DNA from: Paenibacillus algicola | GTDB taxonomy: Bacteria; Bacillota; Bacilli; Paenibacillales; Paenibacillaceae | Assembly (NCBI RefSeq): GCF_005577435.1 | Contig: NZ_CP040396.1 | Span: 3,352,501 to 3,416,500 of the forward strand | Direction of reading: 5' to 3' | DNA length: 64,000 nucleotides | Shown here: positions 1 through 64,000 of the stretch, piece by piece | How positions within the stretch are numbered: the first letter of the stretch is position 1 | Layout: each line of letters begins with the position of its first letter | Notes under the pieces: generated by a model | The model's database searches: none | Seen by the model: the letters and a program-made list of their open reading frames with translations, nothing else | What the model was told of the DNA's origin: nothing | Translations under genes and position numbers: made by a program

Positions 1-815
1 GGGAACGCCTCTCTGACCGACGAGGTCAGCACCAGAATCTGCTCTCCGGGCGGCAGCGGCTCCAGCCCCTCTCCAAGCTCCTCAGCCCCCACGCCTTCGG
101 CTGTAAGCCCGTCTGTCAGCACGTATCGTCCGTGCTCGTGAGAGTAATAGGCCATCGTTCCGATCTCAATCGAGCCGTACGTATCTGTCATGTCCGCAAG
201 CGTCAGGTTTAGCTGCTCCGCAGCGCGGGCCATCCAGCCCTTCGGGGCGATTTCACCGACGAGAACCACTTTCCGAATGCCGTAAGCCGCCGGGTCGGGA
301 GAGGTCAGCAGAATCCGCTCCAAAATGGAAGGCATGGTATACAGCACCTCTGGCTGAAACTGCAAAAGCTTCTCCAAATGCTGCTCAATCGGCAGCCTGA
401 AGGAAATGGACTCCGCCGTCATCCCGAGCCGCTGAAATACCTCCACCGCTGTCGCTTCGGCGTGACCGGTACCCATGTCTGCCAAGGCAGAGCGGTAGGA
501 GTCAGCGCCCAGGATGGTACGGTATACGTCCAGCTTGATGTTTACGTAATGGTGTTCATCAGAAGGGGTATAAAAAATCGACTTGCGCCGCCCCGAGCTC
601 GTACCGGACGTGCGGTACTCCAGCATCCCGCTTTGAGCAGACAGGCCGGAATCCGGCGTGTAGTAATACTGCTCCAGCACCGAAGAAGTCATCAGCGGAA
701 GTGAGGATAGCCGGAGATTCCGATTTTTGAAATCCAGTCCGGCCCAGGTGACATACCAGGGACAGCAGCCGCTGACCCGGGCAATCATTTCATGGCATTG
801 TTCCGAGGATATCAT
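1..815 (-). CDS. AMP-dependent ligase, phenylacetate-CoA ligase-like (partial)
   Basis: The reverse strand is open from about 836 to the left edge, so the C-terminal part is outside the window. I chose the ATG at 815 because GGGGAG lies nine bases before it; an ATG at 836 has no ribosome binding site. About 45 residues in are WAGLDFKNR, then a Ser/Thr/Gly-rich loop (RTSGTSSGRRKS) that is the phosphate-binding motif of adenylate-forming enzymes. A later stretch, TDTYGSIEIG, fits the acyl-adenylate binding motif. Members of the phenylacetate-CoA ligase/coenzyme F390 synthetase group activate an acid with ATP and transfer it to a thiol; the substrate here cannot be read. It diverges from the YheC/D gene at 1035. 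The fold call is fairly safe, the specific function is not. Confidence 0.75.
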   Translation of the reverse strand, partial: MISSEQCHEMIARVSGCCPWYVTWAGLDFKNRNLRLSSLPLMTSSVLEQYYYTPDSGLSAQSGMLEYRTSGTSSGRRKSIFYTPSDEHHYVNIKLDVYRTILGADSYRSALADMGTGHAEATAVEVFQRLGMTAESISFRLPIEQHLEKLLQFQPEVLYTMPSILERILLTSPDPAAYGIRKVVLVGEIAPKGWMARAAEQLNLTLADMTDTYGSIEIGTMAYYSHEHGRYVLTDGLTAEGVGAEELGEGLEPLPPGEQILVLTSSVREAF

Positions 816-980
816 GGGCAGAAGCTCCCCTTTCATGGATGTGCGATTCAAATTAGCTTATGCAAATCCATGCCGCACGGTCCGTCACAGACGGCTATGC
901 TTACAGCATCTGTACACTTTCGGAGATCATCCTCCTCCGCCTCTCTGGGCTGTAAACCATACCCAACACGGTTATAGCGC

Positions 981-989
981 CATATAATA
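981..989 (+). promoter_or_regulatory. Possible sporulation-type -10 element
   Basis: CATATAATA fits the CATANNNTA -10 pattern used by mother-cell sigma factors, and it lies 45 bases before a YheC/D spore-coat-type gene. The matching -35 is weak and the same bases contain TATAAT, so a housekeeping promoter is equally possible. Confidence 0.25.
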
Positions 990-1034
990 AGGAGCTGATT
1001 GACATCCTGAATCTGTGAAAGGAAGGAAACCAAG

Positions 1035-1814
1035 GTGGCCAAAAAGCTTTTGGGCGGGAAGCTGAAACGAACAGCCATGATGCAGTCCAGCCGCATGCTG
1101 GCTCAACATATCCCCCACACCCAGCGATTGAATCGACAAGCCTTGTTCCACATGCTTCATCAATACGGCATGGTGTACGTGAAGCCCGACTACGGCTCCC
1201 AGGGCCGCGGCGTGATCCGTGTAGAGCGGCTCAAAAAGAGCTATTGCTATCAATATGGCACCAAAGTTTACTGCTTCAAGACGTTTCAGGACTTGTATGT
1301 ATCGCTGAGCCCTTACTTCAAGCAGCGCAAATATCTGGTCCAGCGCGGAGTACATTTGCTTCGCTCTCAGGGAAGACCGTTTGACTTTCGGGTTATGATT
1401 CAGCGCAATCCTGCGCGGCAGTGGGAGTGCACGGGCACCTTCGCTCGACTGGCGCATCCTCGCAAAGCGGTAACGAACGGCAGCCAAGGCGGCTCGATCT
1501 ATCCGCCATCGGTACTGCTTCGCCGGTTCGCCGGCCAGCGCCGGACGCAGCAGCTGCTGCGGCACATGAACCGGCTCGCCCACGTCACTGCATCCACACT
1601 CTCAATGCATCATCGTGAACTGAATGAGCTGGGCCTGGACATATGCCTCGACCGCAATCTTCGGCCCTGGATTCTGGAAGTGAATACGATCCCGGACCCC
1701 AAGCCATTTATGCTGCTACCGGATCACCAGCGGTTTATTCGCAGAATCGTTGCATACGGCTGCGCCTATGGCAGACGCTACAATCTGAAGGTAACCAAAG
1801 CCAAGCGGGGATAA
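1035..1814 (+). CDS. YheC/YheD family (ATP-grasp) endospore coat-associated protein
   Basis: This 259-residue protein starts at GTG behind GGAAGG. It has the YheC/YheD layout: an N-terminal basic segment, then YVKPDYGSQGRGV (about 48-60), which is the ATP-grasp glycine loop, then FDFRVMIQRN (about 117-126) and a C-terminal LEVNTIPDPKPF (about 214-225) that supplies metal/ATP-binding residues. In Bacillus, YheC and YheD are found on the forespore or spore coat. The enzymatic reaction is unknown. The protein is shorter than YheC/YheD of Bacillus (over 350 residues) and lacks their N-terminal domain, which is common in Paenibacillus paralogues. It is followed directly by a strong terminator and is probably monocistronic. 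Confidence 0.85.
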   Translation: MAKKLLGGKLKRTAMMQSSRMLAQHIPHTQRLNRQALFHMLHQYGMVYVKPDYGSQGRGVIRVERLKKSYCYQYGTKVYCFKTFQDLYVSLSPYFKQRKYLVQRGVHLLRSQGRPFDFRVMIQRNPARQWECTGTFARLAHPRKAVTNGSQGGSIYPPSVLLRRFAGQRRTQQLLRHMNRLAHVTASTLSMHHRELNELGLDICLDRNLRPWILEVNTIPDPKPFMLLPDHQRFIRRIVAYGCAYGRRYNLKVTKAKRG

Positions 1815-1836
1815 AGGCTTGTTCCCTGCGGACAGC

Positions 1837-1881
1837 AAAGAGCGCCGGACCCCATCCTGTGAATGGGGTCCGGCGCTCTTT
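1837..1881. terminator. Bidirectional intrinsic terminator
   Basis: Two perfect 19-base arms (AAAGAGCGCCGGACCCCAT and its complement) flank a seven-base loop, just after the YheC/D stop. The arms end in A/T runs short enough to work weakly in both directions. Confidence 0.75.
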
Positions 1882-1962
1882 AGTCGTCGTGGTTTAGGAT
1901 ACGCTATTCCTTTCTGGCTGCCGGATGAGCAGCCAAACATGATATCTTATAAAATGCGCAAA

Positions 1963-1989
1963 CAAAAAACCCTTGCAGCGCAAGGGTTC
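1963..1989 (-). terminator. Terminator of the tRNA transcript
   Basis: On the minus strand AACCCTTGC, a four-base loop region and GCAAGGGTT are followed by a T run. It lies 11 bases past the 3' end of tRNA-Gly. Confidence 0.8.
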
Positions 1990-1999
1990 TTCATGATTA

Positions 2000-2070
2000 A
2001 GCGGGTGATGGGAATCGAACCCACGCTACCAGCTTGGAAGGCTGGAGTTCTACCATTGAACTACACCCGC
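2000..2070 (-). tRNA. tRNA-Gly (anticodon TCC)
   Basis: A complete cloverleaf can be drawn: acceptor GCGGGTG/CACCCGC, D arm with AGTTCAATGGTAGA, anticodon stem CCAGC/GCTGG closing the loop CTTCCAA (anticodon TCC), and the T arm GGGTTCGATTCCC. The discriminator base is T. CCA is not encoded. It is second in a two-tRNA transcript after tRNA-Pro. Confidence 0.95.
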
Positions 2071-2083
2071 ATCAACTAAAAAA

Positions 2084-2157
2084 TCGGGACGACACGATTT
2101 GAACATGCGACCCCCTGGTCCCAAACCAGGTGCTCTACCAAGCTGAGCTACGTCCCG
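2084..2157 (-). tRNA. tRNA-Pro (anticodon TGG)
   Basis: Acceptor CGGGACG pairs with CGTCCCG. The anticodon stem CCTGG/CCAGG encloses TTTGGGA (anticodon TGG), and the T arm contains GTTCAAATC. The discriminator is A and CCA is not encoded. It lies 13 bases upstream of tRNA-Gly on the same strand. Confidence 0.95.
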
Positions 2158-2188
2158 TTAGCAGTAAGCCGTCTTAACGACAAAAATA

Positions 2189-2217
2189 AATATATCACGC
2201 AGCAATATAAATTGCAA
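2189..2217 (-). promoter_or_regulatory. Promoter of the tRNA pair
   Basis: Reading the minus strand, TTGCAA (2217-2212), a 17-base spacer and TATATT (2194-2189) form a good vegetative promoter about 30 bases before tRNA-Pro. Confidence 0.65.
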
Positions 2218-2287
2218 CTCTTTTTTTAAGCTTGAAGCGCGCAGTGCAACGGAATGACTCCAGCAGTTCACCTGCTCTTGAGCAAGC

Positions 2288-2320
2288 AAAAAAGCCCCAA
2301 GCCTCTTCAGGCTCGGGACT
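2288..2320 (-). terminator. Terminator of the aldolase-like gene
   Basis: On the minus strand CCCGAGCCT and AGGCTTGGG pair (one G-T) around a four-base loop, followed by a T run, 11 bases after the stop at 2331. Confidence 0.75.
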
Positions 2321-2330
2321 GTCAGTGCAC

Positions 2331-3287
2331 TTACTTGTCAAACGTCACTTCAGGGGTAGTCAGCTTGTCATAGAAGTCTACAGCCTTATCTTTGTCCTCG
2401 GAGGCCCGAAGCGCCATCGCGGATCTTGGATGCTCGTCCAGCGTACCTGTAATCATGTACGGGATAATGTAGCCCCACTCTTCCTTCTCGCGCAGTGGGA
2501 TCATGAAGCGCTCAATAATATCGAGCACAGGGCGCAGCTGATATTTAGTGCCCTTCAGGTGGGTAACCAGCAGCTCGGTTGGGCAGTTGCCCGCCGCACG
2601 GCCCATGCCATATACCGAGGCGTCCAGCAGCTCTACACCATGCTCTGCAGCCACCAGCGTGTTGGAGAAGGCCAGCTGCATATTGTTATGCGTGTGCACA
2701 CCCAGGCGCTTGTTCGGCAGATGCGTCTTGAACTTGTTGACCAGGTATTCAATATCCTTGTGATCCAGGCTTCCGTAGGAATCCACGATATAAACGAAAT
2801 CCACCACGCTGTCCTTGATCATCTCAAAAGCTTCCAGCAGCTCGTTCTCCATCACATTGGACAATGCCATAATGTTGATGGTGGTTTCATAGCCGCGTTC
2901 ATGGAATACACGAACCAGCTCCAGCGCTTTGTCCACATCCTTGATGTAGCAGGCTACACGGATCAAATCCAGCATGCTTTGTTCACGCGGCAGAATGTCG
3001 TCCACCTCAACGCGGCCGATATCGACCAGCGCGGACAGCTTCGTGGTGCCCTTGTTCGGAATAACTTCACGCAGAAAATCATCGTCCAAAAAGCGCCAAG
3101 GCCCTGCCTTGTCGGCTCCCTTCAGCAGCTTTGGTGAATTCTTATAACCGATTTCCATATATTCTACGCCTGCCTCATTCAAGCCGGCATATAAATTCTG
3201 AACAAATTCCACGCTGAAATCCCAATTGTTGACCAAACCGCCGTCACGGATGGTACAATCTACGATTTTGGTATGACTACTTTTCAT
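2331..3287 (-). CDS. DRE-TIM metallolyase / HMGL-like aldolase
   Basis: This 318-residue protein begins with KIVDCTIRDGG (about 7-17), the N-terminal signature of the DRE-TIM barrel family (isopropylmalate synthase, HMG-CoA lyase, 4-hydroxy-2-oxovalerate aldolase). A second signature, LGVHTHNNMQLA (about 195-206), gives the histidine pair that binds the divalent metal. YGMGRAAGNCPTELL follows (about 226-240). These enzymes form or break C-C bonds next to a keto group. The closest annotated type is aldolase catalytic domain-containing protein, similar to oxovalerate aldolases. No partner gene such as acetaldehyde dehydrogenase is nearby, so the substrate is unknown. The start ATG has AAGGGAG ten bases upstream. 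It is a single-gene unit between terminators. Confidence 0.8.
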   Translation of the reverse strand: MKSSHTKIVDCTIRDGGLVNNWDFSVEFVQNLYAGLNEAGVEYMEIGYKNSPKLLKGADKAGPWRFLDDDFLREVIPNKGTTKLSALVDIGRVEVDDILPREQSMLDLIRVACYIKDVDKALELVRVFHERGYETTINIMALSNVMENELLEAFEMIKDSVVDFVYIVDSYGSLDHKDIEYLVNKFKTHLPNKRLGVHTHNNMQLAFSNTLVAAEHGVELLDASVYGMGRAAGNCPTELLVTHLKGTKYQLRPVLDIIERFMIPLREKEEWGYIIPYMITGTLDEHPRSAMALRASEDKDKAVDFYDKLTTPEVTFDK

Positions 3288-3355
3288 CCAAGCTAAACTC
3301 CCTTCACCCCGGTTTTTCTCTTCATCATACTTGAATGGCTGTGGAAAAGTAAAGC

Positions 3356-3378
3356 AAAAAGTCCGCTGAACGCGGACT
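3356..3378 (-). terminator. Terminator of pepA
   Basis: On the minus strand AGTCCGC, five-base loop, GCGGACT, then five T. It lies 35 bases after the aminopeptidase stop. Confidence 0.8.
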
Positions 3379-3413
3379 GCACAGAGCAGGCAATGCCTGA
3401 TTTTGCCTCTTGC

Positions 3414-4940
3414 CTATGGCCTTATATCGAAGATTTCCTCTTGGGAGCGTACCCATTCCGTAAGGGTCCGCACCATGACACCGGTACCGCCCTTCGCTTC
3501 CAGGCCGCTTTCCTTCCGGCTCCAGGAGGTGCCAGCGATATCCAGGTGAATCCATGGCAGTCCGTCTGCAAAGGTGCCGACAAACAATCCCGCTGTAATC
3601 GCGCCCGCCATACGTCCCGTGGAATTGCGGAGATCTGCTACATCGCTTTTGAGCATATCCCAGTATTCCGGATACGATGGCAGCGGCCACACATTCTCTC
3701 CCGCTTTCCGGGAAGCGGTGATCAGCTCCTGCATAAACACATCATCGTTGGTAACCGCTCCCGTCGCGGCCTGTCCCAGTGCCACCTCAACCGCGCCGGT
3801 TAATGTCGCTACATCGATAATTCGCTCGGCTCCCAGCGCCTTGGCATAGGTTACCCCGTCCGCCAGCACCATCCTCCCCTCGGCATCGGTGTTGAGCACC
3901 TCAACGGTCCGGCCGCTCAGCGTGGTGATCACATCGCCGGGCTTGACGGCATTGCCGTCTGGCATATTTTCTGCTGTTGGCACCACCATGACCACATTCA
4001 CCTTGGGCCGGCGCTGTCCCAGCACCTCCATGACACCAAGGACGGCAGCAGCGCCGCCCATATCACCGATCATTTCCTCCATACCGCTGCCGCGTTTTAG
4101 AGAAATGCCTCCAGTATCAAAGGTAATCCCCTTGCCGACAAGTCCTGTCACATGCTCCCACGTATCTGTCCCCTGATACTTGATCACGATCATCTGAGGA
4201 GGGTGGGCACTGCCCTTGCCGACAGCCAGCAGCGCTCCCATGCCTAGCTGCGCCAATCTTTCTTCATTTATAATGTCCACTTCCATACCATACCGCTCAG
4301 CAAGCTCCAGCGCAGCTTGAGCCAGGTCTGAGGGGACCAGCAGATTGCCTGGCAGGTTCGTCAGACGGCGCGCCAGGACAACCCCATCGCCGATTGAGCT
4401 GCCCCAGCGAACCCCTTCCTCCCATGCCTCCAGAAAGCCGGGCTCCACCGGTCCATCCAGCTGAAACGTAATCTCCTCAAGCTGAGCCTGCTCCGGCTGC
4501 TCTCTCCGATAATGCTTAGCCCGTTGCGATCCCAAAATAAAGCCTTCGCACAGCGCCTGAGCGCATCCCTCCGCATCCTGCTCCACCATAAATTCCTGCA
4601 TCGTAGAGGGAATGTCCATCTCCAGCCTTCTAGCCCCCAGCTTGATGGCGGCTCTTGCGGCATAAGCTGCCGCCTGGCGCAGCTCTCCAGCGGTCAAGGG
4701 GCCCTCCGTTCTGCCTGTCAGAATATAGGTCTCAAAGTGATCCTTTTTCCAGACTGGCAAGATATAGGTAGACCCCGGCTGGCCCTGAAAGAGTCTTTTT
4801 TCCACCAGAGATTGAAGTACCGGTTGAAGCTGGCGATCTAAACTGGCATGGAATATCTGATGTCTGCTGATCAGCAGCACTCGTGCATCGGGCCCCGCGC
4901 TTTCTAAAGGGTCGTGAATACTTCGCAGCTTCCATTTCAT
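3414..4940 (-). CDS. pepA: Leucyl aminopeptidase (M17)
   Basis: I place the start at 4940, where GGAGG lies seven bases before ATG; this gives 508 residues, normal for the family. The catalytic C-terminal domain carries VGKGITFDTGGISLK (about 260-275) with the first metal-binding lysine and aspartate, then the M17 signature NTDAEGRMVLADG (about 337-349), and further on a DVATLTGA stretch. These residues bind two metal ions and release N-terminal amino acids, preferentially leucine, from cytoplasmic peptides. The N-terminal third is the variable macro-like domain. The gene lies 56 bases downstream of the histidine kinase in the same direction, so shared transcription is possible though a functional link is not evident. 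Confidence 0.95.
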   Translation of the reverse strand: MKWKLRSIHDPLESAGPDARVLLISRHQIFHASLDRQLQPVLQSLVEKRLFQGQPGSTYILPVWKKDHFETYILTGRTEGPLTAGELRQAAAYAARAAIKLGARRLEMDIPSTMQEFMVEQDAEGCAQALCEGFILGSQRAKHYRREQPEQAQLEEITFQLDGPVEPGFLEAWEEGVRWGSSIGDGVVLARRLTNLPGNLLVPSDLAQAALELAERYGMEVDIINEERLAQLGMGALLAVGKGSAHPPQMIVIKYQGTDTWEHVTGLVGKGITFDTGGISLKRGSGMEEMIGDMGGAAAVLGVMEVLGQRRPKVNVVMVVPTAENMPDGNAVKPGDVITTLSGRTVEVLNTDAEGRMVLADGVTYAKALGAERIIDVATLTGAVEVALGQAATGAVTNDDVFMQELITASRKAGENVWPLPSYPEYWDMLKSDVADLRNSTGRMAGAITAGLFVGTFADGLPWIHLDIAGTSWSRKESGLEAKGGTGVMVRTLTEWVRSQEEIFDIRP

Positions 4941-4997
4941 CGCTGTCCCTCCCTGTTTTGTATCTGCTCCGGATTTCACCATCCCTTTACCCTTTTC

Positions 4998-6116
4998 TTA
5001 CTCTTGCGCAACATCCATAACTGGAAGCGTTATCATAAAGGTTGTCCCATTTCCGACCTGACTCTCTACTGCAATTGAACCTCCATGGTTCCGTACAATG
5101 CGATAGCTGACAGACAGTCCAAGTCCGGTCCCTCCCTCTTTTGTCGTAAAAAATGGATTAAACAGGTGATTCAGCGTATGATGGTCCATCCCCTTTCCAT
5201 TGTCCGCAATTCGGATATGTACTTGCTTCTCCACCCGCGAGGCCCAAATTTCAATTCTGCCCTGAATGTGGCTGTGATCGCCGTCCATGGCGTCCAACGC
5301 GTTTTTGACCAGGTTCAGGATGACCTGCTTGATCTGCTTCACATCGACAGAGATGGCTGTTTCATCGACTTCATCCATATGGAGAACAATCTGACAGCCT
5401 TTCATAAGAGCCTCACTCTCTGTAAGAAGCGCAACCTCTTTTAGTAACGATAGCACCGAAATCATGGTCGTTTGGGGAGCAGACGGCTTGGATGAGTTTA
5501 AAAATTCGTATATGATATCGTTCGCACGATCAATTTCCATCAATATAATGCGTACATATTCATCTTTTCCCATCGTGATCAGGTGTGGACGAAGGAGCTG
5601 AATGAATCCGCGGATTGAGGTGAGAGGGTTCCGGATTTCGTGGGCAATCGAAGCTGATATTTTACCCAGCATGGCGAGCTTGTCGTTTTGGTAAGCGGTT
5701 TGCTCGATTTGTTTAAACTCGGATACGTCCTTGACACTTATTAAAAAATCTCCTTCCATCTGGTCACCGTACGTCATGGTAATGAGCCAGGATCGGCCGT
5801 ATTCATCAACCAGCTCGTGGTTTTTTTTGCGGTGAAAGACGGTCTCGCGAAAAATCCGTATAATTTTCTTTCGTTTAAAGCGGGTAATTCCGGGATGTCT
5901 TAGCAGCTGTGTCAATGTGCACCCCGCCATAGATGTCCTAGGCACTCCCAGCAGTCTGGCCATCTGTACATTAACAAACGCAAGTACCCCTTCACTGTCA
6001 AAAAGAATAATTCCACTATCCAGGTTCTCCAGAATATTCTCATACTTATTTCTCACCAGCTGACTGCTTTGTAAAGCCCTCATGTCCTTCGGGCCGGCTT
6101 GTTGAACATCACTCAA
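4998..6116 (-). CDS. PAS-domain sensor histidine kinase
   Basis: About 373 residues. The frame is open up to 6254, but the best ribosome binding site (AGAGGGGGAG) precedes two TTG codons at 6119 and 6116, so I start at 6116; an ATG at 6140 is the alternative. Order of domains: PAS domain (about 25-135, ENLDSGIILFD onwards), HisKA with the phospho-acceptor motif ASIAHEIRNPLTSIRG (about 155), and HATPase_c with the N box LNLVKNALDAM, G1 DNGKGM, F box FFTTKEGGTGLGL and a final G-rich segment. It has no transmembrane segment, like the sporulation kinases KinA/KinE or the nitrogen-type kinases. No response regulator is adjacent, so it is an orphan that may feed a phosphorelay such as Spo0F, which is an inference. 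Confidence 0.9.
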   Translation of the reverse strand: MSDVQQAGPKDMRALQSSQLVRNKYENILENLDSGIILFDSEGVLAFVNVQMARLLGVPRTSMAGCTLTQLLRHPGITRFKRKKIIRIFRETVFHRKKNHELVDEYGRSWLITMTYGDQMEGDFLISVKDVSEFKQIEQTAYQNDKLAMLGKISASIAHEIRNPLTSIRGFIQLLRPHLITMGKDEYVRIILMEIDRANDIIYEFLNSSKPSAPQTTMISVLSLLKEVALLTESEALMKGCQIVLHMDEVDETAISVDVKQIKQVILNLVKNALDAMDGDHSHIQGRIEIWASRVEKQVHIRIADNGKGMDHHTLNHLFNPFFTTKEGGTGLGLSVSYRIVRNHGGSIAVESQVGNGTTFMITLPVMDVAQE

Positions 6117-6380
6117 CAAACGAGCTCCCCCTCTCTCCATCAGATAATGAGGTCGAAAATGGTAACGGCATACGACAAAACAACATAACGGCGGCGGAAA
6201 AATTGTAAAATCTGTATTTTCTCCATCATAGTCACTGGAAGGAATAGCCGTCAATCAGAGAAACTGTCGAAATACATCAAATGTGCAAAAAAACGTTACG
6301 AGTTATGTAAAGGTAAATTTATATGGAAGAGCCGCCTTGTTCATAAAGTGCATGCTTCCGGCCTCTTGAGAGACTATTGT

Positions 6381-6602
6381 CGGGTTCGGTTTTTCGCGTT
6401 CATATGGCGCGGGGGCGGGCGGGCGACGCATCGGGTTCGGTTTTTCGCGTTCGTTTGGCGCGGGGGCGAGCGAGCGACGCATCGAGTTCGGTTTTTCGCA
6501 TTCGTTTGGCGCGGGGGCAGGCGAGCGACGCATCGAGTTCAGTTTTTCGCGTTCATATGGCGCGGGGGCAGGCGTGCGACGCATCGAGTTCGGTTTTTCG
6601 CA
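6381..6602 (+). repeat. 51-bp tandem repeat array 1 (four units plus a partial)
   Basis: Units begin at 6381, 6432, 6483 and 6534, with a fifth partial unit at 6585. The spacing is exactly 51 bases each time. Each begins CG(G/A)GTTCGGTTTTTCGC and continues with a G-rich half containing GGCGCGGGGGC and ending GCGACGCAT. The period, orientation and first 14 bases match the array at 58379-59430. All three forward frames and one reverse frame stay open because 51 is divisible by three, but no start with a ribosome binding site leads into them. It fills the gap between the kinase start and the terminator of the gene at 6703. Confidence 0.9.
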
Positions 6603-6643
6603 TACGATACACCTCCGGGCCGCCTCACGGCCCCCAACGGCAA

Positions 6644-6692
6644 CAAAAAGGGGCTGTCCCTCAACGCACTGAAGCGTTCCCGGGACACCCCC
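6644..6692 (-). terminator. Terminator of the gene at 6703
   Basis: On the minus strand GGGGTGTCCC pairs with GGGACAGCCCC, with an inner AACGC/GCGTT stem, followed by five T. It lies ten bases after the stop. Confidence 0.75.
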
Positions 6693-6702
6693 TAGATCTA
6701 TA

Positions 6703-7110
6703 CTATGCCTTATGCTGAAGCTGCAGCCTGCGCTGACTCATCACCGCAAGCCGGCGCTTGAGCTCTCCTTGCCATTTCTCATCCTGCATCCATTTGGCTA
6801 CGGCCAGGAGATCGAGAGACATGTCAATCTGGCTCTGTACAACCTCCAGCGCATCCTCGGATTCGCGGTTCACCACATTTTCGAAGATCGTCTCTTCATC
6901 TTCCATCACGTAGTCTTGAAAATCCACATGGGCTGCACCGTCGCCATGAGCGTATTCCGCGAGGATCTCATACTCATTCTCTACCCGATGATGAACTTCA
7001 ATACGCTGACATACCGGACAAAACAACAGGGGAACATTATGCACCTGGGTCCGATAATGCTTCAATGTACCTTTTGTTCCCACCATACTAGCTCCGCAGC
7101 AAAAACTCAT
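6703..7110 (-). CDS. Conserved hypothetical protein with an N-terminal CxxC-type zinc-binding region
   Basis: I place the start at ATG 7110 because GGGGAGG lies nine bases upstream; a GTG at 7119 overlaps that site. The 135-residue product has CCGA near the N-terminus and FCPVCQR at about 31-36, a four-cysteine arrangement like the YgiT-type zinc finger. The rest is acidic and helical (HVDFQDYVMEDEETIFENV) with a basic C-terminus. YgiT-like domains are often found on antitoxins, but no toxin gene is adjacent, so that role is not supported. The function is unknown. Confidence 0.7.
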   Translation of the reverse strand: MSFCCGASMVGTKGTLKHYRTQVHNVPLLFCPVCQRIEVHHRVENEYEILAEYAHGDGAAHVDFQDYVMEDEETIFENVVNRESEDALEVVQSQIDMSLDLLAVAKWMQDEKWQGELKRRLAVMSQRRLQLQHKA

Positions 7111-7360
7111 ACTGTTCACCCTCCCCTGTCAATCCATAGCTTATGCTTTCGATATTGTATTCGCTTTCAGCCCCTATGATTCCTTCAAGCTGTCCCGCTT
7201 ACCTCAAAATTGAGTCAAATGACCCTTACGTTATGTTATGAAAGAACTACACGAATATACAGATCCTATGCTAACCAGAATGTCTACTATCATATACACT
7301 AAACTTGCGCTACTTATATTTCAACCCCGCGGGGATCAATTAAACATCAATATTGAAACG
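7111..7360. other. Intergenic region with no recognised feature
   Basis: AT-rich spacer between the start of the gene at 7110 and the terminator of the peroxiredoxin gene. It must hold the promoter of the gene at 7110, but I could not pick a convincing -35/-10 pair. Nothing else was recognised. Confidence 0.4.
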
Positions 7361-7404
7361 AAAAAGCTCTCGTTCCCTTCCTCTATCAAGGGATTGAGAG
7401 CTTT
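7361..7404 (-). terminator. Terminator of the peroxiredoxin gene
   Basis: On the minus strand AAAGCTCTCAATCCCTT pairs with AAGGGAACGAGAGCTTT (near perfect) around an eight-base loop, ending in a T run. Confidence 0.8.
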
Positions 7405-7427
7405 CGTATGAAAAAGTCCAGGTTCAA

Positions 7428-7967
7428 TTACAGGTTCGTGTCGCCTGGCTTCCAGTTCATTGCACACAGACCGCCGGATTGCAGAGCTTGCAGAACACGC
7501 AGCGTCTCTTCTACACTGCGGCCAACGTCATTGTGGTTAACGACTTGGTACTTCAGTTCGCCTTCCGGATCGATGATGAACAGGCCGCGCAGAGCTACGC
7601 CTTCTTCCTCGATCAGGACGCCGTAGTCACGAGCAACGTTCTTCGTGATGTCAGAAGCCAGCGGGAAGTTCAGCTGACCCAGGCCGTTAGCATCCTTGGA
7701 GGCATTGATCCAAGCCTTGTGGCTGTGAACAGAGTCCACGCTTACGCCCAGAACCTCAGTGTCCAATGTCTTGAATTGCTCATATGCATCGCTCAAAGCT
7801 GTAATTTCAGTAGGACATACAAAGGTGAAATCCAGCGGGTAGAAAAAGAATACAAGCCACTTGCCGCGGTAGTCGGACAGGCTGACTTTACCAAAGTCTT
7901 TGCCATCGCCGGATACGGTTTCCATTGTGAAATCTGGTGCAGCTTTACCAACCAAACGTTCTGCCAT
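7428..7967 (-). CDS. 2-Cys peroxiredoxin (AhpC/TSA family)
   Basis: This 179-residue protein reduces peroxides. The peroxidatic cysteine is C51 in FTFVCPTE and the resolving cysteine is C168 in GGLCAMNWKPG near the C-terminus. This is the typical 2-Cys arrangement. The conserved arginine of the active site is in the VGRSVEETLR region. There is no adjacent AhpF-type reductase, so it probably uses thioredoxin, which is an inference. Its own promoter lies at 8049-8077 with a perfect PerR box 20 bases further upstream, which points to induction by peroxide. It forms a single-gene transcript ending at 7361. Confidence 0.95.
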   Translation of the reverse strand: MAERLVGKAAPDFTMETVSGDGKDFGKVSLSDYRGKWLVFFFYPLDFTFVCPTEITALSDAYEQFKTLDTEVLGVSVDSVHSHKAWINASKDANGLGQLNFPLASDITKNVARDYGVLIEEEGVALRGLFIIDPEGELKYQVVNHNDVGRSVEETLRVLQALQSGGLCAMNWKPGDTNL

Positions 7968-8048
7968 GATTGATTTTCCTCCTTAAGGTGTGCAAGCCAA
8001 CAGCTTGTACATACACATAATTTATGTTCCGGGAACAGTTCCTTAATG

Positions 8049-8077
8049 ATGTTATCATTGCAAAATGGCAAAGTCAA
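8049..8077 (-). promoter_or_regulatory. Vegetative promoter of the peroxiredoxin gene
   Basis: On the minus strand TTGACT (8077-8072), a 17-base spacer and TAACAT (8054-8049) stand about 80 bases before the start codon. Confidence 0.7.
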
Positions 8078-8096
8078 GATTATAGATGTTATTTTA

Positions 8097-8111
8097 TTAT
8101 AATCATTATAA
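8097..8111. promoter_or_regulatory. PerR box (operator)
   Basis: TTATAATCATTATAA is a perfect match to the Bacillus PerR consensus TTATAATnATTATAA and a perfect palindrome around its centre. It lies 19 bases upstream of the -35 of the peroxiredoxin promoter and 18 bases beyond the leuB stop. Confidence 0.85.
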
Positions 8112-8128
8112 TTAAGGAAATCAGTTCA

Positions 8129-9211
8129 TTACGCTTTGCGGATGGCCTTCGCAATCAGGTCGCCCATCTCTGTAGTGCTTAGCGCTTGGCTCTTGTCTAC
8201 CGCAATGTCCGCAGTGCGGTGACCGGCATCCAGCACCTCAGCTACAGCCCGTTCAATCGCATCTGCAGCGTCGGAATAACCGAAGGTCAGACGGTACATC
8301 AGCGCTACCGAGAGGATCGTTGCAATCGGGTTCGCAAGGCCTTGGCCTGCGATGTCCGGAGCTGATCCGTGTACCGGCTCGTACAAGCCATAGCTGCCTT
8401 CGCCCATAGAAGCCGAAGCCAGCATGCCGATCGAGCCTGTCAGCATCGCGGCCTCGTCGCTCAGGATATCACCAAACATGTTCTCCGTTACGATGACATC
8501 AAAGCTTGCCGGGCGGCGCAGCAGCTGCATCGCACAATTGTCAACCAGGACATGCTCCAGCTCGATCTCCGGATACTCTGGCGCGATGCGGTTGACGGTT
8601 TCACGCCACAGGCGGGAGGTTTCCAGAACGTTCGCTTTATCGACCGAAGCCAGCTTCTTGCGGCGCTTGCCCGCAATTTCAAATGCCTGACGTACAATAC
8701 GCTCGACCTCAGCCGTGTTGTATACGCAGGTATCTACTGCTTCTTCGCCGCCAGCACCTTCACGTCTGAACTTCTCACCGAAGTAGATTCCACCAGTCAG
8801 CTCACGGACAACCATCAGGTCGGTGCCTTCCAGCACTTCCGGCTTCAAGGTGGACGCATCCTTTAAGCAATCAAAAATAACGGCCGGACGAAGGTTCGAG
8901 AATAGTCCCAGCTCTTTGCGAATGCCGAGCAGACCGGTTTCAGGACGCAGCTCCTTCGAATTATTGTCCCACTTCGGACCGCCAACCGCTCCAAGCAGCA
9001 CCGCATCCGCATTCTTACACACCTCCAGCGTTTCCGCCGGCAGTGGAGTTCCCTTCTCGTCAATGGCAATGCCGCCAAACAGAGCATGCTCTGTGCTGAA
9101 GGAGTACCCGAAAACCTCTTCCGTTACCTTTATAATTTTCTCTGCCTCTGCTACAACCTCGGGACCAATCCCGTCCCCAGCAATAACCGCAATTTTCTTC
9201 GTTTCTGACAT
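8129..9211 (-). CDS. leuB: 3-isopropylmalate dehydrogenase
   Basis: NAD-dependent oxidation and decarboxylation of 3-isopropylmalate to 2-oxoisocaproate in leucine synthesis. The start is ATG 9211, behind AGGAG at nine bases; it gives 360 residues, normal for LeuB. Visible family features are [12 protein letters not shown] at the N-terminus, the substrate-binding [21 protein letters not shown] region, and the C-terminal signature [23 protein letters not shown] (about 240-262), which carries the Mg-binding aspartates. Later, [18 protein letters not shown] contacts NAD. It belongs to the ilv-leu cluster but is separated from leuA by an oppositely oriented aldo/keto reductase. No leuC or leuD follows, so the isomerase genes are elsewhere. 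Confidence 0.97.
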
Positions 9212-9434
9212 GTAAATCCACTCCTTCATATGTAAATGCGTAATTCATCCGTTTTATCCTACTCACTGTTGTATCATAGTTTAGTCAAGCTTGACCAAGA
9301 TATAGAATCTATGAACTTAATAAGCTTTGCCTATAAGTTAGCTGCATTCTCCTAAATTTGCTATCATCCGTGATCCTTCTTTAGAATAGAGAGAAGTACG
9401 CTGCAGTTCATTAAACTACGAAGGAGATGACAAG

Positions 9435-10415
9435 ATGCAATTTGCTCCGCTCGGAAAATCCGGCATGAAGGTCAGCCGCCTCTGTTTAGGCACCATGAAT
9501 TTTGGACCTGTCACTGATGAAAAAGAGGCCTTCCGGATTATGGATACTGCGCTGGATGCCGGCATTAATTTTTTTGACACCGCCAATGTGTATGGCTGGG
9601 GTGAGAATTCCGGTTTGACAGAAAGCATTATCGGACGCTGGTTTCAGCAGGGCGGCGGACGCCGGGAGAAGGTGGTCCTCGCCACCAAAATGTACGGCAC
9701 GATGAGCGATCCATTAGATGGACCGAACGATCATGCCGGTCTGTCCTCCTACAAGGTGCGCCGTCATCTCGACGCTTCTCTAAAGCGCTTGCAGACTGAT
9801 CACATCGAGCTGTACCAGATGCATCACAGTGATCTTTCGGTCACCTGGGATGAAATGTGGGGTGCGTTTGAGGTCGCCGTGCAGCAGGGCAAAATCGGCT
9901 ACGTTGGCTCCAGTAACTTTGCAGGCTGGCAAATTGCAGCCGCGCAGTCTGAAGCCAAGAGCCGGCACTTTCTGGGCCTGGTATCCGAGCAGCACAAATA
10001 TAGCCTGAACTGCCGCCTGCCAGAGCTGGAAGTGCTTCCTGCCGCTCAGCATTACGGTCTGGGTGTCATTCCGTGGAGCCCGCTGGACGGCGGACTGCTT
10101 GGACGCAATGCATTGAAGAAGATTCAAGGCTCCCGCAGCGGCGGCAATGACGAGCGGGTTGAGCAGCACCGGACACAGCTGGAGCAGTTCGCCTCCCTGT
10201 GCCTGGAGCTGGGCGAGCCGCAGGACGTTGTAGCGTTGGCCTGGGTGGCCGCCAATCCTGCGGTGACGTCTCCGATTATCGGCCCTCGTACACTGGAGCA
10301 GCTGGAAAGCTCTCTGCGTTGTCTAGAGGTGACGCTGGACGAATCCGTCATGAAGGCTCTGGACGAGATTTTCCCGGGTCCCGGAGGCACTGCGCCACAG
10401 GCCTACGCCTGGTAA
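9435..10415 (+). CDS. Aldo/keto reductase
   Basis: A 326-residue NADPH-dependent oxidoreductase of the AKR superfamily. It begins at ATG behind GAAGGAGATG. The family pattern is visible: LCLGTMNFG (about 17-25), FFDTANVYGWGENSG (about 45-59) with the catalytic aspartate and tyrosine, the lysine in VVLATKMYG (about 84), the histidine in LYQMHHSDL (about 127), then SNFAGWQIA and GVIPWSPLDGGLL, and a C-terminal PIIGPRTLEQLESSL for cofactor binding. It most resembles the YghZ/Kv-beta-like group. It sits between leuA and leuB on the opposite strand and is probably an insertion into an ancestral leucine operon. The substrate is unknown. Confidence 0.92.
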   Translation: MQFAPLGKSGMKVSRLCLGTMNFGPVTDEKEAFRIMDTALDAGINFFDTANVYGWGENSGLTESIIGRWFQQGGGRREKVVLATKMYGTMSDPLDGPNDHAGLSSYKVRRHLDASLKRLQTDHIELYQMHHSDLSVTWDEMWGAFEVAVQQGKIGYVGSSNFAGWQIAAAQSEAKSRHFLGLVSEQHKYSLNCRLPELEVLPAAQHYGLGVIPWSPLDGGLLGRNALKKIQGSRSGGNDERVEQHRTQLEQFASLCLELGEPQDVVALAWVAANPAVTSPIIGPRTLEQLESSLRCLEVTLDESVMKALDEIFPGPGGTAPQAYAW

Positions 10416-10440
10416 CGGATAAGACAATCTCTCTTGACAA

Positions 10441-10479
10441 AAAAATGGTGCCGGATTCAAACATCCCGGCACCATTTTT
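10441..10479. terminator. Bidirectional terminator between the aldo/keto reductase and leuA
   Basis: AAAAATGGTGCCGG pairs with CCGGCACCATTTTT around an 11-base loop. It serves convergent genes on both strands. Confidence 0.85.
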
Positions 10480-10503
10480 ATACACTTTCCTGCGGTTGTC
10501 AGA

Positions 10504-12042
10504 TTACAATGTCACGCGGTCCCGCTTCCCGAAGGTCTTCCGCTTCTCAATCAGCTGATTGACCGCATCCACATAGGCTCTCGCGCTGGCTTCCAGAATA
10601 TCTGTGCTCAGCCCGCGCCCTTGCGCAGACACCTCGTTCTGCGTCAGAACGACATGTACTTCACCTTGAGCGTCCTTACCCTGCGAAACCGACTTGATGG
10701 AATAATCAGACAGCGTAACTTCTTCAGCCGTGACCTTGTCGATGGCGTTATAAATTGCATCCACAGAGCCGTTGCCCTCAGCTTCCTCTTCAATCAGGCC
10801 GTCCGCGGTTTCGATCGTAATCTTGGCCGTCGGTGTGGCTTCATTGCCGAACGTCACGAACATCGTTTTGAGCTGGAACACTTCCGGAGTATCAATGAGC
10901 TTCTCCTCCAGAATCGCCAGGATGTCCTCATCCGACACTTCCTTCTTCTTGTCTGCCAGAATCTTGAATTTGGCAAAAGCGTCGTTCACCTGCTCTTCAC
11001 CCAGCTCATACCCCAGCTCCAGCAGCTTCTCGCGGAACGCATGGCGTCCGGAGTGCTTGCCCAGCACCAGCTTGCTTTCCTTCAGTCCGATGGATTCCGG
11101 AGTCATGATCTCGTACGTGGATTTCTCCTTCAGCATACCGTCCTGATGAATCCCGGACTCATGGGCGAAGGCGTTCGCGCCTACAACCGCTTTGTTCCCC
11201 GGTACCACCATACCCGTCAGCTTGCTGACCAGACGGCTCGTACGTGCAATCTCCGTCAGCGTCAGATCGGTCTTGGCCTGGAAAAATTCCTGACGTGTTG
11301 CTAGCGCCATCGCTATTTCCTCGATCGCTGTATTACCGGCACGCTCTCCAATACCGTTAATTGTGCCTTCAATCTGGTCGGCACCGTTCAGAATTGCTGC
11401 CAGGGTGTTGGCTGTTGCCAGACCCAGATCGTTATGACAGTGGGCGCTGAGCTGTACTTGCTCAATACCCGGCACACTTTGCTTGAGGTGCTTGAAAATA
11501 GCTCCGTATTCCGCCGGATTCATATATCCTACGGTATCCGGAATGTTCACAACCTGAACACCCTCGCGTACCGCCATGCCTACAACCTCGGACATGAAGT
11601 CCAGCTCCGTCCGGCCAGCGTCCTCGAGCGAAAATTCGATTTTGGAGAAGTATTTCTTGGCATACCGGATCGCCGCCTGCGCGGTTTCCAGCACCTGGCT
11701 TTTCTCCATCCGCAGCTTAAACTTGCGGTGGATCGGCGATGTCGCCAGAAACACATGGATGCACGGGTCCTGTGCACCAATCAGCGCTTCCCGAACGGCG
11801 TCAATGTCATTCTCTCGGGAACGGGACAATCCGATGACAGTCACATCCTTAACCGCTCGCGCTACAGCATTTACCGCGGCCAAATCCCCGGGTGATGCGG
11901 CTGGAAAGCCTGCTTCCATGCGGTCGATTCCCAGCTTTTCAAGCTGATGGGCGATCTCTACCTTTTCACGCGTGTTCAGGTTCACGCCCGGTGATTGCTC
12001 CCCATCCCGCAGTGTCGTATCAAACACATAAATCTTACGCAT
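10504..12042 (-). CDS. leuA: 2-isopropylmalate synthase
   Basis: Condenses acetyl-CoA with 2-oxoisovalerate, the first committed step of leucine synthesis. It has 512 residues. DTTLRDGEQ (8-16) and AHCHNDLG (200-207) are the metal-binding signatures of the DRE-TIM barrel, and NGIGERAGNTAIEE follows at about 230. The last 120 residues form the leucine-sensing regulatory domain (EAEGNGSVDAIYNAID and KDAQGEVHVVL are visible). The start has GGAGGTG at the right distance. It lies 106 bases downstream of ilvC in the same direction, with a GC-rich hairpin between them, and is the last gene of the ilvB-ilvN-ilvC-leuA transcript. Confidence 0.97.
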   Translation of the reverse strand: MRKIYVFDTTLRDGEQSPGVNLNTREKVEIAHQLEKLGIDRMEAGFPAASPGDLAAVNAVARAVKDVTVIGLSRSRENDIDAVREALIGAQDPCIHVFLATSPIHRKFKLRMEKSQVLETAQAAIRYAKKYFSKIEFSLEDAGRTELDFMSEVVGMAVREGVQVVNIPDTVGYMNPAEYGAIFKHLKQSVPGIEQVQLSAHCHNDLGLATANTLAAILNGADQIEGTINGIGERAGNTAIEEIAMALATRQEFFQAKTDLTLTEIARTSRLVSKLTGMVVPGNKAVVGANAFAHESGIHQDGMLKEKSTYEIMTPESIGLKESKLVLGKHSGRHAFREKLLELGYELGEEQVNDAFAKFKILADKKKEVSDEDILAILEEKLIDTPEVFQLKTMFVTFGNEATPTAKITIETADGLIEEEAEGNGSVDAIYNAIDKVTAEEVTLSDYSIKSVSQGKDAQGEVHVVLTQNEVSAQGRGLSTDILEASARAYVDAVNQLIEKRKTFGKRDRVTL

Positions 12043-12082
12043 GCTGACACCTCCTTAAAGTTCTTTGGCAGAATATATAGTT

Positions 12083-12117
12083 CCGGCGGCAGGAACAAGG
12101 CTGTCCCTAGCCGCCGG
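12083..12117 (-). other. Intercistronic hairpin between ilvC and leuA
   Basis: CCGGCGGC and GCCGCCGG form a perfect eight-base stem around 19 bases, with no T run. It could be an mRNA-processing or stabilising hairpin; Bacillus ilv-leu mRNA is known to be processed around ilvC. Confidence 0.45.
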
Positions 12118-12148
12118 CGCTTGGTTATGAATAGTCCAGTATACGCTG

Positions 12149-13192
<1,044 letters not shown>

Positions 13193-13287
13193 TCAGCAGA
13201 CCTGAGAATGTCGTCCAAAATCTACTCAAATTCCCGCTCATTCCAGGCAGGCTTGCGGATCAATGATAACTTGCCCGTATTACAATG

Positions 13288-13779
13288 TTACTGTGCATTG
13301 CCCCGGATCATCGCGGTGACACCGGTTCTGGTAAGCTCCTGAATGCCATATGGCTTCAAAAGCTCAATGATGGCATCAATTTTGCCGGTATCGCCTACAG
13401 ATTGAACCATCATGCTGTTTGCACCAATGTCGACAACGGAGGCCCGGAAGGTCTCTACTACGCCCAGGATCTCCGGTCTTGCCGAAGGCTCGGCTTTGAC
13501 CTTGATCAGTGCCAGTTCTCTGGCTACCATCGGCTTGGAGCTGAGATTAATCACCTTGATGACGTCAATGAGCTTGTACAGCTGCTTCTCAATTTGCTCC
13601 AGGGTGGTATCGCTCCCTGTGGTAACAATGACCATCCGGGACAATCCGACCTCTTCGGACTGTCCCACTGTGATACTCTCAATGTTGAAGCCGCGGCGGC
13701 CGAACAAACCTGCAACCCGCTGGAGGACACCAGGCTGATCGTTAACCAATACGGCAATCGTATGTTTAAAACCGCTCAT
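13288..13779 (-). CDS. ilvN: Acetolactate synthase small (regulatory) subunit
   Basis: 163 residues starting at ATG 13779, with GGGGG nine bases upstream. The ilvB stop lies one base before this start, so the two are translationally coupled. The N-terminal half is an ACT domain (HTIAVLVNDQPGVLQRVAGLFGRRGFNIES), which binds valine for feedback inhibition of the catalytic subunit. The C-terminal half (RELALIKVKAEPSARPEI onwards) is the second ACT-like domain of the small subunit. The name ilvH is used for the same protein in Bacillus. Confidence 0.96.
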   Translation of the reverse strand: MSGFKHTIAVLVNDQPGVLQRVAGLFGRRGFNIESITVGQSEEVGLSRMVIVTTGSDTTLEQIEKQLYKLIDVIKVINLSSKPMVARELALIKVKAEPSARPEILGVVETFRASVVDIGANSMMVQSVGDTGKIDAIIELLKPYGIQELTRTGVTAMIRGNAQ

Positions 13780-13780
13780 C

Positions 13781-15523
13781 TCACGCATCCCCCATCAGCA
13801 TTTGGTCAATAGTGGACCCTTGGGTCACCATCGGATATACATTCTCGCCTTTGGCAACGACAAAGTCGATCAGCACCGGCCCTGGCGTATCCATGGCCTC
13901 CGCCCATGCCTTGCGAGCTTCTTCCTTGTTCGTCGCGCGCAGTCCCTTGACACCATAAGCTTCAGCCAGCTTTACAAAATCCGGACTGCCGGAAAGATCA
14001 ATATGGCTGTAACGGTTATCGTAAATGAGCTCCTGCCACTGACGAACCATGCCCAGCACCTGGTTGTTAATCACTACGATTTTGACCGGAATCTTGTTGA
14101 TCGCGCAAATCGCCAGCTCCTGGGAGCACATCTGCATCCCGCCGTCTCCGTTGATCGAGATGACCAGCCGGTCCGGGTGAGCCATCTGGGCACCGATCGC
14201 AGCAGGGAAGCCGAAGCCCATCGTTCCCAGTCCTCCGGATGTAATCCAGGAGCGCGGCTGGTTGAACTTGTAATACTGGGCTGCCCACATCTGATGCTGT
14301 CCCACGTCCGTGCTTACAATTGCTTCTCCGTTCGTTGTTTCATTGAGCATCTCAATGACCCATTGCGGCTTCAGCACTTCCTCTGAATCCTGGTACTTGA
14401 ACGGGTGAGTCCCTTTCCATTCGGAGATCTGGGCTCTCCAGGCATCGGCTTTGGCTGCAGCCGGTGCAATCGGGTTCAGCATTTCCAGCACCGTCTTCAC
14501 ATCGCCAACGACCGGAATGTCTGTCGGCACGTTCTTGCCAATCTCGGCAGGATCGATATCAATGTGAACGATCTTGGCATGTGGTGCAAAGCCGTCCAGC
14601 TTGCCGGTGACACGGTCGTCAAAGCGGGCACCGATGTTAATGAGCAGATCGCTCTGCTGAATCGCATGGTTCGAGGTGTAGGTACCGTGCATGCCCGGCA
14701 TGCCGGTCCACAGCTCATGTCCGCTCGGGAAGGCTCCCAGCCCCAGCAGCGTAGTCGTAATCGGAATCTGCGTCCGCGTCACGAATTCATACAATGCTTC
14801 ATGGGCACCGGAGTAGATCACGCCGCCGCCAGCGAGAATCAGCGGGCGCTCTGCCTCGCCAATTGCCCGGCAAAGCTTGTCGAGCTGCAGGCGGTTCGGC
14901 ACGGTCCGCGGATTGTAGCCTCTCAGCTGTACGTCACCTGGCGGCTGGAACAGCTCCTTCGCGGCGGATACATCCTTCGGAATATCAATCAGCACCGGTC
15001 CCTTACGGCCTGTCGAGGCGATATGGAAGGCTTCATGGATGATGCGCGGCAGATCCTTCACATCGCGCACCAGATAACTGTGCTTTGTAATAGGCATCGT
15101 AATACCCGTAATGTCCGCTTCCTGGAAAGCGTCGGTGCCGATCAGGCTTGTTGCCACGTTGCCGGTAATGACAACCATCGGCACAGAATCCATATATGCT
15201 GTTGCAATGCCGGTGACGAGGTTCGTTGCACCAGGACCGGAGGTCGCGATGCAGACTCCGACCTTGCCGCTGGCACGGGCATATCCGTCAGCCGCATGGA
15301 TTGCTCCTTGCTCATGGCGTGTCAGGACGTGCTTGAAATCCTCAAATCCATACATGGCATCGTAAATATAGAGAACGGCGCCGCCGGGATATCCAAAGAC
15401 GCATTCGACACCTTCCAAAAGAAGACTCCGAAGCAAAATTTCCGATCCGGAAATTACTTCAGGCTTCATCCATTTCTCACGTAATTGCTCTGTAGACCGC
15501 ACTTCTGGAGTTTGCGCGCTCAT
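13781..15523 (-). CDS. ilvB: Acetolactate synthase large (catalytic) subunit
   Basis: 580 residues. Condenses two pyruvates, or pyruvate with 2-oxobutyrate, in the first common step of branched-chain amino acid synthesis. VFGYPGGAVLYIYD (about 42-55) and the catalytic glutamate E71 in RHEQGAIHAADGYARA activate thiamine diphosphate. The central domain binds FAD. The C-terminal domain has the ThDP/Mg motif beginning NGDGGMQM and ending VVINN. It is the first gene of the operon and lies directly downstream of a T-box leader, so its expression should rise when a branched-chain aminoacyl-tRNA is uncharged. Confidence 0.98.
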   Translation of the reverse strand: MSAQTPEVRSTEQLREKWMKPEVISGSEILLRSLLLEGVECVFGYPGGAVLYIYDAMYGFEDFKHVLTRHEQGAIHAADGYARASGKVGVCIATSGPGATNLVTGIATAYMDSVPMVVITGNVATSLIGTDAFQEADITGITMPITKHSYLVRDVKDLPRIIHEAFHIASTGRKGPVLIDIPKDVSAAKELFQPPGDVQLRGYNPRTVPNRLQLDKLCRAIGEAERPLILAGGGVIYSGAHEALYEFVTRTQIPITTTLLGLGAFPSGHELWTGMPGMHGTYTSNHAIQQSDLLINIGARFDDRVTGKLDGFAPHAKIVHIDIDPAEIGKNVPTDIPVVGDVKTVLEMLNPIAPAAAKADAWRAQISEWKGTHPFKYQDSEEVLKPQWVIEMLNETTNGEAIVSTDVGQHQMWAAQYYKFNQPRSWITSGGLGTMGFGFPAAIGAQMAHPDRLVISINGDGGMQMCSQELAICAINKIPVKIVVINNQVLGMVRQWQELIYDNRYSHIDLSGSPDFVKLAEAYGVKGLRATNKEEARKAWAEAMDTPGPVLIDFVVAKGENVYPMVTQGSTIDQMLMGDA

Positions 15524-15568
15524 CAGTCATCCTCCTCTCAAAAATTACCTGTCAAACCTACATTACAT

Positions 15569-15624
15569 CAAAAAAACCTTCCGCCCCCACTGCGGACTAT
15601 AGCCGCGTGAGGGACGAAAGGTTT
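15569..15624 (-). terminator. T-box regulated terminator before ilvB
   Basis: On the minus strand a long stem (AACCTTTCG pairing with CGGAAGGTT, with an inner TCCCTCAC/AGTGGGGG segment and GCGG/CCGC top) is followed by seven T. It is the terminator form that competes with the T-box antiterminator. Confidence 0.9.
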
Positions 15625-15950
15625 ACGCTTCCGTGGTACCACCCATATTTGCTTCACATTTCGCAATGTAAAGCCTCAGCAGGTATGAAGGTCCTTTGTT
15701 GACATACAAAGGCTCCAATATCTGACGTTCGTAACGTGAACCAAACGATTTTCCCTAATAGACGGTGAACCTTTAATGCGTTGAAGCGTAAGGTTCTGGG
15801 TTTTTCAGGAAAACAGCTCCGAGGTGAGCTCGTATAAAAGGGATTTTGGTGGAGGTTGCAGCAAATCTCTCCACTCTCTGAGCAAAAGAGCCCTTTAAAC
15901 TTCGTCCTCATCATTGCCGATGGAATATATTTCGTTAAAATGTTTAGAAA
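15569..15950 (-). promoter_or_regulatory. T-box leader of the ilv-leu operon
   Basis: The leader contains the T-box core GGGTGGTACCACGGAAGC (15644-15627), which overlaps the antiterminator, followed by the terminator. The 5' part shows AGAGAG and a long Stem I region. A possible specifier codon is CTC (Leu) in GAGCTCACC at 15828-15826, as in the Bacillus ilv-leu leader. Uncharged tRNA would pair with the TGGT-type bulge and allow transcription into ilvB. The T-box itself is certain; the specifier assignment is tentative because I folded Stem I by eye. Confidence 0.93.
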
Positions 15951-15951
15951 C

Positions 15952-15981
15952 ATTATATGATTCATTGAATCCATAAGTCAA
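15952..15981 (-). promoter_or_regulatory. Promoter of the ilv-leu operon
   Basis: On the minus strand TTGACT (15981-15976), 18-base spacer, TATAAT (15957-15952). It stands just upstream of the T-box leader. Confidence 0.85.
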
Positions 15982-16111
15982 CTGTTTTATTTTACGTTCA
16001 GCGTCAGCTTTTTTATTCGTGCCATTTACATCAACGGCGTCACGCTCCGTCAGGACTCCATTTCACCTGCTTCAGCCTTGCAGCATACAATAATGCAGCC
16101 CTTGAAAGTTC

Positions 16112-16576
16112 ATGGAAGGGAGGCGTTCAGAGATCATCCGCTACCGTCATCCCGGCCTCGATGATCCTGCCATTGTCCAGCTGATCGAGACCCAGCTTGT
16201 TCCCCTGACCCACCTGAAGCCCAAGGAGGTTGAGGTCATCCGCAAGGATATGCCGGCCCGGCTGCGCCGCGGAGTAACCTTCGTAGCCTGCAGGGACTCA
16301 GGCGAGGCTCCGGTTGGCTTCATTCACTTCATGCTGCATGGGGAGCTGATGTATATTGATATGCTGGCCGTGGCTCCTGCGGCCCAGAGAAGACGCTTTG
16401 GAGCCGCCCTCATGGAGCAGGCTGAAGGCTTCGCCCGCTCCAGGGGCTGCAGGCTTGCCAAGGTTATGGTGGATGCCGGCAACCGCAAGGGGCTCCGGTT
16501 CTACCACAAGCTCGGCTACCAGATTATTCGTACCCACAGCACCAGCCACTGCTATGAGCTGGAGAAGACGTGGTGA
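16112..16576 (+). CDS. GNAT family N-acetyltransferase
   Basis: A 154-residue acetyltransferase. The acetyl-CoA binding motif A is visible as MLAVAPAAQRRRFGAALMEQAEGFARSRG (about 86-114; here Q-R-R-R-x-G-A is the pyrophosphate loop). VMVDAGNRKGLRFYHKLGYQ (motif B) follows with the usual late tyrosine. The start ATG has only a weak ribosome binding site; a good GGGAGG lies inside the frame ten codons in but faces an ATC, so I keep the ATG. It is divergent from the ilv operon. The substrate is unknown. Confidence 0.85.
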   Translation: MEGRRSEIIRYRHPGLDDPAIVQLIETQLVPLTHLKPKEVEVIRKDMPARLRRGVTFVACRDSGEAPVGFIHFMLHGELMYIDMLAVAPAAQRRRFGAALMEQAEGFARSRGCRLAKVMVDAGNRKGLRFYHKLGYQIIRTHSTSHCYELEKTW

Positions 16577-16579
16577 AGC

Positions 16580-16963
16580 CTACCAGAAGAACCCTCCGTA
16601 CGGCGGGTATCCTCCGTAACCCGGCCCGGCTCCCGGGCCGTACCCGTATCCTCCTGCGCCATAGCCGCTGCCATAGCCACCATAGCCTCCACCATAGCCA
16701 CCGCCATAACCGCCTTTATATCCGCCTCCATAGCCGTATTGACCATAAGCAAACGGCGCTGTCCCGATCGCTAGCAGATCAAACAGCACGAGCGGAGCAA
16801 TCGCTTTGATCCTGGCCTCTTTGCCTCTCCCGGCTTCAAGATAAAGCCGGTCTCCCGAAATTCTGACAAGCTTGCCCTTTACCACTGTGCCATCCTTTTT
16901 ATATGCCACAATGGTCTTACCTACATACCGCTTCGCCTCTTTCTTGCTGACAGGCTTCTGCAT
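16580..16963 (-). CDS. Glycine/tyrosine-rich hypothetical protein
   Basis: 127 residues behind GAGGAGGG. The first 60 residues are basic and look like a small beta-rich domain (YVGKTIVAYKKDGTVVKGKLVRISGDRLYLEAG), similar in pattern to Sm-like or SH3-like folds. Then a hydrophobic stretch (APLVLFDLLAIG) leads into a C-terminal tail of about 55 residues made of GYGGGY-type repeats with Pro near the end. Similar Gly/Tyr tails occur in Bacillus and Paenibacillus spore-surface and hypothetical proteins. The function is unknown. It ends three bases after the convergent acetyltransferase gene. Confidence 0.7.
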   Translation of the reverse strand: MQKPVSKKEAKRYVGKTIVAYKKDGTVVKGKLVRISGDRLYLEAGRGKEARIKAIAPLVLFDLLAIGTAPFAYGQYGYGGGYKGGYGGGYGGGYGGYGSGYGAGGYGYGPGAGPGYGGYPPYGGFFW

Positions 16964-17060
16964 GAAATCCCTCCTCGGGTAATATAGATCCAGTCTATGT
17001 CCCCTGTACCGATTTCGCTTGTTTCATCGCCCTCTGCCAGCAACATAGGCAAAGCATAAA

Positions 17061-17095
17061 TAAGAGAACCGCTCCATACCGGAGCGGTTCTCTTA
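17061..17095 (-). terminator. Terminator of the infC-rpmI-rplT operon
   Basis: Two perfect 15-base arms (TAAGAGAACCGCTCC and complement) around a five-base loop, 18 bases after the rplT stop. Confidence 0.85.
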
Positions 17096-17112
17096 TTTAA
17101 CAAAAGCTATAA

Positions 17113-17472
17113 TTAAGCATTTACCTTTTCTTTAGCAACTGTAGCCAGAGAGTTAAATGCATTCAGATCATTTACAGCCAGATCAGCCAGCATTTTGCGG
17201 TTGATGTTCACACCTGCAAGCTTCAGGCCATGCATCATTTTGCTGTAGGACAGACCATTTTGACGTGCAGCCGCATTGATCCGAACGATCCACAGCTTGC
17301 GGAAGTTACGCTTCGTCTGACGACGGTCACGGTATGCATACAGCATGGATTTCATAACTTGTTCTTTAGCTGTTTTGAAAATGCGGTGTTTGGAACCGAA
17401 ATAACCCTTTGCAAGCTTCAATACTTTTTTATGTCTGCGACGAACCACAAAGCCGCCTTTAACTCGTGCCAT
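17113..17472 (-). CDS. rplT: 50S ribosomal protein L20
   Basis: 119 residues, very basic, starting [20 protein letters not shown], the standard L20 start. Later motifs include [19 protein letters not shown] and [15 protein letters not shown]. It binds 23S rRNA early in 50S assembly. In Bacillus it also represses its own operon by binding the infC leader, which fits the attenuator seen at 18293-18330. It is last in infC-rpmI-rplT. Confidence 0.99.
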
Positions 17473-17502
17473 ATTTAAGAACCTCCCAATATATGTTGTT
17501 TA

Positions 17503-17703
17503 CTATTTCAGGTTGGACAGACCTTGCTTCAAACGCTTTACATCCCCAGGTGCCATAACCGGGCTTGTTCCAAGAACACGCTTCGCACGCTTGGACTTGT
17601 GGGACAGCAGGTGGTTTTTGTAAGCCTTATAACGCTTTACTTTACCAGTACCGGTGATTTTGAAGCGGCCTTTCAGGCTGCTGTGTGTTTTCATTTTAGG
17701 CAT
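17503..17703 (-). CDS. rpmI: 50S ribosomal protein L35
   Basis: 66 residues, MPKMKTHSSLKGRFKITGTG at the start, a basic protein of the large subunit. It has AGAGGAGGAAG upstream, and it lies between infC (27 bases away) and rplT (30 bases away). Confidence 0.99.
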   Translation of the reverse strand: MPKMKTHSSLKGRFKITGTGKVKRYKAYKNHLLSHKSKRAKRVLGTSPVMAPGDVKRLKQGLSNLK

Positions 17704-17730
17704 TGTACTTCTTCCTCCTCTAAATGTCTC

Positions 17731-18240
17731 TTAGGCTTTAGGAGCCAAGATCATAATCATGCTGCGGCCTTCCAGCTTCGGCTGGCGCTCGATCACGCTG
17801 AGCTCGGCCACTTCCGTCTTTACGCGCTCCAGAATCTTCTGGCCAATATTGGCATGCGTGATTTCACGGCCGCGGAAACGAACGGAACATTTCACTTTGT
17901 CGCCGTCCTTCAAGAATTTCACCACATTGCGAAGCTTCGTTTGGTAGTCATGCTCCTCAATGTTTGCACGGAACCAGACTTCCTTGATATCGACAACCTT
18001 CTGGTTCTTGCGCGCTTCCTTCTCTTTCTTCTGCTGCTCATAACGGAATTTACCATAGTCCATGATGCGGCAGACCGGCGGTTTCGCCTGAGGGGCTACG
18101 TTGACCAAATCAAGATTGAGGTCGATTGCCATCTGCAGCGCTTCCCGAATCGGCTTGATTCCGATCTGTTCACCTTCCGCGCCAACCAAACGTACTTCCC
18201 TCGCCCGAATTTCGTCGTTGATCATATGTTCCTTACTAAT
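17731..18240 (-). CDS. infC: Translation initiation factor IF-3 (ATT start)
   Basis: Binds the 30S subunit and checks start-codon/initiator-tRNA pairing. The frame is open upstream to 18327, but the real start is ATT at 18240-18238: GGAGG lies nine bases before it and the protein then begins (M)SKEHMINDEIRAREVRLV, which matches IF-3 N-termini. infC is well known for using ATT, and IF-3 limits its own synthesis by rejecting it. The product is 169 residues: N-domain, a linker rich in Lys/Glu (YEQQKKEKEARKNQ), and C-domain with KEVWFRANIEEHDYQTKL. It heads the infC-rpmI-rplT operon. Confidence 0.97.
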   Translation of the reverse strand: MSKEHMINDEIRAREVRLVGAEGEQIGIKPIREALQMAIDLNLDLVNVAPQAKPPVCRIMDYGKFRYEQQKKEKEARKNQKVVDIKEVWFRANIEEHDYQTKLRNVVKFLKDGDKVKCSVRFRGREITHANIGQKILERVKTEVAELSVIERQPKLEGRSMIMILAPKA

Positions 18241-18292
18241 CGTTCTCCACCTCCGATTTTTTGTTCGTGAGAATACTAAGGTCAGAAGACTT

Positions 18293-18330
18293 AAAAAAAT
18301 AAAGGGATGCCGGTCAATCGCCGGCATCCC
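18293..18330 (-). terminator. infC leader attenuator (L20-type)
   Basis: On the minus strand GGGATGCCGG, a seven-base loop, CCGGCATCCC and a T-rich run (TTTATTTTTTT) form an intrinsic terminator 53 bases before the infC start and inside its leader. In Bacillus, L20 controls this operon by such an attenuator. I see the terminator but cannot confirm the L20 binding structure upstream. Confidence 0.8.
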
Positions 18331-18460
18331 GTGTGATACACAATCTTAACATGAACGTAAATGTTCGTTAGGGTTCGTGATCATACCAGCCGACAGGAGT
18401 CGATCAGGTGAGAAGCGGCGCTTCTGCTTGCAATCAGTATTCTGTTCAAGACACCCAATG

Positions 18461-18490
18461 AGTGTATCACAGAGAACATAACCCTGTCAA
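18461..18490 (-). promoter_or_regulatory. Promoter of the infC operon
   Basis: On the minus strand TTGACA (18490-18485), 18-base spacer, TACACT (18466-18461). It overlaps the region just after the glycosyltransferase stop at 18509. The leader from here to the start codon is about 215 bases. Confidence 0.8.
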
Positions 18491-18508
18491 CCTTTTTCAA
18501 TACTGAGC

Positions 18509-19747
18509 TTACCCCTGCTTGCTCTGCACTTCCTCCAGGCGTACTACCCGGGTGTGCTGAGTATGGCTCCACTGCTTATTGTTCTGCGTGAAGAACGCAT
18601 ACACCGTGATTGGATACCACGACAGCAGATACACCGGGAAGAGCACCAGATAAGCATATACCTTCTTGAAGGTAACCTTCTCCAGAATCATAGCCGTCAG
18701 GAAGGTGAGCACATTCGCCGCGATTGCGGTAAAGCTCAGCCACACTGGAAGCTGTCCATACAGATTCGCGATGTTCGGACCGTCGAAGAAGGCTGCATCT
18801 GCCCAAAGCACGGCCGTCAGGATAAAGGTGAGCAGTACAATATATACGTTCGCTCCATAGAGCGCCAGATCCAGCTTCACAATGCTGCGTTCCTTCAGTG
18901 CGCGCCACAGCAGCGGGAAGAAATATCTTCTTGCTACGGTGAAATGACCTTGCATCCATCTCAGGCGCTGTCTGGCAGAAGCCTTGAATGTGAGCGGCTT
19001 CTCGTCAAACACCTTGGCATGATAGTTGAACTTCGGATGAATGCCCCGCATCACGCTGCGCATCGTAAACTCCAGGTCCTCTACCAGGCTCGTTGCACCC
19101 CAGCCGATTTCCTTCAGCAGGTTGGTTTCGAAGCACATGCCCGTGCCGCCCAGGAAATTCGCCATATTCAGATTATGGCGGGAATTTTGCCACAGACGGT
19201 TAATATACCAGTAGGATACTCCGTAAGCGGCAGTGATCCAGGAATCCTCCGGATTCTTGGTATCAATGTAGCCTTGAATGACCTTCGCGCCGGAGCACAG
19301 ATCGTCATTCATTTCCTTCAGAAAATCTGGATGAGCCAGATTGTCGGCATCAAACATGACAACGGCGTCAAACTGCCGCGGCATAGCCCACAATTCCTTC
19401 AGCATCCACTCAATCGCATACCCTTTGCCGCGCAGGTTCTGGTTCGTACGTACGCAAGCATGCATGCCATGCTCTCGGACGATGTCTGCGGTACGGTCTG
19501 TGCAGTTATCGCAAATGACAAATACCTCGTAGAGCTCCCTCGGATAATTCAACTGCTTCAGGTTCTCCATCAGTGCACCGACGACCTGCTCCTCGTTATG
19601 AGCGGCCACTAGGACGGCGAACGATTTTCTCGGTTCAAAATGCTTCTTTTTCTTTTTGGTGTACATCCCAAATATAGAGAATACAAACTGGTACACACCA
19701 ATCGCAGCCAGCAAGACCTGCAGTGCGATAAAAATGGCGTCTGTCAT
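18509..19747 (-). CDS. Membrane glycosyltransferase, GT2 family
   Basis: 412 residues. One N-terminal membrane segment (about 5-27), then the GT-A catalytic domain: FAVLVAAHNEEQVV (about 44-57), VMFDADNLAHPDFL with the metal-binding DxD-type aspartates (about 130), VEDLEFTMR (about 222; the general base ED), and QRLRWMQGHF (about 259), the Q-x-x-RW motif of processive synthases. Three to four C-terminal membrane segments follow. The layout is that of poly-beta-1,6-GlcNAc or hyaluronan-type synthases, and of lone GT2 proteins of unknown product. No partner export or deacetylase genes are adjacent, so the polymer is not determined. Confidence 0.85.
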   Translation of the reverse strand: MTDAIFIALQVLLAAIGVYQFVFSIFGMYTKKKKKHFEPRKSFAVLVAAHNEEQVVGALMENLKQLNYPRELYEVFVICDNCTDRTADIVREHGMHACVRTNQNLRGKGYAIEWMLKELWAMPRQFDAVVMFDADNLAHPDFLKEMNDDLCSGAKVIQGYIDTKNPEDSWITAAYGVSYWYINRLWQNSRHNLNMANFLGGTGMCFETNLLKEIGWGATSLVEDLEFTMRSVMRGIHPKFNYHAKVFDEKPLTFKASARQRLRWMQGHFTVARRYFFPLLWRALKERSIVKLDLALYGANVYIVLLTFILTAVLWADAAFFDGPNIANLYGQLPVWLSFTAIAANVLTFLTAMILEKVTFKKVYAYLVLFPVYLLSWYPITVYAFFTQNNKQWSHTQHTRVVRLEEVQSKQG

Positions 19748-20324
19748 GATTCCCCGCTACCCCCTTTTTTCTACCCTGAGAATGTTTTTTTCTCTCTGAT
19801 GATTGTAAAGCTGCATGACCCTTTGTGGTGCCGGAGAAGCTGACGTAAAAAGCTTGGGTTCTTTGTATTGTATCAAGCTCTGCACGTCATTTCGATTTTC
19901 CATCCTTTACGTGCGTTTGTCAAAAGCGCCAGAAGCTCTAATTCGTGAGATTTTCTATTAAAAAGAGCTTTCCCGCCGAGCTTCATGCCAGCAGGCTCTT
20001 CCTCAGCACGCTTTAATTTCTATTTTCATCCGTTTTCATGCTTTTTATTTCATGCCGCGTTCATTTTTTTCCTGAACTTGTTGTCCGCCCCATTTCTTTA
20101 ACGCTAAAAAGACCCAAAAGGTTTGCGTTCATGTTCAGGTTTTAATAACCTGTCTTGCCATCTTTTGAATCACGCAGCTCTAATTGTAGCGATCCTTTCG
20201 GGGGCAGTCAAAAGGCCTTAGACCCTTCTTGACAGGTAAGTTTTGGGAACGGCAGACCTATGAACCCGGGACTGCACCCTGTCACCTATAGCGTCAATCA
20301 GGCAGCGCGCATAGCAGCTTTGGT
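19748..20324. other. Long intergenic region between two divergent glycosyltransferase genes
   Basis: About 580 bases without a supported gene. It is AT-rich near the minus-strand gene. CAGGTT/AACCTG at 20134-20151 is a small inverted repeat. At 20229-20280, TTGACAGG and CCCTGTCA enclose GGCAG/CTGC, which could fold into a branched RNA or DNA structure. No known riboswitch pattern fits it. No tRNA or open frame with a ribosome binding site was found. Confidence 0.4.
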
Positions 20325-20353
20325 TTGCTTTCCTCAACAGAACACATTATGTT
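20325..20353 (+). promoter_or_regulatory. Possible promoter of the GT28-like gene
   Basis: TTGCTT, 17-base spacer, TATGTT; the start codon is 39 bases further on. Confidence 0.45.
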
Positions 20354-20391
20354 AGGATTACAAAAATTGCTTCAGGAACAGGTGACGAAAC

Positions 20392-21519
20392 GTGGCACAA
20401 AAAAGAGTCCTGCTATTGTCCGAGGGCTTTGGCGCCGGCCATACCCAGGCCGCTCATGCGCTTGCAAGCAGTCTGCGCCAATGCGCACCGGACGTTCAAA
20501 CTAAGGTGCTGGAGCTCGGCAGCTTCTTGAACCCGAAGATGGCTCCGCTCATCATTTCAGCATACCGCAAAACCTTGATTTCAAAGCCTCGCCTGATCGG
20601 ATATATGTACCGTCATCAGAAATCCTTCAACCGCTTTACGTCTCTCGCGCTGCACCGGATTTTTTATACGAGCACCCAGGACGTCGTGCAGCAGCTGAAC
20701 CCGGATCTGATCGTCTGCACACACTTTATTCCCAACGCCGTCATTTCCAGGCTCAAGCGCTTGGGCGCCCGCGTCCCGCTGTGCACCGTGATTACGGATT
20801 ACGATGCCCATGATACGTGGATCAGCCCGGAGGTAGACCGATACTTTGTCTCTACACCGGAGGTCAAGCGGAAGCTGCGGAGCAGAGGCGTGTCCCGGGC
20901 CAAAATTCAGGTTACAGGCATTCCCGTCCATCCGGACTTCTGGAAGCGACCAAGCAAAGATGAAATTCGCCGGGAGTTCGGGCTGTCCGACCTCCCGGCG
21001 ATCCTGGTTATGGGAGGCGGATGGGGGATGATGAAGGATCAGGTGGTCCATGAATATCTGGCCCGCTGGAAGGATCAGGTCCAGATCATCTTCTGCTTCG
21101 GCAGCAATGAGGAGGCGCGCCGCGAAATGGAGGCACAGGACCGCTACGGTCATCCTCATATTCATATCCTTGGCTTTACCAAGGAAGTGGACCGGCTGAT
21201 GGAGGTGTCTGACCTGCTCGTTACGAAGCCCGGCGGGATGACATGCACGGAGGGGCTGGCCAAAGGGATTCCCATGCTGTTTCATCACCCGCTGCCGGGT
21301 CAGGAGGAAGAGAATTTTCAGTATTTTACGGCACAGGGCCTGGGAGAGCCCATTGATTCTCTGGAGGTGCTGGGACGCTGGATGCACCGTTTAGTGGAGC
21401 ATTACGACGACGTCGTGCAGGAACGGCAGAAGAACCTTGCCAATACCGAGAAATATTTCCCGAAGCAAAGCGCACTCAGCATCTTGGAAATGCTTCAGGA
21501 ACAGCCTGTCCAGCACTGA
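20392..21519 (+). CDS. Processive diacylglycerol glucosyltransferase-like protein (MGDG synthase family, GT28)
   Basis: 375 residues, starting at GTG behind AGGTG. The N-terminal domain has LLLSEGFGAGHTQAAHAL (about 7-24), the glycine-rich acceptor motif of MGDG synthases and UgtP. VCTHFIPNAVISRLK and the DYDAHDTWI region follow. The C-terminal domain has ILVMGGGWGMM (about 205) and the sugar-nucleotide motif LVTKPGGMTCTEGLAKGIPML (about 280-300). UgtP adds glucose from UDP-glucose to diacylglycerol at the membrane, making glycolipid anchors for lipoteichoic acid. The family is sure; whether this is the main UgtP or a paralogue is not. Confidence 0.85.
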   Translation: MAQKRVLLLSEGFGAGHTQAAHALASSLRQCAPDVQTKVLELGSFLNPKMAPLIISAYRKTLISKPRLIGYMYRHQKSFNRFTSLALHRIFYTSTQDVVQQLNPDLIVCTHFIPNAVISRLKRLGARVPLCTVITDYDAHDTWISPEVDRYFVSTPEVKRKLRSRGVSRAKIQVTGIPVHPDFWKRPSKDEIRREFGLSDLPAILVMGGGWGMMKDQVVHEYLARWKDQVQIIFCFGSNEEARREMEAQDRYGHPHIHILGFTKEVDRLMEVSDLLVTKPGGMTCTEGLAKGIPMLFHHPLPGQEEENFQYFTAQGLGEPIDSLEVLGRWMHRLVEHYDDVVQERQKNLANTEKYFPKQSALSILEMLQEQPVQH

Positions 21520-21532
21520 GACAGGCTGTTCC
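21498..21532 (+). terminator. Stem-loop overlapping the GT28-like stop codon
   Basis: GGAACAGCCTGTC and GACAGGCTGTTCC pair perfectly around nine bases that include the TGA. The 3' flank is ATAAAATAAAAAA rather than a T run, so termination on this strand is uncertain. Confidence 0.5.
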
Positions 21533-21540
21533 CATAAAAT

Positions 21541-21584
21541 AAAAAAGAGACTCCCCACCACGTATGGTGAGCAAGCCTCTCTCC
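21541..21584 (-). terminator. Terminator of trmB
   Basis: On the minus strand AGAGA... CACCA, TACG loop, TGGTG ...TCTCT is followed by six T. It lies just after the trmB stop at 21592. Confidence 0.75.
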
Positions 21585-21591
21585 GCTTAGG

Positions 21592-22305
21592 CTAGACGCC
21601 GTATTTCGAAAGACGCTGCTTCCGGTAACGCTCCAGCGCTTCCTGTCCTACGATCGCCTCACAGCGATGAATGTTCATGCCCTGCGAGTAGAACTTCGAC
21701 TCATACTCCGTCATGACAAACTCCTCGTTCGGCCCTTCCGCATGCAAATCCAGCGAAATGTTGGTCATTTGCAGTCCGTAATCGGCAAATGCATTCAGCG
21801 AAAATTGAAAAAGGCTGACTGAATCCGTCTTGAAGTGGATCTCTCCGCGCTCATTCAGAATGCGGACATATTTATCCAGAAATCTTGGATGCGTCAAGCG
21901 GCGGCGGCCATGCTTCTTCTTGGGCCACGGATCACTAAAATTCAAATAAATTCGCTCCAGCTCGCCTTCTTCAAACACATCCTCGACGTTCTCAATATTC
22001 ATCAGCGCCAGCTGCAGATTAGGAGGAGACTCTACCTCTTCCTCCGCCCACGCGAGGCGTCCTTTCTCACTGGCACGGCGAATAAGCTCATCATACATAT
22101 CCACGCCAATGAAATTAATCTCCTGATTGCGGTAGCTCATCTGACTGATAAACTGACCCTTGCCCATCCCGAATTCGACATGAATCGGCCGATCATTGCC
22201 AAATAGCGACGACCATTTTCCTTTATATTCCTTGGGATTCAGAACAACAATATCCTGCTGCTCCTCCAGGCTTTCCCGGATCCCTTTTCGTCCCCGTAAA
22301 CGCAT
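21592..22305 (-). CDS. trmB: tRNA (guanine-N7)-methyltransferase
   Basis: 237 residues. Methylates G46 of tRNAs with SAM. The SAM-binding motif is HVEFGMGKGQFI (about 42-53) and the family signature is YLNFSDPWPKKKHGRRRLTHPRFL (about 118-141), where the aspartate and the basic stretch bind the guanine and the tRNA. The C-terminal TDSVSLFQFSLN segment is also conserved. It starts at ATG behind GGAGG and is followed by its own terminator. Confidence 0.97.
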   Translation of the reverse strand: MRLRGRKGIRESLEEQQDIVVLNPKEYKGKWSSLFGNDRPIHVEFGMGKGQFISQMSYRNQEINFIGVDMYDELIRRASEKGRLAWAEEEVESPPNLQLALMNIENVEDVFEEGELERIYLNFSDPWPKKKHGRRRLTHPRFLDKYVRILNERGEIHFKTDSVSLFQFSLNAFADYGLQMTNISLDLHAEGPNEEFVMTEYESKFYSQGMNIHRCEAIVGQEALERYRKQRLSKYGV

Positions 22306-22401
22306 AATATACCTCCGACCCTATTGCTATAAAATTACGAACCTTGTGATATTGTGCCGAACTTGACCTCAAAAGTAAAGAGCTGCCTCCAACTTTGGGA
22401 C

Positions 22402-22448
22402 AAAAAGAAAGAGGACCCCTCTCTCTTTGCAGAGAAAAAGGCTCCTCC
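22402..22448 (-). terminator. Terminator of the small gene at 22493
   Basis: On the minus strand GAGGAGCC...TCTCT, GCAA loop, AGAGA...GGGTCCTC is followed by TTTCTTTTT. Confidence 0.65.
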
Positions 22449-22492
22449 CTCAATATATTTGGAATTGGGGTTCCGCGAATGTCAGTCTGTGG

Positions 22493-22681
22493 TTAATGTG
22501 ACGGATGAGAAGGGGCAAATTCAAAGGTTTTCTCAAATGCATCCCTGATCTTGCGCTGGGCGCTTGATTTGACCTTCGGGTTACCGTTAAACTCCACACC
22601 GGTCAGGGCTAGTGCTTCCTCCGGAGTTAGTTCCACAGAGATTTTGTCCTTGCTGGTACTGCTGGTTGACGATGAATTCAT
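22493..22681 (-). CDS. Small conserved hypothetical protein
   Basis: 62 residues from ATG 22681 behind GAGGTGA. The N-terminus is rich in Ser and Thr (MNSSSTSSTSKDK), then comes an amphipathic segment (VELTPEEALALTGVEFNGNPKVKSSAQRK, about 17-45) and a hydrophobic-basic end. It has no transmembrane segment, no cysteine and no known motif. It has its own terminator and looks like a real transcription unit. The function is unknown. Confidence 0.65.
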   Translation of the reverse strand: MNSSSTSSTSKDKISVELTPEEALALTGVEFNGNPKVKSSAQRKIRDAFEKTFEFAPSHPSH

Positions 22682-22907
22682 TCTAATCACCTCTTCTGTA
22701 GATGTAGATCAGTATATCCACCAAACTCTACACTTATGAGATAATCCTGAAGAAAAAATTTCACGTCCTGCTAATATTATACCCATGAGTCAAGCTGCTG
22801 AAACTTTGTCGTACAGTACTCTTTCTAAAATATATCAAATGGCAAATGAAATGATCAAGTGACAACTATTTGTTACAATGGGTACGATCATATATAAAGG
22901 AGATCCT

Positions 22908-23864
22908 ATGCTGACATCCACTCATGAAGCTCCCCTGCTGTGGGGCGACAAACGATTTCATACCTGGAATGCAGAAATGCGGGAGGTGTTCCAGGAAAAA
23001 GTGTTCAAGGTGACACTGGACGCCGGCTTTACCTGCCCGAATCGTGACGGCACGATCGCCAAGGGCGGCTGCACGTTCTGCAGCGCAAGAGGCTCCGGTG
23101 ACTTCGCTGGCAGCCGCCGCGATGACCTGGTGACACAATTCAACACCATCCGCGACCGGCAGCACCAGAAATGGCCGCACGCCAAGTATATCGGCTATTT
23201 CCAGGCCTATACGAATACTTACGCTCCCGTAGAAGAGCTACGAGTGTATTTCGAAACCATTCTAAAGCAGCCGGGTGTCGTCGGGCTGTCGATTGCTACA
23301 CGGCCGGATTGTTTGCCGGATGATGTCGTGGAATACCTCGCTGAGCTGAACGAGCGTACCTATCTATGGGTAGAAATGGGTCTGCAGACGATACATGAAT
23401 CCACCTCCCAGCTGATCAATCGCGCCCACGATACACAATGTTATTATGAGGCCGTAGAAAAGCTGCGCAGGCACAATATCCGAATCTGCTCCCATATTAT
23501 TTACGGCCTGCCACAGGAGGATCATGAGATGATGCTGTCCACTGGCCGCGCGGTTGCAGGGATGGACGTTCAGGGCATCAAAATCCACCTGCTGCATCTG
23601 ATGCGCAAGACCCCTATGGTCAAGCAATATGAGGCGGGATTGCTCCGTTTTCTGGAGCAGGATGAATATATCGGGCTTATTGCAGACACACTGGAATTTC
23701 TTCCGCCGGAGATGATTGTCCACCGGCTGACCGGCGATGCTCCTCGCGACCTGCTGATCGGTCCCATGTGGAGCAGACGCAAATGGGAAGTTCTAAACGG
23801 CATTGATGCCGAGCTGAAGCGCCGTAATACATGGCAGGGCAAGCTATGGAAGGAGCTGGGCTGA
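22908..23864 (+). CDS. ytqA: TIGR01212-type radical SAM protein (YtqA; MnmL in Bacillus)
   Basis: 318 residues from ATG 22908 behind AAAGGAG; an upstream ATG at 22878 has no ribosome binding site. The radical SAM cluster motif is CPNRDGTIAKGGCTFCSA (about 39-56; C-x11-C-x2-C, a lengthened spacing typical of this family). GLSIATRPDCLPDDV and HIIYGLPQED are further family motifs. In Bacillus, YtqA works in the last steps of the mnm5s2U34 wobble modification of tRNA, with YtqB as methyltransferase; I recall this from published work. Here the YtqB homologue starts inside the stop codon of this gene, which supports the pairing. Confidence 0.88.
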   Translation: MLTSTHEAPLLWGDKRFHTWNAEMREVFQEKVFKVTLDAGFTCPNRDGTIAKGGCTFCSARGSGDFAGSRRDDLVTQFNTIRDRQHQKWPHAKYIGYFQAYTNTYAPVEELRVYFETILKQPGVVGLSIATRPDCLPDDVVEYLAELNERTYLWVEMGLQTIHESTSQLINRAHDTQCYYEAVEKLRRHNIRICSHIIYGLPQEDHEMMLSTGRAVAGMDVQGIKIHLLHLMRKTPMVKQYEAGLLRFLEQDEYIGLIADTLEFLPPEMIVHRLTGDAPRDLLIGPMWSRRKWEVLNGIDAELKRRNTWQGKLWKELG

Positions 23865-24454
23865 TGGGATTTCTATCTGTGCTGAGCTTTGCGCACAAGC
23901 TGGTAACCGAGCGCCTCTCTGCCGGGGGAATCGCCGTGGACGGCACCGCCGGAACAGGCGCAGATACCCTTTTTCTTGCGGAGAAGGCTGGAAGCAGGGG
24001 CAAGGTCTATGCGCTGGATATCCAGGAGCAGGCGCTGCAATTAACCCGGGAACGCCTGGAGCGAGCGGCTTCAAAGAAACTTGCCGAGGTGGAGCTTGTG
24101 CTGGGCAGCCACCATGCCATGCTGGAGCTGCTGCCTCCCTCCTGCCGCGGCAAGGTGTCTGCGATCATGTTCAACCTGGGCTATTTGCCGGCAGAGGGGG
24201 CAGACAAGGCATTAATCACCTCACCTTCAAGCACACTGCCCGCACTGGAGGCGGGCCTTGAGCTGCTGGCGCCAGGCGGCATCATGACCATTGTCCTCTA
24301 TCCCGGCCATGAAGGCGGCAGAGAGGAAGCTGCCGCTGTAGAATCCTGGTGCGCCGGCATTCCGCAGCTTACCGCGCAGTGTATTTTGTATCGCGGGCTG
24401 CAGCGGGATGATGCGCCTTATCTTATTGCACTGGAACGAAAAAAGCCGTTATGA
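23864..24454 (+). CDS. ytqB: SAM-dependent methyltransferase (YtqB; MnmM in Bacillus)
   Basis: 196 residues, with ATG overlapping the upstream TGA (TGATG), a translational-coupling arrangement. The SAM motif I is AVDGTAGTGADTLFLAEKAG (about 25-44), VYALDIQEQAL follows (motif II acidic residue), and the catalytic NLGYLPAEGADKALIT is the N-x-G-Y-L-P stretch of the YtqB family (about 107-122). This family N-methylates nm5s2U34 of wobble tRNAs in Bacillus. Context with YtqA makes that role likely here. Confidence 0.88.
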   Translation: MGFLSVLSFAHKLVTERLSAGGIAVDGTAGTGADTLFLAEKAGSRGKVYALDIQEQALQLTRERLERAASKKLAEVELVLGSHHAMLELLPPSCRGKVSAIMFNLGYLPAEGADKALITSPSSTLPALEAGLELLAPGGIMTIVLYPGHEGGREEAAAVESWCAGIPQLTAQCILYRGLQRDDAPYLIALERKKPL

Positions 24455-24497
24455 TAGATTGAATCCAAAAAACACGTGAAAGGCAGATGATTACATC

Positions 24498-25466
24498 ATG
24501 TCAAAACCGTATCCGCTATTATTTCAGCCCGAATTCAAGGAACGCGTCTGGGGCGGACGTGCCCTGGAGCAGTTCGGCCTTAACCTTCCGGAAGGACAAA
24601 TCGGCGAAGGCTGGATGATCGCCGATCATCCAAACGGCACTACGACGGTTGCGAACGGCGAGCTCGCCGGAACCGGACTGGACCAGATCCGGGAACAAAT
24701 GGGCCGGGAATGGTTCGGAAATAAAGGCTTCTCTGAGAAGAACGGCCGTTTCCCCCTGCTGATCAAGCTGCTGGACTGCAACGATGATTTGTCCGTCCAG
24801 GTACACCCTACAGATGATTATGCAGGATTGCCTCAAGGAGAGCTCGGCAAGACTGAAATGTGGTATGTGCTTGACGCCAAGCCCGATGCCAAGATCATTT
24901 ACGGCTTGAAGGAAGGCGTGAAGCGCGAGGATTTAAAGACGGCTCTGGAGAACGGCTCCGTCATGGATTCTCTGCAGGAGGTCTCTGTTAAGGCGGGTGA
25001 CACCTTCTACATCCCTGCCGGTACCGTTCATGCTCTTTGTGCGGGTGTTGTCGTTGCTGAAATTCAGCAAAACTCCGACACAACGTACCGGATTTATGAT
25101 TATAACCGTCCAGGCCTCGATGGCAAGCCGCGGGAGCTGCATGTCGAGGATTCCCTGAATGTAACTGCTTATGAAGGCTCCGGTGCGACAACAATGAGCA
25201 CAGACCAGGCAGTACCGGGCCAGTGGCTTCAGCTGGCTGCCTCTCCTTATTTTGTCGTGGAGAAGGGCATCGTGGAGGGAGAATGGAGTCTCGGCACTAC
25301 CCAAGACAGCTTTACGATTCTCGTAACCTGTGAAGGGGAAGGCACCCTGACATGGGAAGGCGGCTCCCAGAAGTTCACTTCCGGCCAATGCTTCCTGCTT
25401 CCAGCGAATCTGGGATCCTACTCTCTTGAAGGCCATGCAGTGGTGCTCCGCTCCTACCTGCCTTAA
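24498..25466 (+). CDS. manA: Mannose-6-phosphate isomerase, class I
   Basis: 322 residues. Interconverts mannose 6-phosphate and fructose 6-phosphate. Zinc-binding residues of the cupin fold are visible: QVHPTDDYA with Q and H (about 97-105), the glutamate of KTEMWYVLD, and HALCAGVVVAEIQQNSDTTYRIYDYNR (about 178-204), which includes the family signature Y-R-I-x-D. Its length and pattern match the Bacillus ManA/Pmi group. It is alone on its strand between YtqB and the hydrolase. No mannose PTS genes are adjacent. Confidence 0.95.
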   Translation: MSKPYPLLFQPEFKERVWGGRALEQFGLNLPEGQIGEGWMIADHPNGTTTVANGELAGTGLDQIREQMGREWFGNKGFSEKNGRFPLLIKLLDCNDDLSVQVHPTDDYAGLPQGELGKTEMWYVLDAKPDAKIIYGLKEGVKREDLKTALENGSVMDSLQEVSVKAGDTFYIPAGTVHALCAGVVVAEIQQNSDTTYRIYDYNRPGLDGKPRELHVEDSLNVTAYEGSGATTMSTDQAVPGQWLQLAASPYFVVEKGIVEGEWSLGTTQDSFTILVTCEGEGTLTWEGGSQKFTSGQCFLLPANLGSYSLEGHAVVLRSYLP

Positions 25467-25541
25467 GCCATTTCATGATGTCATCCGATTTATAACCGCT
25501 TTGCTTCAAACCAGGACAACGCATGTGGAGGTGGCTGAGTG

Positions 25542-26501
25542 ATGCAGCACGAAAGCTTCACCATGCTGAACGATGCCGGCATGGACATTTTCGTACAACG
25601 GTGGACCCCGCCGGCCGGAGTCCCTGTCAAGGCTGTGCTTCAAATTGCCCATGGTATGTGCGAGACCAGTGATCGTTATGCTGAACTCGCCGCTATGCTG
25701 AGCTCAAACGGCTATGCGGTGTATGCCAATGACCACCGCGGCCATGGCCGCACTGCGGGTCAGATCGATCGGTTAGGTGATGCCGGGGAGAACGGCTTCA
25801 ACGGCATGATCGCCGATCTGCTGCTGCTGCAAGGCATCATTCGGAAGCAATATGGGGAGCTTCCGCTCTTTATGCTGGGACACAGCATGGGGTCCTTCCT
25901 TGTCCAAAAAATCATGTGTACCGAAGGGACTGCCTATGACGGCTACCTTCTATCAGGCTCGAACGGTCCCCGCGGTCTATTGTCATTCGGGCAGACCCTT
26001 GCCGCACTGCAATTACGGCTTCAGGGACAAATGCACCGCAGCCTGCTTCTGAACACGATCGTGTTCGGACCCTACAGCAAAGGCCTCGGCCCCATCCGAA
26101 CCGCCTTTGACTGGCTCTCTCGGGATGAAGAAGAGGTACGTCGATATGTTGAGGACCCGTACTGCGGCCAGATCTGCTCCACCCGCTTCTTCATGGAGTT
26201 TTTCACACTGCTGCGTGAGATTCACCAGCCGAAGCTGCTGAAGGGGCTTGTGAAGAACAGGCCGATTTATATTTTCTCCGGGGAGGACGATCCCGTCGGG
26301 ATGCGGGGCAAGGGAGTACGGAACCTGATCCAGATGTATCGGGAGCGCGGGGTACAGCAGCTGGAATACCGCTTGTATCCCGGCGGCAGGCATGAAATGC
26401 TGCATGAGACCAATCGGCGGGAGGTCGAGGGAGATGTGCTCCACTGGCTGGACAGCCATGTGCAGTGTGAAGAGCCTTTGAATCCCGCGCCTCTGATGTA
26501 A
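25542..26501 (+). CDS. Alpha/beta hydrolase (lysophospholipase/monoacylglycerol lipase type)
   Basis: 319 residues starting at ATG 25542, with GGAGG ten bases upstream; the GTG immediately before it (25539) is an alternative start. QIAHGMCETSDRY (about 32-44) supplies the oxyanion hole region, YANDHRGHGRT follows, and the nucleophile motif is LGHSMGSF (about 110-117) with serine in GHSMG. The later SGEDDPVG stretch (aspartate) and GGRHEMLHETNR (histidine) complete the catalytic triad. Proteins with this layout cleave monoacylglycerols or lysophospholipids. The true substrate is unknown. It is followed by a strong terminator. Confidence 0.85.
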   Translation: MQHESFTMLNDAGMDIFVQRWTPPAGVPVKAVLQIAHGMCETSDRYAELAAMLSSNGYAVYANDHRGHGRTAGQIDRLGDAGENGFNGMIADLLLLQGIIRKQYGELPLFMLGHSMGSFLVQKIMCTEGTAYDGYLLSGSNGPRGLLSFGQTLAALQLRLQGQMHRSLLLNTIVFGPYSKGLGPIRTAFDWLSRDEEEVRRYVEDPYCGQICSTRFFMEFFTLLREIHQPKLLKGLVKNRPIYIFSGEDDPVGMRGKGVRNLIQMYRERGVQQLEYRLYPGGRHEMLHETNRREVEGDVLHWLDSHVQCEEPLNPAPLM

Positions 26502-26506
26502 CCTAA

Positions 26507-26548
26507 AAAACGTCCGGAAGCCACTCTTGAGTGATTTCCGGACGTTTT
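26507..26548. terminator. Bidirectional terminator
   Basis: AAAACGTCCGGAA and TTTCCGGACGTTTT pair, with a CACTC/GAGTG inner stem, between convergent genes ending at 26501 and 26573. Confidence 0.85.
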
Positions 26549-26572
26549 GGGTTCTGTGATGCTTTAGATTTC

Positions 26573-28396
26573 TTACCCTTCCAGCTTGGCGGTAAAATAC
26601 CGGGGCTTCCCGTCCGGCGTGTGCTGCTGATACAGCACAACCAGCAGCGTGGCCTGAGAAGAATGATCCCTGCTGAAGGCCGCGGAAGCAGCATTCCCTG
26701 ACCCGCCTGCTGCATCCAGCACTTCTGCTTCTGCCAGGCCGCGCTTCGCCACCACTTCTTCCAGGTCGAAAGGCAGCACCTCGATCATCGCATGCTTCTG
26801 CAGCTCCCGCTCTCCAATGCCTAATTGTGCGAAGTCGTCAGTAAAGTCCTGAGCCCGCTCGACAGCCTTTTTGACCAGTGAAGTCCACTCGTCTTTATTC
26901 TGCGTGAAGTCCCACCAGATTTTGCGCGGCTTATATTTATGACCCAGGAAATAATCGAGCTTCATCAGTCCCTGAATGACATCCATTTGCGGCGTGCCCC
27001 GCTCCAGCAGGAAGGCGTTCAGCCGAGTGAACAGATCCTCCAGCTGATGACCGATCTTCTGCCAGCCCTGCCCCTCCCAGTAGTCTCCAAAGGCCTGGAA
27101 GAAGTCGAAGGGGGACGGAAAGCTGTGGGTCATTAGATAGTTTAAGGTATGGTCCATCCGGTGGGCATTCCAATACTTCTCCAGCACGTCCTCCAGCCGC
27201 TTCAGACGGACAATATCGGTGAAGGGCATCACATCGCTGCTCAGCATCTCATACGGCGCATGGTCCATGTACGTGTAATTGTATTTGGCTGCATCAATTC
27301 GCAGCCCTGTACCGCGAAGCATTTTCAGGAAGCCGAGCTGCAGCTCCTCCGGCCCCAATGCGAATACGTCATTAAACGTTTTGCGGAACGTATCGTAATC
27401 CTCCAGCGGCAGGCCGGCAATGAGATCCAGATGCTGGTCAATCTTGCCGCTTTCTTTGATTTTGGTTACCGTGCGGGTCAGCTTGGAGAAATTCTGTCTG
27501 CGCTTCACCAGCTCATTCGTCGGGTCATTCGTGGACTGTACCCCGATCTCGAAGCGGAAGATTCCCGGCGGTGCATGCTCGGCCAAATAATCCAGCACCT
27601 CCGGCCGCATAATATCAGCAGTAATCTCAAATTGAAACACACAGCCCTGATGATTCTCAATCAGAAACGCGAACATATCCAGTGCATAGTCCCGCTTGAT
27701 GTTAAAGGTCCGATCCACAAATTTGATGAGCTTGGCCCCTTGGTCAATCAGATACAGAATGTCCGCCTTGGTCCGCTCAATATCATAGTAGCGCACGCCC
27801 ACCTCAATACTGGACAGGCAGAACTGGCAGTTAAAGGGACAGCCCCGGCTTGTCTCGAAATAGACGACACGGTTTGCCAGATGCGGAATATCCTCTTGAA
27901 ACCGGTGCGGCGAGGGTAAATCCTTGAGCTCCGCCTTCGGGCGCGGAGGATTGATGACCGTCTCACTCCCCTTGCGGTATGCAATCCCGTACACGAAATG
28001 ATACTTCTGATCTCCCTCGATCGTCTTCAGCAGATGGTGCAGCGTCTCTTCCCCTTCGCCCATGACGATAAAATCAACGTTGACGAGCCGCTCCATCCAA
28101 TACCCGGTATCGTAGGACACCTCCGGACCGCCGAGGACGATGGTCACCTCCGGCATTACTTTTTTGAGAATATCAATAACCTTGATCGTCTCTTCAATAT
28201 TCCAGATATAGCAGGAGAAGCCCACCACCGCCGGCCGGCGCTGAAACAGATCGGAGACGATATTCATCACCGGATCCTTGATCGTATACTCTGCTAGCTC
28301 AATGTCAAAGTCATGCTCGCTGTACGCCTTCAGGCAGCGAATCGCCAGGGAGGTATGGATGTATTTTGCGTTTAATGTAGACAGGATGACTTTCAT
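26573..28396 (-). CDS. B12-binding-type radical SAM protein with DUF4080
   Basis: 607 residues. The N-terminal part (about 1-140) has a cobalamin-binding-like Rossmann domain: STLNAKYIHTSLAIRCL, VGFSCYIWN and VLGGPEVSYD. The radical SAM motif is SRGCPFNCQFCLSS (about 184-197). QFEITADIMRPEV, IGVQSTND and DLIAGLPLEDYDTF are further barrel strands. The C-terminal part from about 390 is DUF4080. It is related to the YgiQ/magnesium-protoporphyrin cyclase superfamily. B12-binding radical SAM proteins often methylate unreactive carbons, but this subgroup has no assigned substrate. It lies 21 bases after recQ in the same direction. Confidence 0.85.
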   Translation of the reverse strand: MKVILSTLNAKYIHTSLAIRCLKAYSEHDFDIELAEYTIKDPVMNIVSDLFQRRPAVVGFSCYIWNIEETIKVIDILKKVMPEVTIVLGGPEVSYDTGYWMERLVNVDFIVMGEGEETLHHLLKTIEGDQKYHFVYGIAYRKGSETVINPPRPKAELKDLPSPHRFQEDIPHLANRVVYFETSRGCPFNCQFCLSSIEVGVRYYDIERTKADILYLIDQGAKLIKFVDRTFNIKRDYALDMFAFLIENHQGCVFQFEITADIMRPEVLDYLAEHAPPGIFRFEIGVQSTNDPTNELVKRRQNFSKLTRTVTKIKESGKIDQHLDLIAGLPLEDYDTFRKTFNDVFALGPEELQLGFLKMLRGTGLRIDAAKYNYTYMDHAPYEMLSSDVMPFTDIVRLKRLEDVLEKYWNAHRMDHTLNYLMTHSFPSPFDFFQAFGDYWEGQGWQKIGHQLEDLFTRLNAFLLERGTPQMDVIQGLMKLDYFLGHKYKPRKIWWDFTQNKDEWTSLVKKAVERAQDFTDDFAQLGIGERELQKHAMIEVLPFDLEEVVAKRGLAEAEVLDAAGGSGNAASAAFSRDHSSQATLLVVLYQQHTPDGKPRYFTAKLEG

Positions 28397-28417
28397 GCTT
28401 CACGACCTAACTTTAAT

Positions 28418-30265
28418 TTAGTATTCATCCGAACCGCCGTCTGCCCCTTGGCTTTGAAAAAACTGCAGGAATGGCAGGCCGTATTTCCGGTATTTCACTT
28501 CTCCGACCCCTTTGACCTGGAGCATATCCTGCTCCGTCTGGGGACAAATCACGCTCATCTCGCGCAGCGTGGCATCATTAAAAATAATATAAGAGGGAAC
28601 ATGCTCCCGACTCGCCAGCTCCCGCCGGATCAGGCGCAGCTGCTCGAACACCGTCTCGTTCACAGCAGACGGAGAGGTATCCCTCGCGCTCCGGCGCTGG
28701 GAGACGGCCTTGGATGGCCGCGGCACCCGCTGCGTAACCTCGCGCTGTCCGCGCAGCACCTCAGCGGCAAGGCTCTGCAGCCTCACGACCGGATACTGGC
28801 CTTCCGAGAGGGCCAGATAGCCTTCCGAGATCAGTACATTGATACTTTCGGCAATCTCCTTCTCTGTCCGGCCATTCATAACGCCGTAGGTAGGCAGGCG
28901 GTCAAAGCCGTACTCCAGCAGCTTTTTGGCACGGGAGCCCTTCAGCACGGAGGCAATCATCGACACCCCGAAGCGCTCGCGCATTCTGTGGATACAAGAA
29001 AAAATCTTCTGCGCATCCACCGTAATATCAACAAGCTCGCGATCATCCGTGCAGGAGCTGCATGTGCCGCAGCGCTCGTCGCCGTGCTCTTCTCCGAAGT
29101 AATCCAGCATCGCGCTGCGCAGGCAGCGGGTCGTGTAGCAATAATCGATCATCTGCTGCAGCTTGCGGTATTCATTATGCTTGCGCTCCCCATCCTGGGG
29201 ATTCTGCTCGATCAGAAATTTTTGGGTCATAATGTCCTGGGCGCTAAACAGCAGGATGCACTGGCTCGGCTCTCCGTCCCGGCCCGCGCGGCCTGCCTCT
29301 TGAATGTAGGACTCCATGTTCTTGGGCATATTGTAGTGAATGACATAGCGGACGTTAGATTTATCAATCCCCATGCCGAATGCATTCGTAGCGACAATCA
29401 CGCGAATGTCGTCATACAGAAACGCTTCCTGGCTCGACGCCCGCTCGTCATCGCTCATCCCTGCATGATACCGTCCTGCGGCCAAGCCTTTCAGCTGAAG
29501 CCGCTGACATAGATCATCGACCTCTTTGCGGGTTGCGGCATATACAATGCCCGACTCATGAGCATGCGAGGCCGCATAATCCAGCACGAACTCCTTCTTG
29601 CTCTCACCGCGGAGAACGGACATATGCAGGTTGTCCCGACCAAGTCCGGTAACGAATACCTGCGGAGTCTGAAGCTGCAGCAGTCGCTGAATGTCCTCCA
29701 TGACCTCCGGTGTTGCGGTCGCGGTAAATGCGGCGACAATGGGACGTCTTGGCAGTCCCCGCACGAACGGTGCCACAGACAAATAGCTTGTCCGGAAATC
29801 ATGGCCCCATTGAGATACACAGTGAGCTTCGTCCACCGCTACACAGGAGATGTCCAGGCCCCCCATTTCCTCGCGGAACCAGTCCAGCTCCAGACGCTCC
29901 GGAGCTACATAGAGCAGCTTCAGCTCTCTTGCCTTGGCTGCACGGATCCGGTCGTTAACCTCACGGCCGCTCAATGTGCTATTGATATATGCTGCAGCAA
30001 TGCCGGCGCTTTGCAGCGCATCCACCTGATCCTTCATCAGGGAAATGAGCGGCGATACCACGAGAGTCAGGCCCTGATAAATAAGCGCCGGAATCTGATA
30101 GCAGATGGACTTGCCGCCTCCGGTCGGCATAATGCCGAGCGTGTCACTGCCTTCCAGCAGGCTGGCGACAATCTTCTTCTGGCCTTCACGAAAATCAGGA
30201 TACCCGTAATATTTCTGCAGATACTCCTTCGCTGTATGAAAATCAATAGATTGTTTATGGATCAA
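28418..30265 (-). CDS. recQ: ATP-dependent DNA helicase RecQ
   Basis: 615 residues, starting at TTG behind AAGGAG. Unwinds DNA 3' to 5' in recombination and repair. Walker A is PTGGGKS (about 47-53), the DEAH box is VDEAHCVSQWGHDFR (about 136-150), followed by ATATPEV and the aromatic-rich loop. Motif V/VI shows ATNAFGMGIDKSNVR and QEAGRAGRDG. The RQC region carries four zinc-binding cysteines (CLRSAML...RCGTCSSC). The C-terminus is an HRDC domain. Length and layout are normal for RecQ of Bacillus-type. Confidence 0.97.
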   Translation of the reverse strand: MIHKQSIDFHTAKEYLQKYYGYPDFREGQKKIVASLLEGSDTLGIMPTGGGKSICYQIPALIYQGLTLVVSPLISLMKDQVDALQSAGIAAAYINSTLSGREVNDRIRAAKARELKLLYVAPERLELDWFREEMGGLDISCVAVDEAHCVSQWGHDFRTSYLSVAPFVRGLPRRPIVAAFTATATPEVMEDIQRLLQLQTPQVFVTGLGRDNLHMSVLRGESKKEFVLDYAASHAHESGIVYAATRKEVDDLCQRLQLKGLAAGRYHAGMSDDERASSQEAFLYDDIRVIVATNAFGMGIDKSNVRYVIHYNMPKNMESYIQEAGRAGRDGEPSQCILLFSAQDIMTQKFLIEQNPQDGERKHNEYRKLQQMIDYCYTTRCLRSAMLDYFGEEHGDERCGTCSSCTDDRELVDITVDAQKIFSCIHRMRERFGVSMIASVLKGSRAKKLLEYGFDRLPTYGVMNGRTEKEIAESINVLISEGYLALSEGQYPVVRLQSLAAEVLRGQREVTQRVPRPSKAVSQRRSARDTSPSAVNETVFEQLRLIRRELASREHVPSYIIFNDATLREMSVICPQTEQDMLQVKGVGEVKYRKYGLPFLQFFQSQGADGGSDEY

Positions 30266-30568
30266 TGATAAAACTCCTTCTGTTCACCTTTAAGCCCCTA
30301 GGGGGACATCCTCTCTTGCTGCGTGATCACGGGATGCTCCGGGCTTTACAGCGCTCCCTATTCCTCTCTAATTTTACCGGGCTTTGGCAGGATGGGCAAC
30401 CACGAAGGAGCACTGCTTTTCCCCCTGTGATCCCGGATCATGGTCAGAACGGTTAAAAACGTCTTCGAAACGGGTAAAACAAAGGCATAGTCTGTCTGCC
30501 CAAAGGATTAAGAACCAGGGTTCCTGGAAAACCTACCTTACAAACTCGATGTTAAAGGGGAAAATGCT
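30266..30568. other. Intergenic region between recQ and speD
   Basis: 303 bases with divergent genes on each side. It must contain both promoters. A GGTTAA/GGGTAA pair 15 bases apart around 30450-30476 resembles a stress-sigma pattern, but I do not consider it supported. CCAGGGTTCCTGG at 30515 is a small palindrome. No RNA gene or open frame with a ribosome binding site was seen. Confidence 0.3.
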
Positions 30569-31381
30569 ATGAAACCTGTTTCCGATGAACGTATTACACT
30601 GCACGGGTTTAACAACCTGACGAAATCACTGAGCTTTAACATGTACGATATTTGCTATACGAAGACGAAAGAAGAACGCGAGGCATACATTGAATATATT
30701 GACGAGCAGTACAATGCCGACCGCTTGACCAAAATCCTGACTCACGTCTCTGATATTATCGGCGCTCATGTGCTGAATGTCGCCAAGCAGGATTATGTGC
30801 CGCAGGGTGCGAGCGTAACGGTCCTCGTGTCCGAGGGTCCGATTGTAGAGGTGCCGAACGAATCCTATGAGGAATCACCGGGACCGCTGCCCGACAATGT
30901 CGTTCTCCAGCTGGACAAAAGCCATATTACGGTGCATACCTACCCGGAGTACCATCCGCATGAAGGAATCAGCACGTTTCGGGCAGATATCGACGTGTCC
31001 ACTTGTGGAGAAATATCTCCGCTAAAAGCACTGAACTATTTGATTCATTCCTTTGACACGGACATCATGACCATTGATTACCGAATTCGAGGCTTTACGC
31101 GCGATATTAACGGCCAGAAGCTGTTCATCGACCATGATATCAGCTCCATCCAGAATTACATTCCCGATGAGGCCCAGGAATTATACGATATGATTGACGT
31201 CAATGTGTATCAGGAAAATATTTTCCATACCAAATGCAAGCTGAAGCAGTTTGATCTGGACAACTATTTGTTCGGCTACACGAAGGACAAGCTCTCCCGC
31301 AAGGAGCAGGAAGCCATTACCGAGCGGCTGAAGCTGGAGATGGATGAAATCTACTACGCCAAAAATATCGAGCGTTCCTGA
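30569..31381 (+). CDS. speD: S-adenosylmethionine decarboxylase proenzyme (E. coli type)
   Basis: 270 residues. Makes decarboxylated SAM, the aminopropyl donor for spermidine. The proenzyme self-cleaves at S118 in [16 protein letters not shown]; the serine becomes the pyruvoyl cofactor of the larger chain. The protein is much longer than the 120-130-residue Bacillus/archaeal type and matches the longer E. coli SpeD class in length and in the [22 protein letters not shown] segment. It starts at ATG behind AAAGGGG. No spermidine synthase gene (speE) is next to it. Confidence 0.95.
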
Positions 31382-31408
31382 AGACTGCACGGATATGTAT
31401 TCATAGTG

Positions 31409-31440
31409 CGGCGCCTTGCCCTAGTGCAAAGGCGCCGTTT
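31409..31440 (+). terminator. Stem-loop after speD
   Basis: GGCGCCTT and AAGGCGCC pair around a nine-base loop, followed by GTTTG, 28 bases after the speD stop. Confidence 0.6.
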
Positions 31441-31470
31441 GCTTGTACATGGGGCTTGCAGCATGTCCCC

Positions 31471-31515
31471 AGACAGCAAAAAAAGACCGGGAGACCCGGT
31501 CTTTTTTTGCTGTCT
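31471..31515. terminator. Strong bidirectional terminator
   Basis: Two perfect 21-base arms with a three-base loop; seven A on one arm and seven T on the other. It serves speD and the convergent small gene at 31537. Confidence 0.9.
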
Positions 31516-31536
31516 GTATGTTGTGAAGTCATTGTG

Positions 31537-31704
31537 TTAAAACATTGGAAACACGTAATTGATCAGGAAGTATAACAGCCCGAAGAAAATAATAAGGTAG
31601 GCAGCATATTTAATAAACGTGGAAGCTACCATACTGTTATCGTTTCGTTCTTCAACATTACGGGTTTCGACTTCAACATTTTCATGACGCTGGCGGGAAT
31701 CCAT
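31537..31704 (-). CDS. Small single-pass membrane protein
   Basis: 55 residues, MDSRQRHENVEVETRNVEE at the N-terminus (hydrophilic, charged) and one C-terminal membrane segment (YAAYLIIFFGLLYFLINYV, about 33-51). GGGAGGAATAGAAG lies directly before the ATG, and a terminator follows the stop, so I regard it as a real gene. The layout (short charged tail, one C-terminal helix) is common among Paenibacillus small proteins of unknown function. It is oriented like the AEC transporter gene upstream of it and could share its transcript. Confidence 0.75.
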   Translation of the reverse strand: MDSRQRHENVEVETRNVEERNDNSMVASTFIKYAAYLIIFFGLLYFLINYVFPMF

Positions 31705-31795
31705 CTTCTATTCCTCCCTTTTCTCCTGGTCAGCCAGGATCTGGTTTGCAGCTGCTTGCTTATTCTTACACATTATGCAGGCGCTTGAACCAATC

Positions 31796-32722
31796 CTACC
31801 CCATGACGCCAATCAGCACGGGCAGCAGGATAAAGGAGGACAGCGTCGTCCACAGGATGCACCGCGATACGAGCTTCGGGGCCGCGTCATACTGCTCCGC
31901 CAGAATTACCGCGTTTACAGCCGCAGGCATGGAAGAGAGGATGAGCAGCACGGCAAACAGCGTACGGTCCACCGGCAGCAGAACCAGGAGCCCCCAGGCA
32001 GTTAACGGACCAATGATCATCCGCATTGCCATGCCGGACCAGAACCCGGCGGGTGTGACAAGGGCTGTTTCCTTGCCTTCTTTTACCCCCATCATCTGTG
32101 CACCCAGAATGACCAAAGCTAACGGCGCATAGGCCGCAGACAGCATAGACACCCCGGTATCCAGCGCCTCCGGCAGCACGGTTCCGCTCATCCGGAGCAG
32201 CACCGCACACACCGCTGCATAAATCGAAGGAAGCGTGAAGACCGATTGAAACGCCTTCGCTGCGGAGAAATGGGAACGTGCGGCGACAAATACCCCAAAG
32301 GTGTTCACAATAATAATCTGGATAATAACATAAACCGAGGCCTTATCCAGTCCCAGCTGACCGAAGGCCAGCAGCACGAGGGGCAGTCCGTAATTGACAC
32401 TGTTCGTGAACAGGGTCGTCAGCGCAAGGCCTGCCTGCTCCGGCTGGGACAGCTTCAGCAGCTTTCCGAGCAGGGAGCAGAGCAGCCATAGCACCACCAC
32501 ATTGGCGACGCAGAAGACGGCCGTCACTGCCACATCCGATGTCGTGATCTCGGCATGCAGCAGGGTGTCAAAGATCAGTGCTGGACTCATGATATAAAGC
32601 GACACTGCAGACAAGGGCTTGGTCGCCAAGCCCTTGTAATATCTCAGTAAAGCCCCTGCCACCACCGGCAGGGAGATCGGAAGAAACACATGATATAGCG
32701 TAGTTAAGAATGATGTCAGCAT
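31796..32722 (-). CDS. AEC family (auxin efflux carrier-type) transporter
   Basis: 308 residues from ATG 32722. GAGGAG is 12 bases before the ATG, a long spacing, but earlier codons in frame are inside the upstream gene. About ten hydrophobic segments are visible in two sets of five. PVVAGALLRYYKG and the C-terminal ALILSSMPAAVNAVILAEQYD fit the AEC family (small-acid or amino-acid exporters such as malate permease and MleP-like proteins). The cargo is unknown. It lies 25 bases after the stop of the DUF2207 gene and is likely co-transcribed with it. Confidence 0.85.
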   Translation of the reverse strand: MLTSFLTTLYHVFLPISLPVVAGALLRYYKGLATKPLSAVSLYIMSPALIFDTLLHAEITTSDVAVTAVFCVANVVVLWLLCSLLGKLLKLSQPEQAGLALTTLFTNSVNYGLPLVLLAFGQLGLDKASVYVIIQIIIVNTFGVFVAARSHFSAAKAFQSVFTLPSIYAAVCAVLLRMSGTVLPEALDTGVSMLSAAYAPLALVILGAQMMGVKEGKETALVTPAGFWSGMAMRMIIGPLTAWGLLVLLPVDRTLFAVLLILSSMPAAVNAVILAEQYDAAPKLVSRCILWTTLSSFILLPVLIGVMG

Positions 32723-32747
32723 GCTGCAATATAACTCCTCAAATTCA

Positions 32748-34703
32748 TTAATCCGCTCCTGTTCCCGCGCTTCCGCCATCAGAGCTGCTGGCTGCATGAG
32801 TGCTATGAGCTCCCGTAGCTGCTGAAGAGGCCGTTAGAGGCATCAGATGGCTCTGTGTATACAGACATGCTGACAAGGCAGCATGCTCATCCAAGTCCCG
32901 GTGGGTGCCTGCAAGCTGCTGATCAAGCTCGGCCTGCTTCCTAAGCCACCCTCCGGCATCAAGCAGCACAGCCATTTCCCATACAAATTTCCGGTTAGGC
33001 CCTTCTTCCTGAAGCGGCCCTGCCTCTGCATCCAGCTGCGCCTTCCAGCGAAGCAGGAGATAATACATCTCCAGTCCCTGCTTGCTTAAGCTTTTCTTTG
33101 GCATACTGAGCAGCCCCGCGGCGGTGCCCAGCACCACCATAGCATGATACGCAGCCAGTCCGCCATACATAACCTGATAGCCGCCGAGCATGCTCAATCC
33201 CAGAAAGAGCAGCATGACCCATTTCGGCTGTGGCGAACGCAGAGCCCATAGCCCTGCACCGCCAAGCACTAAGGTAGTCCACAGCAGTGAAGAATATGGA
33301 GCCGCATCGAAATACTTCATCAGAATTACGATTGTGAAGTGCACCGCGACCGCAGCGATGAGCGCCACCCTGTACATGCTCGATGGGGCTGCGAACCGGT
33401 GGTATGCCTCCATGGAGGCAAGCTGGCTGCTCCATTCCATCACCTTGCGCTGAGTAAGCTTCCATAAAGCAGCATAACGCTTGTTTGCCAGCTCATTGCG
33501 GCTGTGCTTCTCTGTGGAAGTCGGGCCCGTGATGGACTCAAGATAAAATATTCTCCGCCCTTCCTGCTCTGTAAACAGCCAGTCAATCAGGAGCACATCT
33601 TCTTCACTGAGCGCCGGCAAGTCCGGGATCAGCTCGAATTGCAGCATGACCTTCGGTGCATAAGGATCGCTTGCCAGCCTTGGCGAGGCCTGGACCTCCG
33701 AAATGTGAAGCAGGCCGCGCTGGTGCAGTGAGAACAGGCCGGAGATGAAATCCCGTTCCTGCAGCCGGCCCCTGCGGTAAATATAGGCTACCTGCTTGGG
33801 ATCCAGGGTCCACACCAGTGACAGGTCCTTCCGCTGCGCTGCTCTTCGGGCCGCCACCTTCTGCGGCGCCAGCCACAGCAGCACAACGCCCCCCCAGACC
33901 GCAGCGCCCAATCCCAGCAGCACCCACCGCAGTCCTTCGAAGCGCTGTTCCCGCTCGATTCTTCGTTTCATCTGCTCCTGCTCGGCCGCCAGCGTAGCAC
34001 GGAGAGACAGGCTCTGCTTGGCAAAAGGCGCATCAACTACCACCTCCTGCGGAAACAGCACCCGCAGCCGCGCATTGCCGATTTCCGACAAGGTGTCATA
34101 GTGTACTCTTACAAAGGCTCCGGAATGGGGGTTTTTTTGCATGACTCCGCCCCTGGTTCGGTCCTTGATGAAGGTGTGTACATCCACCCCCGTAAACCGG
34201 TCCGGCAAAAAAACATCAATATTGACCTGTTTCAGCTCCTGGTCATTCTGCTCAAAAAAGCTCCAATCGAGGTCTGCAGCCTGCTTGGTACGTTTCACCA
34301 CCTGACTGATCCGATAACGGTAAAAGTAATGCCTGGTTTCGTCTTCGGACGGGCTGGACGCGTAGAAGAAGCCACTCTCCTCATCATACCCTGAGTCAAG
34401 AAGGGGCAGCTCATCCAAGGGTAGCGAGCTTCTTTCATGCGACTCCAGCTCATACGCCTCAAAAAACTCGACCTGACTGCGCTCCTCCACCGCTAAATGG
34501 CGGGTAACCCTGTTGTAAGGACCGTTAAAACGATAGGTGTGTATTTCCTCCACATACAAATCCCCGTCCGGCATCACGTAAGCATAAACGTCGCTTTGCT
34601 CCATGGAATACGACCGCTCGTGATCACAAGCTGTGGTGAACAAAGCCAGGAGCAGCAGCGCTGCACTGAGCATATACCGGTATATCCGCCGGCTTATCAT
34701 CAT
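32748..34703 (-). CDS. DUF2207 domain membrane protein
   Basis: 651 residues. The N-terminal signal (about 10-26) ends in FTTAC, so it may be a lipoprotein. The extracellular part (about 27-250) is the DUF2207 domain (YAYVMPDGDLYVEEIHTYRF, ITFDGPYNRVT-like). A membrane segment lies at about 260-282, and two or three more at about 440-530. The C-terminal tail from about 630 is low-complexity Ala/Ser/Gly. DUF2207 proteins are widespread in Gram-positive bacteria and have no assigned function. The start (ATG ATG) has GGAGG at nine bases. Confidence 0.85.
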   Translation of the reverse strand: MMISRRIYRYMLSAALLLLALFTTACDHERSYSMEQSDVYAYVMPDGDLYVEEIHTYRFNGPYNRVTRHLAVEERSQVEFFEAYELESHERSSLPLDELPLLDSGYDEESGFFYASSPSEDETRHYFYRYRISQVVKRTKQAADLDWSFFEQNDQELKQVNIDVFLPDRFTGVDVHTFIKDRTRGGVMQKNPHSGAFVRVHYDTLSEIGNARLRVLFPQEVVVDAPFAKQSLSLRATLAAEQEQMKRRIEREQRFEGLRWVLLGLGAAVWGGVVLLWLAPQKVAARRAAQRKDLSLVWTLDPKQVAYIYRRGRLQERDFISGLFSLHQRGLLHISEVQASPRLASDPYAPKVMLQFELIPDLPALSEEDVLLIDWLFTEQEGRRIFYLESITGPTSTEKHSRNELANKRYAALWKLTQRKVMEWSSQLASMEAYHRFAAPSSMYRVALIAAVAVHFTIVILMKYFDAAPYSSLLWTTLVLGGAGLWALRSPQPKWVMLLFLGLSMLGGYQVMYGGLAAYHAMVVLGTAAGLLSMPKKSLSKQGLEMYYLLLRWKAQLDAEAGPLQEEGPNRKFVWEMAVLLDAGGWLRKQAELDQQLAGTHRDLDEHAALSACLYTQSHLMPLTASSAATGAHSTHAASSSDGGSAGTGAD

Positions 34704-34732
34704 GTCATGGGTCCTCCTCCTTGTCCCAAAGT

Positions 34733-34774
34733 CAAAAAACCGTCCGTGGCATGCGACATTTCGGGACGGTCTTT
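34733..34774 (-). terminator. Terminator of the acetyltransferase gene
   Basis: On the minus strand ACCGTCC pairs with GGACGGT across a loop of 18 bases, followed by six T. It lies 19 bases after the stop at 34793. Confidence 0.7.
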
Positions 34775-34792
34775 TGGCAAAGAGAAGCTGCT

Positions 34793-35293
34793 CTATACTT
34801 TACGTCCGACAATTACGAGGTCGCGCTTGATACCATCCAGCTCTGCAACACCCGGAAGCAGTCCCCATTGCTCAAACCCGAACTTGCGGAGCAGGCCCAG
34901 GCTGGGATCATTATGGCCGAATACAAAGCCGACCAGATTGCTCACCTCCAGACGCGGGCATTCCTCTAACGCCTTCTCAATTAAGCGGCTGCCCGCCCCG
35001 CTCCCGCGGTAATCCTCATGTACATAAATACTTACCTCTACCGTTGCATTATAAGCTGGCCGGCCGTAGAAGGACTGAAAGCTCATCCATGCCGCAACCC
35101 GGCTGCCGTCCTTCATGACCCAAAGCGGACGGTGCGCCGGATCATGCTCCTCAAACCAGCTCAGCCGGCTCTCGGCTGTCACTGGATTAAGATCCGCCGT
35201 GACCATCCGGCCGGCGATCGTTGAATTATAGATGTCGACGATGGCCGGCAAATCGGCCTTGGCCGCAAACTCAATCGTGAATAAAGATGCCAT
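34793..35293 (-). CDS. GNAT N-acetyltransferase, phosphinothricin-acetyltransferase-like
   Basis: 166 residues. The fold is that of the Pat/Bar branch: an N-terminal [26 protein letters not shown], then motif [26 protein letters not shown] (about 87-111) for acetyl-CoA, then [26 protein letters not shown] (about 118-143). Such enzymes acetylate small amines, including L-methionine sulfoximine or phosphinothricin. It begins at ATG behind GGGGGAA. The substrate is inferred only from family similarity. Confidence 0.85.
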
Positions 35294-35440
35294 TGAATAA
35301 TTCCCCCGTTAATATGAGCTCACAACATATTTATTTTAACGGAGGTGGATTAAAAATGCTTTATTTTTTTATGAGAATGGTATGATAAAATGCAAGCTAT
35401 TGAAGGATATAGACCCTATTTCCAGGAGAAGGAGACCTTT

Positions 35441-36529
35441 ATGAATTCAAAATTAAAGGATATCATTTCCACAATGGAGCAGCAAAGGTGGGATACCGTG
35501 CTGCTTACAGATCCTAAACATATCTATTATTTGACAGGTTATGCCAGTGATCCCCATGAGCGATTCCTCGGACTTGTTCTGCAGCAGTCGTGCGAGCCGT
35601 TCCTGCTTCTTCCTGCACTGGACGCGGATGTCGCCGCTGCGGCCTCAGGGGGGATCTGCATTCTGACACATCGCGATACCGATCAGCCGTATGACATTTT
35701 GAAGAGTCGGCTTGAGGCGCCGGTCGGTGTCTTGGCACTGGAGAAGTCACATATGACGCTCAGCCGCTTTGAGCAGCTGCAGGAGACGCTCTCAGCGCAT
35801 CATTATGCCGATATCGGTCCGCTGCTTCAGGACATGAGAGCCGTCAAGTCGCCGCATGAGATCAGCATCATGAAAGAAGCAGTCCGCATCGTTGAGCAGG
35901 TGCTTACCGAGGGATTAAGATCTGTACGCCCGGGGGTCCGGGAGCTGGAGCTTGTTGCGGAGCTGGAATATCTCATGAAGAAATCCGGCGCCCAGGCTCC
36001 CTCCTTCGACACCATGGTGCTTACCGGCAGTCATACCGCCCTCCCGCACGGCGTTCCGGGAATGCGTGAGATTCAAGAAGGCGATCTGCTGATGTTTGAT
36101 TTGGGCGTGTATTACGGCGGCTATGCCTCCGACATTACCCGAACCTTTGCCGTTGGCCACCTTTCGGCAGAGGCACGTCACATCTACGATACCGTTCTCG
36201 CCGCTAACCTTTCTGCTATTGCTGCTGTAAAGCCAGGTGTTTCTTACGGTTCCATTGATCAGGCCGCACGGTCACTCATTGAGCAAGCCGGATACGGAGA
36301 AGCATTTCTTCACCGCCTCGGTCATGGCCTTGGTCTGGATGTGCATGAGGCGCCTTTCATCCACGGCCTGAACAACGAGCTGCTGCAGCCGGGCGCTGTG
36401 TTCACGATTGAGCCGGGCATTTATATCCCGGGGATCGGCGGTGTCCGCATCGAAGACGATGTATGGGTCACCGAGCAGGGGGTTGAAATTCTAACGACTT
36501 TCCCCAAAGAGCTGACCGTGCTCGGCTAA
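35441..36529 (+). CDS. M24 family aminopeptidase P-like peptidase
   Basis: 362 residues from ATG 35441 behind AAGGAG. The N-terminal creatinase domain runs to about 130. In the catalytic domain, metal ligands are visible: the aspartates in LMFDLGVYYGGYASDITRTFAVG (about 220-242), the histidine in HRLGHGLGLDVHEAPFI (about 290-306) and the two glutamates in FTIEPGIYIPG and GVRIEDDVWVT (about 325-350). It removes N-terminal residues before proline from short peptides in the cytoplasm. The family is clear; prolidase and aminopeptidase P cannot be told apart by this reading. Confidence 0.9.
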   Translation: MNSKLKDIISTMEQQRWDTVLLTDPKHIYYLTGYASDPHERFLGLVLQQSCEPFLLLPALDADVAAAASGGICILTHRDTDQPYDILKSRLEAPVGVLALEKSHMTLSRFEQLQETLSAHHYADIGPLLQDMRAVKSPHEISIMKEAVRIVEQVLTEGLRSVRPGVRELELVAELEYLMKKSGAQAPSFDTMVLTGSHTALPHGVPGMREIQEGDLLMFDLGVYYGGYASDITRTFAVGHLSAEARHIYDTVLAANLSAIAAVKPGVSYGSIDQAARSLIEQAGYGEAFLHRLGHGLGLDVHEAPFIHGLNNELLQPGAVFTIEPGIYIPGIGGVRIEDDVWVTEQGVEILTTFPKELTVLG

Positions 36530-36539
36530 GGCCACTGCA

Positions 36540-36620
36540 CAAATAGCGCGCAGGATTGATACAGGCACATCCTCTCTTTTGAAGAAAGGTGAGACTGTAA
36601 CCATCCTTGCGCGCTATTTT
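36540..36620. repeat. Long-loop inverted repeat
   Basis: AAATAGCGCGCAGGAT and ATCCTTGCGCGCTATTTT (one extra base) are complementary arms separated by about 45 bases, between the peptidase stop and the convergent transporter stop. It could be a long terminator for both genes; the loop is unusually large. Confidence 0.5.
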
Positions 36621-36635
36621 GCTAGATCTATAGGT

Positions 36636-38030
36636 TTATGCCTGCATGACGTCGATTTCCTGATTCCGCTCCTGATACACCTTCTCATCGACCTGATTCA
36701 GCGCTTTGCCGGTAATCATCCCGGCCGTCATGGAGCCGTTGACGTTCAGTGCTGTACGTCCCATATCAATCAGAGGCTCTACAGAGATCAACAGACCTGC
36801 CAGTGCAACCGGCAGATTCATCGTAGACAGAACGATCAGGGAAGCAAAGGTCGCTCCGCCTCCGATGCCCGCCACACCGAAGGAGCTGATCATAACCACG
36901 ACGACAAGCGTCAGCAGGAAGGTCCAGTCCATCGGATCGATGCCCTGGGTCGGCGCAATCATAACCGCGAGCATAGCAGGATAAATTCCGGCACAGCCGT
37001 TTTGCCCCATCGTTGCCCCAAATGAAGCCGACAGGTTGGCAACGCCTTCCGAAACGCCCAGCTTCTTGTTCTGGGTTTGCACGTTTAACGGAATGGTTGC
37101 CGCGCTGGAGCGGGAGGTAAATGCAAAGGTCAGCACGGGCAGCACCTTTCTCAAGTAAGTCACCGGATTAAAGCCGAACACCAGCAGGAGCAGCAAGTGG
37201 ATGATAAACATGACAAACAAGGCAACATATGAAGCCAGGACAAAATCGATCAGGTCGAGAATGACCTGCAGATCCGTGCTGGCAATCGTCTTGGCCATGA
37301 GGGCCAGGATGCCGTAAGGGGTCAGGCGCAGCACCAGGGTGACGATCCGCATCACGATGCCGTACAGGGAGCGCACCAGCTTGCGGAACGTTTCCGCCTG
37401 CTCTGGCTGCTTCCGGTCCAGACCCAGTACAGCTATGCCGATAAAGGCCGAGAAGATGACGACAGCAATCGTTGAGGAGCGCCGTGCCCCGGTCATATCC
37501 GCGAATGGATTGGAAGGAACGAATTCCAGAATCTGCTCCGGCAGAGACTGATCCTGCACCGTGCCAAGCCGCTCCTCCAGAGCAGCACCCTGCTCCTGCT
37601 CCGCTGCACCGGCCTGGATATTCTCGGCAGAGAGATCGAACACATTCGCAGCGGTAATGCCGACCACAGCCGCTACACCGGTGGTCAGAATGAGAACCGC
37701 GATAATGGAGGCGCTCATTTTACCCAGGTTGCTGCCGCCCTTCAGGTTCATAATTGCCGATATAATCGACACCATAATGAGCGGAATAACCATCATTTGC
37801 AGCAGACGCACATATCCGTAGCCGACCAGATTGAACCAGTCACTGGACTTTGAGATCGTATCCGAATCGGCGGTGTAAATAGCCTGCAGAATGACACCGA
37901 ACGCAACGCCTAGCACTAATCCGGCAAACACCCTTTTGGTAAATGAATAGTGCTTCTTCTGCATCCAGAACAAAATACCGATCAGTATGGCGAGCGAAAG
38001 CACGTTTAAAAACACCCATAAGTTTTCCAT
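36636..38030 (-). CDS. tcyP: L-cystine uptake transporter TcyP-like (DAACS family)
   Basis: 464 residues from ATG 38030, about eight membrane helices plus two hairpin loops. The DAACS signatures are visible: LLQMMVIPLIMVSIISAIM (about 80), FTSRSSAATIPLNVQ (about 300-314, the serine-rich substrate loop), ANLSASFGATMGQNGCAGIYPAM (about 325) and GIGGGATFASLIVLSTMNLPV. The overall length and the sequence match the Bacillus TcyP/YhcL cystine permease more than glutamate symporters. The ribosome binding site AGGAGG is 14 bases from the ATG, rather far. It lies alone on the minus strand. Confidence 0.85.
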   Translation of the reverse strand: MENLWVFLNVLSLAILIGILFWMQKKHYSFTKRVFAGLVLGVAFGVILQAIYTADSDTISKSSDWFNLVGYGYVRLLQMMVIPLIMVSIISAIMNLKGGSNLGKMSASIIAVLILTTGVAAVVGITAANVFDLSAENIQAGAAEQEQGAALEERLGTVQDQSLPEQILEFVPSNPFADMTGARRSSTIAVVIFSAFIGIAVLGLDRKQPEQAETFRKLVRSLYGIVMRIVTLVLRLTPYGILALMAKTIASTDLQVILDLIDFVLASYVALFVMFIIHLLLLLVFGFNPVTYLRKVLPVLTFAFTSRSSAATIPLNVQTQNKKLGVSEGVANLSASFGATMGQNGCAGIYPAMLAVMIAPTQGIDPMDWTFLLTLVVVVMISSFGVAGIGGGATFASLIVLSTMNLPVALAGLLISVEPLIDMGRTALNVNGSMTAGMITGKALNQVDEKVYQERNQEIDVMQA

Positions 38031-38140
38031 GATATGGACTTCAGCCTCCTGTTTATGTATTTCAGCCTTAATATGGATTTTCGATCCCATTCTTATGTAA
38101 ACATTAACCTATATATACGAATCGAATATAAGAAAATCCT

Positions 38141-38884
38141 CTACTCGGCTGTAGCCAAAATCAGTAGCAGCACGCTGTAAAAAATAGCCCCGAACACAAA
38201 TGGCAGCACCCGGCTTTGCTGCTCCTTGGGCAGCTCCTCCTTGAGGACATTTAATAGAATGCCTCCAGCCAGAAATGCAAATATGATCGAGACGACAGCC
38301 TCCTCCACCTGAATGACCGTCCCTGCCAGCCATCCTGTCAGCACCCCTGCAGTCAGAAACCAGCGTCCCGCCAGATCATAGCGGTGCTTATGCGCTGCCC
38401 GCAGCGAATGATCGTTGACCATAAAGTGAAGTGTCATGGCAATGGTAAACAGAAGCAGGCTGTAGAAGGAGTGTGAGGTGCGTTGAAGCAGCAAATAGCC
38501 AATCAGCACGTTGTATACGAAAAAGATACTCATATGAAACCAGAAGACGCCGACTCCCGGTGTCCCCTCGCCCCGTTGACTGCCAGAATCTGATTCTGCA
38601 CTGGCCTTGACCAGCCTCTCCATCACATAGAAGAACATCAGGCCAAGCATCGCTACGAGATACACATGATGCTCCAGAAACGCAAGACTCTGAGGCGTAT
38701 GGTCCTGGATCACGTTCTGATGCTGCTGCAGCTCCGGGAGAATGTGGACGAACACATATGCAACCGACACGCCGCCAGCGGCCGAAAGCACCCAGCTCCG
38801 AGGGATGACACGAAGAAAGCTCAAATGTCCTGAAAAGATATGGGCACAGGCTATGACGCATGCCATAATTAAGGTTACACTCAT
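38141..38884 (-). CDS. ZIP-like membrane protein
   Basis: 247 residues from ATG 38884, behind GGAGG at eight bases, with seven to eight hydrophobic segments. VAYVFVHILPELQQHQ (about 40-55) carries HxxPE, and FAFLAGGILLNVLKEELPKEQQ (about 203-224) carries a second GG/PKE segment; these two echo the metal-site helices of ZIP zinc/iron transporters, but the match is not full, with only parts of the ZIP motif present. The protein is shorter than normal ZIPs (over 270). I give it as a divergent ZIP-like protein; the function is unknown. Confidence 0.6.
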   Translation of the reverse strand: MSVTLIMACVIACAHIFSGHLSFLRVIPRSWVLSAAGGVSVAYVFVHILPELQQHQNVIQDHTPQSLAFLEHHVYLVAMLGLMFFYVMERLVKASAESDSGSQRGEGTPGVGVFWFHMSIFFVYNVLIGYLLLQRTSHSFYSLLLFTIAMTLHFMVNDHSLRAAHKHRYDLAGRWFLTAGVLTGWLAGTVIQVEEAVVSIIFAFLAGGILLNVLKEELPKEQQSRVLPFVFGAIFYSVLLLILATAE

Positions 38885-38976
38885 CCTACCATCCTCCAGC
38901 TGAATACCAGATTTTTGTATACATAACCGGATGGCGGGGAGTCTAATCAAATGAAGTGAAGGATGGAGGGAACAGG

Positions 38977-39519
38977 ATGAAGGCGGATCGTAAGGTCTCC
39001 GTATTTATCGCGCCCACCTTGGACGGGTACATTGCAGGAAAGGATGATTCCCTGGATTGGCTCTTTAAGGTAGAGGGAGAAGGAGACAATGGGTACAGCG
39101 AGTTCTATGACACCGTGGATACAATCCTGATGGGTAAACGGACGTTTGACTGGATTATGAACCAGGGAGAGGCATTTCCCTACAAAGGAAAGGCCTGCTA
39201 CGTATTTACCCGGTCAGAGACAGCAAGCCATGAGGATGTGACCTTTGTGAACGGCAGCCCCTCGGAGCTGATTCAGAAGCTGAAAAAGGAAGACGGCTCA
39301 AAAATCTGGGTCGTCGGCGGAGGCGAGCTGCTTCAATCTCTGCTGTCCGAGCGGCTGGTGGATGAATTGTTCATTACGATTGCACCGGTGCTGCTGGGAG
39401 AAGGAATACCGCTCTTTAAAGGAGGCGGACCGCCGCAGGAGCTGCTCTTCAAGGGCTCCAGAAGCTTTAATCAATTTGTGGAGCTGCATTATGAGGTGAA
39501 ATCATCACTCGGGAGATGA
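38977..39519 (+). CDS. Dihydrofolate reductase family protein (RibD C-terminal type)
   Basis: 180 residues from ATG 38977 behind GGAGGG. The DHFR-like fold motifs are visible: SVFIAPTLDGYIAGKDDSLDWL (about 8-29), TILMGKRTFDWIM, and IWVVGGGELLQSLL (about 109-122), the nucleotide-binding stretch, followed by the C-terminal LFITIAPVLLGEGIPLF. These YwjB/YyaP-like proteins are NADPH-dependent reductases with unclear substrates. It diverges from the ZIP-like gene and has its own terminator. Confidence 0.85.
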   Translation: MKADRKVSVFIAPTLDGYIAGKDDSLDWLFKVEGEGDNGYSEFYDTVDTILMGKRTFDWIMNQGEAFPYKGKACYVFTRSETASHEDVTFVNGSPSELIQKLKKEDGSKIWVVGGGELLQSLLSERLVDELFITIAPVLLGEGIPLFKGGGPPQELLFKGSRSFNQFVELHYEVKSSLGR

Positions 39520-39521
39520 AA

Positions 39522-39549
39522 AAAAAAGACGGCATTCGCCGTCTTTTTT
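39522..39549. terminator. Intrinsic terminator
   Basis: AAAAAAGACGGC, ATTC loop, GCCGTCTTTTTT, immediately after the stop at 39519. Confidence 0.9.
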
Positions 39550-39616
39550 ACATGGTGTAAACGTACAGGAGAACTAAGCATTCGGTTTAGGCACGACTGT
39601 GCATCAGCAACACAAT

Positions 39617-40414
39617 TTATTCCCTCTTCTGCGCCTCCCTTGGAGAAGCCGTCAGCAGCACCTGGGGTGACCCGTTAGAGGGATGGCTGACAATTGAAGT
39701 GTCTACACCAAAAATTTCTCTGAGCCGTTCCTCTGTCAGCATGTCCTGCGGCGGCCCTGCGCCTGCCGCCCGTCCATCCTGGAGCAGCAGCAGCTTGTCG
39801 CAGAATTGAGCCGCCAGATTCAGATCATGCAGCACGCTGATGATCGTAATGCCGCTCTCCTGGCGCCATTGTGATACCATCTCCATGAACTGCAGCTGAT
39901 AACGGATATCGAGATAGGTTGTGGGCTCATCCAGCAGCAGCAAAGTCGGCTGCTGCGCCATCACCTTGCCGAGTGCTGTCCGCTGCCGCTGACCGCCGCT
40001 CAGCTCATCCACCGGACGGTTCTGCAATACCAGCAGATCCAGCTTCTCCATAATGGAGTCCAGTAACGGAGCAGGGTCGTGAGGTTCACGGCCCAGCCAG
40101 CCCTGGAACGGGTATCTGCCCATCTCCAGCACTTCCCGTACTGTAAAGCTTGTCGCGGGCAGCCCTTCCTGCTGCAGGACGGCAATGAAGCGAGCCAGTT
40201 CCTTGCGGCTGTGCTTGCGAATATTGCGGCCGGCTACAGTAACCGTGCCGCAGGAAGGCGCCTCTACACCGGAAAGAAGCTGCAGCAGGGTAGATTTTCC
40301 GCTTCCGTTCGGCCCGATCACCCCCCACCACTCTCCTGCCTGGACCTGCCAGTCCAGAGGCTGCAGCGCCATAACCTCGCCGTACCGTCTGCCGGCACCC
40401 TCAAGAGTAATCAT
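39617..40414 (-). CDS. btuD: Cobalamin ABC transporter ATP-binding protein
   Basis: 265 residues. Walker A is GPNGSGKST (about 34-42), the Q loop is AVLQQEG, the ABC signature is LSGGQRQR (about 137-144), and Walker B is LLLLDEPTTYLD (about 157-168), followed by the H loop in SVLHDLN. It drives the importer of the FecCD type. It starts inside the stop of the permease gene and is the last gene of btuF-btuC-btuD. The operon stands behind a cobalamin riboswitch, which sets the substrate as a corrinoid rather than a siderophore. Confidence 0.9.
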   Translation of the reverse strand: MITLEGAGRRYGEVMALQPLDWQVQAGEWWGVIGPNGSGKSTLLQLLSGVEAPSCGTVTVAGRNIRKHSRKELARFIAVLQQEGLPATSFTVREVLEMGRYPFQGWLGREPHDPAPLLDSIMEKLDLLVLQNRPVDELSGGQRQRTALGKVMAQQPTLLLLDEPTTYLDIRYQLQFMEMVSQWRQESGITIISVLHDLNLAAQFCDKLLLLQDGRAAGAGPPQDMLTEERLREIFGVDTSIVSHPSNGSPQVLLTASPREAQKRE

Positions 40415-41457
40415 TGCTGTCCCTCCCTGCGCTGCCTCCGACTGCGATACAGCAGGTAGGCAAAGAACGGAGCACCGATGAAGGCCGTCACGACACCAAT
40501 CGGTATCTCAGACGGAGCCAGCAGCGTTCGGGCCGCCGTGTCGCTCCAGACCATGAATACCGCCCCGCCTAAGGCAGAAAGCGGAATAATGATCCGGTAA
40601 TCCGACCCCGTCAGCAGGCGGATCATATGCGGAATGACAAGCCCGACGAAGCCGATCACGCCAGATACGGACACAGCAGCAGCTGTCAGCAGGGTAGCCA
40701 CCACGAGCACGCTTCCCTTTAACCGATCCACATTCAACCCTGTATATGCAGCCTGGCGCTCTCCTAGTGCCAGCAGGTTTAAGGCTCTCGACCGGCTCCA
40801 TAAATAAATCAGGCCCGCTGTGAAATAAGGCAGCAGCACCAGAATATACGTCCAGCCCCGCAGGCTGAGGCTGCCCAGCGTCCAGAATAAAATATCATTC
40901 ATCGTATCTCGGGACATAATCGTCAAGAAAGACACCACCGCTCCCAGAAAGGACTGCATAATGACACCAGCCAGGATCAGCCCGTGCGTTGGAAGCTTGC
41001 CCTGTTCCCTCGATAATGCCAGCACGATCCACAGCGTTACTGCGCCAGTGACAAATGCAACGAGCGGCAGCGTCCATGCCCCCGCAAAGGAATACTGCAT
41101 ACCGTAAAAAATAAGCAGCGCTGCGCCCAGTGACGAGCCGGAGGCCACGCCCAGTGTAAACGGGTCCGCAAGCGGATTACGCAGCACTCCTTGAAAGGCC
41201 GCCCCTGCCGTTGCCAGGGATGCACCCACCAGCATGCCGAGCAGTATACGGGGTAGACGCACCTTCATAATAATTTGTTCCGCCGAGGACTCCCAGGCTG
41301 TCGGAAACCGCTCTGCCAGACCGGGAACCCGCTGAAGCAGCATGGCTCCGATCTGCCCGGCAGGCAGATGAACGGAGCCGATACCCAGGCTGACCACAAG
41401 GGTCAGCACCAGAAGCAGCAGTCCCGCTATCGTATAGCCTGCCAGCTTGGAATTCAC
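40411..41457 (-). CDS. btuC: Cobalamin ABC transporter permease (FecCD family)
   Basis: 348 residues with about ten membrane helices, starting at GTG that overlaps the btuF stop. The FecCD features are visible: LPRILLGMLVGASLATAGAAFQGVLRNPLADPFTLGVASGSSLGAAL (about 68-115) and GVIGFVGLVIPHMIRLLTGSDYR (about 262-284), the latter holding the coupling-helix glycines. It forms the membrane channel of the importer with BtuD. Its substrate is assigned from the upstream riboswitch. Confidence 0.92.
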   Translation of the reverse strand: MNSKLAGYTIAGLLLLVLTLVVSLGIGSVHLPAGQIGAMLLQRVPGLAERFPTAWESSAEQIIMKVRLPRILLGMLVGASLATAGAAFQGVLRNPLADPFTLGVASGSSLGAALLIFYGMQYSFAGAWTLPLVAFVTGAVTLWIVLALSREQGKLPTHGLILAGVIMQSFLGAVVSFLTIMSRDTMNDILFWTLGSLSLRGWTYILVLLPYFTAGLIYLWSRSRALNLLALGERQAAYTGLNVDRLKGSVLVVATLLTAAAVSVSGVIGFVGLVIPHMIRLLTGSDYRIIIPLSALGGAVFMVWSDTAARTLLAPSEIPIGVVTAFIGAPFFAYLLYRSRRQRREGQQ

Positions 41458-42476
41458 GGAGTCATCAAATCCGGATAGATCGCCTTCGCTACTTCAATCA
41501 GGCCCTGCGTAACACGAGGTCCCGGGCGGCTAATCAGATTGTCGTCCAGCTTGAACAGCTGTCCGTCCTGAATGGCCTGGATTTGATCCCAGCCGCTGCG
41601 AGATTGAATGAGCTGATCTAAAGACTGGTTGTTCTCATCCATGACATTTGCGGAATATAGAATGACATCAGGATTCGCAGCAATAATGTTCTCTTCACTT
41701 ACCTCAAACCAGCCTTCTGCCTCGCCCGCCGCATTGATGGCATTGCTCAGCTTCAGCATTTCATCCAGGTAAGTTCCGCTGCCTACTGTCCAGCCCGGTG
41801 AAAATTCAACATACACGGTCTTCTTGTCTTCTTCCTTCACGTCTTTTACCGCGTTCTTCACCATGTCCAGCTCCTGCTGCATCTGATCGGTAATTTCCTT
41901 GGCTTGGGCCTTACGGTCTGTAATCTCTCCGACCAGCGCGATATTGTCCATCACTTCAGCAATGGTCTTGGGATCATTGACGAACAGCTTGACATCCAGA
42001 TCACGAAGCTTGTTGATATTATCCTCATTCATGGCAGCCGTGAACACTACATCTGCTCCAGATGCCACAATCGCCTCTACATCCGACTCATATCCGCCCA
42101 TCTTGGGCTTGGACTTCGCCGCCTCCGGGTAATCGTCCACCTCGGACACACCAACGATCTGCTCATCAAGGCCGAGCGCAAACAGCTTCTCGGTTTCAGA
42201 CGGAGACAAGGAAACTACCTTCGCCGGTGCCGCTTCGAATGTCATTTCGGTCCCGGTCGCATCCTTCACCGTTAACGGATAGACGGTCTTGTCGGCTTCG
42301 CTGTCTTTGCCCTCTTCCTTCTGGGTCTCATCGTTATTGGCTTCACTTCCCTGTGACTGCTCTTGCTGCGCCGGCTGTGTCTCGTTCTCTTCGGCCGGGC
42401 TTGTGCACGCCGCCAGCATCATAGCCAGCATCATCGTCATCAAGAGCGTGGATCCGAACTTTAACATCTTGTTCAT
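41454..42476 (-). CDS. btuF: Cobalamin-binding lipoprotein of an ABC importer
   Basis: 340 residues from ATG 42476 behind GGGGAGAG. A lipoprotein signal ends in MLAACTS, so the cysteine at about 24 is lipid-anchored. Then comes an acidic, Glu/Gln-rich linker (about 30-65) and the periplasmic-binding fold: VVSLSPSETEKLFALGLDEQIVGV (about 87-110), KPKMGGYESDVEAIVASGADVVF and the C-terminal NAINAAGEAEGWFEVSEENIIAANPDVI. Homologues bind B12 or iron-siderophores; the riboswitch upstream points to B12. It is the first gene of the operon. Confidence 0.9.
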   Translation of the reverse strand: MNKMLKFGSTLLMTMMLAMMLAACTSPAEENETQPAQQEQSQGSEANNDETQKEEGKDSEADKTVYPLTVKDATGTEMTFEAAPAKVVSLSPSETEKLFALGLDEQIVGVSEVDDYPEAAKSKPKMGGYESDVEAIVASGADVVFTAAMNEDNINKLRDLDVKLFVNDPKTIAEVMDNIALVGEITDRKAQAKEITDQMQQELDMVKNAVKDVKEEDKKTVYVEFSPGWTVGSGTYLDEMLKLSNAINAAGEAEGWFEVSEENIIAANPDVILYSANVMDENNQSLDQLIQSRSGWDQIQAIQDGQLFKLDDNLISRPGPRVTQGLIEVAKAIYPDLMTP

Positions 42477-42564
42477 TGGTTTCTCTCCCCTTATTTGTAT
42501 AATTTCGAGATATACCGCTTGCTCCACTTTAACATCATTCATCTGGCGTTTCGGATTTGGACCG

Positions 42565-42602
42565 CAAAAAACCCCTGACTCCTCGTTAAAGAATCAGGGG
42601 TT
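42565..42602 (-). terminator. Terminator between the cobalamin riboswitch and btuF
   Basis: On the minus strand AACCCCTGATTC pairs with GAGTCAGGGGTT, followed by six T (one mismatch). It lies 89 bases before the btuF start. It is probably the riboswitch-controlled attenuator, or else ends a short transcript that carries the small frame at 42606-42743. Confidence 0.85.
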
Positions 42603-42605
42603 ACG

Positions 42606-42743
42606 TTATTGGATCGGTACACCGCAGCATAAAGCCGGGCGAAACACCTCCTGCTGCACTTCACAGGCAGGATCTGTTCCGCTGCATGCACGGCAGCTCC
42701 AAACGTAATCCTCTCCTCGAAGGACCGTCAGATCATCACGCAA
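42606..42743 (-). CDS. Possible small cysteine-rich protein in the cobalamin riboswitch leader
   Basis: An open frame of 45 residues from TTG (42743) to TAA (42606) lies between the riboswitch and the terminator. AGGAG, which is part of the conserved riboswitch end, stands seven bases before the TTG. The product has five cysteines in CRACSGTDPACEV and ALCCGV, with an acidic N-terminus. It ends four bases before the terminator stem. This could be a real leader protein, or a frame open by chance. I do not recognise a family. Confidence 0.35.
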   Translation of the reverse strand: MRDDLTVLRGEDYVWSCRACSGTDPACEVQQEVFRPALCCGVPIQ

Positions 42744-42922
42744 GGCAGGTCTCCTGACTTGCAGGTGGTGCTTCTCCCCCGCCTTCCCGAGCCTAGTGCT
42801 ACAGCCAGTGGCATCGTGGGGGAGTCTCCTGCTTTACAGTGGCGGGACCGTGCCGGAATTGCACCGGCTTCCCTTTTCACCCGAGGCTAACGCTTTAAAG
42901 GTTAAGCCCGGGACCTCGCATG
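42744..42922 (-). promoter_or_regulatory. Cobalamin riboswitch
   Basis: On the minus strand the conserved core is present: GGGAAGCCGGTGCAA, TCCGGCACGGTCCCGCCACTGT, GATGCCACTG, the pseudoknot-side CACTAGGCTCGGGAAGGC, and the 3' end AAGTCAGGAGACCTGCC. It is the standard adenosylcobalamin (B12-box) riboswitch. It precedes btuF-btuC-btuD. When B12 is high, expression of the importer should fall. Confidence 0.96.
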
Positions 42923-42972
42923 TATGTGTATGGATTATCTGGTTTGATATACAAGCTTGTTCTCTGTTGTGA

Positions 42973-43001
42973 ATTATAGGACATCTGGACAAGCCTTACA
43001 A
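42973..43001 (-). promoter_or_regulatory. Promoter of the cobalamin riboswitch transcript
   Basis: On the minus strand TTGTAA (43001-42996), 17-base spacer, TATAAT (42978-42973). It lies about 50 bases before the riboswitch core. Confidence 0.75.
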
Positions 43002-43008
43002 CCATTAT

Positions 43009-43737
43009 CTACTCGGGGGCACTGCCTGGAAAGAGTTGCTGCTCCGGCAGCAGCGCTCCCGGAGAGGGCGCAGAACGCTGTTCCAGAAGCAGCATGCGGT
43101 TCCCCTTATGCGGGGGCTTGACATGGATGCTTCCTCCTCTCTGCACATCCCCTGCCTCATAAAACACCTCACTAACCACCGTGCTGTCTCCCCGGGCAGT
43201 CAGGACCAGTCCGCGATCTGCATGATGAAGGCCATCCTGCCCCTCCAGCTGAAATACAGGCACCTGTGCCTCCAGCTGATGATAAGCCCTGAAATCTGAT
43301 TTCGTCAGCCTTGAAGCTGCCCCCGTAATGCCGGAGCTAGAACGCTTCACCCACAGCACGGCTGTACTTTGCGCCGGAAGGATCACCTTGGCGTCGAAGT
43401 CTTCGCCGCTTCTAACAGACAGCTCTGTTGAGTATGCCCCGAACACATAATAAAGAGCATACCGCTCATTGAAATCAACCGCTTCCTCCGACATGTTCAC
43501 AATCTCCACGAATTCAAATAAATCAGCCCCGCCCGCGCCTTCAATCACACCATGGTGAGAGCGGTCATCGGGATATACCTCCGTAATATATATCGGCATG
43601 GCTGTAACAGAGCTTGCGGTAAGCTCCCGCGGAAGCTGGGGCTCCGCTTCCGCTGCCCGCAAAGCACCCTGAAACAGGAGGAGGCCCAATACACTGAGAA
43701 GTCCAAGTGTGCGCGCTCCTATTTTTCTGTCCAGCAA
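43009..43737 (-). CDS. Secreted lamin-tail-domain protein
   Basis: 242 residues from TTG 43737, behind GGAGG at eight bases. A signal peptide (about 8-28, LGLLSVLGLLLFQGALRAAEA) is followed by one domain with ITEVYPDDRSHHGVIEGAGGADLFEFVEIVNMSEEAVDF (about 49-87), the lamin-tail motif found in Bacillus exported metallophosphatases and nucleases. Those proteins are longer and carry a catalytic domain; here the protein stops after the lamin-tail domain, so it is a free-standing version or a shortened one. No catalytic residues are seen. The role is unknown; the domain may bind the surface or DNA. Confidence 0.8.
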   Translation of the reverse strand: MLDRKIGARTLGLLSVLGLLLFQGALRAAEAEPQLPRELTASSVTAMPIYITEVYPDDRSHHGVIEGAGGADLFEFVEIVNMSEEAVDFNERYALYYVFGAYSTELSVRSGEDFDAKVILPAQSTAVLWVKRSSSGITGAASRLTKSDFRAYHQLEAQVPVFQLEGQDGLHHADRGLVLTARGDSTVVSEVFYEAGDVQRGGSIHVKPPHKGNRMLLLEQRSAPSPGALLPEQQLFPGSAPE

Positions 43738-43942
43738 ATACGTCGCCTCCCGTCATCCTTTCGTTTCTACCAGTTAACAGGACGAACATGAGGTGTGTGT
43801 TAATTCTGATGGCGATCTGTATGAAGCTTTTGACAGGAAAGGCATGGCGTTCTGGATCCTTCTCTCGTACGGCTTTGCCCTTGAAGCGGGTCTTCGTTTA
43901 CAATAGAACCTGGACAAGACTGAATAAGCGGAGGCGTAACCT

Positions 43943-44944
43943 ATGCTGTTTATTGATAATCAAGGAATCCATGATCCCGCCATCAATCTGGCGATTGAGG
44001 AATATGCGCTGAAGCATCTTCCTATGGACGACAGCTATCTTCTGTTTTACATCAACCAGCCATCTATCATTATCGGCAAGCATCAGAATACGATTGAAGA
44101 GATTAACCAGGAATACATCCGCGATCACCGGATTCAGGTCGTACGGCGTCTGTCCGGCGGCGGAGCAGTCTACCATGATCTGGGCAATCTGAACTTCAGC
44201 TTTATTACGAGGGATGACGGACAATCTTTCCACAACTTTTTGAAGTTCACACAGCCGGTCATTGATTTTCTGCAAAAAATGGGCGTTCCTGCCGAGCTTA
44301 GCGGCCGCAACGATCTGCAGGTCGGGGAGAAGAAAATTTCTGGCAACGCCCAGTTCTCCACGCGCGGCCGTATGTTCAGCCACGGCACCTTGATGTATGA
44401 CTTGAACCTGGATGACGTACAGGCCTCCCTGAATGCCAATCCGGAAAAGTTCAAATCCAAGAGCACCAAGTCGGTCCGCAGCCGTGTAGCCAACATTAAA
44501 GAACTGCTTGGAACGGATATGACCATTGAGCAATTCCGGGCAGAGCTGCTGCGCTCGATCTTCGGCATGGAGCCGGACCAGGTTCCGCAATATGTGCTGC
44601 AGGAGAAGGACTGGGACATGATCCATCAAATCTCCAGGGAACGGTATCAGAGCTGGGACTGGAATTACGGACAGTCGCCAGAGTCTAATGTGAAGCATGC
44701 CCGCAAGTTTCCCGTAGGCATCATTGACATTCGGATGAATATTAAAGACGGACATATTGCGGAGATCAAGATTTACGGCGATTTCTTTGGTGTCGGGGAT
44801 GTTGCAGACATCGAGGATGCACTCCGGGGCAAACGGTATGAGGAGAATCAAATCAGAGAAGCCCTCTCTCCCTTTAACGTCAAGCACTACTTCGGGAACC
44901 TCGCTCAGGAAGACCTCATTGGGCTGATCTTTCTGGAGGAATAA
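43943..44944 (+). CDS. lplJ: Lipoate--protein ligase
   Basis: 333 residues behind GGAGG. Attaches free lipoate to the E2/H proteins in an ATP-dependent way, in the cytoplasm. The signature is VVRRLSGGGAVYHDLGNLNFSFI (about 66-88; RRxSGGGAVxHDxGN) and the lysine motif GEKKISGNAQF (about 128-138), followed by HGTLMYDLNLDDV. The C-terminal accessory domain runs from about 240. It is divergent from the lamin-tail gene and has its own terminator. Also called lplA in other species. Confidence 0.95.
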   Translation: MLFIDNQGIHDPAINLAIEEYALKHLPMDDSYLLFYINQPSIIIGKHQNTIEEINQEYIRDHRIQVVRRLSGGGAVYHDLGNLNFSFITRDDGQSFHNFLKFTQPVIDFLQKMGVPAELSGRNDLQVGEKKISGNAQFSTRGRMFSHGTLMYDLNLDDVQASLNANPEKFKSKSTKSVRSRVANIKELLGTDMTIEQFRAELLRSIFGMEPDQVPQYVLQEKDWDMIHQISRERYQSWDWNYGQSPESNVKHARKFPVGIIDIRMNIKDGHIAEIKIYGDFFGVGDVADIEDALRGKRYEENQIREALSPFNVKHYFGNLAQEDLIGLIFLEE

Positions 44945-44968
44945 CAGATAGATCCTGCAACAGACTAC

Positions 44969-45010
44969 AATAGGCTGCCCCGGAACCAACATTCCGTGAG
45001 GCAGCCTATT
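44969..45010. terminator. Intrinsic stem-loop after lplJ
   Basis: AATAGGCTGCC and GGCAGCCTATT pair across a 20-base loop with a small inner CCGGAA/TTCCG stem, 24 bases after the stop. Confidence 0.7.
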
Positions 45011-45060
45011 ATGTCTTTAGTACCCATGTGGGCACGGATTGCAGCATGCTGAAGGGCAGA

Positions 45061-45768
45061 TTAAGCGATGAATACATACCATAACAGGACAAAGGTCAGA
45101 ATCATGCATATATTCTCCACCATATTGCCCCATTTCGTTCCTGTACTCATCAGCTTCAGCTTCAGCCTTAGCTTCAGCGGCGGCAGGGGGCGAATCCCCC
45201 GATTCGTCAGGGTATCTGCGGCCAGATGCAGGGCATAGGACAAGGCGCCGGCGACCCAGAGGCTGGTTCCATGCTCCGCATTCTGAGCTGCAAAATACAG
45301 CAATGCTCCCCAGCCTGCAACAGCGTACAGGCTATGTGTCAGTCCCCGGTGCGAGACTAGTGAGCTGATCATCAGCACACAGCCGGCAATCAGGTTCCAC
45401 GGGTTGAAGAACTGACCAAATTGCACCAGCCCCAATCCGATCATAAACATGACAATATGGCGAAGCGTCCGGCCCGGTAAAAAGGATACGACCGCAATCA
45501 GGCCTCCCAGCGCCAAATTCCAGGGAGAGAAGGCAGCTCCGTAAAAATAAATAAACGCCGCTCCGGCAATCAGCGCCAGCTGCAGCACACGCAGCAGCCC
45601 TGTAGGGATGGCCGTGCGGACCAGGATTGAATTCGGTTCATCAATATCCGGCAGCAGTGAGCTCACCACGGCTACCGCCGCCGCGGGGAGCGTGACGGGA
45701 ATACCGGCCAGCCCCATTACAGAGAGGGTGACTCCGGTGCTGATGACCAAGTGGGCTCTTCCCATCAT
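45061..45768 (-). CDS. Membrane-bound metal-dependent hydrolase (DUF457/YdjM-like)
   Basis: 235 residues. The N-terminal MGRAHLVISTGVTLS and later SLLPDIDEPNSIL (about 36-48), then SHRGLTHSLYAV (about 144-155) and YALHLAADTLTNRGI (about 179-193) provide the conserved His/Asp pattern of the YdjM family. Several hydrophobic segments lie between these motifs. The name metal-dependent hydrolase is from the family; the activity has not been shown. It starts at ATG ATG behind AAGGAA. Confidence 0.85.
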   Translation of the reverse strand: MMGRAHLVISTGVTLSVMGLAGIPVTLPAAAVAVVSSLLPDIDEPNSILVRTAIPTGLLRVLQLALIAGAAFIYFYGAAFSPWNLALGGLIAVVSFLPGRTLRHIVMFMIGLGLVQFGQFFNPWNLIAGCVLMISSLVSHRGLTHSLYAVAGWGALLYFAAQNAEHGTSLWVAGALSYALHLAADTLTNRGIRPLPPLKLRLKLKLMSTGTKWGNMVENICMILTFVLLWYVFIA

Positions 45769-45977
45769 AGCTATAAATTCCTTTCCTTACCGTGCAGTCT
45801 TTCGTACAGCATATATGAGAATATACGTTCGATTTCATTAGTATAGCAATCGGCACGCCTATTTGTCTACCCTTGTCCTGCGTAAGAGAATGGGATACAA
45901 TTTGATCAAATTGTGTGCTTAGAGAATACTACGTGGATAGGAGTACACATTGCCAGATCAAGAGAGGAGCAATCATA

Positions 45978-46784
45978 ATGACGCAGTATAAATTAATAGC
46001 TATTGATATTGACGATACACTGATTAATGATGAGAAGGAGGTCACCCCCGGAGTTCAGCAGGCTTTGGAGCAGGCTGTAGCCAAGGATGTTGTCGTGACC
46101 CTGGCCACCGGACGGGCTTATGCCTCCGCACAAAAGATTGCCCGCCAAACCGGGCTAAATGTTCCCATCATTACATACCAGGGTGCGCTGATTAAGAACC
46201 TGCTAGATGAAAAGGTGCTGTATGAGCGATTCGTTCCGATGGACGCGGCCCGCAAGCTGTTTGACTATTGCCTGGAGCATGATCTGCATCTGCAGACTTA
46301 TATTGATGACAAGCTCTATGCCCGGGAGGAGAATCAGAAGCTTATTGACTACTGCGCCTTGAACAAGACTCCTTATTACGTAGAGCCTGACTTTGCCAAG
46401 ATGATTCATCAGCCGACACCCAAAATGCTCATTATTGACGAGCCAGACTATTTGGATGAGCTGATCCCGATCTTTCAGGAGCTGGTCGGCGACCAGATGC
46501 ATATTACGAAATCAAAGCCTCACTTCCTGGAGTTCATGCATAAAGAGGGCACCAAGGGCCATGCGTTAACATTCCTGGCCAACCACTTCGGCTGCAAGCT
46601 GGAGGAGACCATTGCCATCGGCGATTCCTGGAATGACCATGAAATGCTGGAATGCGCTGGACTAGGGGTTGCTATGGGCAATGCTATTCAGCCTTTGAAG
46701 GATATCGCAGACTATGTAACAGCCAGCAACAATGAGGATGGCGTCAAGCAGGTCATCGAGCAATTTGTCCTGAATCAAGACTGA
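45978..46784 (+). CDS. Cof-type HAD-IIB phosphatase
   Basis: 268 residues from ATG 45978 behind GAGGAGC. HAD motif I is LIAIDIDDTLIN (about 6-17, nucleophile first Asp), motif II is TLATGRAYASA (about 43), the lysine motif is in KSKPHFLEFMHKEGTKGHAL (about 183-202) and motif IV is AIGDSWNDHEMLE (about 217-229). These enzymes dephosphorylate sugar phosphates or other small phosphates. The substrate is unknown. Similar to Bacillus YxeH/YcsE. It has a terminator at 46814. Confidence 0.92.
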   Translation: MTQYKLIAIDIDDTLINDEKEVTPGVQQALEQAVAKDVVVTLATGRAYASAQKIARQTGLNVPIITYQGALIKNLLDEKVLYERFVPMDAARKLFDYCLEHDLHLQTYIDDKLYAREENQKLIDYCALNKTPYYVEPDFAKMIHQPTPKMLIIDEPDYLDELIPIFQELVGDQMHITKSKPHFLEFMHKEGTKGHALTFLANHFGCKLEETIAIGDSWNDHEMLECAGLGVAMGNAIQPLKDIADYVTASNNEDGVKQVIEQFVLNQD

Positions 46785-46813
46785 TCCTGACTCACAGATA
46801 GACCACAGCCAAG

Positions 46814-46848
46814 AAGCCCCGCGGCAGCCATTGCCGAACGGGGCTTTT
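46814..46848 (+). terminator. Terminator of the HAD phosphatase gene
   Basis: AAGCCCCG and CGGGGCTT pair, with an inner CGGCA/TGCCG stem, followed by four T. Confidence 0.75.
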
Positions 46849-46930
46849 GGAGCTGTGCTGCGGGGAGAAGCCTTTGGGCATCACGCTTGGCACAATACTA
46901 TGGCGCTGCATACATTTATGGCATGATGGT

Positions 46931-47713
46931 TTACCCCTCAGCCTTGCCTAATGCGACCTCCATGCCGGTATGTGCCAGCAGCACACCGGCCGGAAGCGCC
47001 GGCAGACAGGTGACATCTACGTCATGGGACATATGGGTATAAATCGCTTGCTTGGGAGACACCTCTTCCAGCAGCACGGCAGCCTCCTCCATATCATAGA
47101 CCGAGCGGGTGCTTCGCTCTGCCCTTTCCTGGACAAAGCTTGTCCCGAGCACCAGCAGATCCAGCCCGTGGAGAGGCTTCTTCTCCTGCTTCTTCAGATG
47201 GATGGAGTCCGAGTTATATACCCATGCATAGCCGTCTTTTTCCAGCCGATATGCATAGGAATAGCCATTCTTCCCGTGATTTACCCTCCAGCCCTGGATG
47301 CTCCAGCCCGCCAGAGTGCAGCCGTCATCTGTCTGAATCATGCTCAGGTGGTTGGACAGCCAGGGATACTGACTTTGAATAACGTCCAGAACCTCCCGGG
47401 GAGCGTGCAGTCTTCCCTTGTGTCCCAGCCACCGGCAGGCATCCGCCCACTCCGGCAGTCCGGCAATATGATCGAAATGGGCATGCGTCACCAGCACGTC
47501 CTGGACCTGACGGATGTCCAGCCGCTCCATCATCACACGCCAGTCGGGGCCGCAGTCGATCAGGAAGAACTGCTCTCCGCTGCTTACCATGGCCGAGGAC
47601 CGGAACCGGCGATTTCTGCCTTCTGCCCTGGCTTCCATACAGACCGTACAGCTGCAATAGACACGCGGGACCCCCATGGCGTCACCTGTCCCCAGAAACG
47701 TTAATGTATCCAA
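46931..47713 (-). CDS. MBL-fold metallo-hydrolase (PhnP-like)
   Basis: 260 residues. A GTG at 47722 lies inside the ribosome binding site (GAGGTGA), so I start at TTG 47713. The N-terminal LTFLGTGDAMGVPRVYCSCTVCMEAR has cysteines in the zinc-binding loop of the PhnP type. THAHFDHIAGLPEWAD (about 78-93) is the metal-binding HxHxDH. Further histidines are seen in the C-terminal THMSHDVDVTC. PhnP is a cyclic phosphodiesterase of phosphonate metabolism, but no phn gene is near, so the substrate is unknown. Confidence 0.85.
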   Translation of the reverse strand: MDTLTFLGTGDAMGVPRVYCSCTVCMEARAEGRNRRFRSSAMVSSGEQFFLIDCGPDWRVMMERLDIRQVQDVLVTHAHFDHIAGLPEWADACRWLGHKGRLHAPREVLDVIQSQYPWLSNHLSMIQTDDGCTLAGWSIQGWRVNHGKNGYSYAYRLEKDGYAWVYNSDSIHLKKQEKKPLHGLDLLVLGTSFVQERAERSTRSVYDMEEAAVLLEEVSPKQAIYTHMSHDVDVTCLPALPAGVLLAHTGMEVALGKAEG

Positions 47714-47756
47714 CACCTTCACCTCTTGTTTGTCATCACCGTTGAAATTACTTCAT

Positions 47757-47791
47757 AGAAAAAAGCCGCCCGGCACATACACCGAACGGCT
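47757..47791 (-). terminator. Terminator of the sulfate importer operon
   Basis: On the minus strand AGCCGTTCGG pairs with CCGGGCGGCT (two G-T) around an eight-base loop, followed by six T. It lies 79 bases after the sbp stop. Confidence 0.75.
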
Positions 47792-47869
47792 GAAGCCTGT
47801 CGTTAGTCATCATTTTCCCCTCAAGAATAACAGAACGGATATGTATCCGCAACCTTCTGTTTGAAGATT

Positions 47870-48934
47870 CTAGATTCCCGCTAACACCTGATACCAGATG
47901 CCACGCTTGGAATACAGCTTCTCCCGGACATGATCCCACCCGCCTAAGTCCTCAATGCGAAACAGTCCTGCCGGCTTCGCAAATTGCTGCTGTGTCTGAT
48001 CCCAGGTCTTCGGATTAACGGGACGGAAGCCGTGCTTGACGAACGTCTCCTGCGCGGCCGGAGCGTGAAGATAGCTGACGAACGCCTCTGCCAGATCTGT
48101 TGTGCCCCGCTCCTGCGCATACTTTTGGACGACGGCAGCCGGATTCTCAATCAGGATCGTGTCCTCTGGTACAACAATGTCGTAAGGGACACCCTTGGCA
48201 ACCCGGGCCAACAGCTCGTTCTCGTAGGTGACGATGACGTCCCCAACCCCGTATTCGAAGGCCGCCATAGAGGCGCGTCCGCTTTTGTCCAGGGACTCGA
48301 TATTATGATGCACCTGCTTCAGGAATTGCTTGGCTGCAGCCTCCGGATCCGGATGCCCTTCAGCCTCAGCCTTCCGCAGCCCAGCTCCGTAAATCGCATT
48401 AATGTCCCACTGCGCACCCCCTGAGGTCTTCGGATTGGGGTACAGCACCCGGACATCGCCCAGGGTCAGATCCTCAAAATCCTGAATTCCCTTGGGATTG
48501 CCTTCCCGCGTGCCCAGCACGACGATTGAGCGGGTGATCATCCCCCCTGCAGGCTGCTCCTTCCAGTCCGGGCTGACATGACCTGATCTCACCAGCTTAT
48601 CCATATCCCCCTCCAGCGCCAGCAGTGTGACATCTGCCTCAAATCCGCCGGCAATCGAGCGCGCCTGAGTCCCGGAAGCTTCATAGGATTCCTGAAAAAC
48701 AATTCTTTCTCCCGTTTGCTGCAGCCAATGCTCCTGAAATGCCGGGAGAAGCTCGCCCATTGCATCCTTTACAACACTGTACGCGCCTATTACGAGTGTC
48801 CGCTCCCCCGGTGCTGCAGCGGCAGTCAGATCAGCCTTGTCCCCGTCTGCCGGACTGAAGCAGCCGGTCAGCAGCGTCAATCCCAGCCATATCGCCAGCA
48901 TCCCCGTCCCGCTCCGCTTTGTGTGCTTTTTCAA
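47870..48934 (-). CDS. sbp: Sulfate/thiosulfate ABC transporter substrate-binding lipoprotein
   Basis: 354 residues starting at TTG behind GAGGAGG. A lipoprotein signal ends in LLTGCFSP. The mature domain shows VFQESYEASGTQARSIAGGFEADVTLLALEGDMD (about 79-112) and TREGNPKGIQDFEDL, both typical of Sbp/CysP, with GDVIVTYENE later. It is the last gene of cysT-cysW-cysA-sbp; the gene order differs from operons where the binding protein comes first. It delivers sulfate or thiosulfate to the permease pair. Confidence 0.92.
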   Translation of the reverse strand: MKKHTKRSGTGMLAIWLGLTLLTGCFSPADGDKADLTAAAAPGERTLVIGAYSVVKDAMGELLPAFQEHWLQQTGERIVFQESYEASGTQARSIAGGFEADVTLLALEGDMDKLVRSGHVSPDWKEQPAGGMITRSIVVLGTREGNPKGIQDFEDLTLGDVRVLYPNPKTSGGAQWDINAIYGAGLRKAEAEGHPDPEAAAKQFLKQVHHNIESLDKSGRASMAAFEYGVGDVIVTYENELLARVAKGVPYDIVVPEDTILIENPAAVVQKYAQERGTTDLAEAFVSYLHAPAAQETFVKHGFRPVNPKTWDQTQQQFAKPAGLFRIEDLGGWDHVREKLYSKRGIWYQVLAGI

Positions 48935-48962
48935 ACGGTATACCTCCTCTCTCGGCTGCTTG

Positions 48963-50027
48963 CTAAATCATAATCGGCATCGGATCAACCTTCAGCCGGT
49001 TCTCTTCAATCCAGCTGTTTTCCTCATTAAAGAGGTATGCGCGATGAATCAAAACTCTAATCTCCTGGCCCGGCCGCAGCGTTTCCTTCTCCAAAGAGCG
49101 GTAGGTGACAAGCTTCTGTCCTCTAACCTCTACCTCCACCAGCCATTCACTGCCCCGGAAGTGAAGATGCCGCACTATGCCCTGTTCAGTAGCTGAAAGG
49201 ATCGGAAAGTCAGTATGTTCCCCCAGCTCGATATATTCCGGACGGATTAATGCGCGTGTAGGACCCAAATGATTGAATCCATCAAAGCCTTTCAGCAGCG
49301 ACGCCTCCTCCACCATGGTGGATTCCCCGATAAAGGAAGCGACAAACGGTGTTCGAGGCTCCTTATAAATGTCCCACGGCGTTCCCTTCTGCTCGACTCT
49401 TCCTTGCTGGATAATCATAATTTCATCTGCCACCTCAATCGCCTCATCCTGGTCGTGCGTCACGAAAATGGAGGTGATCCCCACTCGCTCAATCAGCTCC
49501 CGCAGCCAGGATCGCAGCTCCTGCCGGATCTTCGCATCAATGGCGGCAAAAGGCTCATCCAGCAGCAGCAGCTGCGGCTCTGGTGCGAGTGCACGGGCAA
49601 AGGCTACACGCTGCCGCTGTCCTCCGGAGAGCTGGTGCGGATAGCGCTGCTCAAATCCTTTCAGGCCTGTCAGCTCCACCAGCTCCATGACCTTGCTCTG
49701 GATCGCGGATTTAGAGGCTTTTTTGACCCGCAGGCCGAATGCAATATTATCAAACACGGTCATGTGCTTGAACAGAGCATAGTTCTGAAATACAAAGCCG
49801 ATGCCCCGCTCCTGCGGCGGCAAGTCGTTGACTACGCGCCCGTGAAAGGAGATCTCCCCGCGGTCCGGCGTTTCCAGGCCTGCGAGCATGCGAAGAATGG
49901 AGGTTTTTCCGCCACCGCTCGGGCCCAGCAGACCGATTAAATGACCCTTCTCAATCTGAAAGCTGACGTCCTTGACAGCATGAAATTGGCCAAAATGCTT
50001 ATCAAGCTTTGAGACCTGGATATGCAT
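48963..50027 (-). CDS. cysA: Sulfate/thiosulfate ABC transporter ATP-binding protein
   Basis: 354 residues. Walker A is GPSGGGKTS (about 34-42), the signature LSGGQRQRVAFARAL (about 135-149), Walker B is LLLLDEPFAAID (about 155-166), and the H loop is VTHDQDE. The C-terminal regulatory TOBE-like part lies from about 235. It drives CysT-CysW. Its start lies one base after the cysW stop, and the three genes are one transcript. Confidence 0.95.
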   Translation of the reverse strand: MHIQVSKLDKHFGQFHAVKDVSFQIEKGHLIGLLGPSGGGKTSILRMLAGLETPDRGEISFHGRVVNDLPPQERGIGFVFQNYALFKHMTVFDNIAFGLRVKKASKSAIQSKVMELVELTGLKGFEQRYPHQLSGGQRQRVAFARALAPEPQLLLLDEPFAAIDAKIRQELRSWLRELIERVGITSIFVTHDQDEAIEVADEIMIIQQGRVEQKGTPWDIYKEPRTPFVASFIGESTMVEEASLLKGFDGFNHLGPTRALIRPEYIELGEHTDFPILSATEQGIVRHLHFRGSEWLVEVEVRGQKLVTYRSLEKETLRPGQEIRVLIHRAYLFNEENSWIEENRLKVDPMPIMI

Positions 50028-50028
50028 A

Positions 50029-50826
50029 TCAGTGCACTTCCTTTCTTTTTTTCACCCATTCCATCAACAGCAGCAGCCCCGCTGAGAAGGCAGCCAGCAC
50101 GAGTGCAACTCCGCTCGCCGCGGCAACATTGAAATTCTCGACATCCTGATACACCAATGTTGTGGCCGTCTGTGTCTTGTTCATAATGTTGCCGGATACG
50201 ACCAGCACCGCTCCAAACTCTCCCAGCGATCTTGCCACTGTCAGCACCATCCCGTACACGACCGCCCAGCGAATCATTGGCCACGTAATTTGGCGAAACG
50301 TCAGCCAGCTGTAGGCCCCCAGCGTAGCAGCGGCCTGCTCCTGGTCGGTTCCGATCTCCTGCAATACCGGCATCACTTCACGAACCATAAGTGGAAACGT
50401 CACAAACAGCGTAGCGATAATCATCCCGGGGAACGCATAGACCACCTGAAAGCCCGTACCCTCCAGAAATCCGCCGATGATGCTGTCCGGACCCAGCAGA
50501 AGCACAATCATAAGACCGCCAATCACAGGAGACACCGCGTAAGGAAGGTCTACAATGCTGTTCAGGAGACTTTTGATTTTGTCGGACAGCCAGCTGGCTC
50601 TGACGAGATACAAAGCCATCATAATGCCAAAGAGTGCATTAAGCAGTGTGACAACAACCACAATCGCCCCGGTCATCATGAGAGCATGGAGCGCTTCCGG
50701 CCGGCCTAACGCCCGGCTCAGCCCTGCCCAGCCTCCGCTGAAGGCACTGCCTGCAATTTTGTACAATGGCGCTGCAAGCAGAACCAGAAATACGGCATAG
50801 GTCAGTCCGATCCACAATTTTCTCAT
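50029..50826 (-). CDS. cysW: Sulfate/thiosulfate ABC transporter permease subunit CysW
   Basis: 265 residues, six membrane segments. The EAA-type loop is EIGTDQEQAAATLGAYSWLTFRQITWPMIRWAVVYG (about 156-191). DLPYAVSPVIGGLMIV and the early LYKIAGSAFSGGW fit CysW. It pairs with CysT. Its start overlaps the cysT stop by four bases. Confidence 0.95.
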   Translation of the reverse strand: MRKLWIGLTYAVFLVLLAAPLYKIAGSAFSGGWAGLSRALGRPEALHALMMTGAIVVVVTLLNALFGIMMALYLVRASWLSDKIKSLLNSIVDLPYAVSPVIGGLMIVLLLGPDSIIGGFLEGTGFQVVYAFPGMIIATLFVTFPLMVREVMPVLQEIGTDQEQAAATLGAYSWLTFRQITWPMIRWAVVYGMVLTVARSLGEFGAVLVVSGNIMNKTQTATTLVYQDVENFNVAAASGVALVLAAFSAGLLLLMEWVKKRKEVH

Positions 50827-51638
50827 GACCGCCCTCCCCGGCGCTGTACCCGGTTCATCAGCCAGAGCACGCTAAAGGACAAGGTCAGCAGCACAACGGA
50901 AACCGCAGCCGCCCCTACCGGATTGTCGCTTTCCACCTCACCGTAGATGAATACAGAAGCGACGAGCGTCCGCCCGGGAATGTTCCCGGCGATCAGGACG
51001 ACCGCGCCAAATTCCGCCAGAGCCCTGGAGAATGCCAGCATCCCGCCGCTCATAATGCCTGGAAGCATGGAAGGCAGAATCACTTGAAAAAAGGTACGTG
51101 ACCGCGAAGCACCGAGCGTATATGCCGCCTCCTCCTGCGAGGATTCCAGCTCCTCCAGCAGCGGCTGAACCGCCCGGATGACAAAAGGAAACGTAACGAA
51201 CACCATAGCGATCACAATAGCCGGCTGATGAAATACAATTGAAAATCCAGCCGCCTCAGCGGCGCTACCCAGCCAGCTCCCTGGTCCCAGCAGCAGCAGA
51301 ATCATCAATCCTCCCACCGCCGTAGGAAGGGCAAATGGCAGATCCACGAGGCTGTTCAGCACAGCTCTGCCGGGGAAACGGTAGCGGGTCAGCACCCATG
51401 CCACCATCGTGCCCACCAGCACATTGATGAAGGCTGCAAGCAAGCCTAGCTTCAGGGTGAGCAGCACCGCCTTCCAAGCAATGGGATCCAGCAGGCTAGC
51501 CGCAAACTCTCCCCAGCCTGCGGAGAAGGCCTGCACATACACTCCACAGATCGGCAGCACAATTAAAATCAAGAAATAAAGCAGTATCGTACTCCGAAAT
51601 CCCCATGTCCAGCCGTGCTGGCGTAATCCTGCCGTCAT
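50823..51638 (-). CDS. cysT: Sulfate/thiosulfate ABC transporter permease subunit CysT
   Basis: 271 residues, six membrane segments, with the EAA loop ELESSQEEAAYTLGASRSRTFFQVILPSMLPGI (about 176-208) and DLPFALPTAVGGLMILLLLGP (about 103-123). It is the first gene of the importer operon, starting at ATG behind AGGGGGC. In Bacillus such operons are under CymR or S-box control; I looked for both and did not find a convincing site. Confidence 0.95.
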   Translation of the reverse strand: MTAGLRQHGWTWGFRSTILLYFLILIVLPICGVYVQAFSAGWGEFAASLLDPIAWKAVLLTLKLGLLAAFINVLVGTMVAWVLTRYRFPGRAVLNSLVDLPFALPTAVGGLMILLLLGPGSWLGSAAEAAGFSIVFHQPAIVIAMVFVTFPFVIRAVQPLLEELESSQEEAAYTLGASRSRTFFQVILPSMLPGIMSGGMLAFSRALAEFGAVVLIAGNIPGRTLVASVFIYGEVESDNPVGAAAVSVVLLTLSFSVLWLMNRVQRRGGRS

Positions 51639-51828
51639 CTGTCAGCCCCCTCAACCCGAATCCATTCAGTAACCTGCTTACGTCCGGGAATTAAATTTTA
51701 CATTTCCTATGAGTATACTTGGTTTAATATTTTACACTTTACCAAAAGAGAATCCTCACCGTCAATCCATCTTCTGTAATTTATAGGGTAAAATATATTC
51801 ATCATGGAATAAGGAGCTGTTGTTATTT

Positions 51829-52230
51829 ATGCTGTATCCTGTAAAGCTGTCTACGACACAACGAGATGAACTGAGAGACATTACCCGCGAGGTGGCTGCC
51901 CGGGTTCAACAAAGCGGAGTACAGAGCGGCACGGTCCTCGTCTATTGCCCTCATACCACCGCGGGCATTGCCATTAATGAAAATGCCGATCCCGATGTCA
52001 AAAAGGATGTACTGATGCGCCTGGACGAAGTATATCCGTGGGAGCACCCTCAATATCGCCACGTAGAGGGCAATACAGCCTCCCACCTGAAGTCGATAAC
52101 CTGCGGGCCTTCCCAGCAGCTGATCATTGAAGGCGGGCGCCTGCTACTAGGGCGCTGGCAGGGTATTTACTTTTGTGAATTTGACGGCCCTCGAAGCCGG
52201 GAGTATTATGTGAAAATTATGCAGGGCTAG
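51829..52230 (+). CDS. YjbQ family protein (UPF0047)
   Basis: 133 residues from ATG 51829. The conserved VYCPHTTAGIAINENADPDVKKD segment (about 43-65), then HPQYRHVEGNTASHLK (about 75-90), and GRLLLGRWQGIYFCEFDGPRSR (about 107-128) are the family signature, with histidines that probably bind a metal. Some members have weak thiamin-phosphate synthase activity, which gave the common name, but the physiological role is unsettled. It is divergent from cysT. Confidence 0.92.
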   Translation: MLYPVKLSTTQRDELRDITREVAARVQQSGVQSGTVLVYCPHTTAGIAINENADPDVKKDVLMRLDEVYPWEHPQYRHVEGNTASHLKSITCGPSQQLIIEGGRLLLGRWQGIYFCEFDGPRSREYYVKIMQG

Positions 52231-52260
52231 GGATAACGAAGACCCGATTCATTCCAGCAC

Positions 52261-52302
52261 AAAAAGGGACATGTTTCTATCAAAATGAGAAACATGTCCC
52301 TT
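52261..52302. terminator. Intrinsic terminator after the YjbQ gene
   Basis: AAGGGACATGTTTCT and AGAAACATGTCCCTT pair perfectly around a nine-base loop. Confidence 0.85.
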
Positions 52303-52408
52303 ATACGTTATAATGTGACGTTTCAACGCTACAACGATGCAATAGGGTGAAGCGTGAGGATGCCAAAGCTATGCCTCCTGCAGTCTGCAGGGGGTGTCAA
52401 TCCATTTC

Positions 52409-53002
52409 CTAAACCTTTGTATAAAAGCTGCGACACAAGGTTTTTACATGAGCTACGGCAGCCGGCTTGATCTCGTCAAAGCTAACCCGGTCCTGAATAT
52501 AAAAGGATATAAAGCCATGCATCCCGAGAAACAGCGACAGCGGCAGATGATGCCTCTCTTCGTCGCTGCAGGCATCCTCCAGCAGATGCTTGCGCACCAG
52601 GGAAGAGAACATATCGAAGCAGCGGCTCTGCTCCGAACGACAGTACGCCAGCAGCTCTTCATCCCGAATCATGAACATAATTTCGTATTGATACGGATGA
52701 TCCAGTCCAAAGCGGACAAACTCGAGCAGCAGCTGCTCGATCTTTGAATGACCATCCCCGGATGCCCGGCCTGACACCTCATTCATCAGGATGGCCAAAT
52801 CGTTGAAGTCTTTCATGACAATGGCGTAGAAAAGCTCCGCCTTCTCTTTGAAGTGATAGTATAAGGACCCATGGCTGTAACCCAGGTGCTGTCCAATGCT
52901 GCGCATCGAAATCGCCCTGTACCCCTTGGTAATAAACAAATGCCTGGCCGCTTCCAAAATACGCTCCCTCGACAACTCGCGTTCTACCGCTCTTCTTGCC
53001 AT
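52409..53002 (-). CDS. TetR/AcrR family transcriptional regulator
   Basis: 197 residues. The N-terminal HTH is RERILEAARHLFITKGYRAISMRSIGQHLGYSHGSLYYHFKEKAELF (about 12-58), a near-consensus TetR domain. The remainder binds an unknown ligand. It lies five bases downstream of the YigZ gene stop in the same direction. No efflux gene is adjacent, and its targets cannot be read. Confidence 0.92.
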   Translation of the reverse strand: MARRAVERELSRERILEAARHLFITKGYRAISMRSIGQHLGYSHGSLYYHFKEKAELFYAIVMKDFNDLAILMNEVSGRASGDGHSKIEQLLLEFVRFGLDHPYQYEIMFMIRDEELLAYCRSEQSRCFDMFSSLVRKHLLEDACSDEERHHLPLSLFLGMHGFISFYIQDRVSFDEIKPAAVAHVKTLCRSFYTKV

Positions 53003-53007
53003 ATCAT

Positions 53008-53640
53008 TTATTCCCCTTCAATAAAAAAAATCGACGCTCCCTCCGAGATCACGGACTGTCCTTGTGTCAAATCCACCATCCACGCCTGGAAGGCCTCGCT
53101 CTCACCGACTACCGGCAGACAGGTTAACGTTACCTTATCCGCAAACACCGTTTCCCCCAAACGGACATTGCGGCTGCGAAGCTCATTCTCTACCTTACCC
53201 AGCCAGGTATAATCCAGCTCGACAAAAACCTCCCGGTGCAGCACACGCGTAATGACCTCCCCGGCTTCCAGAGCCGCTACAGCTCCATCCGTATAAGCGC
53301 GGATCAGTCCGCCGGCCCCCAGCATAATCCCTCCGAAGTATCGGGTAACGACGACGGCCACGTTCTTCAGGCCTTGGTTGCGGATGACCTCGAGGATCGG
53401 CTTACCAGCCGTTCCGCTCGGCTCCCCGTCATCAGACTGCTTCTGGATTTCATCCCGCTCTCCGATGACATAAGCTGAACAATTATGCGTGGCATTCCAA
53501 TGCTGCTTCTTGATGTCTTCGATGAATGCGGCAGCCTCCTCTTCCGATTCTACCGGCTTGCAATGGCCGATAAACCGGGATTTGCGGATCACAATTTCCT
53601 TGGACCCGGCTGCACGCACCGTTTTGTAGGCTTCCAGCAT
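53008..53640 (-). CDS. YigZ/IMPACT family protein
   Basis: 210 residues. The N-terminal UPF0029 domain has KSRFIGHCKPVESEEEA (about 19-35), AYVIGERDEIQKQSDDGEPSGTAGKPILEVI (about 57-87; the DDGEPxGTAG signature), and VVTRYFGGIMLGAGGLIRAYTDGA (about 98-121). The C-terminal domain (about 140-205) is the DUF1949 domain. Homologues bind translation components; the bacterial role is not clear. Related to Bacillus YvyE. Confidence 0.93.
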   Translation of the reverse strand: MLEAYKTVRAAGSKEIVIRKSRFIGHCKPVESEEEAAAFIEDIKKQHWNATHNCSAYVIGERDEIQKQSDDGEPSGTAGKPILEVIRNQGLKNVAVVVTRYFGGIMLGAGGLIRAYTDGAVAALEAGEVITRVLHREVFVELDYTWLGKVENELRSRNVRLGETVFADKVTLTCLPVVGESEAFQAWMVDLTQGQSVISEGASIFFIEGE

Positions 53641-53669
53641 CTTCTGATTACCACCCCTTATGCGAGAAG

Positions 53670-53711
53670 AAAGCAGTCCTTAGGCCATAACAAGGCCGCA
53701 GGGACTGCTTT
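53670..53711. terminator. Intrinsic stem-loop near yigZ
   Basis: AAAGCAGTCC pairs with GGGACTGCTTT, with a GGCC/GGCC inner palindrome. It lies in the leader side of yigZ on the minus strand, downstream of pgi, and probably terminates pgi. Confidence 0.55.
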
Positions 53712-53729
53712 CATCAGCTGTTCTGTCCC

Positions 53730-53781
53730 CATGATGACGGGATTGCTGAAAGGGTACCTAGAGTGAGGTCCCGTCATCATG
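53730..53781. repeat. 13-base inverted repeat with long loop after pgi
   Basis: CATGATGACGGGA (53730-53742) and TCCCGTCATCATG (53769-53781) are perfect complements separated by 26 bases, eight bases past the pgi stop. There is no T run. The role is unclear. Confidence 0.6.
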
Positions 53782-53788
53782 AAGGTGT

Positions 53789-55144
53789 TTATTCGGAAAG
53801 TCTGGCTTCCAATTCGGCTTTCTCTTTCTCGTAACCCGGCTTGCCGAGCAGAGCGAACATATTCTTCTTGTACGCTTCCACGCCCGGCTGGTCAAACGGG
53901 TTCACACCCAACAGATAACCGCTGATTCCGCAGGCCTTTTCGAAAAAGTATACCAGATATCCGAAGGAATAGGGAGTGAAATCTGGAATTGTCACAATCA
54001 AATTTGGAACCTGGCCATCGGTATGCGCCAGCATCGTGCCCTGGAACGCTTTTTTGTTGACGAAATCAAGCGTTTTGCCGCTCAGGAAGTTCAGTCCGTC
54101 CAGATCATCCGGATCGGATTCAATCGTAATATGGTCTGCTACATTCTCGACCTGAAGCACCGTTTCGAAAATGTTCCGGCTGCCTTCCTGGATAAATTGT
54201 CCCATGGAGTGCAAATCGGTCGAGAAATCGACAGAAGCCGGGTAAATGCCCTTATAATCCTTGCCTTCGCTCTCGCCGTACAGCTGCTTCCACCACTCCG
54301 ACACGAAATGCAGGGAAGGCTCGTAGTTCACGAGAATTTCGATGCCTTTGCCTTTACGGTACAGGGCGTTGCGGACCGCCGCGTATTGATACGCTTCGTT
54401 CTCCGCCACGTTCGGGCTGCTGTACTCCTTGGAGGCGTCAGCTGCACCCTGCATCATCTCTTCAATGTTAATGCCGGCTGCAGCAATTGGAAGAAGTCCG
54501 ACCGCGGTCAGAACGGAATAGCGTCCGCCTACGTCATCCGGGATAATGAAGGATTCGTAGCCTTCTTCAGTGGCCAGCTTCTTGAGTGCCCCCTTCTCCT
54601 GGTCCGTTGTCGCGTAGATCCGCTTGCGCGCTTCTTCCTTGCCGTATTTCTTCTCCAGCTCTGCGCGGAAGATACGGAAAGCGATTGCCGGCTCTGTCGT
54701 CGTGCCGGATTTGGAAATCACATTAACGGAGAAATCCTTGCCTTCAATCAGCTGCAGCAGGTGCGTTACATACGTGGAGCTGATGTTGTTGCCGGCAAAA
54801 TAAATTTCCGGTGTCTTGCGCTGATCCTTCGACAGCTCATTATAGAAGCTGTGGGACAGCATCTCAATCGCTGCACGCGCGCCCAGGTATGAGCCCCCGA
54901 TGCCGATAACGATCAGGACATCGGAGTCCTGCTTGATCTTGTCCGCTGCCTGCTGGATACGGCTGAACTCTTCCTTGTCATATTGGGTCGGGAGGTCAAT
55001 CCAGCCCAAGTAATCGGAGCCTGCGCCAGTGCCATTATGTAATTGCTCGTGGGCCGTACGGATCGGCTCGGCAAAATAATCAATTTCGTGCTGGTTTACA
55101 AAAGTCAGGGCCTTGCTGTAGTCAAACTTGATTTTTTTCGACAT
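53789..55144 (-). CDS. pgi: Glucose-6-phosphate isomerase
   Basis: 451 residues. Interconverts glucose 6-phosphate and fructose 6-phosphate. Family motifs: [18 protein letters not shown] (about 79-96), the phosphate-binding [16 protein letters not shown] (about 142-157), the catalytic glutamate within the [28 protein letters not shown] / [12 protein letters not shown] region and the C-terminal lysine. Its length fits the shorter Bacillus type. It starts at ATG behind AGGAGGC. Upstream lies a 9-bp microsatellite region. Confidence 0.96.
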
Positions 55145-55208
55145 GGTATAAACAGCCTCCTGTTTTCATAGTCATCATTGGCATTTCTGCTACATTACCA
55201 TACTTCAA

Positions 55209-55355
55209 TTAACGCCCCGGTTCAAGCTGGAGCAGGTGGTGCGGGTGGTGCGGGTGGTGCGGGTGATGCGGGTGATGCGGGTGGTGCGGGTGATGCTGGT
55301 GGTGCGGGTGATGCGGGTGATGCTGGTGGTACGGGGCGATGAGGGCAGGCCTCAT
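55209..55355 (-). CDS. Possible small histidine-rich protein (low support)
   Basis: An open frame of 48 residues from ATG 55355 to TAA 55209 encodes MRPALIAPYHH, then HHP/HHQ triplets (about ten copies, 9 to 41) and a short tail. The repeats come from the 9-bp microsatellite. There is no clear ribosome binding site before the ATG (CTAACAGTCAG). If translated it would be a metal-binding peptide of the Hpn-like type. It lies just after the ppnP stop and just before pgi. Confidence 0.2.
   Translation of the reverse strand: MRPALIAPYHQHHPHHPHHQHHPHHPHHPHHPHHPHHPHHLLQLEPGR
55233..55331 (+). repeat. 9-bp microsatellite (GCGGGTGRT)n
   Basis: About eleven copies of GCGGGTGGT/GCGGGTGAT/GCTGGTGGT are in register over about 100 bases. 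The variation is mostly at the G/A in the third triplet and G/T in the first. On the minus strand the triplets read CAC-CAC-CCG. It lies in the 228-base gap between ppnP and pgi and replaces any visible pgi promoter. Confidence 0.9.
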
Positions 55356-55372
55356 CTGACTGTTAGCTAGAC

Positions 55373-55690
55373 TTATGCAGACGGGTAAGAGCAGCAGTAA
55401 TCGGTTACTTTGCGGATCTCCAGCTTGAAGGAGGCCTTCGCAGGTACGTGAAAAGTGGCTTGCCCTTGAATTTCCATCCAGCTCTCTTCACCTGGAAGCA
55501 GCACCTTCAAATCACCTGACAGGATCTCCATAATTTCCGGTCCATCTGTCCCGAATTCATAGCTTCCCGGTAGCATGATACCCAAGGTAACCTTCTCCCC
55601 ATTTTCCAAGATCACCGTGCGGCTGGTCACTTGACCGTCATAGTAAATATTAGCTTCCTTCTGAACTGAAACCTGATTAAATTGAGACAT
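55373..55690 (-). CDS. ppnP: Pyrimidine/purine nucleoside phosphorylase (PpnP, DUF1255)
   Basis: 105 residues, a small cupin. KANIYYDGQVTSRTVILENGEK-like, LGIMLPGSYEFGTDGPEIMEILSGDL (about 37-62) and the C-terminal FHVPAKASFKLEI (about 80-92) are family features. PpnP cleaves several nucleosides with phosphate. It starts at ATG behind AGAGGGG. It lies between tkt and pgi on the same strand, so these genes may be partly co-transcribed. Confidence 0.92.
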   Translation of the reverse strand: MSQFNQVSVQKEANIYYDGQVTSRTVILENGEKVTLGIMLPGSYEFGTDGPEIMEILSGDLKVLLPGEESWMEIQGQATFHVPAKASFKLEIRKVTDYCCSYPSA

Positions 55691-55794
55691 GTGCGGTTTC
55701 CCCTCTCGCTATATAGATAGGTCGGCACCCGCAGTGATAGAGCAAGAGCAGGTGCCGACCTTGATGATCATGATGTCAATCTGAACAGTGAAGC

Positions 55795-57810
55795 TTACAG
55801 CAGGGCTTTGATGCGGCTAACGACATTCTCGACTGTGAAGCCATATTCAGCAATGACGCGGTCTCCCGGAGCGGATGCGCCAAAAGTGCTGATGCCAAGA
55901 ATATCGCCCTGATCGCCAACATAACGCTCCCATCCGAATGGATGAGCCATTTCGATGGCCAGACGGGCTTTTACCTCTGGAAGCAGGACAGAATCCTTAT
56001 ATGCCTGATCCTGAGCATCGAACAAATCCCAGCTTGGCATGCTGATGACACGGACCTGAATACCATCCTGTGCCAATGCTTCCTGAGCCTTGACCGCCAG
56101 CTGTACTTCGGAGCCGGTAGCGATGATTTGAGCCTGTGCTTTCCCTTCCTTGGCATCGGAAATCACATAAGCACCACGCTTGATCCCTTCACGCGCCTGA
56201 TCTACGGCGCCTTCAAGCACCGGAAGATTCTGGCGAGTGAGCACCAAAGCAACCGGACGATCCTGATTCTCCATAGAATATGCCCAGGCTGCGGAGGTTT
56301 CGTTAGCGTCCGCCGGACGGATTACCGTAAGGCCCGGAATAATACGCAGGGAAGCCAGCTGCTCAATCGGCTCATGCGTAGGTCCATCTTCACCAACAGC
56401 GATACTGTCATGCGTCAGCACATAGGTCACTGGAAGCTTCATAATAGCAGCCAGGCGAATTGCCGGACGCAGGTAGTCCGTAAATACAAAGAACGTACCT
56501 CCAAATACCTTGAGACCGCCGTGCAGGGCAATTCCGTTGTTGGCTGCTGCCATTGCGAACTCACGTACACCGTAGTAAACATTACGGCCTTCATAGCTGT
56601 TCGCTGTAAAGTTGCTCAGATCGTTCAGATGCGTCATCGTGGAGCTCTCCAGGTCAGCCGAGCCGCCCAGCAGCTGCGGAATTCCGCCTGTCAAGCCGTT
56701 CAAGGCTTTACCGGAAGCAATACGGGTGGAAACAGCTTTGTCCTCCGCAGTGTACTTCGGAAGGTCCTGATCCCAGCCCTCGTTCAGCTTTCCGGATACT
56801 GCAGCTTCAAATTGAGCCGCAAGCTCAGGATAAGCTGCCTTGTACTGCTCAAACTTGTCTTCCCATGCCTTGAAAGCTGCAATACCGCGTTCCTTCACTT
56901 CGGCAAAATGAGCTGCAACCTCTTCAGGAACATAGAAGTCCTCTTCGGAAACCCAGTTATAGAATTCCTTCGTCAGCTTGGTCTCTTCTGCACCCAGTGG
57001 AGAGCCGTGTGTACCGCCATGACCGCCTTTGCCCTGCTTGTTCGGGCTGCCATAGCCAATCACCGTCTTTACCTCGATCAGTGTCGGACGCTGCGAGTCG
57101 GCCTGAGCTTCCTTGATCGCCTGCTCGATTGCAGCCAGATCATTACCATCCTCTACGCGCAGCACCTGCCAGCCGTAAGCTTCGAAGCGCTGTGCTGCAT
57201 TTTCTGAAAAGGACAGGTTCAGCTCGCCATCCAAGGAAATGTCATTGGAATCATACAGCATGATCAGCTTGCCCAGCTTCAAATGTCCCGCCAGAGAAGC
57301 CGCTTCAGCGGAAACGCCCTCCATCAGGTCGCCATCGCCGCAAATCGCGTACGTATAGTGATCCATGACGTTGAAATCCTCTTTATTGTAAACAGCACTC
57401 ATGTGCGCTTCTGCCATCGCCATACCGACAGCCATGCCTACCCCTTGTCCCAACGGACCGGTTGTCGCGTCAACACCCGCAGTGTGGCCGAATTCCGGAT
57501 GTCCCGGAGTTTTGCTGCCCCATTGACGGAACTGCTTCAAATCCTCGATCGACAGATCATAGCCGCTCAGGTGCAGCAAGCTGTACAGCAGCATCGAGCC
57601 GTGTCCGGCAGACAGCACAAAACGGTCGCGGTTGATCCATGAAGGCTGGTCCGGGTTGTGATTCATCGTCTTCGCAAACAGCTGATAGCCCATGGGTGCA
57701 GACCCCATTGGCATGCCGGGATGTCCGGATTTTGCTTTCTCGATCGCGTCAATCGAGAGTGTCCGGATTGTAGCGATGGACAGATTGTCAATCGTCTGAT
57801 TACTTGTCAT
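55795..57810 (-). CDS. tkt: Transketolase
   Basis: 671 residues. Transfers two-carbon units between sugar phosphates in the pentose phosphate pathway, with thiamine diphosphate. Signatures: [20 protein letters not shown] (about 18-37), [17 protein letters not shown] (about 108-124), [22 protein letters not shown] (about 151-172, ThDP motif GDG), and [26 protein letters not shown] (about 464-489), which provides substrate-binding histidines. Length is normal. It starts at ATG behind GAGGAGG. A small hairpin lies in its leader. Confidence 0.98.
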
Positions 57811-58260
57811 AAAAAAAATCCTCCTCAGGTTCAGTGCTTGATTAAGCGTTCTTGGTCTTCAACCTGGAGCTTATCCAGGTCAGAGGGCAATTAGGTAAGT
57901 TGAAATTATCAATTTGACTCTTATTGTATCATCTGATGCGTTTCTTTGCTATACGGGAATTCATGTTCATGTGTTTTCATTTTAGCTCTGCTCGTTTTCA
58001 TTTTATATGGACCGGGCATTTTATTTGGACCCGGCATCCTGAGCTGATCCTCGGCTATTGTGGCGATTTCATTCCAGGTCTCTCTGAGTAACATCCACGC
58101 ATTGCTTCTGCAGCCAAAGCCCTTCAGCATTATGCCCTCTCTACGAGGGCTATAACCTCATCAACGGCTATTGAAGCAGCAAGCTGGAAGGTGAGAAAAA
58201 GTAGATGAGGAGCGGGGAGCTCCAAGCTAGATACACATGGCAAAGGTTCTCTATGGGATA
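57811..58260. other. Intergenic region upstream of tkt
   Basis: About 450 bases. ACCTGGA/TCCAGGT (57862-57880) forms a seven-base stem with a five-base loop in the tkt leader. TACAAT is present on the minus strand near 57925, but I could not find a good -35. No gene with a ribosome binding site was found. The right side borders the terminator for the VWA/array transcript. Confidence 0.4.
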
Positions 58261-58300
58261 TAAAAAACGACGGTGCCAAGGAATACTCCCTGCACCGCCG
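58261..58300 (-). terminator. Intrinsic terminator downstream of the 51-bp array
   Basis: On the minus strand CGGCGGTGC pairs with GCACCGTCG (one G-T) around 15 bases, followed by six T. A transcript entering from the VWA operon at 59462 would run through the whole repeat array and stop here. Confidence 0.8.
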
Positions 58301-58341
58301 ATGCTGTATTTGGATCTATTGTTGAGTTGTAGAGTCTGGGA

Positions 58342-58374
58342 CCGCCGCCGTTGCGCGGGAGCCGCAACGGCGGC
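58342..58374. repeat. 13-base inverted repeat at the left edge of array 2
   Basis: CGCCGCCGTTGCG and CGCAACGGCGGCG are perfect arms around a seven-base loop (CGGGAGC). The right arm is the variable half of a 51-bp unit; the left arm is its inverted copy. Confidence 0.75.
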
Positions 58375-58378
58375 GCGT

Positions 58379-59430
58379 CGTGGTCGGTTTTTGGTGTTCG
58401 TTTGCGCCAGAGCCGCAACGGCGGCGCAACGGGTTCGGTTTTTGGTGTTCGTTTGTGCCAGAGCCACACCAGCGGCGCAACGAGTTCGGGTTTTGGTGTT
58501 CGTTTGCGCGGGAGCCGCACCAGCAGCGCAACGAGTTCGGTTTTTGGTGTTCGTTTGCGCCAGCACCGCCTCAGCGGCGCAACGAGTTCGGTTTTTGGTG
58601 TTCGTTTGCGCTAGCACCGCCTCAGCGGCGCAACGAGTTCGGGTTTTGGTGTTCGTTTGCGCCAGAGCCGCATCGGTGGCGCAACGAGTTCGGTTTTTGG
58701 TGTTCGTTTGCGCGGGAGCCGCAACGGCGGCGCAACGAGTTCGGTTTTTGGTGTTCGTTTGCGCAGGAGCCTCAACTGCGGCGCAACGAGTTCGGTTTTT
58801 GGTGTTCGTTTGCGCCAGAACCACCTCGGCGGCGCAACGAGTTCGGGTTTTGGTGTTCGTTTGCGCGGGAGCCGCACCAGCAGCGCAACGAGTTCGGGTT
58901 TTGGTGTTCGTTTGCGCCAGAGCCGCACCAGCAGCGCAACGAGTTCGGGTTTTGGTGTTCGTTTGCGCTAGAACCGCAACGGCGGCGCAACGAGTTCGGG
59001 TTTTGGTGTTCGTTTGTGCGGGAACCACCTCGGCGGCGCAACGGGTTCGGTTTTTGGTGTTCGTTTGCGCCAGAGCCACATCGGTGGCGCAACGTGTTCG
59101 GTTTTTGGTGTTCGTTTGCGCCAGAGCCGCACCAGCGGCGCAACGAGTTCGGGTTTTGGTGTTCGTTTGCGCGGGAGCCGCACCAGCGGCGCAACGAGTT
59201 CGGGTTTTGGTGTTCGTTTGTGCCAGAGCCGCAACGGCGGCGCAACGAGTTCGGTTTTTGGTGTTCGTTTGCGCTAGCACCGCACCAGCAGCGCAACGAG
59301 TTCGGTTTTTGGTGTTCGTTTGCGCGGGAGCCGCAACGGCGGCGCAACGAGTTCGGTTTTTGGTGTTCGTTTGCGCCAGCACCACCTCGGCGGCGCAACG
59401 AGTTCGGTTTTCGCGTTCACGCGGCGTGAC
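58379..59430 (+). repeat. 51-bp tandem repeat array 2 (20 full units)
   Basis: Units start at 58379 and every 51 bases to 59348 with no insertion or deletion. A partial unit starts at 59399 and a broken one precedes 58379. Bases 1-29 are nearly constant: CG(A/G/T)GTTCGG(T/G)TTTTGGTGTT then CGTTTG(C/T)GC. Bases 30-47 vary among a few alleles in different combinations, and bases 44-51 return to constant GGCGCAA. In most units the variable part holds a dyad such as GCCGC/GCGGC. The last partial unit (59399) reads TTCGGTTTTCGCGTTC, which is the array 1 form. All open frames through the array are long because 51 is three times 17; I do not call a gene here. Confidence 0.95.
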
Positions 59431-59461
59431 GGCAGCTTTGGGCGCTGACGCTCCTGCAGCA

Positions 59462-62395
59462 CTATTTGCGGCGCGTGCGGCTTTTGGCCTGCAGCAGCCG
59501 ATCCATGGAAGTGCCGCCCTGCTCCGCTGGCGGCACCCCGCCCTGCCCGGCCGGCTTCGCCCCGCCCTGCCCGGCCGGCTTCGCCCCGGCCGGCGCCGGC
59601 TCGCGCAGCGGGGCGTCCCGCCGCTGCGCCGGCACCCCCGGCGCGGCTGCACTGCCGCCGCGCCCCTCCGAGCCCGCATCGCTGCGCGCGGGCTCGGCGG
59701 CGGGACCGGGCGGCTTCATGCCGCCGCTCCGGCTCCCGCCGTAAAAGCTGGCTGCGCGTGCCTTACGCGCAGCCAACCGCCCGAGGCCGGCGTCCCGCCC
59801 GGCCTCAGCGGCAGCGGCAGGCTGGCGGCGCAGCGGCCGCGCCAGCCAGGCGCCGATGGCGGCCCATGGCAGAGCCAGGCGCCGCACGGCGATATCGGCG
59901 ACCCACAGAAGCAGGGCCGCCGCCAGCAGCGGGTAGCTCCAATCATGGAGCACCTGCCGCGAAACCGCTTCGCGGTCAAACACCGCGGCCGGCTCCTCCC
60001 ACTTAAGCACCCGGCCTCCCGTCAGCTCGGCCAGCTGCTGGAGTGCTTCTGCCCCGACGCCCGTGGAGATCTTGTACTCCGGCGAATACGGGACGACGAA
60101 TCCCGTGCCTGCCGCTGCCTGAACAGGCGTCTCCCCGCTGTCATCCGACAGCGACAGCAGAAACGCACCGGGCTTGGAGATGTCCAGCTGACCTGTATAG
60201 CGACCAGGGGCCTCTTGAACCAGCTCGACCTGCTGCTCCTGCCCCTCTTCTCCGGTAATCATCGCAGACAGCTTCTCCGGAGCGCTGCTGCCATCTGTCG
60301 TAATCTGCAAATTCACCCGGCTGCCTGCAGCCTCCGTGCTCACTTCATAAGGGGACGCCTCAAATTGCGGAAACGTCCATTTCACAAGCTCGGTCAGCGT
60401 GTCTGCAAATTTCGGCCACGAGACCCACGCCTTCGACCACTTTCCGCTCAGATCACTGCTCCAGGCCACCGTTCGTCCCGACCCATATTGCCAGCGGGCC
60501 AGAATCGGGTCCGGCTCCGGGCTCGACAGCACCACCTGGGCCGTCGATTTCGGCGTCGTTGCGACATAACCAAGCAGTCCGGGAACGCCCTCCGCGAATA
60601 ACGGTCCCCAGTCGCCCGCATTTTGTACAGCTGGAATAAACGGCTTATCCACGATATAGGACTTGGCCAGCAAAACAGCCTCCCGGCTGAATATGGCTGG
60701 AAGCGTTGTTTCATCTTCTACGAAGTAGTAACGGCCCTTCGCAGCCTCTGCCAAGGATTGCAGCAGCACCTGATCGGAATCCATGCCGACGGCTACGGAG
60801 GACATCGTAATCTTTTCCGCCACCATCTGATCCGTCAGCTCGCTGTAGTTGCTCCCCAGCGCCGACTGTCCATCTGTCATCAGAATCAGGTGCCTGCGCT
60901 GCGTGGTAATGTCCAGCATTTGCTCAAGCGCATCGGCGACAGCGGGATAAATGTTCGTTCCCCCGCTGCTTTGGATTCCCTGGATTGCCTCCAGTACCTC
61001 CTTCTTATCTCCCAGCTCCCGGGGCTCCACAACCCACCAGGGCCTGTCGTCAAAAGCAACCACCCCCACGGTATCCTTCGCCCGCAGCAGCTCGACCGTC
61101 CGCATCGCCGATTCCTTCACCAGCTCCATCTTGGCGCCGGACATGCTGCCAGAGCGGTCAATGACCAGAATCAGGCCGAGGGACGGGATTTCCCGCTTGC
61201 CCTCCAGCTCCATGGACACAGGCAGCGCTTTTTCGATCGGGGTCTTGAAATAACCGCCCATGCCGAAGCTGTCTTCGCCGCCGACCATCATAAACCCGGT
61301 GCCAAAGCTTCGCACGGACTGCTCAATCATCTCCATCTGCCGCCCCCCGACCCGGCTGCCAGACACATTATTAAAAATAATACTGTCATAAGCCGCATAC
61401 TTCGCCGCTTCCAGCGGAAGCAGCTCCGGTGGAATGACTTCGACAGCAATCATACCTGAGTCCAGTGCAGCCTTGATGTTGCCTGAGCTGCCTTCCTCTC
61501 CTTCTACAATAAGCACCCGCGGCGGTCCGTCTACCCGGGTAAAATCAGCTGCTGCATTATTGGCAGAGGATGTGTCTCCATCCATAAAAATCTCCGCCCG
61601 ATACCGGTGCAGCCCTGGAGACTTGGCCAAGCCTTGTACAGCATACCGGTTCTCACCCTTGCTGACCTCAATTCTCTGCCGCCCAATCTCCCGGCTGTCC
61701 TCATAAATGCGCAGCTCACCGGAAGCATTGTACGTGCTGTTCAGCAGCACCTCCATGGAAAAAGCCTCTCCCTGATACAGCTTGTCCGGCAGCTTCAGCT
61801 CCTCAACGGATACATCTTGAATGTCCTGTCCGGGTACCGGCAGTACATCCACGGCAATTCCCCGGTCCTTCAGCAGCCGGCCCATAGAGGCCATGCTGCC
61901 TACATTCTCCTCCCCGTCCGAGAGCAGCACAATTCGCGCATCTCCCTTTCCCTCAAATAAATAGGAGGCGAGCTGCAGACCAGACTCCAGGCCCGTGAAC
62001 GATTCCGCCACGGAAGCATTCAGGGAAGTGCCGCTCCCCTGTGCAGACAGCTTCTGCTCGACAGCTCCTTCAAGGCCCGTCGAGACCACCGCAATACGGT
62101 CCTTTTCTCCTTTCGTCTTCATGGACTCGCCGATCCACTGCTGAAGCCTAGCGGCATCCCCCATGCTGTCAGAACGGTCAGCCACATAAACAACCTGCTT
62201 GTCTTGCAGCACCGTAAATCCGTGTAAACCGGATATAGCCAAAATAAGCAGCAGAATAATGACGGTTCTCAGCCCGAAAGCGAGCTTTTTTCGGAAGCCG
62301 CTGAGCCGGTAATCTGAACGATAAGCACGGTACAGCAGCACGGCTGCCGGAATGAGCAGCAAGAGCCACCCGGGCTCGTTAAATTGAACGCCCAC
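59462..62395 (-). CDS. Large VWA-domain membrane protein (BatA/glutamine-amidotransferase-like type)
   Basis: 977 residues from GTG 62395, behind GGGGGGTG; the upstream ATG at 62422 has no ribosome binding site. Two N-terminal membrane segments (about 9-25 and 43-62) come first, then a VWA domain with YVADRSDSMG (DxSxS, about 70-79) and LLSDGEENVG. A class I glutamine amidotransferase-like domain follows (VLIVEGEEGSSG, MMVGGEDSFGMGGY; no catalytic cysteine seen). A second VWA domain has LVIDRSGSMSGAKM (about 413-426) with ILMTDGQSALG. A last membrane segment is near 850, and a Pro/Ala/Gly-rich tail ends the protein. Its start overlaps the stop of the upstream VWA gene by 17 bases. Function: unknown; such pairs occur with MoxR-type AAA ATPases in other genomes. 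Confidence 0.85.
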   Translation of the reverse strand: MGVQFNEPGWLLLLIPAAVLLYRAYRSDYRLSGFRKKLAFGLRTVIILLLILAISGLHGFTVLQDKQVVYVADRSDSMGDAARLQQWIGESMKTKGEKDRIAVVSTGLEGAVEQKLSAQGSGTSLNASVAESFTGLESGLQLASYLFEGKGDARIVLLSDGEENVGSMASMGRLLKDRGIAVDVLPVPGQDIQDVSVEELKLPDKLYQGEAFSMEVLLNSTYNASGELRIYEDSREIGRQRIEVSKGENRYAVQGLAKSPGLHRYRAEIFMDGDTSSANNAAADFTRVDGPPRVLIVEGEEGSSGNIKAALDSGMIAVEVIPPELLPLEAAKYAAYDSIIFNNVSGSRVGGRQMEMIEQSVRSFGTGFMMVGGEDSFGMGGYFKTPIEKALPVSMELEGKREIPSLGLILVIDRSGSMSGAKMELVKESAMRTVELLRAKDTVGVVAFDDRPWWVVEPRELGDKKEVLEAIQGIQSSGGTNIYPAVADALEQMLDITTQRRHLILMTDGQSALGSNYSELTDQMVAEKITMSSVAVGMDSDQVLLQSLAEAAKGRYYFVEDETTLPAIFSREAVLLAKSYIVDKPFIPAVQNAGDWGPLFAEGVPGLLGYVATTPKSTAQVVLSSPEPDPILARWQYGSGRTVAWSSDLSGKWSKAWVSWPKFADTLTELVKWTFPQFEASPYEVSTEAAGSRVNLQITTDGSSAPEKLSAMITGEEGQEQQVELVQEAPGRYTGQLDISKPGAFLLSLSDDSGETPVQAAAGTGFVVPYSPEYKISTGVGAEALQQLAELTGGRVLKWEEPAAVFDREAVSRQVLHDWSYPLLAAALLLWVADIAVRRLALPWAAIGAWLARPLRRQPAAAAEAGRDAGLGRLAARKARAASFYGGSRSGGMKPPGPAAEPARSDAGSEGRGGSAAAPGVPAQRRDAPLREPAPAGAKPAGQGGAKPAGQGGVPPAEQGGTSMDRLLQAKSRTRRK

Positions 62396-64000
62396 GCTGA
62401 TACACCCCCCATTCCAGTGCAATCACGAGTAATGCCAGCAGCGCCAGCCATGGCAGAAGCGATAACCCGGGCAGCGCAGTCGACCGGCGACCTTCTTGAT
62501 CCTCCCCAGTCTCTGCTGCCGCTGCACCGCTGCCTGCAAGCTGGCTAACGGCGGGGCCGCTCCCTTCTGCCAGATTGCCTTCAAAAGGATCCGGAGCTAC
62601 AGCCAGCCAGCTGCTTACCGTCTCTCCGGCCGGATTCACCTGCTCAAACCTGTACAGTCCCGGCACATCCGGAACCGTCTGAGCTGCAGATATTCCTTTA
62701 TCACTCTTTAGCGCCTCTGGCGGAATATATCCACTTTCCTTTACATATCCCTCTGCCGGAAGCCACTGTGCGTTTACGGTATCCAGGGCAACCGGAATAT
62801 TTACAACCGTCCCTGCGATATATCGTCCGAGGCCGGAAGCGTTATCCGAGGTGATCCACTGCAGGACGTTGCTGACCAGCACCGGGAACTCCGGTGACAG
62901 CGGAAGATCACTATCCTGAAGACGAAAATCAAAGGACAGGCGAGGATGCCCGGCTTCTGTTCCGGCATAAATGACCGGTGTACCGCCAACTTTGACAATA
63001 GGCTCTCCCCACGACGGCCGTTCCCCGGATACGGAGCCAATGTATACTCCCGACAGACTAAGATAAGCCGTGACCGGATGACGCTCAATGACGGGCTGAC
63101 CCTGCGGTCTCGATGTCCCCTTTGCCCCGGTACCCAAGGTCCAGAGCGGAGTCCGGGAGATCAGCTTCTCCCACTCTCCTTGCTGCACCGTCTCTGGCAT
63201 CGGGCCATCCAGCACAATAAGATCAAATTCCCCTTCCGGCACCGGCAGAGATTTGGAGGCCTGATCCTGTGCCGGATTTCCTTCGCTCTCGGCATCAACA
63301 TTCACGCGAGTCACCTGAGAGCCGCCCAGTTGCAGGGCTTTCTCCAGAAAGAAGTTCCCTGGCGTCAGCAGCAGCACTCTTGTTTCTGTCCGGTCGTATC
63401 CAAAAGCGTAGGCCTCATTATCCGCTTTGTAATGATCTGCACCTGTCAGTGCAAGCCGGTAAACCTCGGCATAGGGAAGACCATCAAATGACAGTGTCTG
63501 CCTCTCCCCTTCCGAAGCCGGTACCTCCTGGCTTGCAAGCAGCTTGCCGTCACCATAAAGGCTGACCTCTACCCCCTCCGGCGAACTGGCATTGCTGGTG
63601 ATCACAGCCACAGCCCTGGAGGAAGCTCCCGGACCGGACGCACCGGAAATACCGAACTGCTCCACAGCGGCATTGACCGGATTTCCGCCGCTGATCTTCT
63701 CAATACCGACCGGAACCTCGAAGGCAATCTGAGCTTTATCGTCCTTCCACTGGCCATCTGTAAAAATAACAACCTCCGAGTCTCCATCCTCCCGGGTAAG
63801 TGCTGAGGCCAAAGAGAGACTTTCCCGGTAGGAGGCCTGACCGTAGTAAGGCTGTAATTGTTCAATCGCCTTCACGACGTCTTCCCGGCTGCTTTCACGC
63901 GAGAGCAGTGCTGCCGGCCTTGCGCCCACGGCAACAAGCGAAATATCCCGTCCGCGTCCTTCCCGCCCTGTATATTCCACCAGCCGCTCCTTTAACAGCT
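62379..64000 (-). CDS. VWA-type membrane protein, partial (N-terminal end outside window)
   Basis: The frame is open to the right edge. Only the later part of a VWA domain is in the window (SEVVIFTDGQW, about 75 residues from the edge). The middle (about 150-400 from the edge) is beta-rich and extracellular-like, and a membrane segment (LSLLPWLALLALLVIALEWGVYQR) is at the end. This layout (VWA, beta domains, C-terminal helix) fits BatA-like proteins, whose first membrane segments would be upstream. It is translationally coupled to the larger VWA gene at 62395. Confidence 0.85.
   Translation of the reverse strand, partial: LLKERLVEYTGREGRGRDISLVAVGARPAALLSRESSREDVVKAIEQLQPYYGQASYRESLSLASALTREDGDSEVVIFTDGQWKDDKAQIAFEVPVGIEKISGGNPVNAAVEQFGISGASGPGASSRAVAVITSNASSPEGVEVSLYGDGKLLASQEVPASEGERQTLSFDGLPYAEVYRLALTGADHYKADNEAYAFGYDRTETRVLLLTPGNFFLEKALQLGGSQVTRVNVDAESEGNPAQDQASKSLPVPEGEFDLIVLDGPMPETVQQGEWEKLISRTPLWTLGTGAKGTSRPQGQPVIERHPVTAYLSLSGVYIGSVSGERPSWGEPIVKVGGTPVIYAGTEAGHPRLSFDFRLQDSDLPLSPEFPVLVSNVLQWITSDNASGLGRYIAGTVVNIPVALDTVNAQWLPAEGYVKESGYIPPEALKSDKGISAAQTVPDVPGLYRFEQVNPAGETVSSWLAVAPDPFEGNLAEGSGPAVSQLAGSGAAAAETGEDQEGRRSTALPGLSLLPWLALLALLVIALEWGVYQRGRSI

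Follow-up and report, generated by a model that had tools for sequence, protein, structure and literature searches.

A dispersed 51-bp tandem repeat in Paenibacillus algicola and its pairing with a gene for a nuclease-like protein

Repeat arrays in the window and across the genome

The window, by which we mean the whole 64,000-nucleotide stretch of DNA analyzed (3352501-3416500 of the single 4,475,055-bp contig of Paenibacillus algicola), contains a tandem array of 51-bp units between a vWA-like gene and a transketolase-like gene (Table 1). Read on the minus strand, which is the direction of the neighboring genes, the core of these units is AACGAACACC-AAAAAC-CGAACTCGTT. If transcribed, the array would lie within the 3' untranslated part of the vWA-like gene. 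TRF reported a period of 51, 20.8 copies and 0% indels, and in a core scan all 19 spacings among the 20 full units were exactly 51. The absence of indels claimed in the initial annotation thus holds for the full units and fails for the degenerate unit on the gene side, where the T-run is one T shorter. Eighteen of the 20 units are distinct and adjacent units are no more similar than shuffled ones (914 of 2000 shuffles equally high), so that the term mosaic is a fair description. A small hairpin was seen by eye in the variable half of the unit. A second array, of the same family, lies elsewhere in the window, with a terminator-like hairpin between it and the preceding gene. The initial annotation described the first array accurately in these respects and overlooked the second, along with the dispersed family, partner protein, palindromic cores and replication polarity in relatives that are presented below. 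Two other repeats were observed in the window, one of 9 bp with 11 copies (55235-55335) and one of 24 bp that is GC-rich and lies inside the 3' end of the vWA-like gene (59514-59600).

Table 1. Features in the window (window positions) and the partner gene (contig positions).
Feature	Position	Strand	Basis or remark
51-bp repeat array, 20 full units and partial units	58351..59411	minus	TRF, core scan
Degenerate unit on the gene side; core GAACGCG more canonical; 1-base deletion in A-run	~59399..59420	minus	read from sequence
Second array of the same family, 5 units, 51 bp	6380..6601	minus (sense)	TRF, core scan
vWA-like gene (by eye), stop codon toward array	59462..62422	minus	ORF
Intrinsic-terminator-like hairpin with T-run, just past the array	58260..58300	minus	sequence
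Transketolase-like gene (by eye), next along	55795..57810	minus	ORF
Partner gene in this genome	3149394-3150077	minus	~230 bp from a 7-unit array

The repeat is far above chance in this genome, since an 18-bp core gave 331 matches (up to 3 mismatches) and the reversed pattern gave 16. Regions fetched from the core matches listed (100 of 331) contain at least 17 arrays of 5-37 units each, and further small arrays are possible. These arrays comprise 310 units, with 283 of 293 spacings equal to 51. Across the 17 arrays, positions 1-25 of the unit have an identity of 0.875 within arrays and 0.825 between them, and positions 26-47 have 0.711 and 0.473, confirming the division of the unit into conserved and variable halves. 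Variable halves are homogenized within arrays. Similarity between neighboring units was present in some other arrays, such as A2061613 (2 of 1000 shuffles equally high). A match to group II intron domain V lies about 2.2 kb from one 51-bp array of this genome (L021 1767-1840).

Two familiar kinds of repeat were considered for these arrays. A protein-coding repeat, one source of length constraint suggested initially, draws on the 503-codon frame open through the window array and on 51 being a multiple of three. This reading has next to no chance of being correct and was set aside, because 6 of the 17 arrays have stops in all six frames and one related genome has a period of 52. As in CRISPR loci, regular units lie beside a gene for a nuclease-like protein (see below). 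CRISPR was ruled out, in line with the initial view, as unique spacers are absent. Unlike spacers, the variable half is common to units of one array (identity of 0.71); the array is also itself palindromic.

Related genomes and orientation with replication

A 25-bp core (up to 3 mismatches) was found in 24 of 100 genomes of the genus, with no match for the reversed control, and was not found in the other 76. With a 21-bp core (up to 2 mismatches), 98 of 392 genomes of the order had at least one match; many of these matches are single and as frequent as in the reversed control, and the genus of the window has tens to hundreds of copies. Units from other species were mostly 51 or 52 bp long (581 of 592 units taken with a window of 49-54). 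A second family of unrelated sequence keeps to 51-52 bp as well, which bears out the proposal that unit length is constrained.

At the window array's own site, 29 relatives have no core (best match with at least 7 mismatches of 21) and no 51-bp array; 7 of them end at a contig edge there, leaving 22 that are informative. Two relatives that were read keep the order of the vWA-like and transketolase-like genes with a plain terminator between them. Three orthologous sites with arrays were compared between genome G042 and P. phytohabitans, and these have 3 versus 7, 8 versus 4 and 1 versus 9 units, with flanks 89-92% identical and the place and orientation of the array equal. By these alignments, arrays are shown to change by whole units. 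The initial annotation had proposed comparing copy number and flanks between relatives and had favored whole-unit exchange over single-base slippage; both the matching sites and the mosaic order of the window array agree with such exchange.

We define sense as the strand reading GCGAAAAACCGAA. With neighboring genes taken as crude ORF picks, 57 of 67 arrays have an upstream gene pointing into them (14/17, 24/26 and 19/24), and in 32 the downstream gene is in the sense direction. Terminator-like hairpins precede 43 of the 67 arrays, in a screen that took in as much as 200 bp of upstream sequence where a sense gene was not recognized, and follow 23.

Array sense runs with the replication fork in all 26 clusters of G042, in 54 of 56 clusters of G069 (among the matches listed, 100 of 106), in 19 of 20 clusters of G080 (among the matches listed, about half of 222) and in 5 of 6 clusters of G078; in G080 and G078 the origin and terminus were placed by assumption, relative to the start of the contig. 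The strands were confirmed by GC skew in the flanking DNA for G042 (26 of 26 signs) and G069 (21 of 22). Where neighboring genes converge in G042 and G069, 17 of 18 arrays point with the fork (8/8 and 9/10), as do all three arrays that oppose both neighbors (L061, L088 and L089). This last count leaves out L078 and two arrays in L094, because these flank the partner gene. Polarity as a by-product of gene orientation is therefore ruled out in G042 and G069. In the window's own genome, 12 of 17 arrays follow the fork (3/8 on the left, 9/9 on the right) and convergent sites are split (4/8); here, polarity could be such a by-product. One locus in the left replichore of G042 (L061) and one in the right replichore of G069 (L098) have in common a 1.27-kb segment (87% identical) with an array after it, the strands being opposite in the two genomes. 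Judging from this segment, the two may be one site at which the array was turned to follow the fork.

The partner gene and the palindromic core

Locus comparison showed that a conserved stretch of about 700 bp beside several arrays is a gene of about 228 codons. In this genome it lies about 261 kb from the window array. Its product is predicted to combine a VSR/EDxHD-type nuclease-like fold, as found in I-Bth0305I, with a C-terminal winged helix-turn-helix (HTH). Of the 50 PDB matches listed for the predicted model, one is a nuclease and the rest are winged HTH; the best PDB row in Foldseek was an R2 retrotransposon protein (E 1.3e-4, TM 0.28). Scans of the protein against NCBIfam, PADLOC and PHROGs gave nothing solid, and Pfam, NCBIfam and PHROGs gave no Y1 transposase. 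Among 62 aligned partner proteins, E57, D69 and H89 are present in all and D92 in 60; these may correspond to the EDxHD residues. The EDxHD motif may suffice for cutting. The ExK lysine of PD-(D/E)XK nucleases is present as K84 in subfamilies 2 and 3 and is replaced by M84 in subfamily 1 (30 of 62 aligned), to which the protein of this genome belongs. Lacking the classical ExK lysine, the subfamily 1 protein may be without cutting activity.

An array lies directly beside the gene in 25 of 27 loci of the genus (at least 59% identity), on both sides in several and often on only one, and in all 25 loci with arrays it has the direction of the gene. G023 shows one unit before its contig ends. In G061, the closest relative as judged by the vWA-like gene, the partner gene is 58-60% identical and arrays are absent. 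Genomes were classed as array-bearing from 4 core matches upward in the 25-bp or 21-bp search (25 of 100; 21 of the 100 were outside the 21-bp search and had 0 matches with the 25-bp core). On this count, the gene was present in 24 of the 25 array-bearing genomes and in 3 of the 75 others (G023, G061 and G091). The resulting counts of both, arrays only, gene only and neither (24/1/3/72) give p=9e-19, or p=6e-18 when a gene fragment in G046 is counted, values that are inflated by shared descent. The exception with arrays is G087, which has no close gene. G091 is negative for the core, yet next to its gene lies a 51-bp array whose palindrome has diverged.

Six genomes (G100, G068, G072, G103, G102 and G104) contain two copies of the gene that are 81-86% identical and belong to separate clades, supported at 95/95 and 100/99. 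In all six, the downstream core ends in AACATACA at the clade-A copy and in CGATTACA or CGAACACA at the clade-B copy; at some upstream-side arrays the core type is less clear. Because each copy has its own core type in 6 of 6 two-copy genomes, it is the protein, rather than the genome, that core type tracks. Several partner genes at or near arrays are broken or partial, with an internal stop, a split or a truncation (L078, L176, L208, L239 and L240, from G042, G007, G200 and G080). Between G069 arrays near the partner gene there is a long ORF that is transposase-like by eye (L094 2256-3536).

Subfamily 2 proteins (42-47% identical) have separate arrays of 51-bp units, unrelated in sequence to the first and with cores like AGAGGTA-taaa-TACCTCT. 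Of 11 loci that could be evaluated, a twelfth ending at a contig edge, 9 have an array starting no more than about 70 bp from the gene; of the remaining two, one has its array 1.5 kb away and one has none. In G042 the subfamily 2 motif has a single polarity with the fork in the 100 matches listed (of 131), which form 23 of 23 clusters. A BOX-like modular element that had been considered was dropped, as its flanking module is the array type of subfamily 2. Subfamily 3 (36-40%) was represented by 10 loci, none of which has a 51-bp array. Elsewhere in the order, loci of another family with at least 60% identity and near-full coverage have 2-4 palindromes about 51 bp apart directly after the stop codon in 9 of 11 cases, with no palindromes by eye at the other two (L209 and L210); this is perhaps the ancestral form. 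Loci of that family at 35-40% have 51-bp arrays in 4 of 14 cases. Since unrelated arrays of related proteins have the 51-52 period in common, comparison across subfamilies points to a ruler set by the protein. Within one array, homologous exchange alone would suffice to keep the period fixed. A conserved terminator-like leader, GGCRAAGMATGCCCCG..GGAAAGGAG.CGGGGCTTTTT, lies ahead of the partner gene, both in this genome and in the other family (for example at L150 ~2215-2275 on the minus strand, L156, L158, L168 and L200-L208), and may attenuate expression of the gene.

It is possible that the arrays are passive minisatellites grown by slippage and unequal exchange, with a protein that merely uses sites near its gene, for instance to regulate itself. 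Whole-unit copy changes, the minimal form of 2-4 sites right past the gene and the leader upstream of it would all fit. We nonetheless consider this quite unlikely, given that arrays with matching cores are dispersed over 17 sites in this genome and 26 in G042, the tracking of gene presence by dispersed arrays, the 51-52 bp ruler common to unrelated arrays and the replication polarity.

The unit core is palindromic, with about 10-6-10 bases and an A-rich center. We analyzed one core per locus from 36 loci, choosing windows by a fixed rule independent of arm pairing; G023 and G061 gave none, leaving 34 sequences of which 28 are distinct. Arm cells were paired in 77.9% of cases compared with 69.4% after shuffling (0/500), and core windows that were slid paired at 25-48%. 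Double changes occur in 8 of the 10 pairs formed by the arms, with 35 double-change cells against 16.6 when shuffled (0/500), and the number of further pair types showed no rise (232/500). Compensatory double changes were found between species; within the window's genome there is no arm covariation and arm columns vary independently. As far as sequence goes, the symmetry is compatible both with a hairpin and with a site for a dimer on duplex DNA.

A hairpin could also act in RNA, the arrays being structured 3' untranslated repeats that affect mRNA stability or termination. The sense orientation of the upstream gene in 57 of 67 arrays and the position of the window array before a terminator-like hairpin are in keeping with this. 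We regard it as very improbable, because a terminator-like hairpin already stands ahead of 43 of the 67 arrays, orientation in G042 and G069 tracks replication over transcription where the two conflict, and the arms lack covariation inside this genome. An Rfam scan of 16 loci outside the window gave no convincing match at arrays. A weak isrG match (21 bits, cutoff 100) lies just outside an array (L026 3918-4026, minus strand). A BsrG-like RNA (56 bits, cutoff 55) was seen about 1.3 kb from the partner gene (L029 1827-2096).

Candidate mechanisms and comparison with known systems

The pairing of arrays with the protein is well supported by genome comparison, and the cutting and mobility of the satellite are inferred. 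We propose, with a probability of roughly 0.6, that the repeat is a satellite paired with its own nuclease-like protein and that the window array is a copy of it that acts in trans. The protein, probably as a dimer, would bind the palindromes and then nick or cut. Repair against other units or arrays would shuffle and homogenize the units and lead to expansion and spread, making this a homing-like selfish satellite. A unit of 51-52 bp agrees with the five helical turns suggested initially, and sites at about that distance would lie on one face of the helix, where neighboring dimers could touch. In most species examined, insertion or survival would be linked to the replication fork, so that each replichore has a single orientation, and arrays would usually come to lie just 3' of a gene, often past its terminator. 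Several observations speak against this proposal. These are M84 in place of the ExK lysine in subfamily 1, the one nuclease row among the 50 PDB matches listed, the arrays without a close gene in G087 and the 58-60% gene without arrays in G061, the lack of 51-bp arrays in 10 of 10 subfamily 3 loci, the 12 of 17 arrays with the fork in this genome, the independent variation of palindrome arms inside it and a co-occurrence p-value raised by shared descent.

More tentatively, the system might be selfish DNA of a new class, a homing satellite coupled to replication. A VSR-type nuclease with a winged HTH would recognize the palindromic unit, and nick-and-repair would multiply helically phased tandem arrays around the chromosome in one orientation. 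Several nuclease/satellite pairs, with their own sequences and a common 51-52 bp ruler, would then share one genome, and recognition of the unit would perhaps take place at the fork, where single-stranded DNA could form a hairpin.

Polarity could instead serve the host. Oriented arrays, possibly bound by a factor that does not cut, would signal the direction of replication to a translocase, repair or segregation machine, in the manner of KOPS, SRS or Chi. The strong polarity in relatives, which is independent of genes at convergent sites (17/18), the loss of the ExK lysine in subfamily 1 and the conserved site spacing argue for such a mark. We think it unlikely, as 76 of 100 genus genomes have no core match, the array is missing from the window site in all 22 informative relatives and polarity is weak in this genome (12/17). 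Moreover, the presence in one genome of several array families of unrelated sequence, and the difference in cores between the two protein clades, are more like independent replicators.

In REP/RAYT systems, palindromic repeats in many copies are tied to one gene flanked by REPs, enzyme and repeat co-vary, gene presence goes with repeat abundance and dispersed copies lack the gene (PMC2817692). RAYTs are described there as tyrosine transposases related to IS200/IS605, with inverted flanking REPs, reported as gammaproteobacterial (PMC2817692). The satellite resembles REP/RAYT in having palindromic multi-copy repeats tied to a gene, abundance that goes with gene presence (24/1/3/72, p=9e-19), co-variation of enzyme and repeat, and dispersed copies without the gene. 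It differs in that the protein is predicted to have a VSR-like nuclease fold with a winged HTH and is not a Y1 transposase, in its direct tandem arrays of 51-52 bp that are co-directional with the gene (25/25) and often on one side, and in its Gram-positive host group, the Paenibacillales. On our best reading, the satellite/nuclease pair is analogous to REP/RAYT but unrelated. The literature consulted gave no description of the repeat or of the repeat/protein pair, and this satellite DNA is apparently undescribed in bacteria. No homologous pair was found and the pairing of enzyme and repeat would be new, with a principle like that of REP/RAYT. Few intergenic repeats of bacteria have a known origin; in this case co-occurrence, adjacency and a match in specificity within individual genomes link a dispersed satellite to a single gene. 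Should the enzyme drive the repeats, the pair would be a second, independent case of a repeat with its enzyme beside REP/RAYT, in a Gram-positive lineage and with a nuclease in place of a transposase. The pair makes the reasons for the 51-52 bp ruler and for the replication orientation testable.

I-Bth0305I is an EDxHD homing endonuclease with a helix-turn-helix DNA-binding part that is said to dimerize on a target of nearly 60 bp (PMC3943268). The partner protein resembles it in the predicted nuclease domain fold and helix-turn-helix part. I-Bth0305I is intron-encoded and has a single homing site, unlike the satellite system, in which the presumed site of the protein forms tandem arrays. In Streptococcus pneumoniae, BOX repeats are intergenic, as is the satellite, and have been proposed to be parasitic, and the BOX abstract names no partner protein (PMC3049150); the unit and layout of the satellite are unrelated to those of BOX. 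Searches of phage records found no carriage of the element, and one Paenibacillus plasmid record matched, at 41%. KOPS, SRS and Chi are short single motifs oriented with replication that signal direction and are not known to form long arrays with a paired gene. Satellite arrays are likewise oriented with replication and differ from these motifs in their length and in their paired gene.
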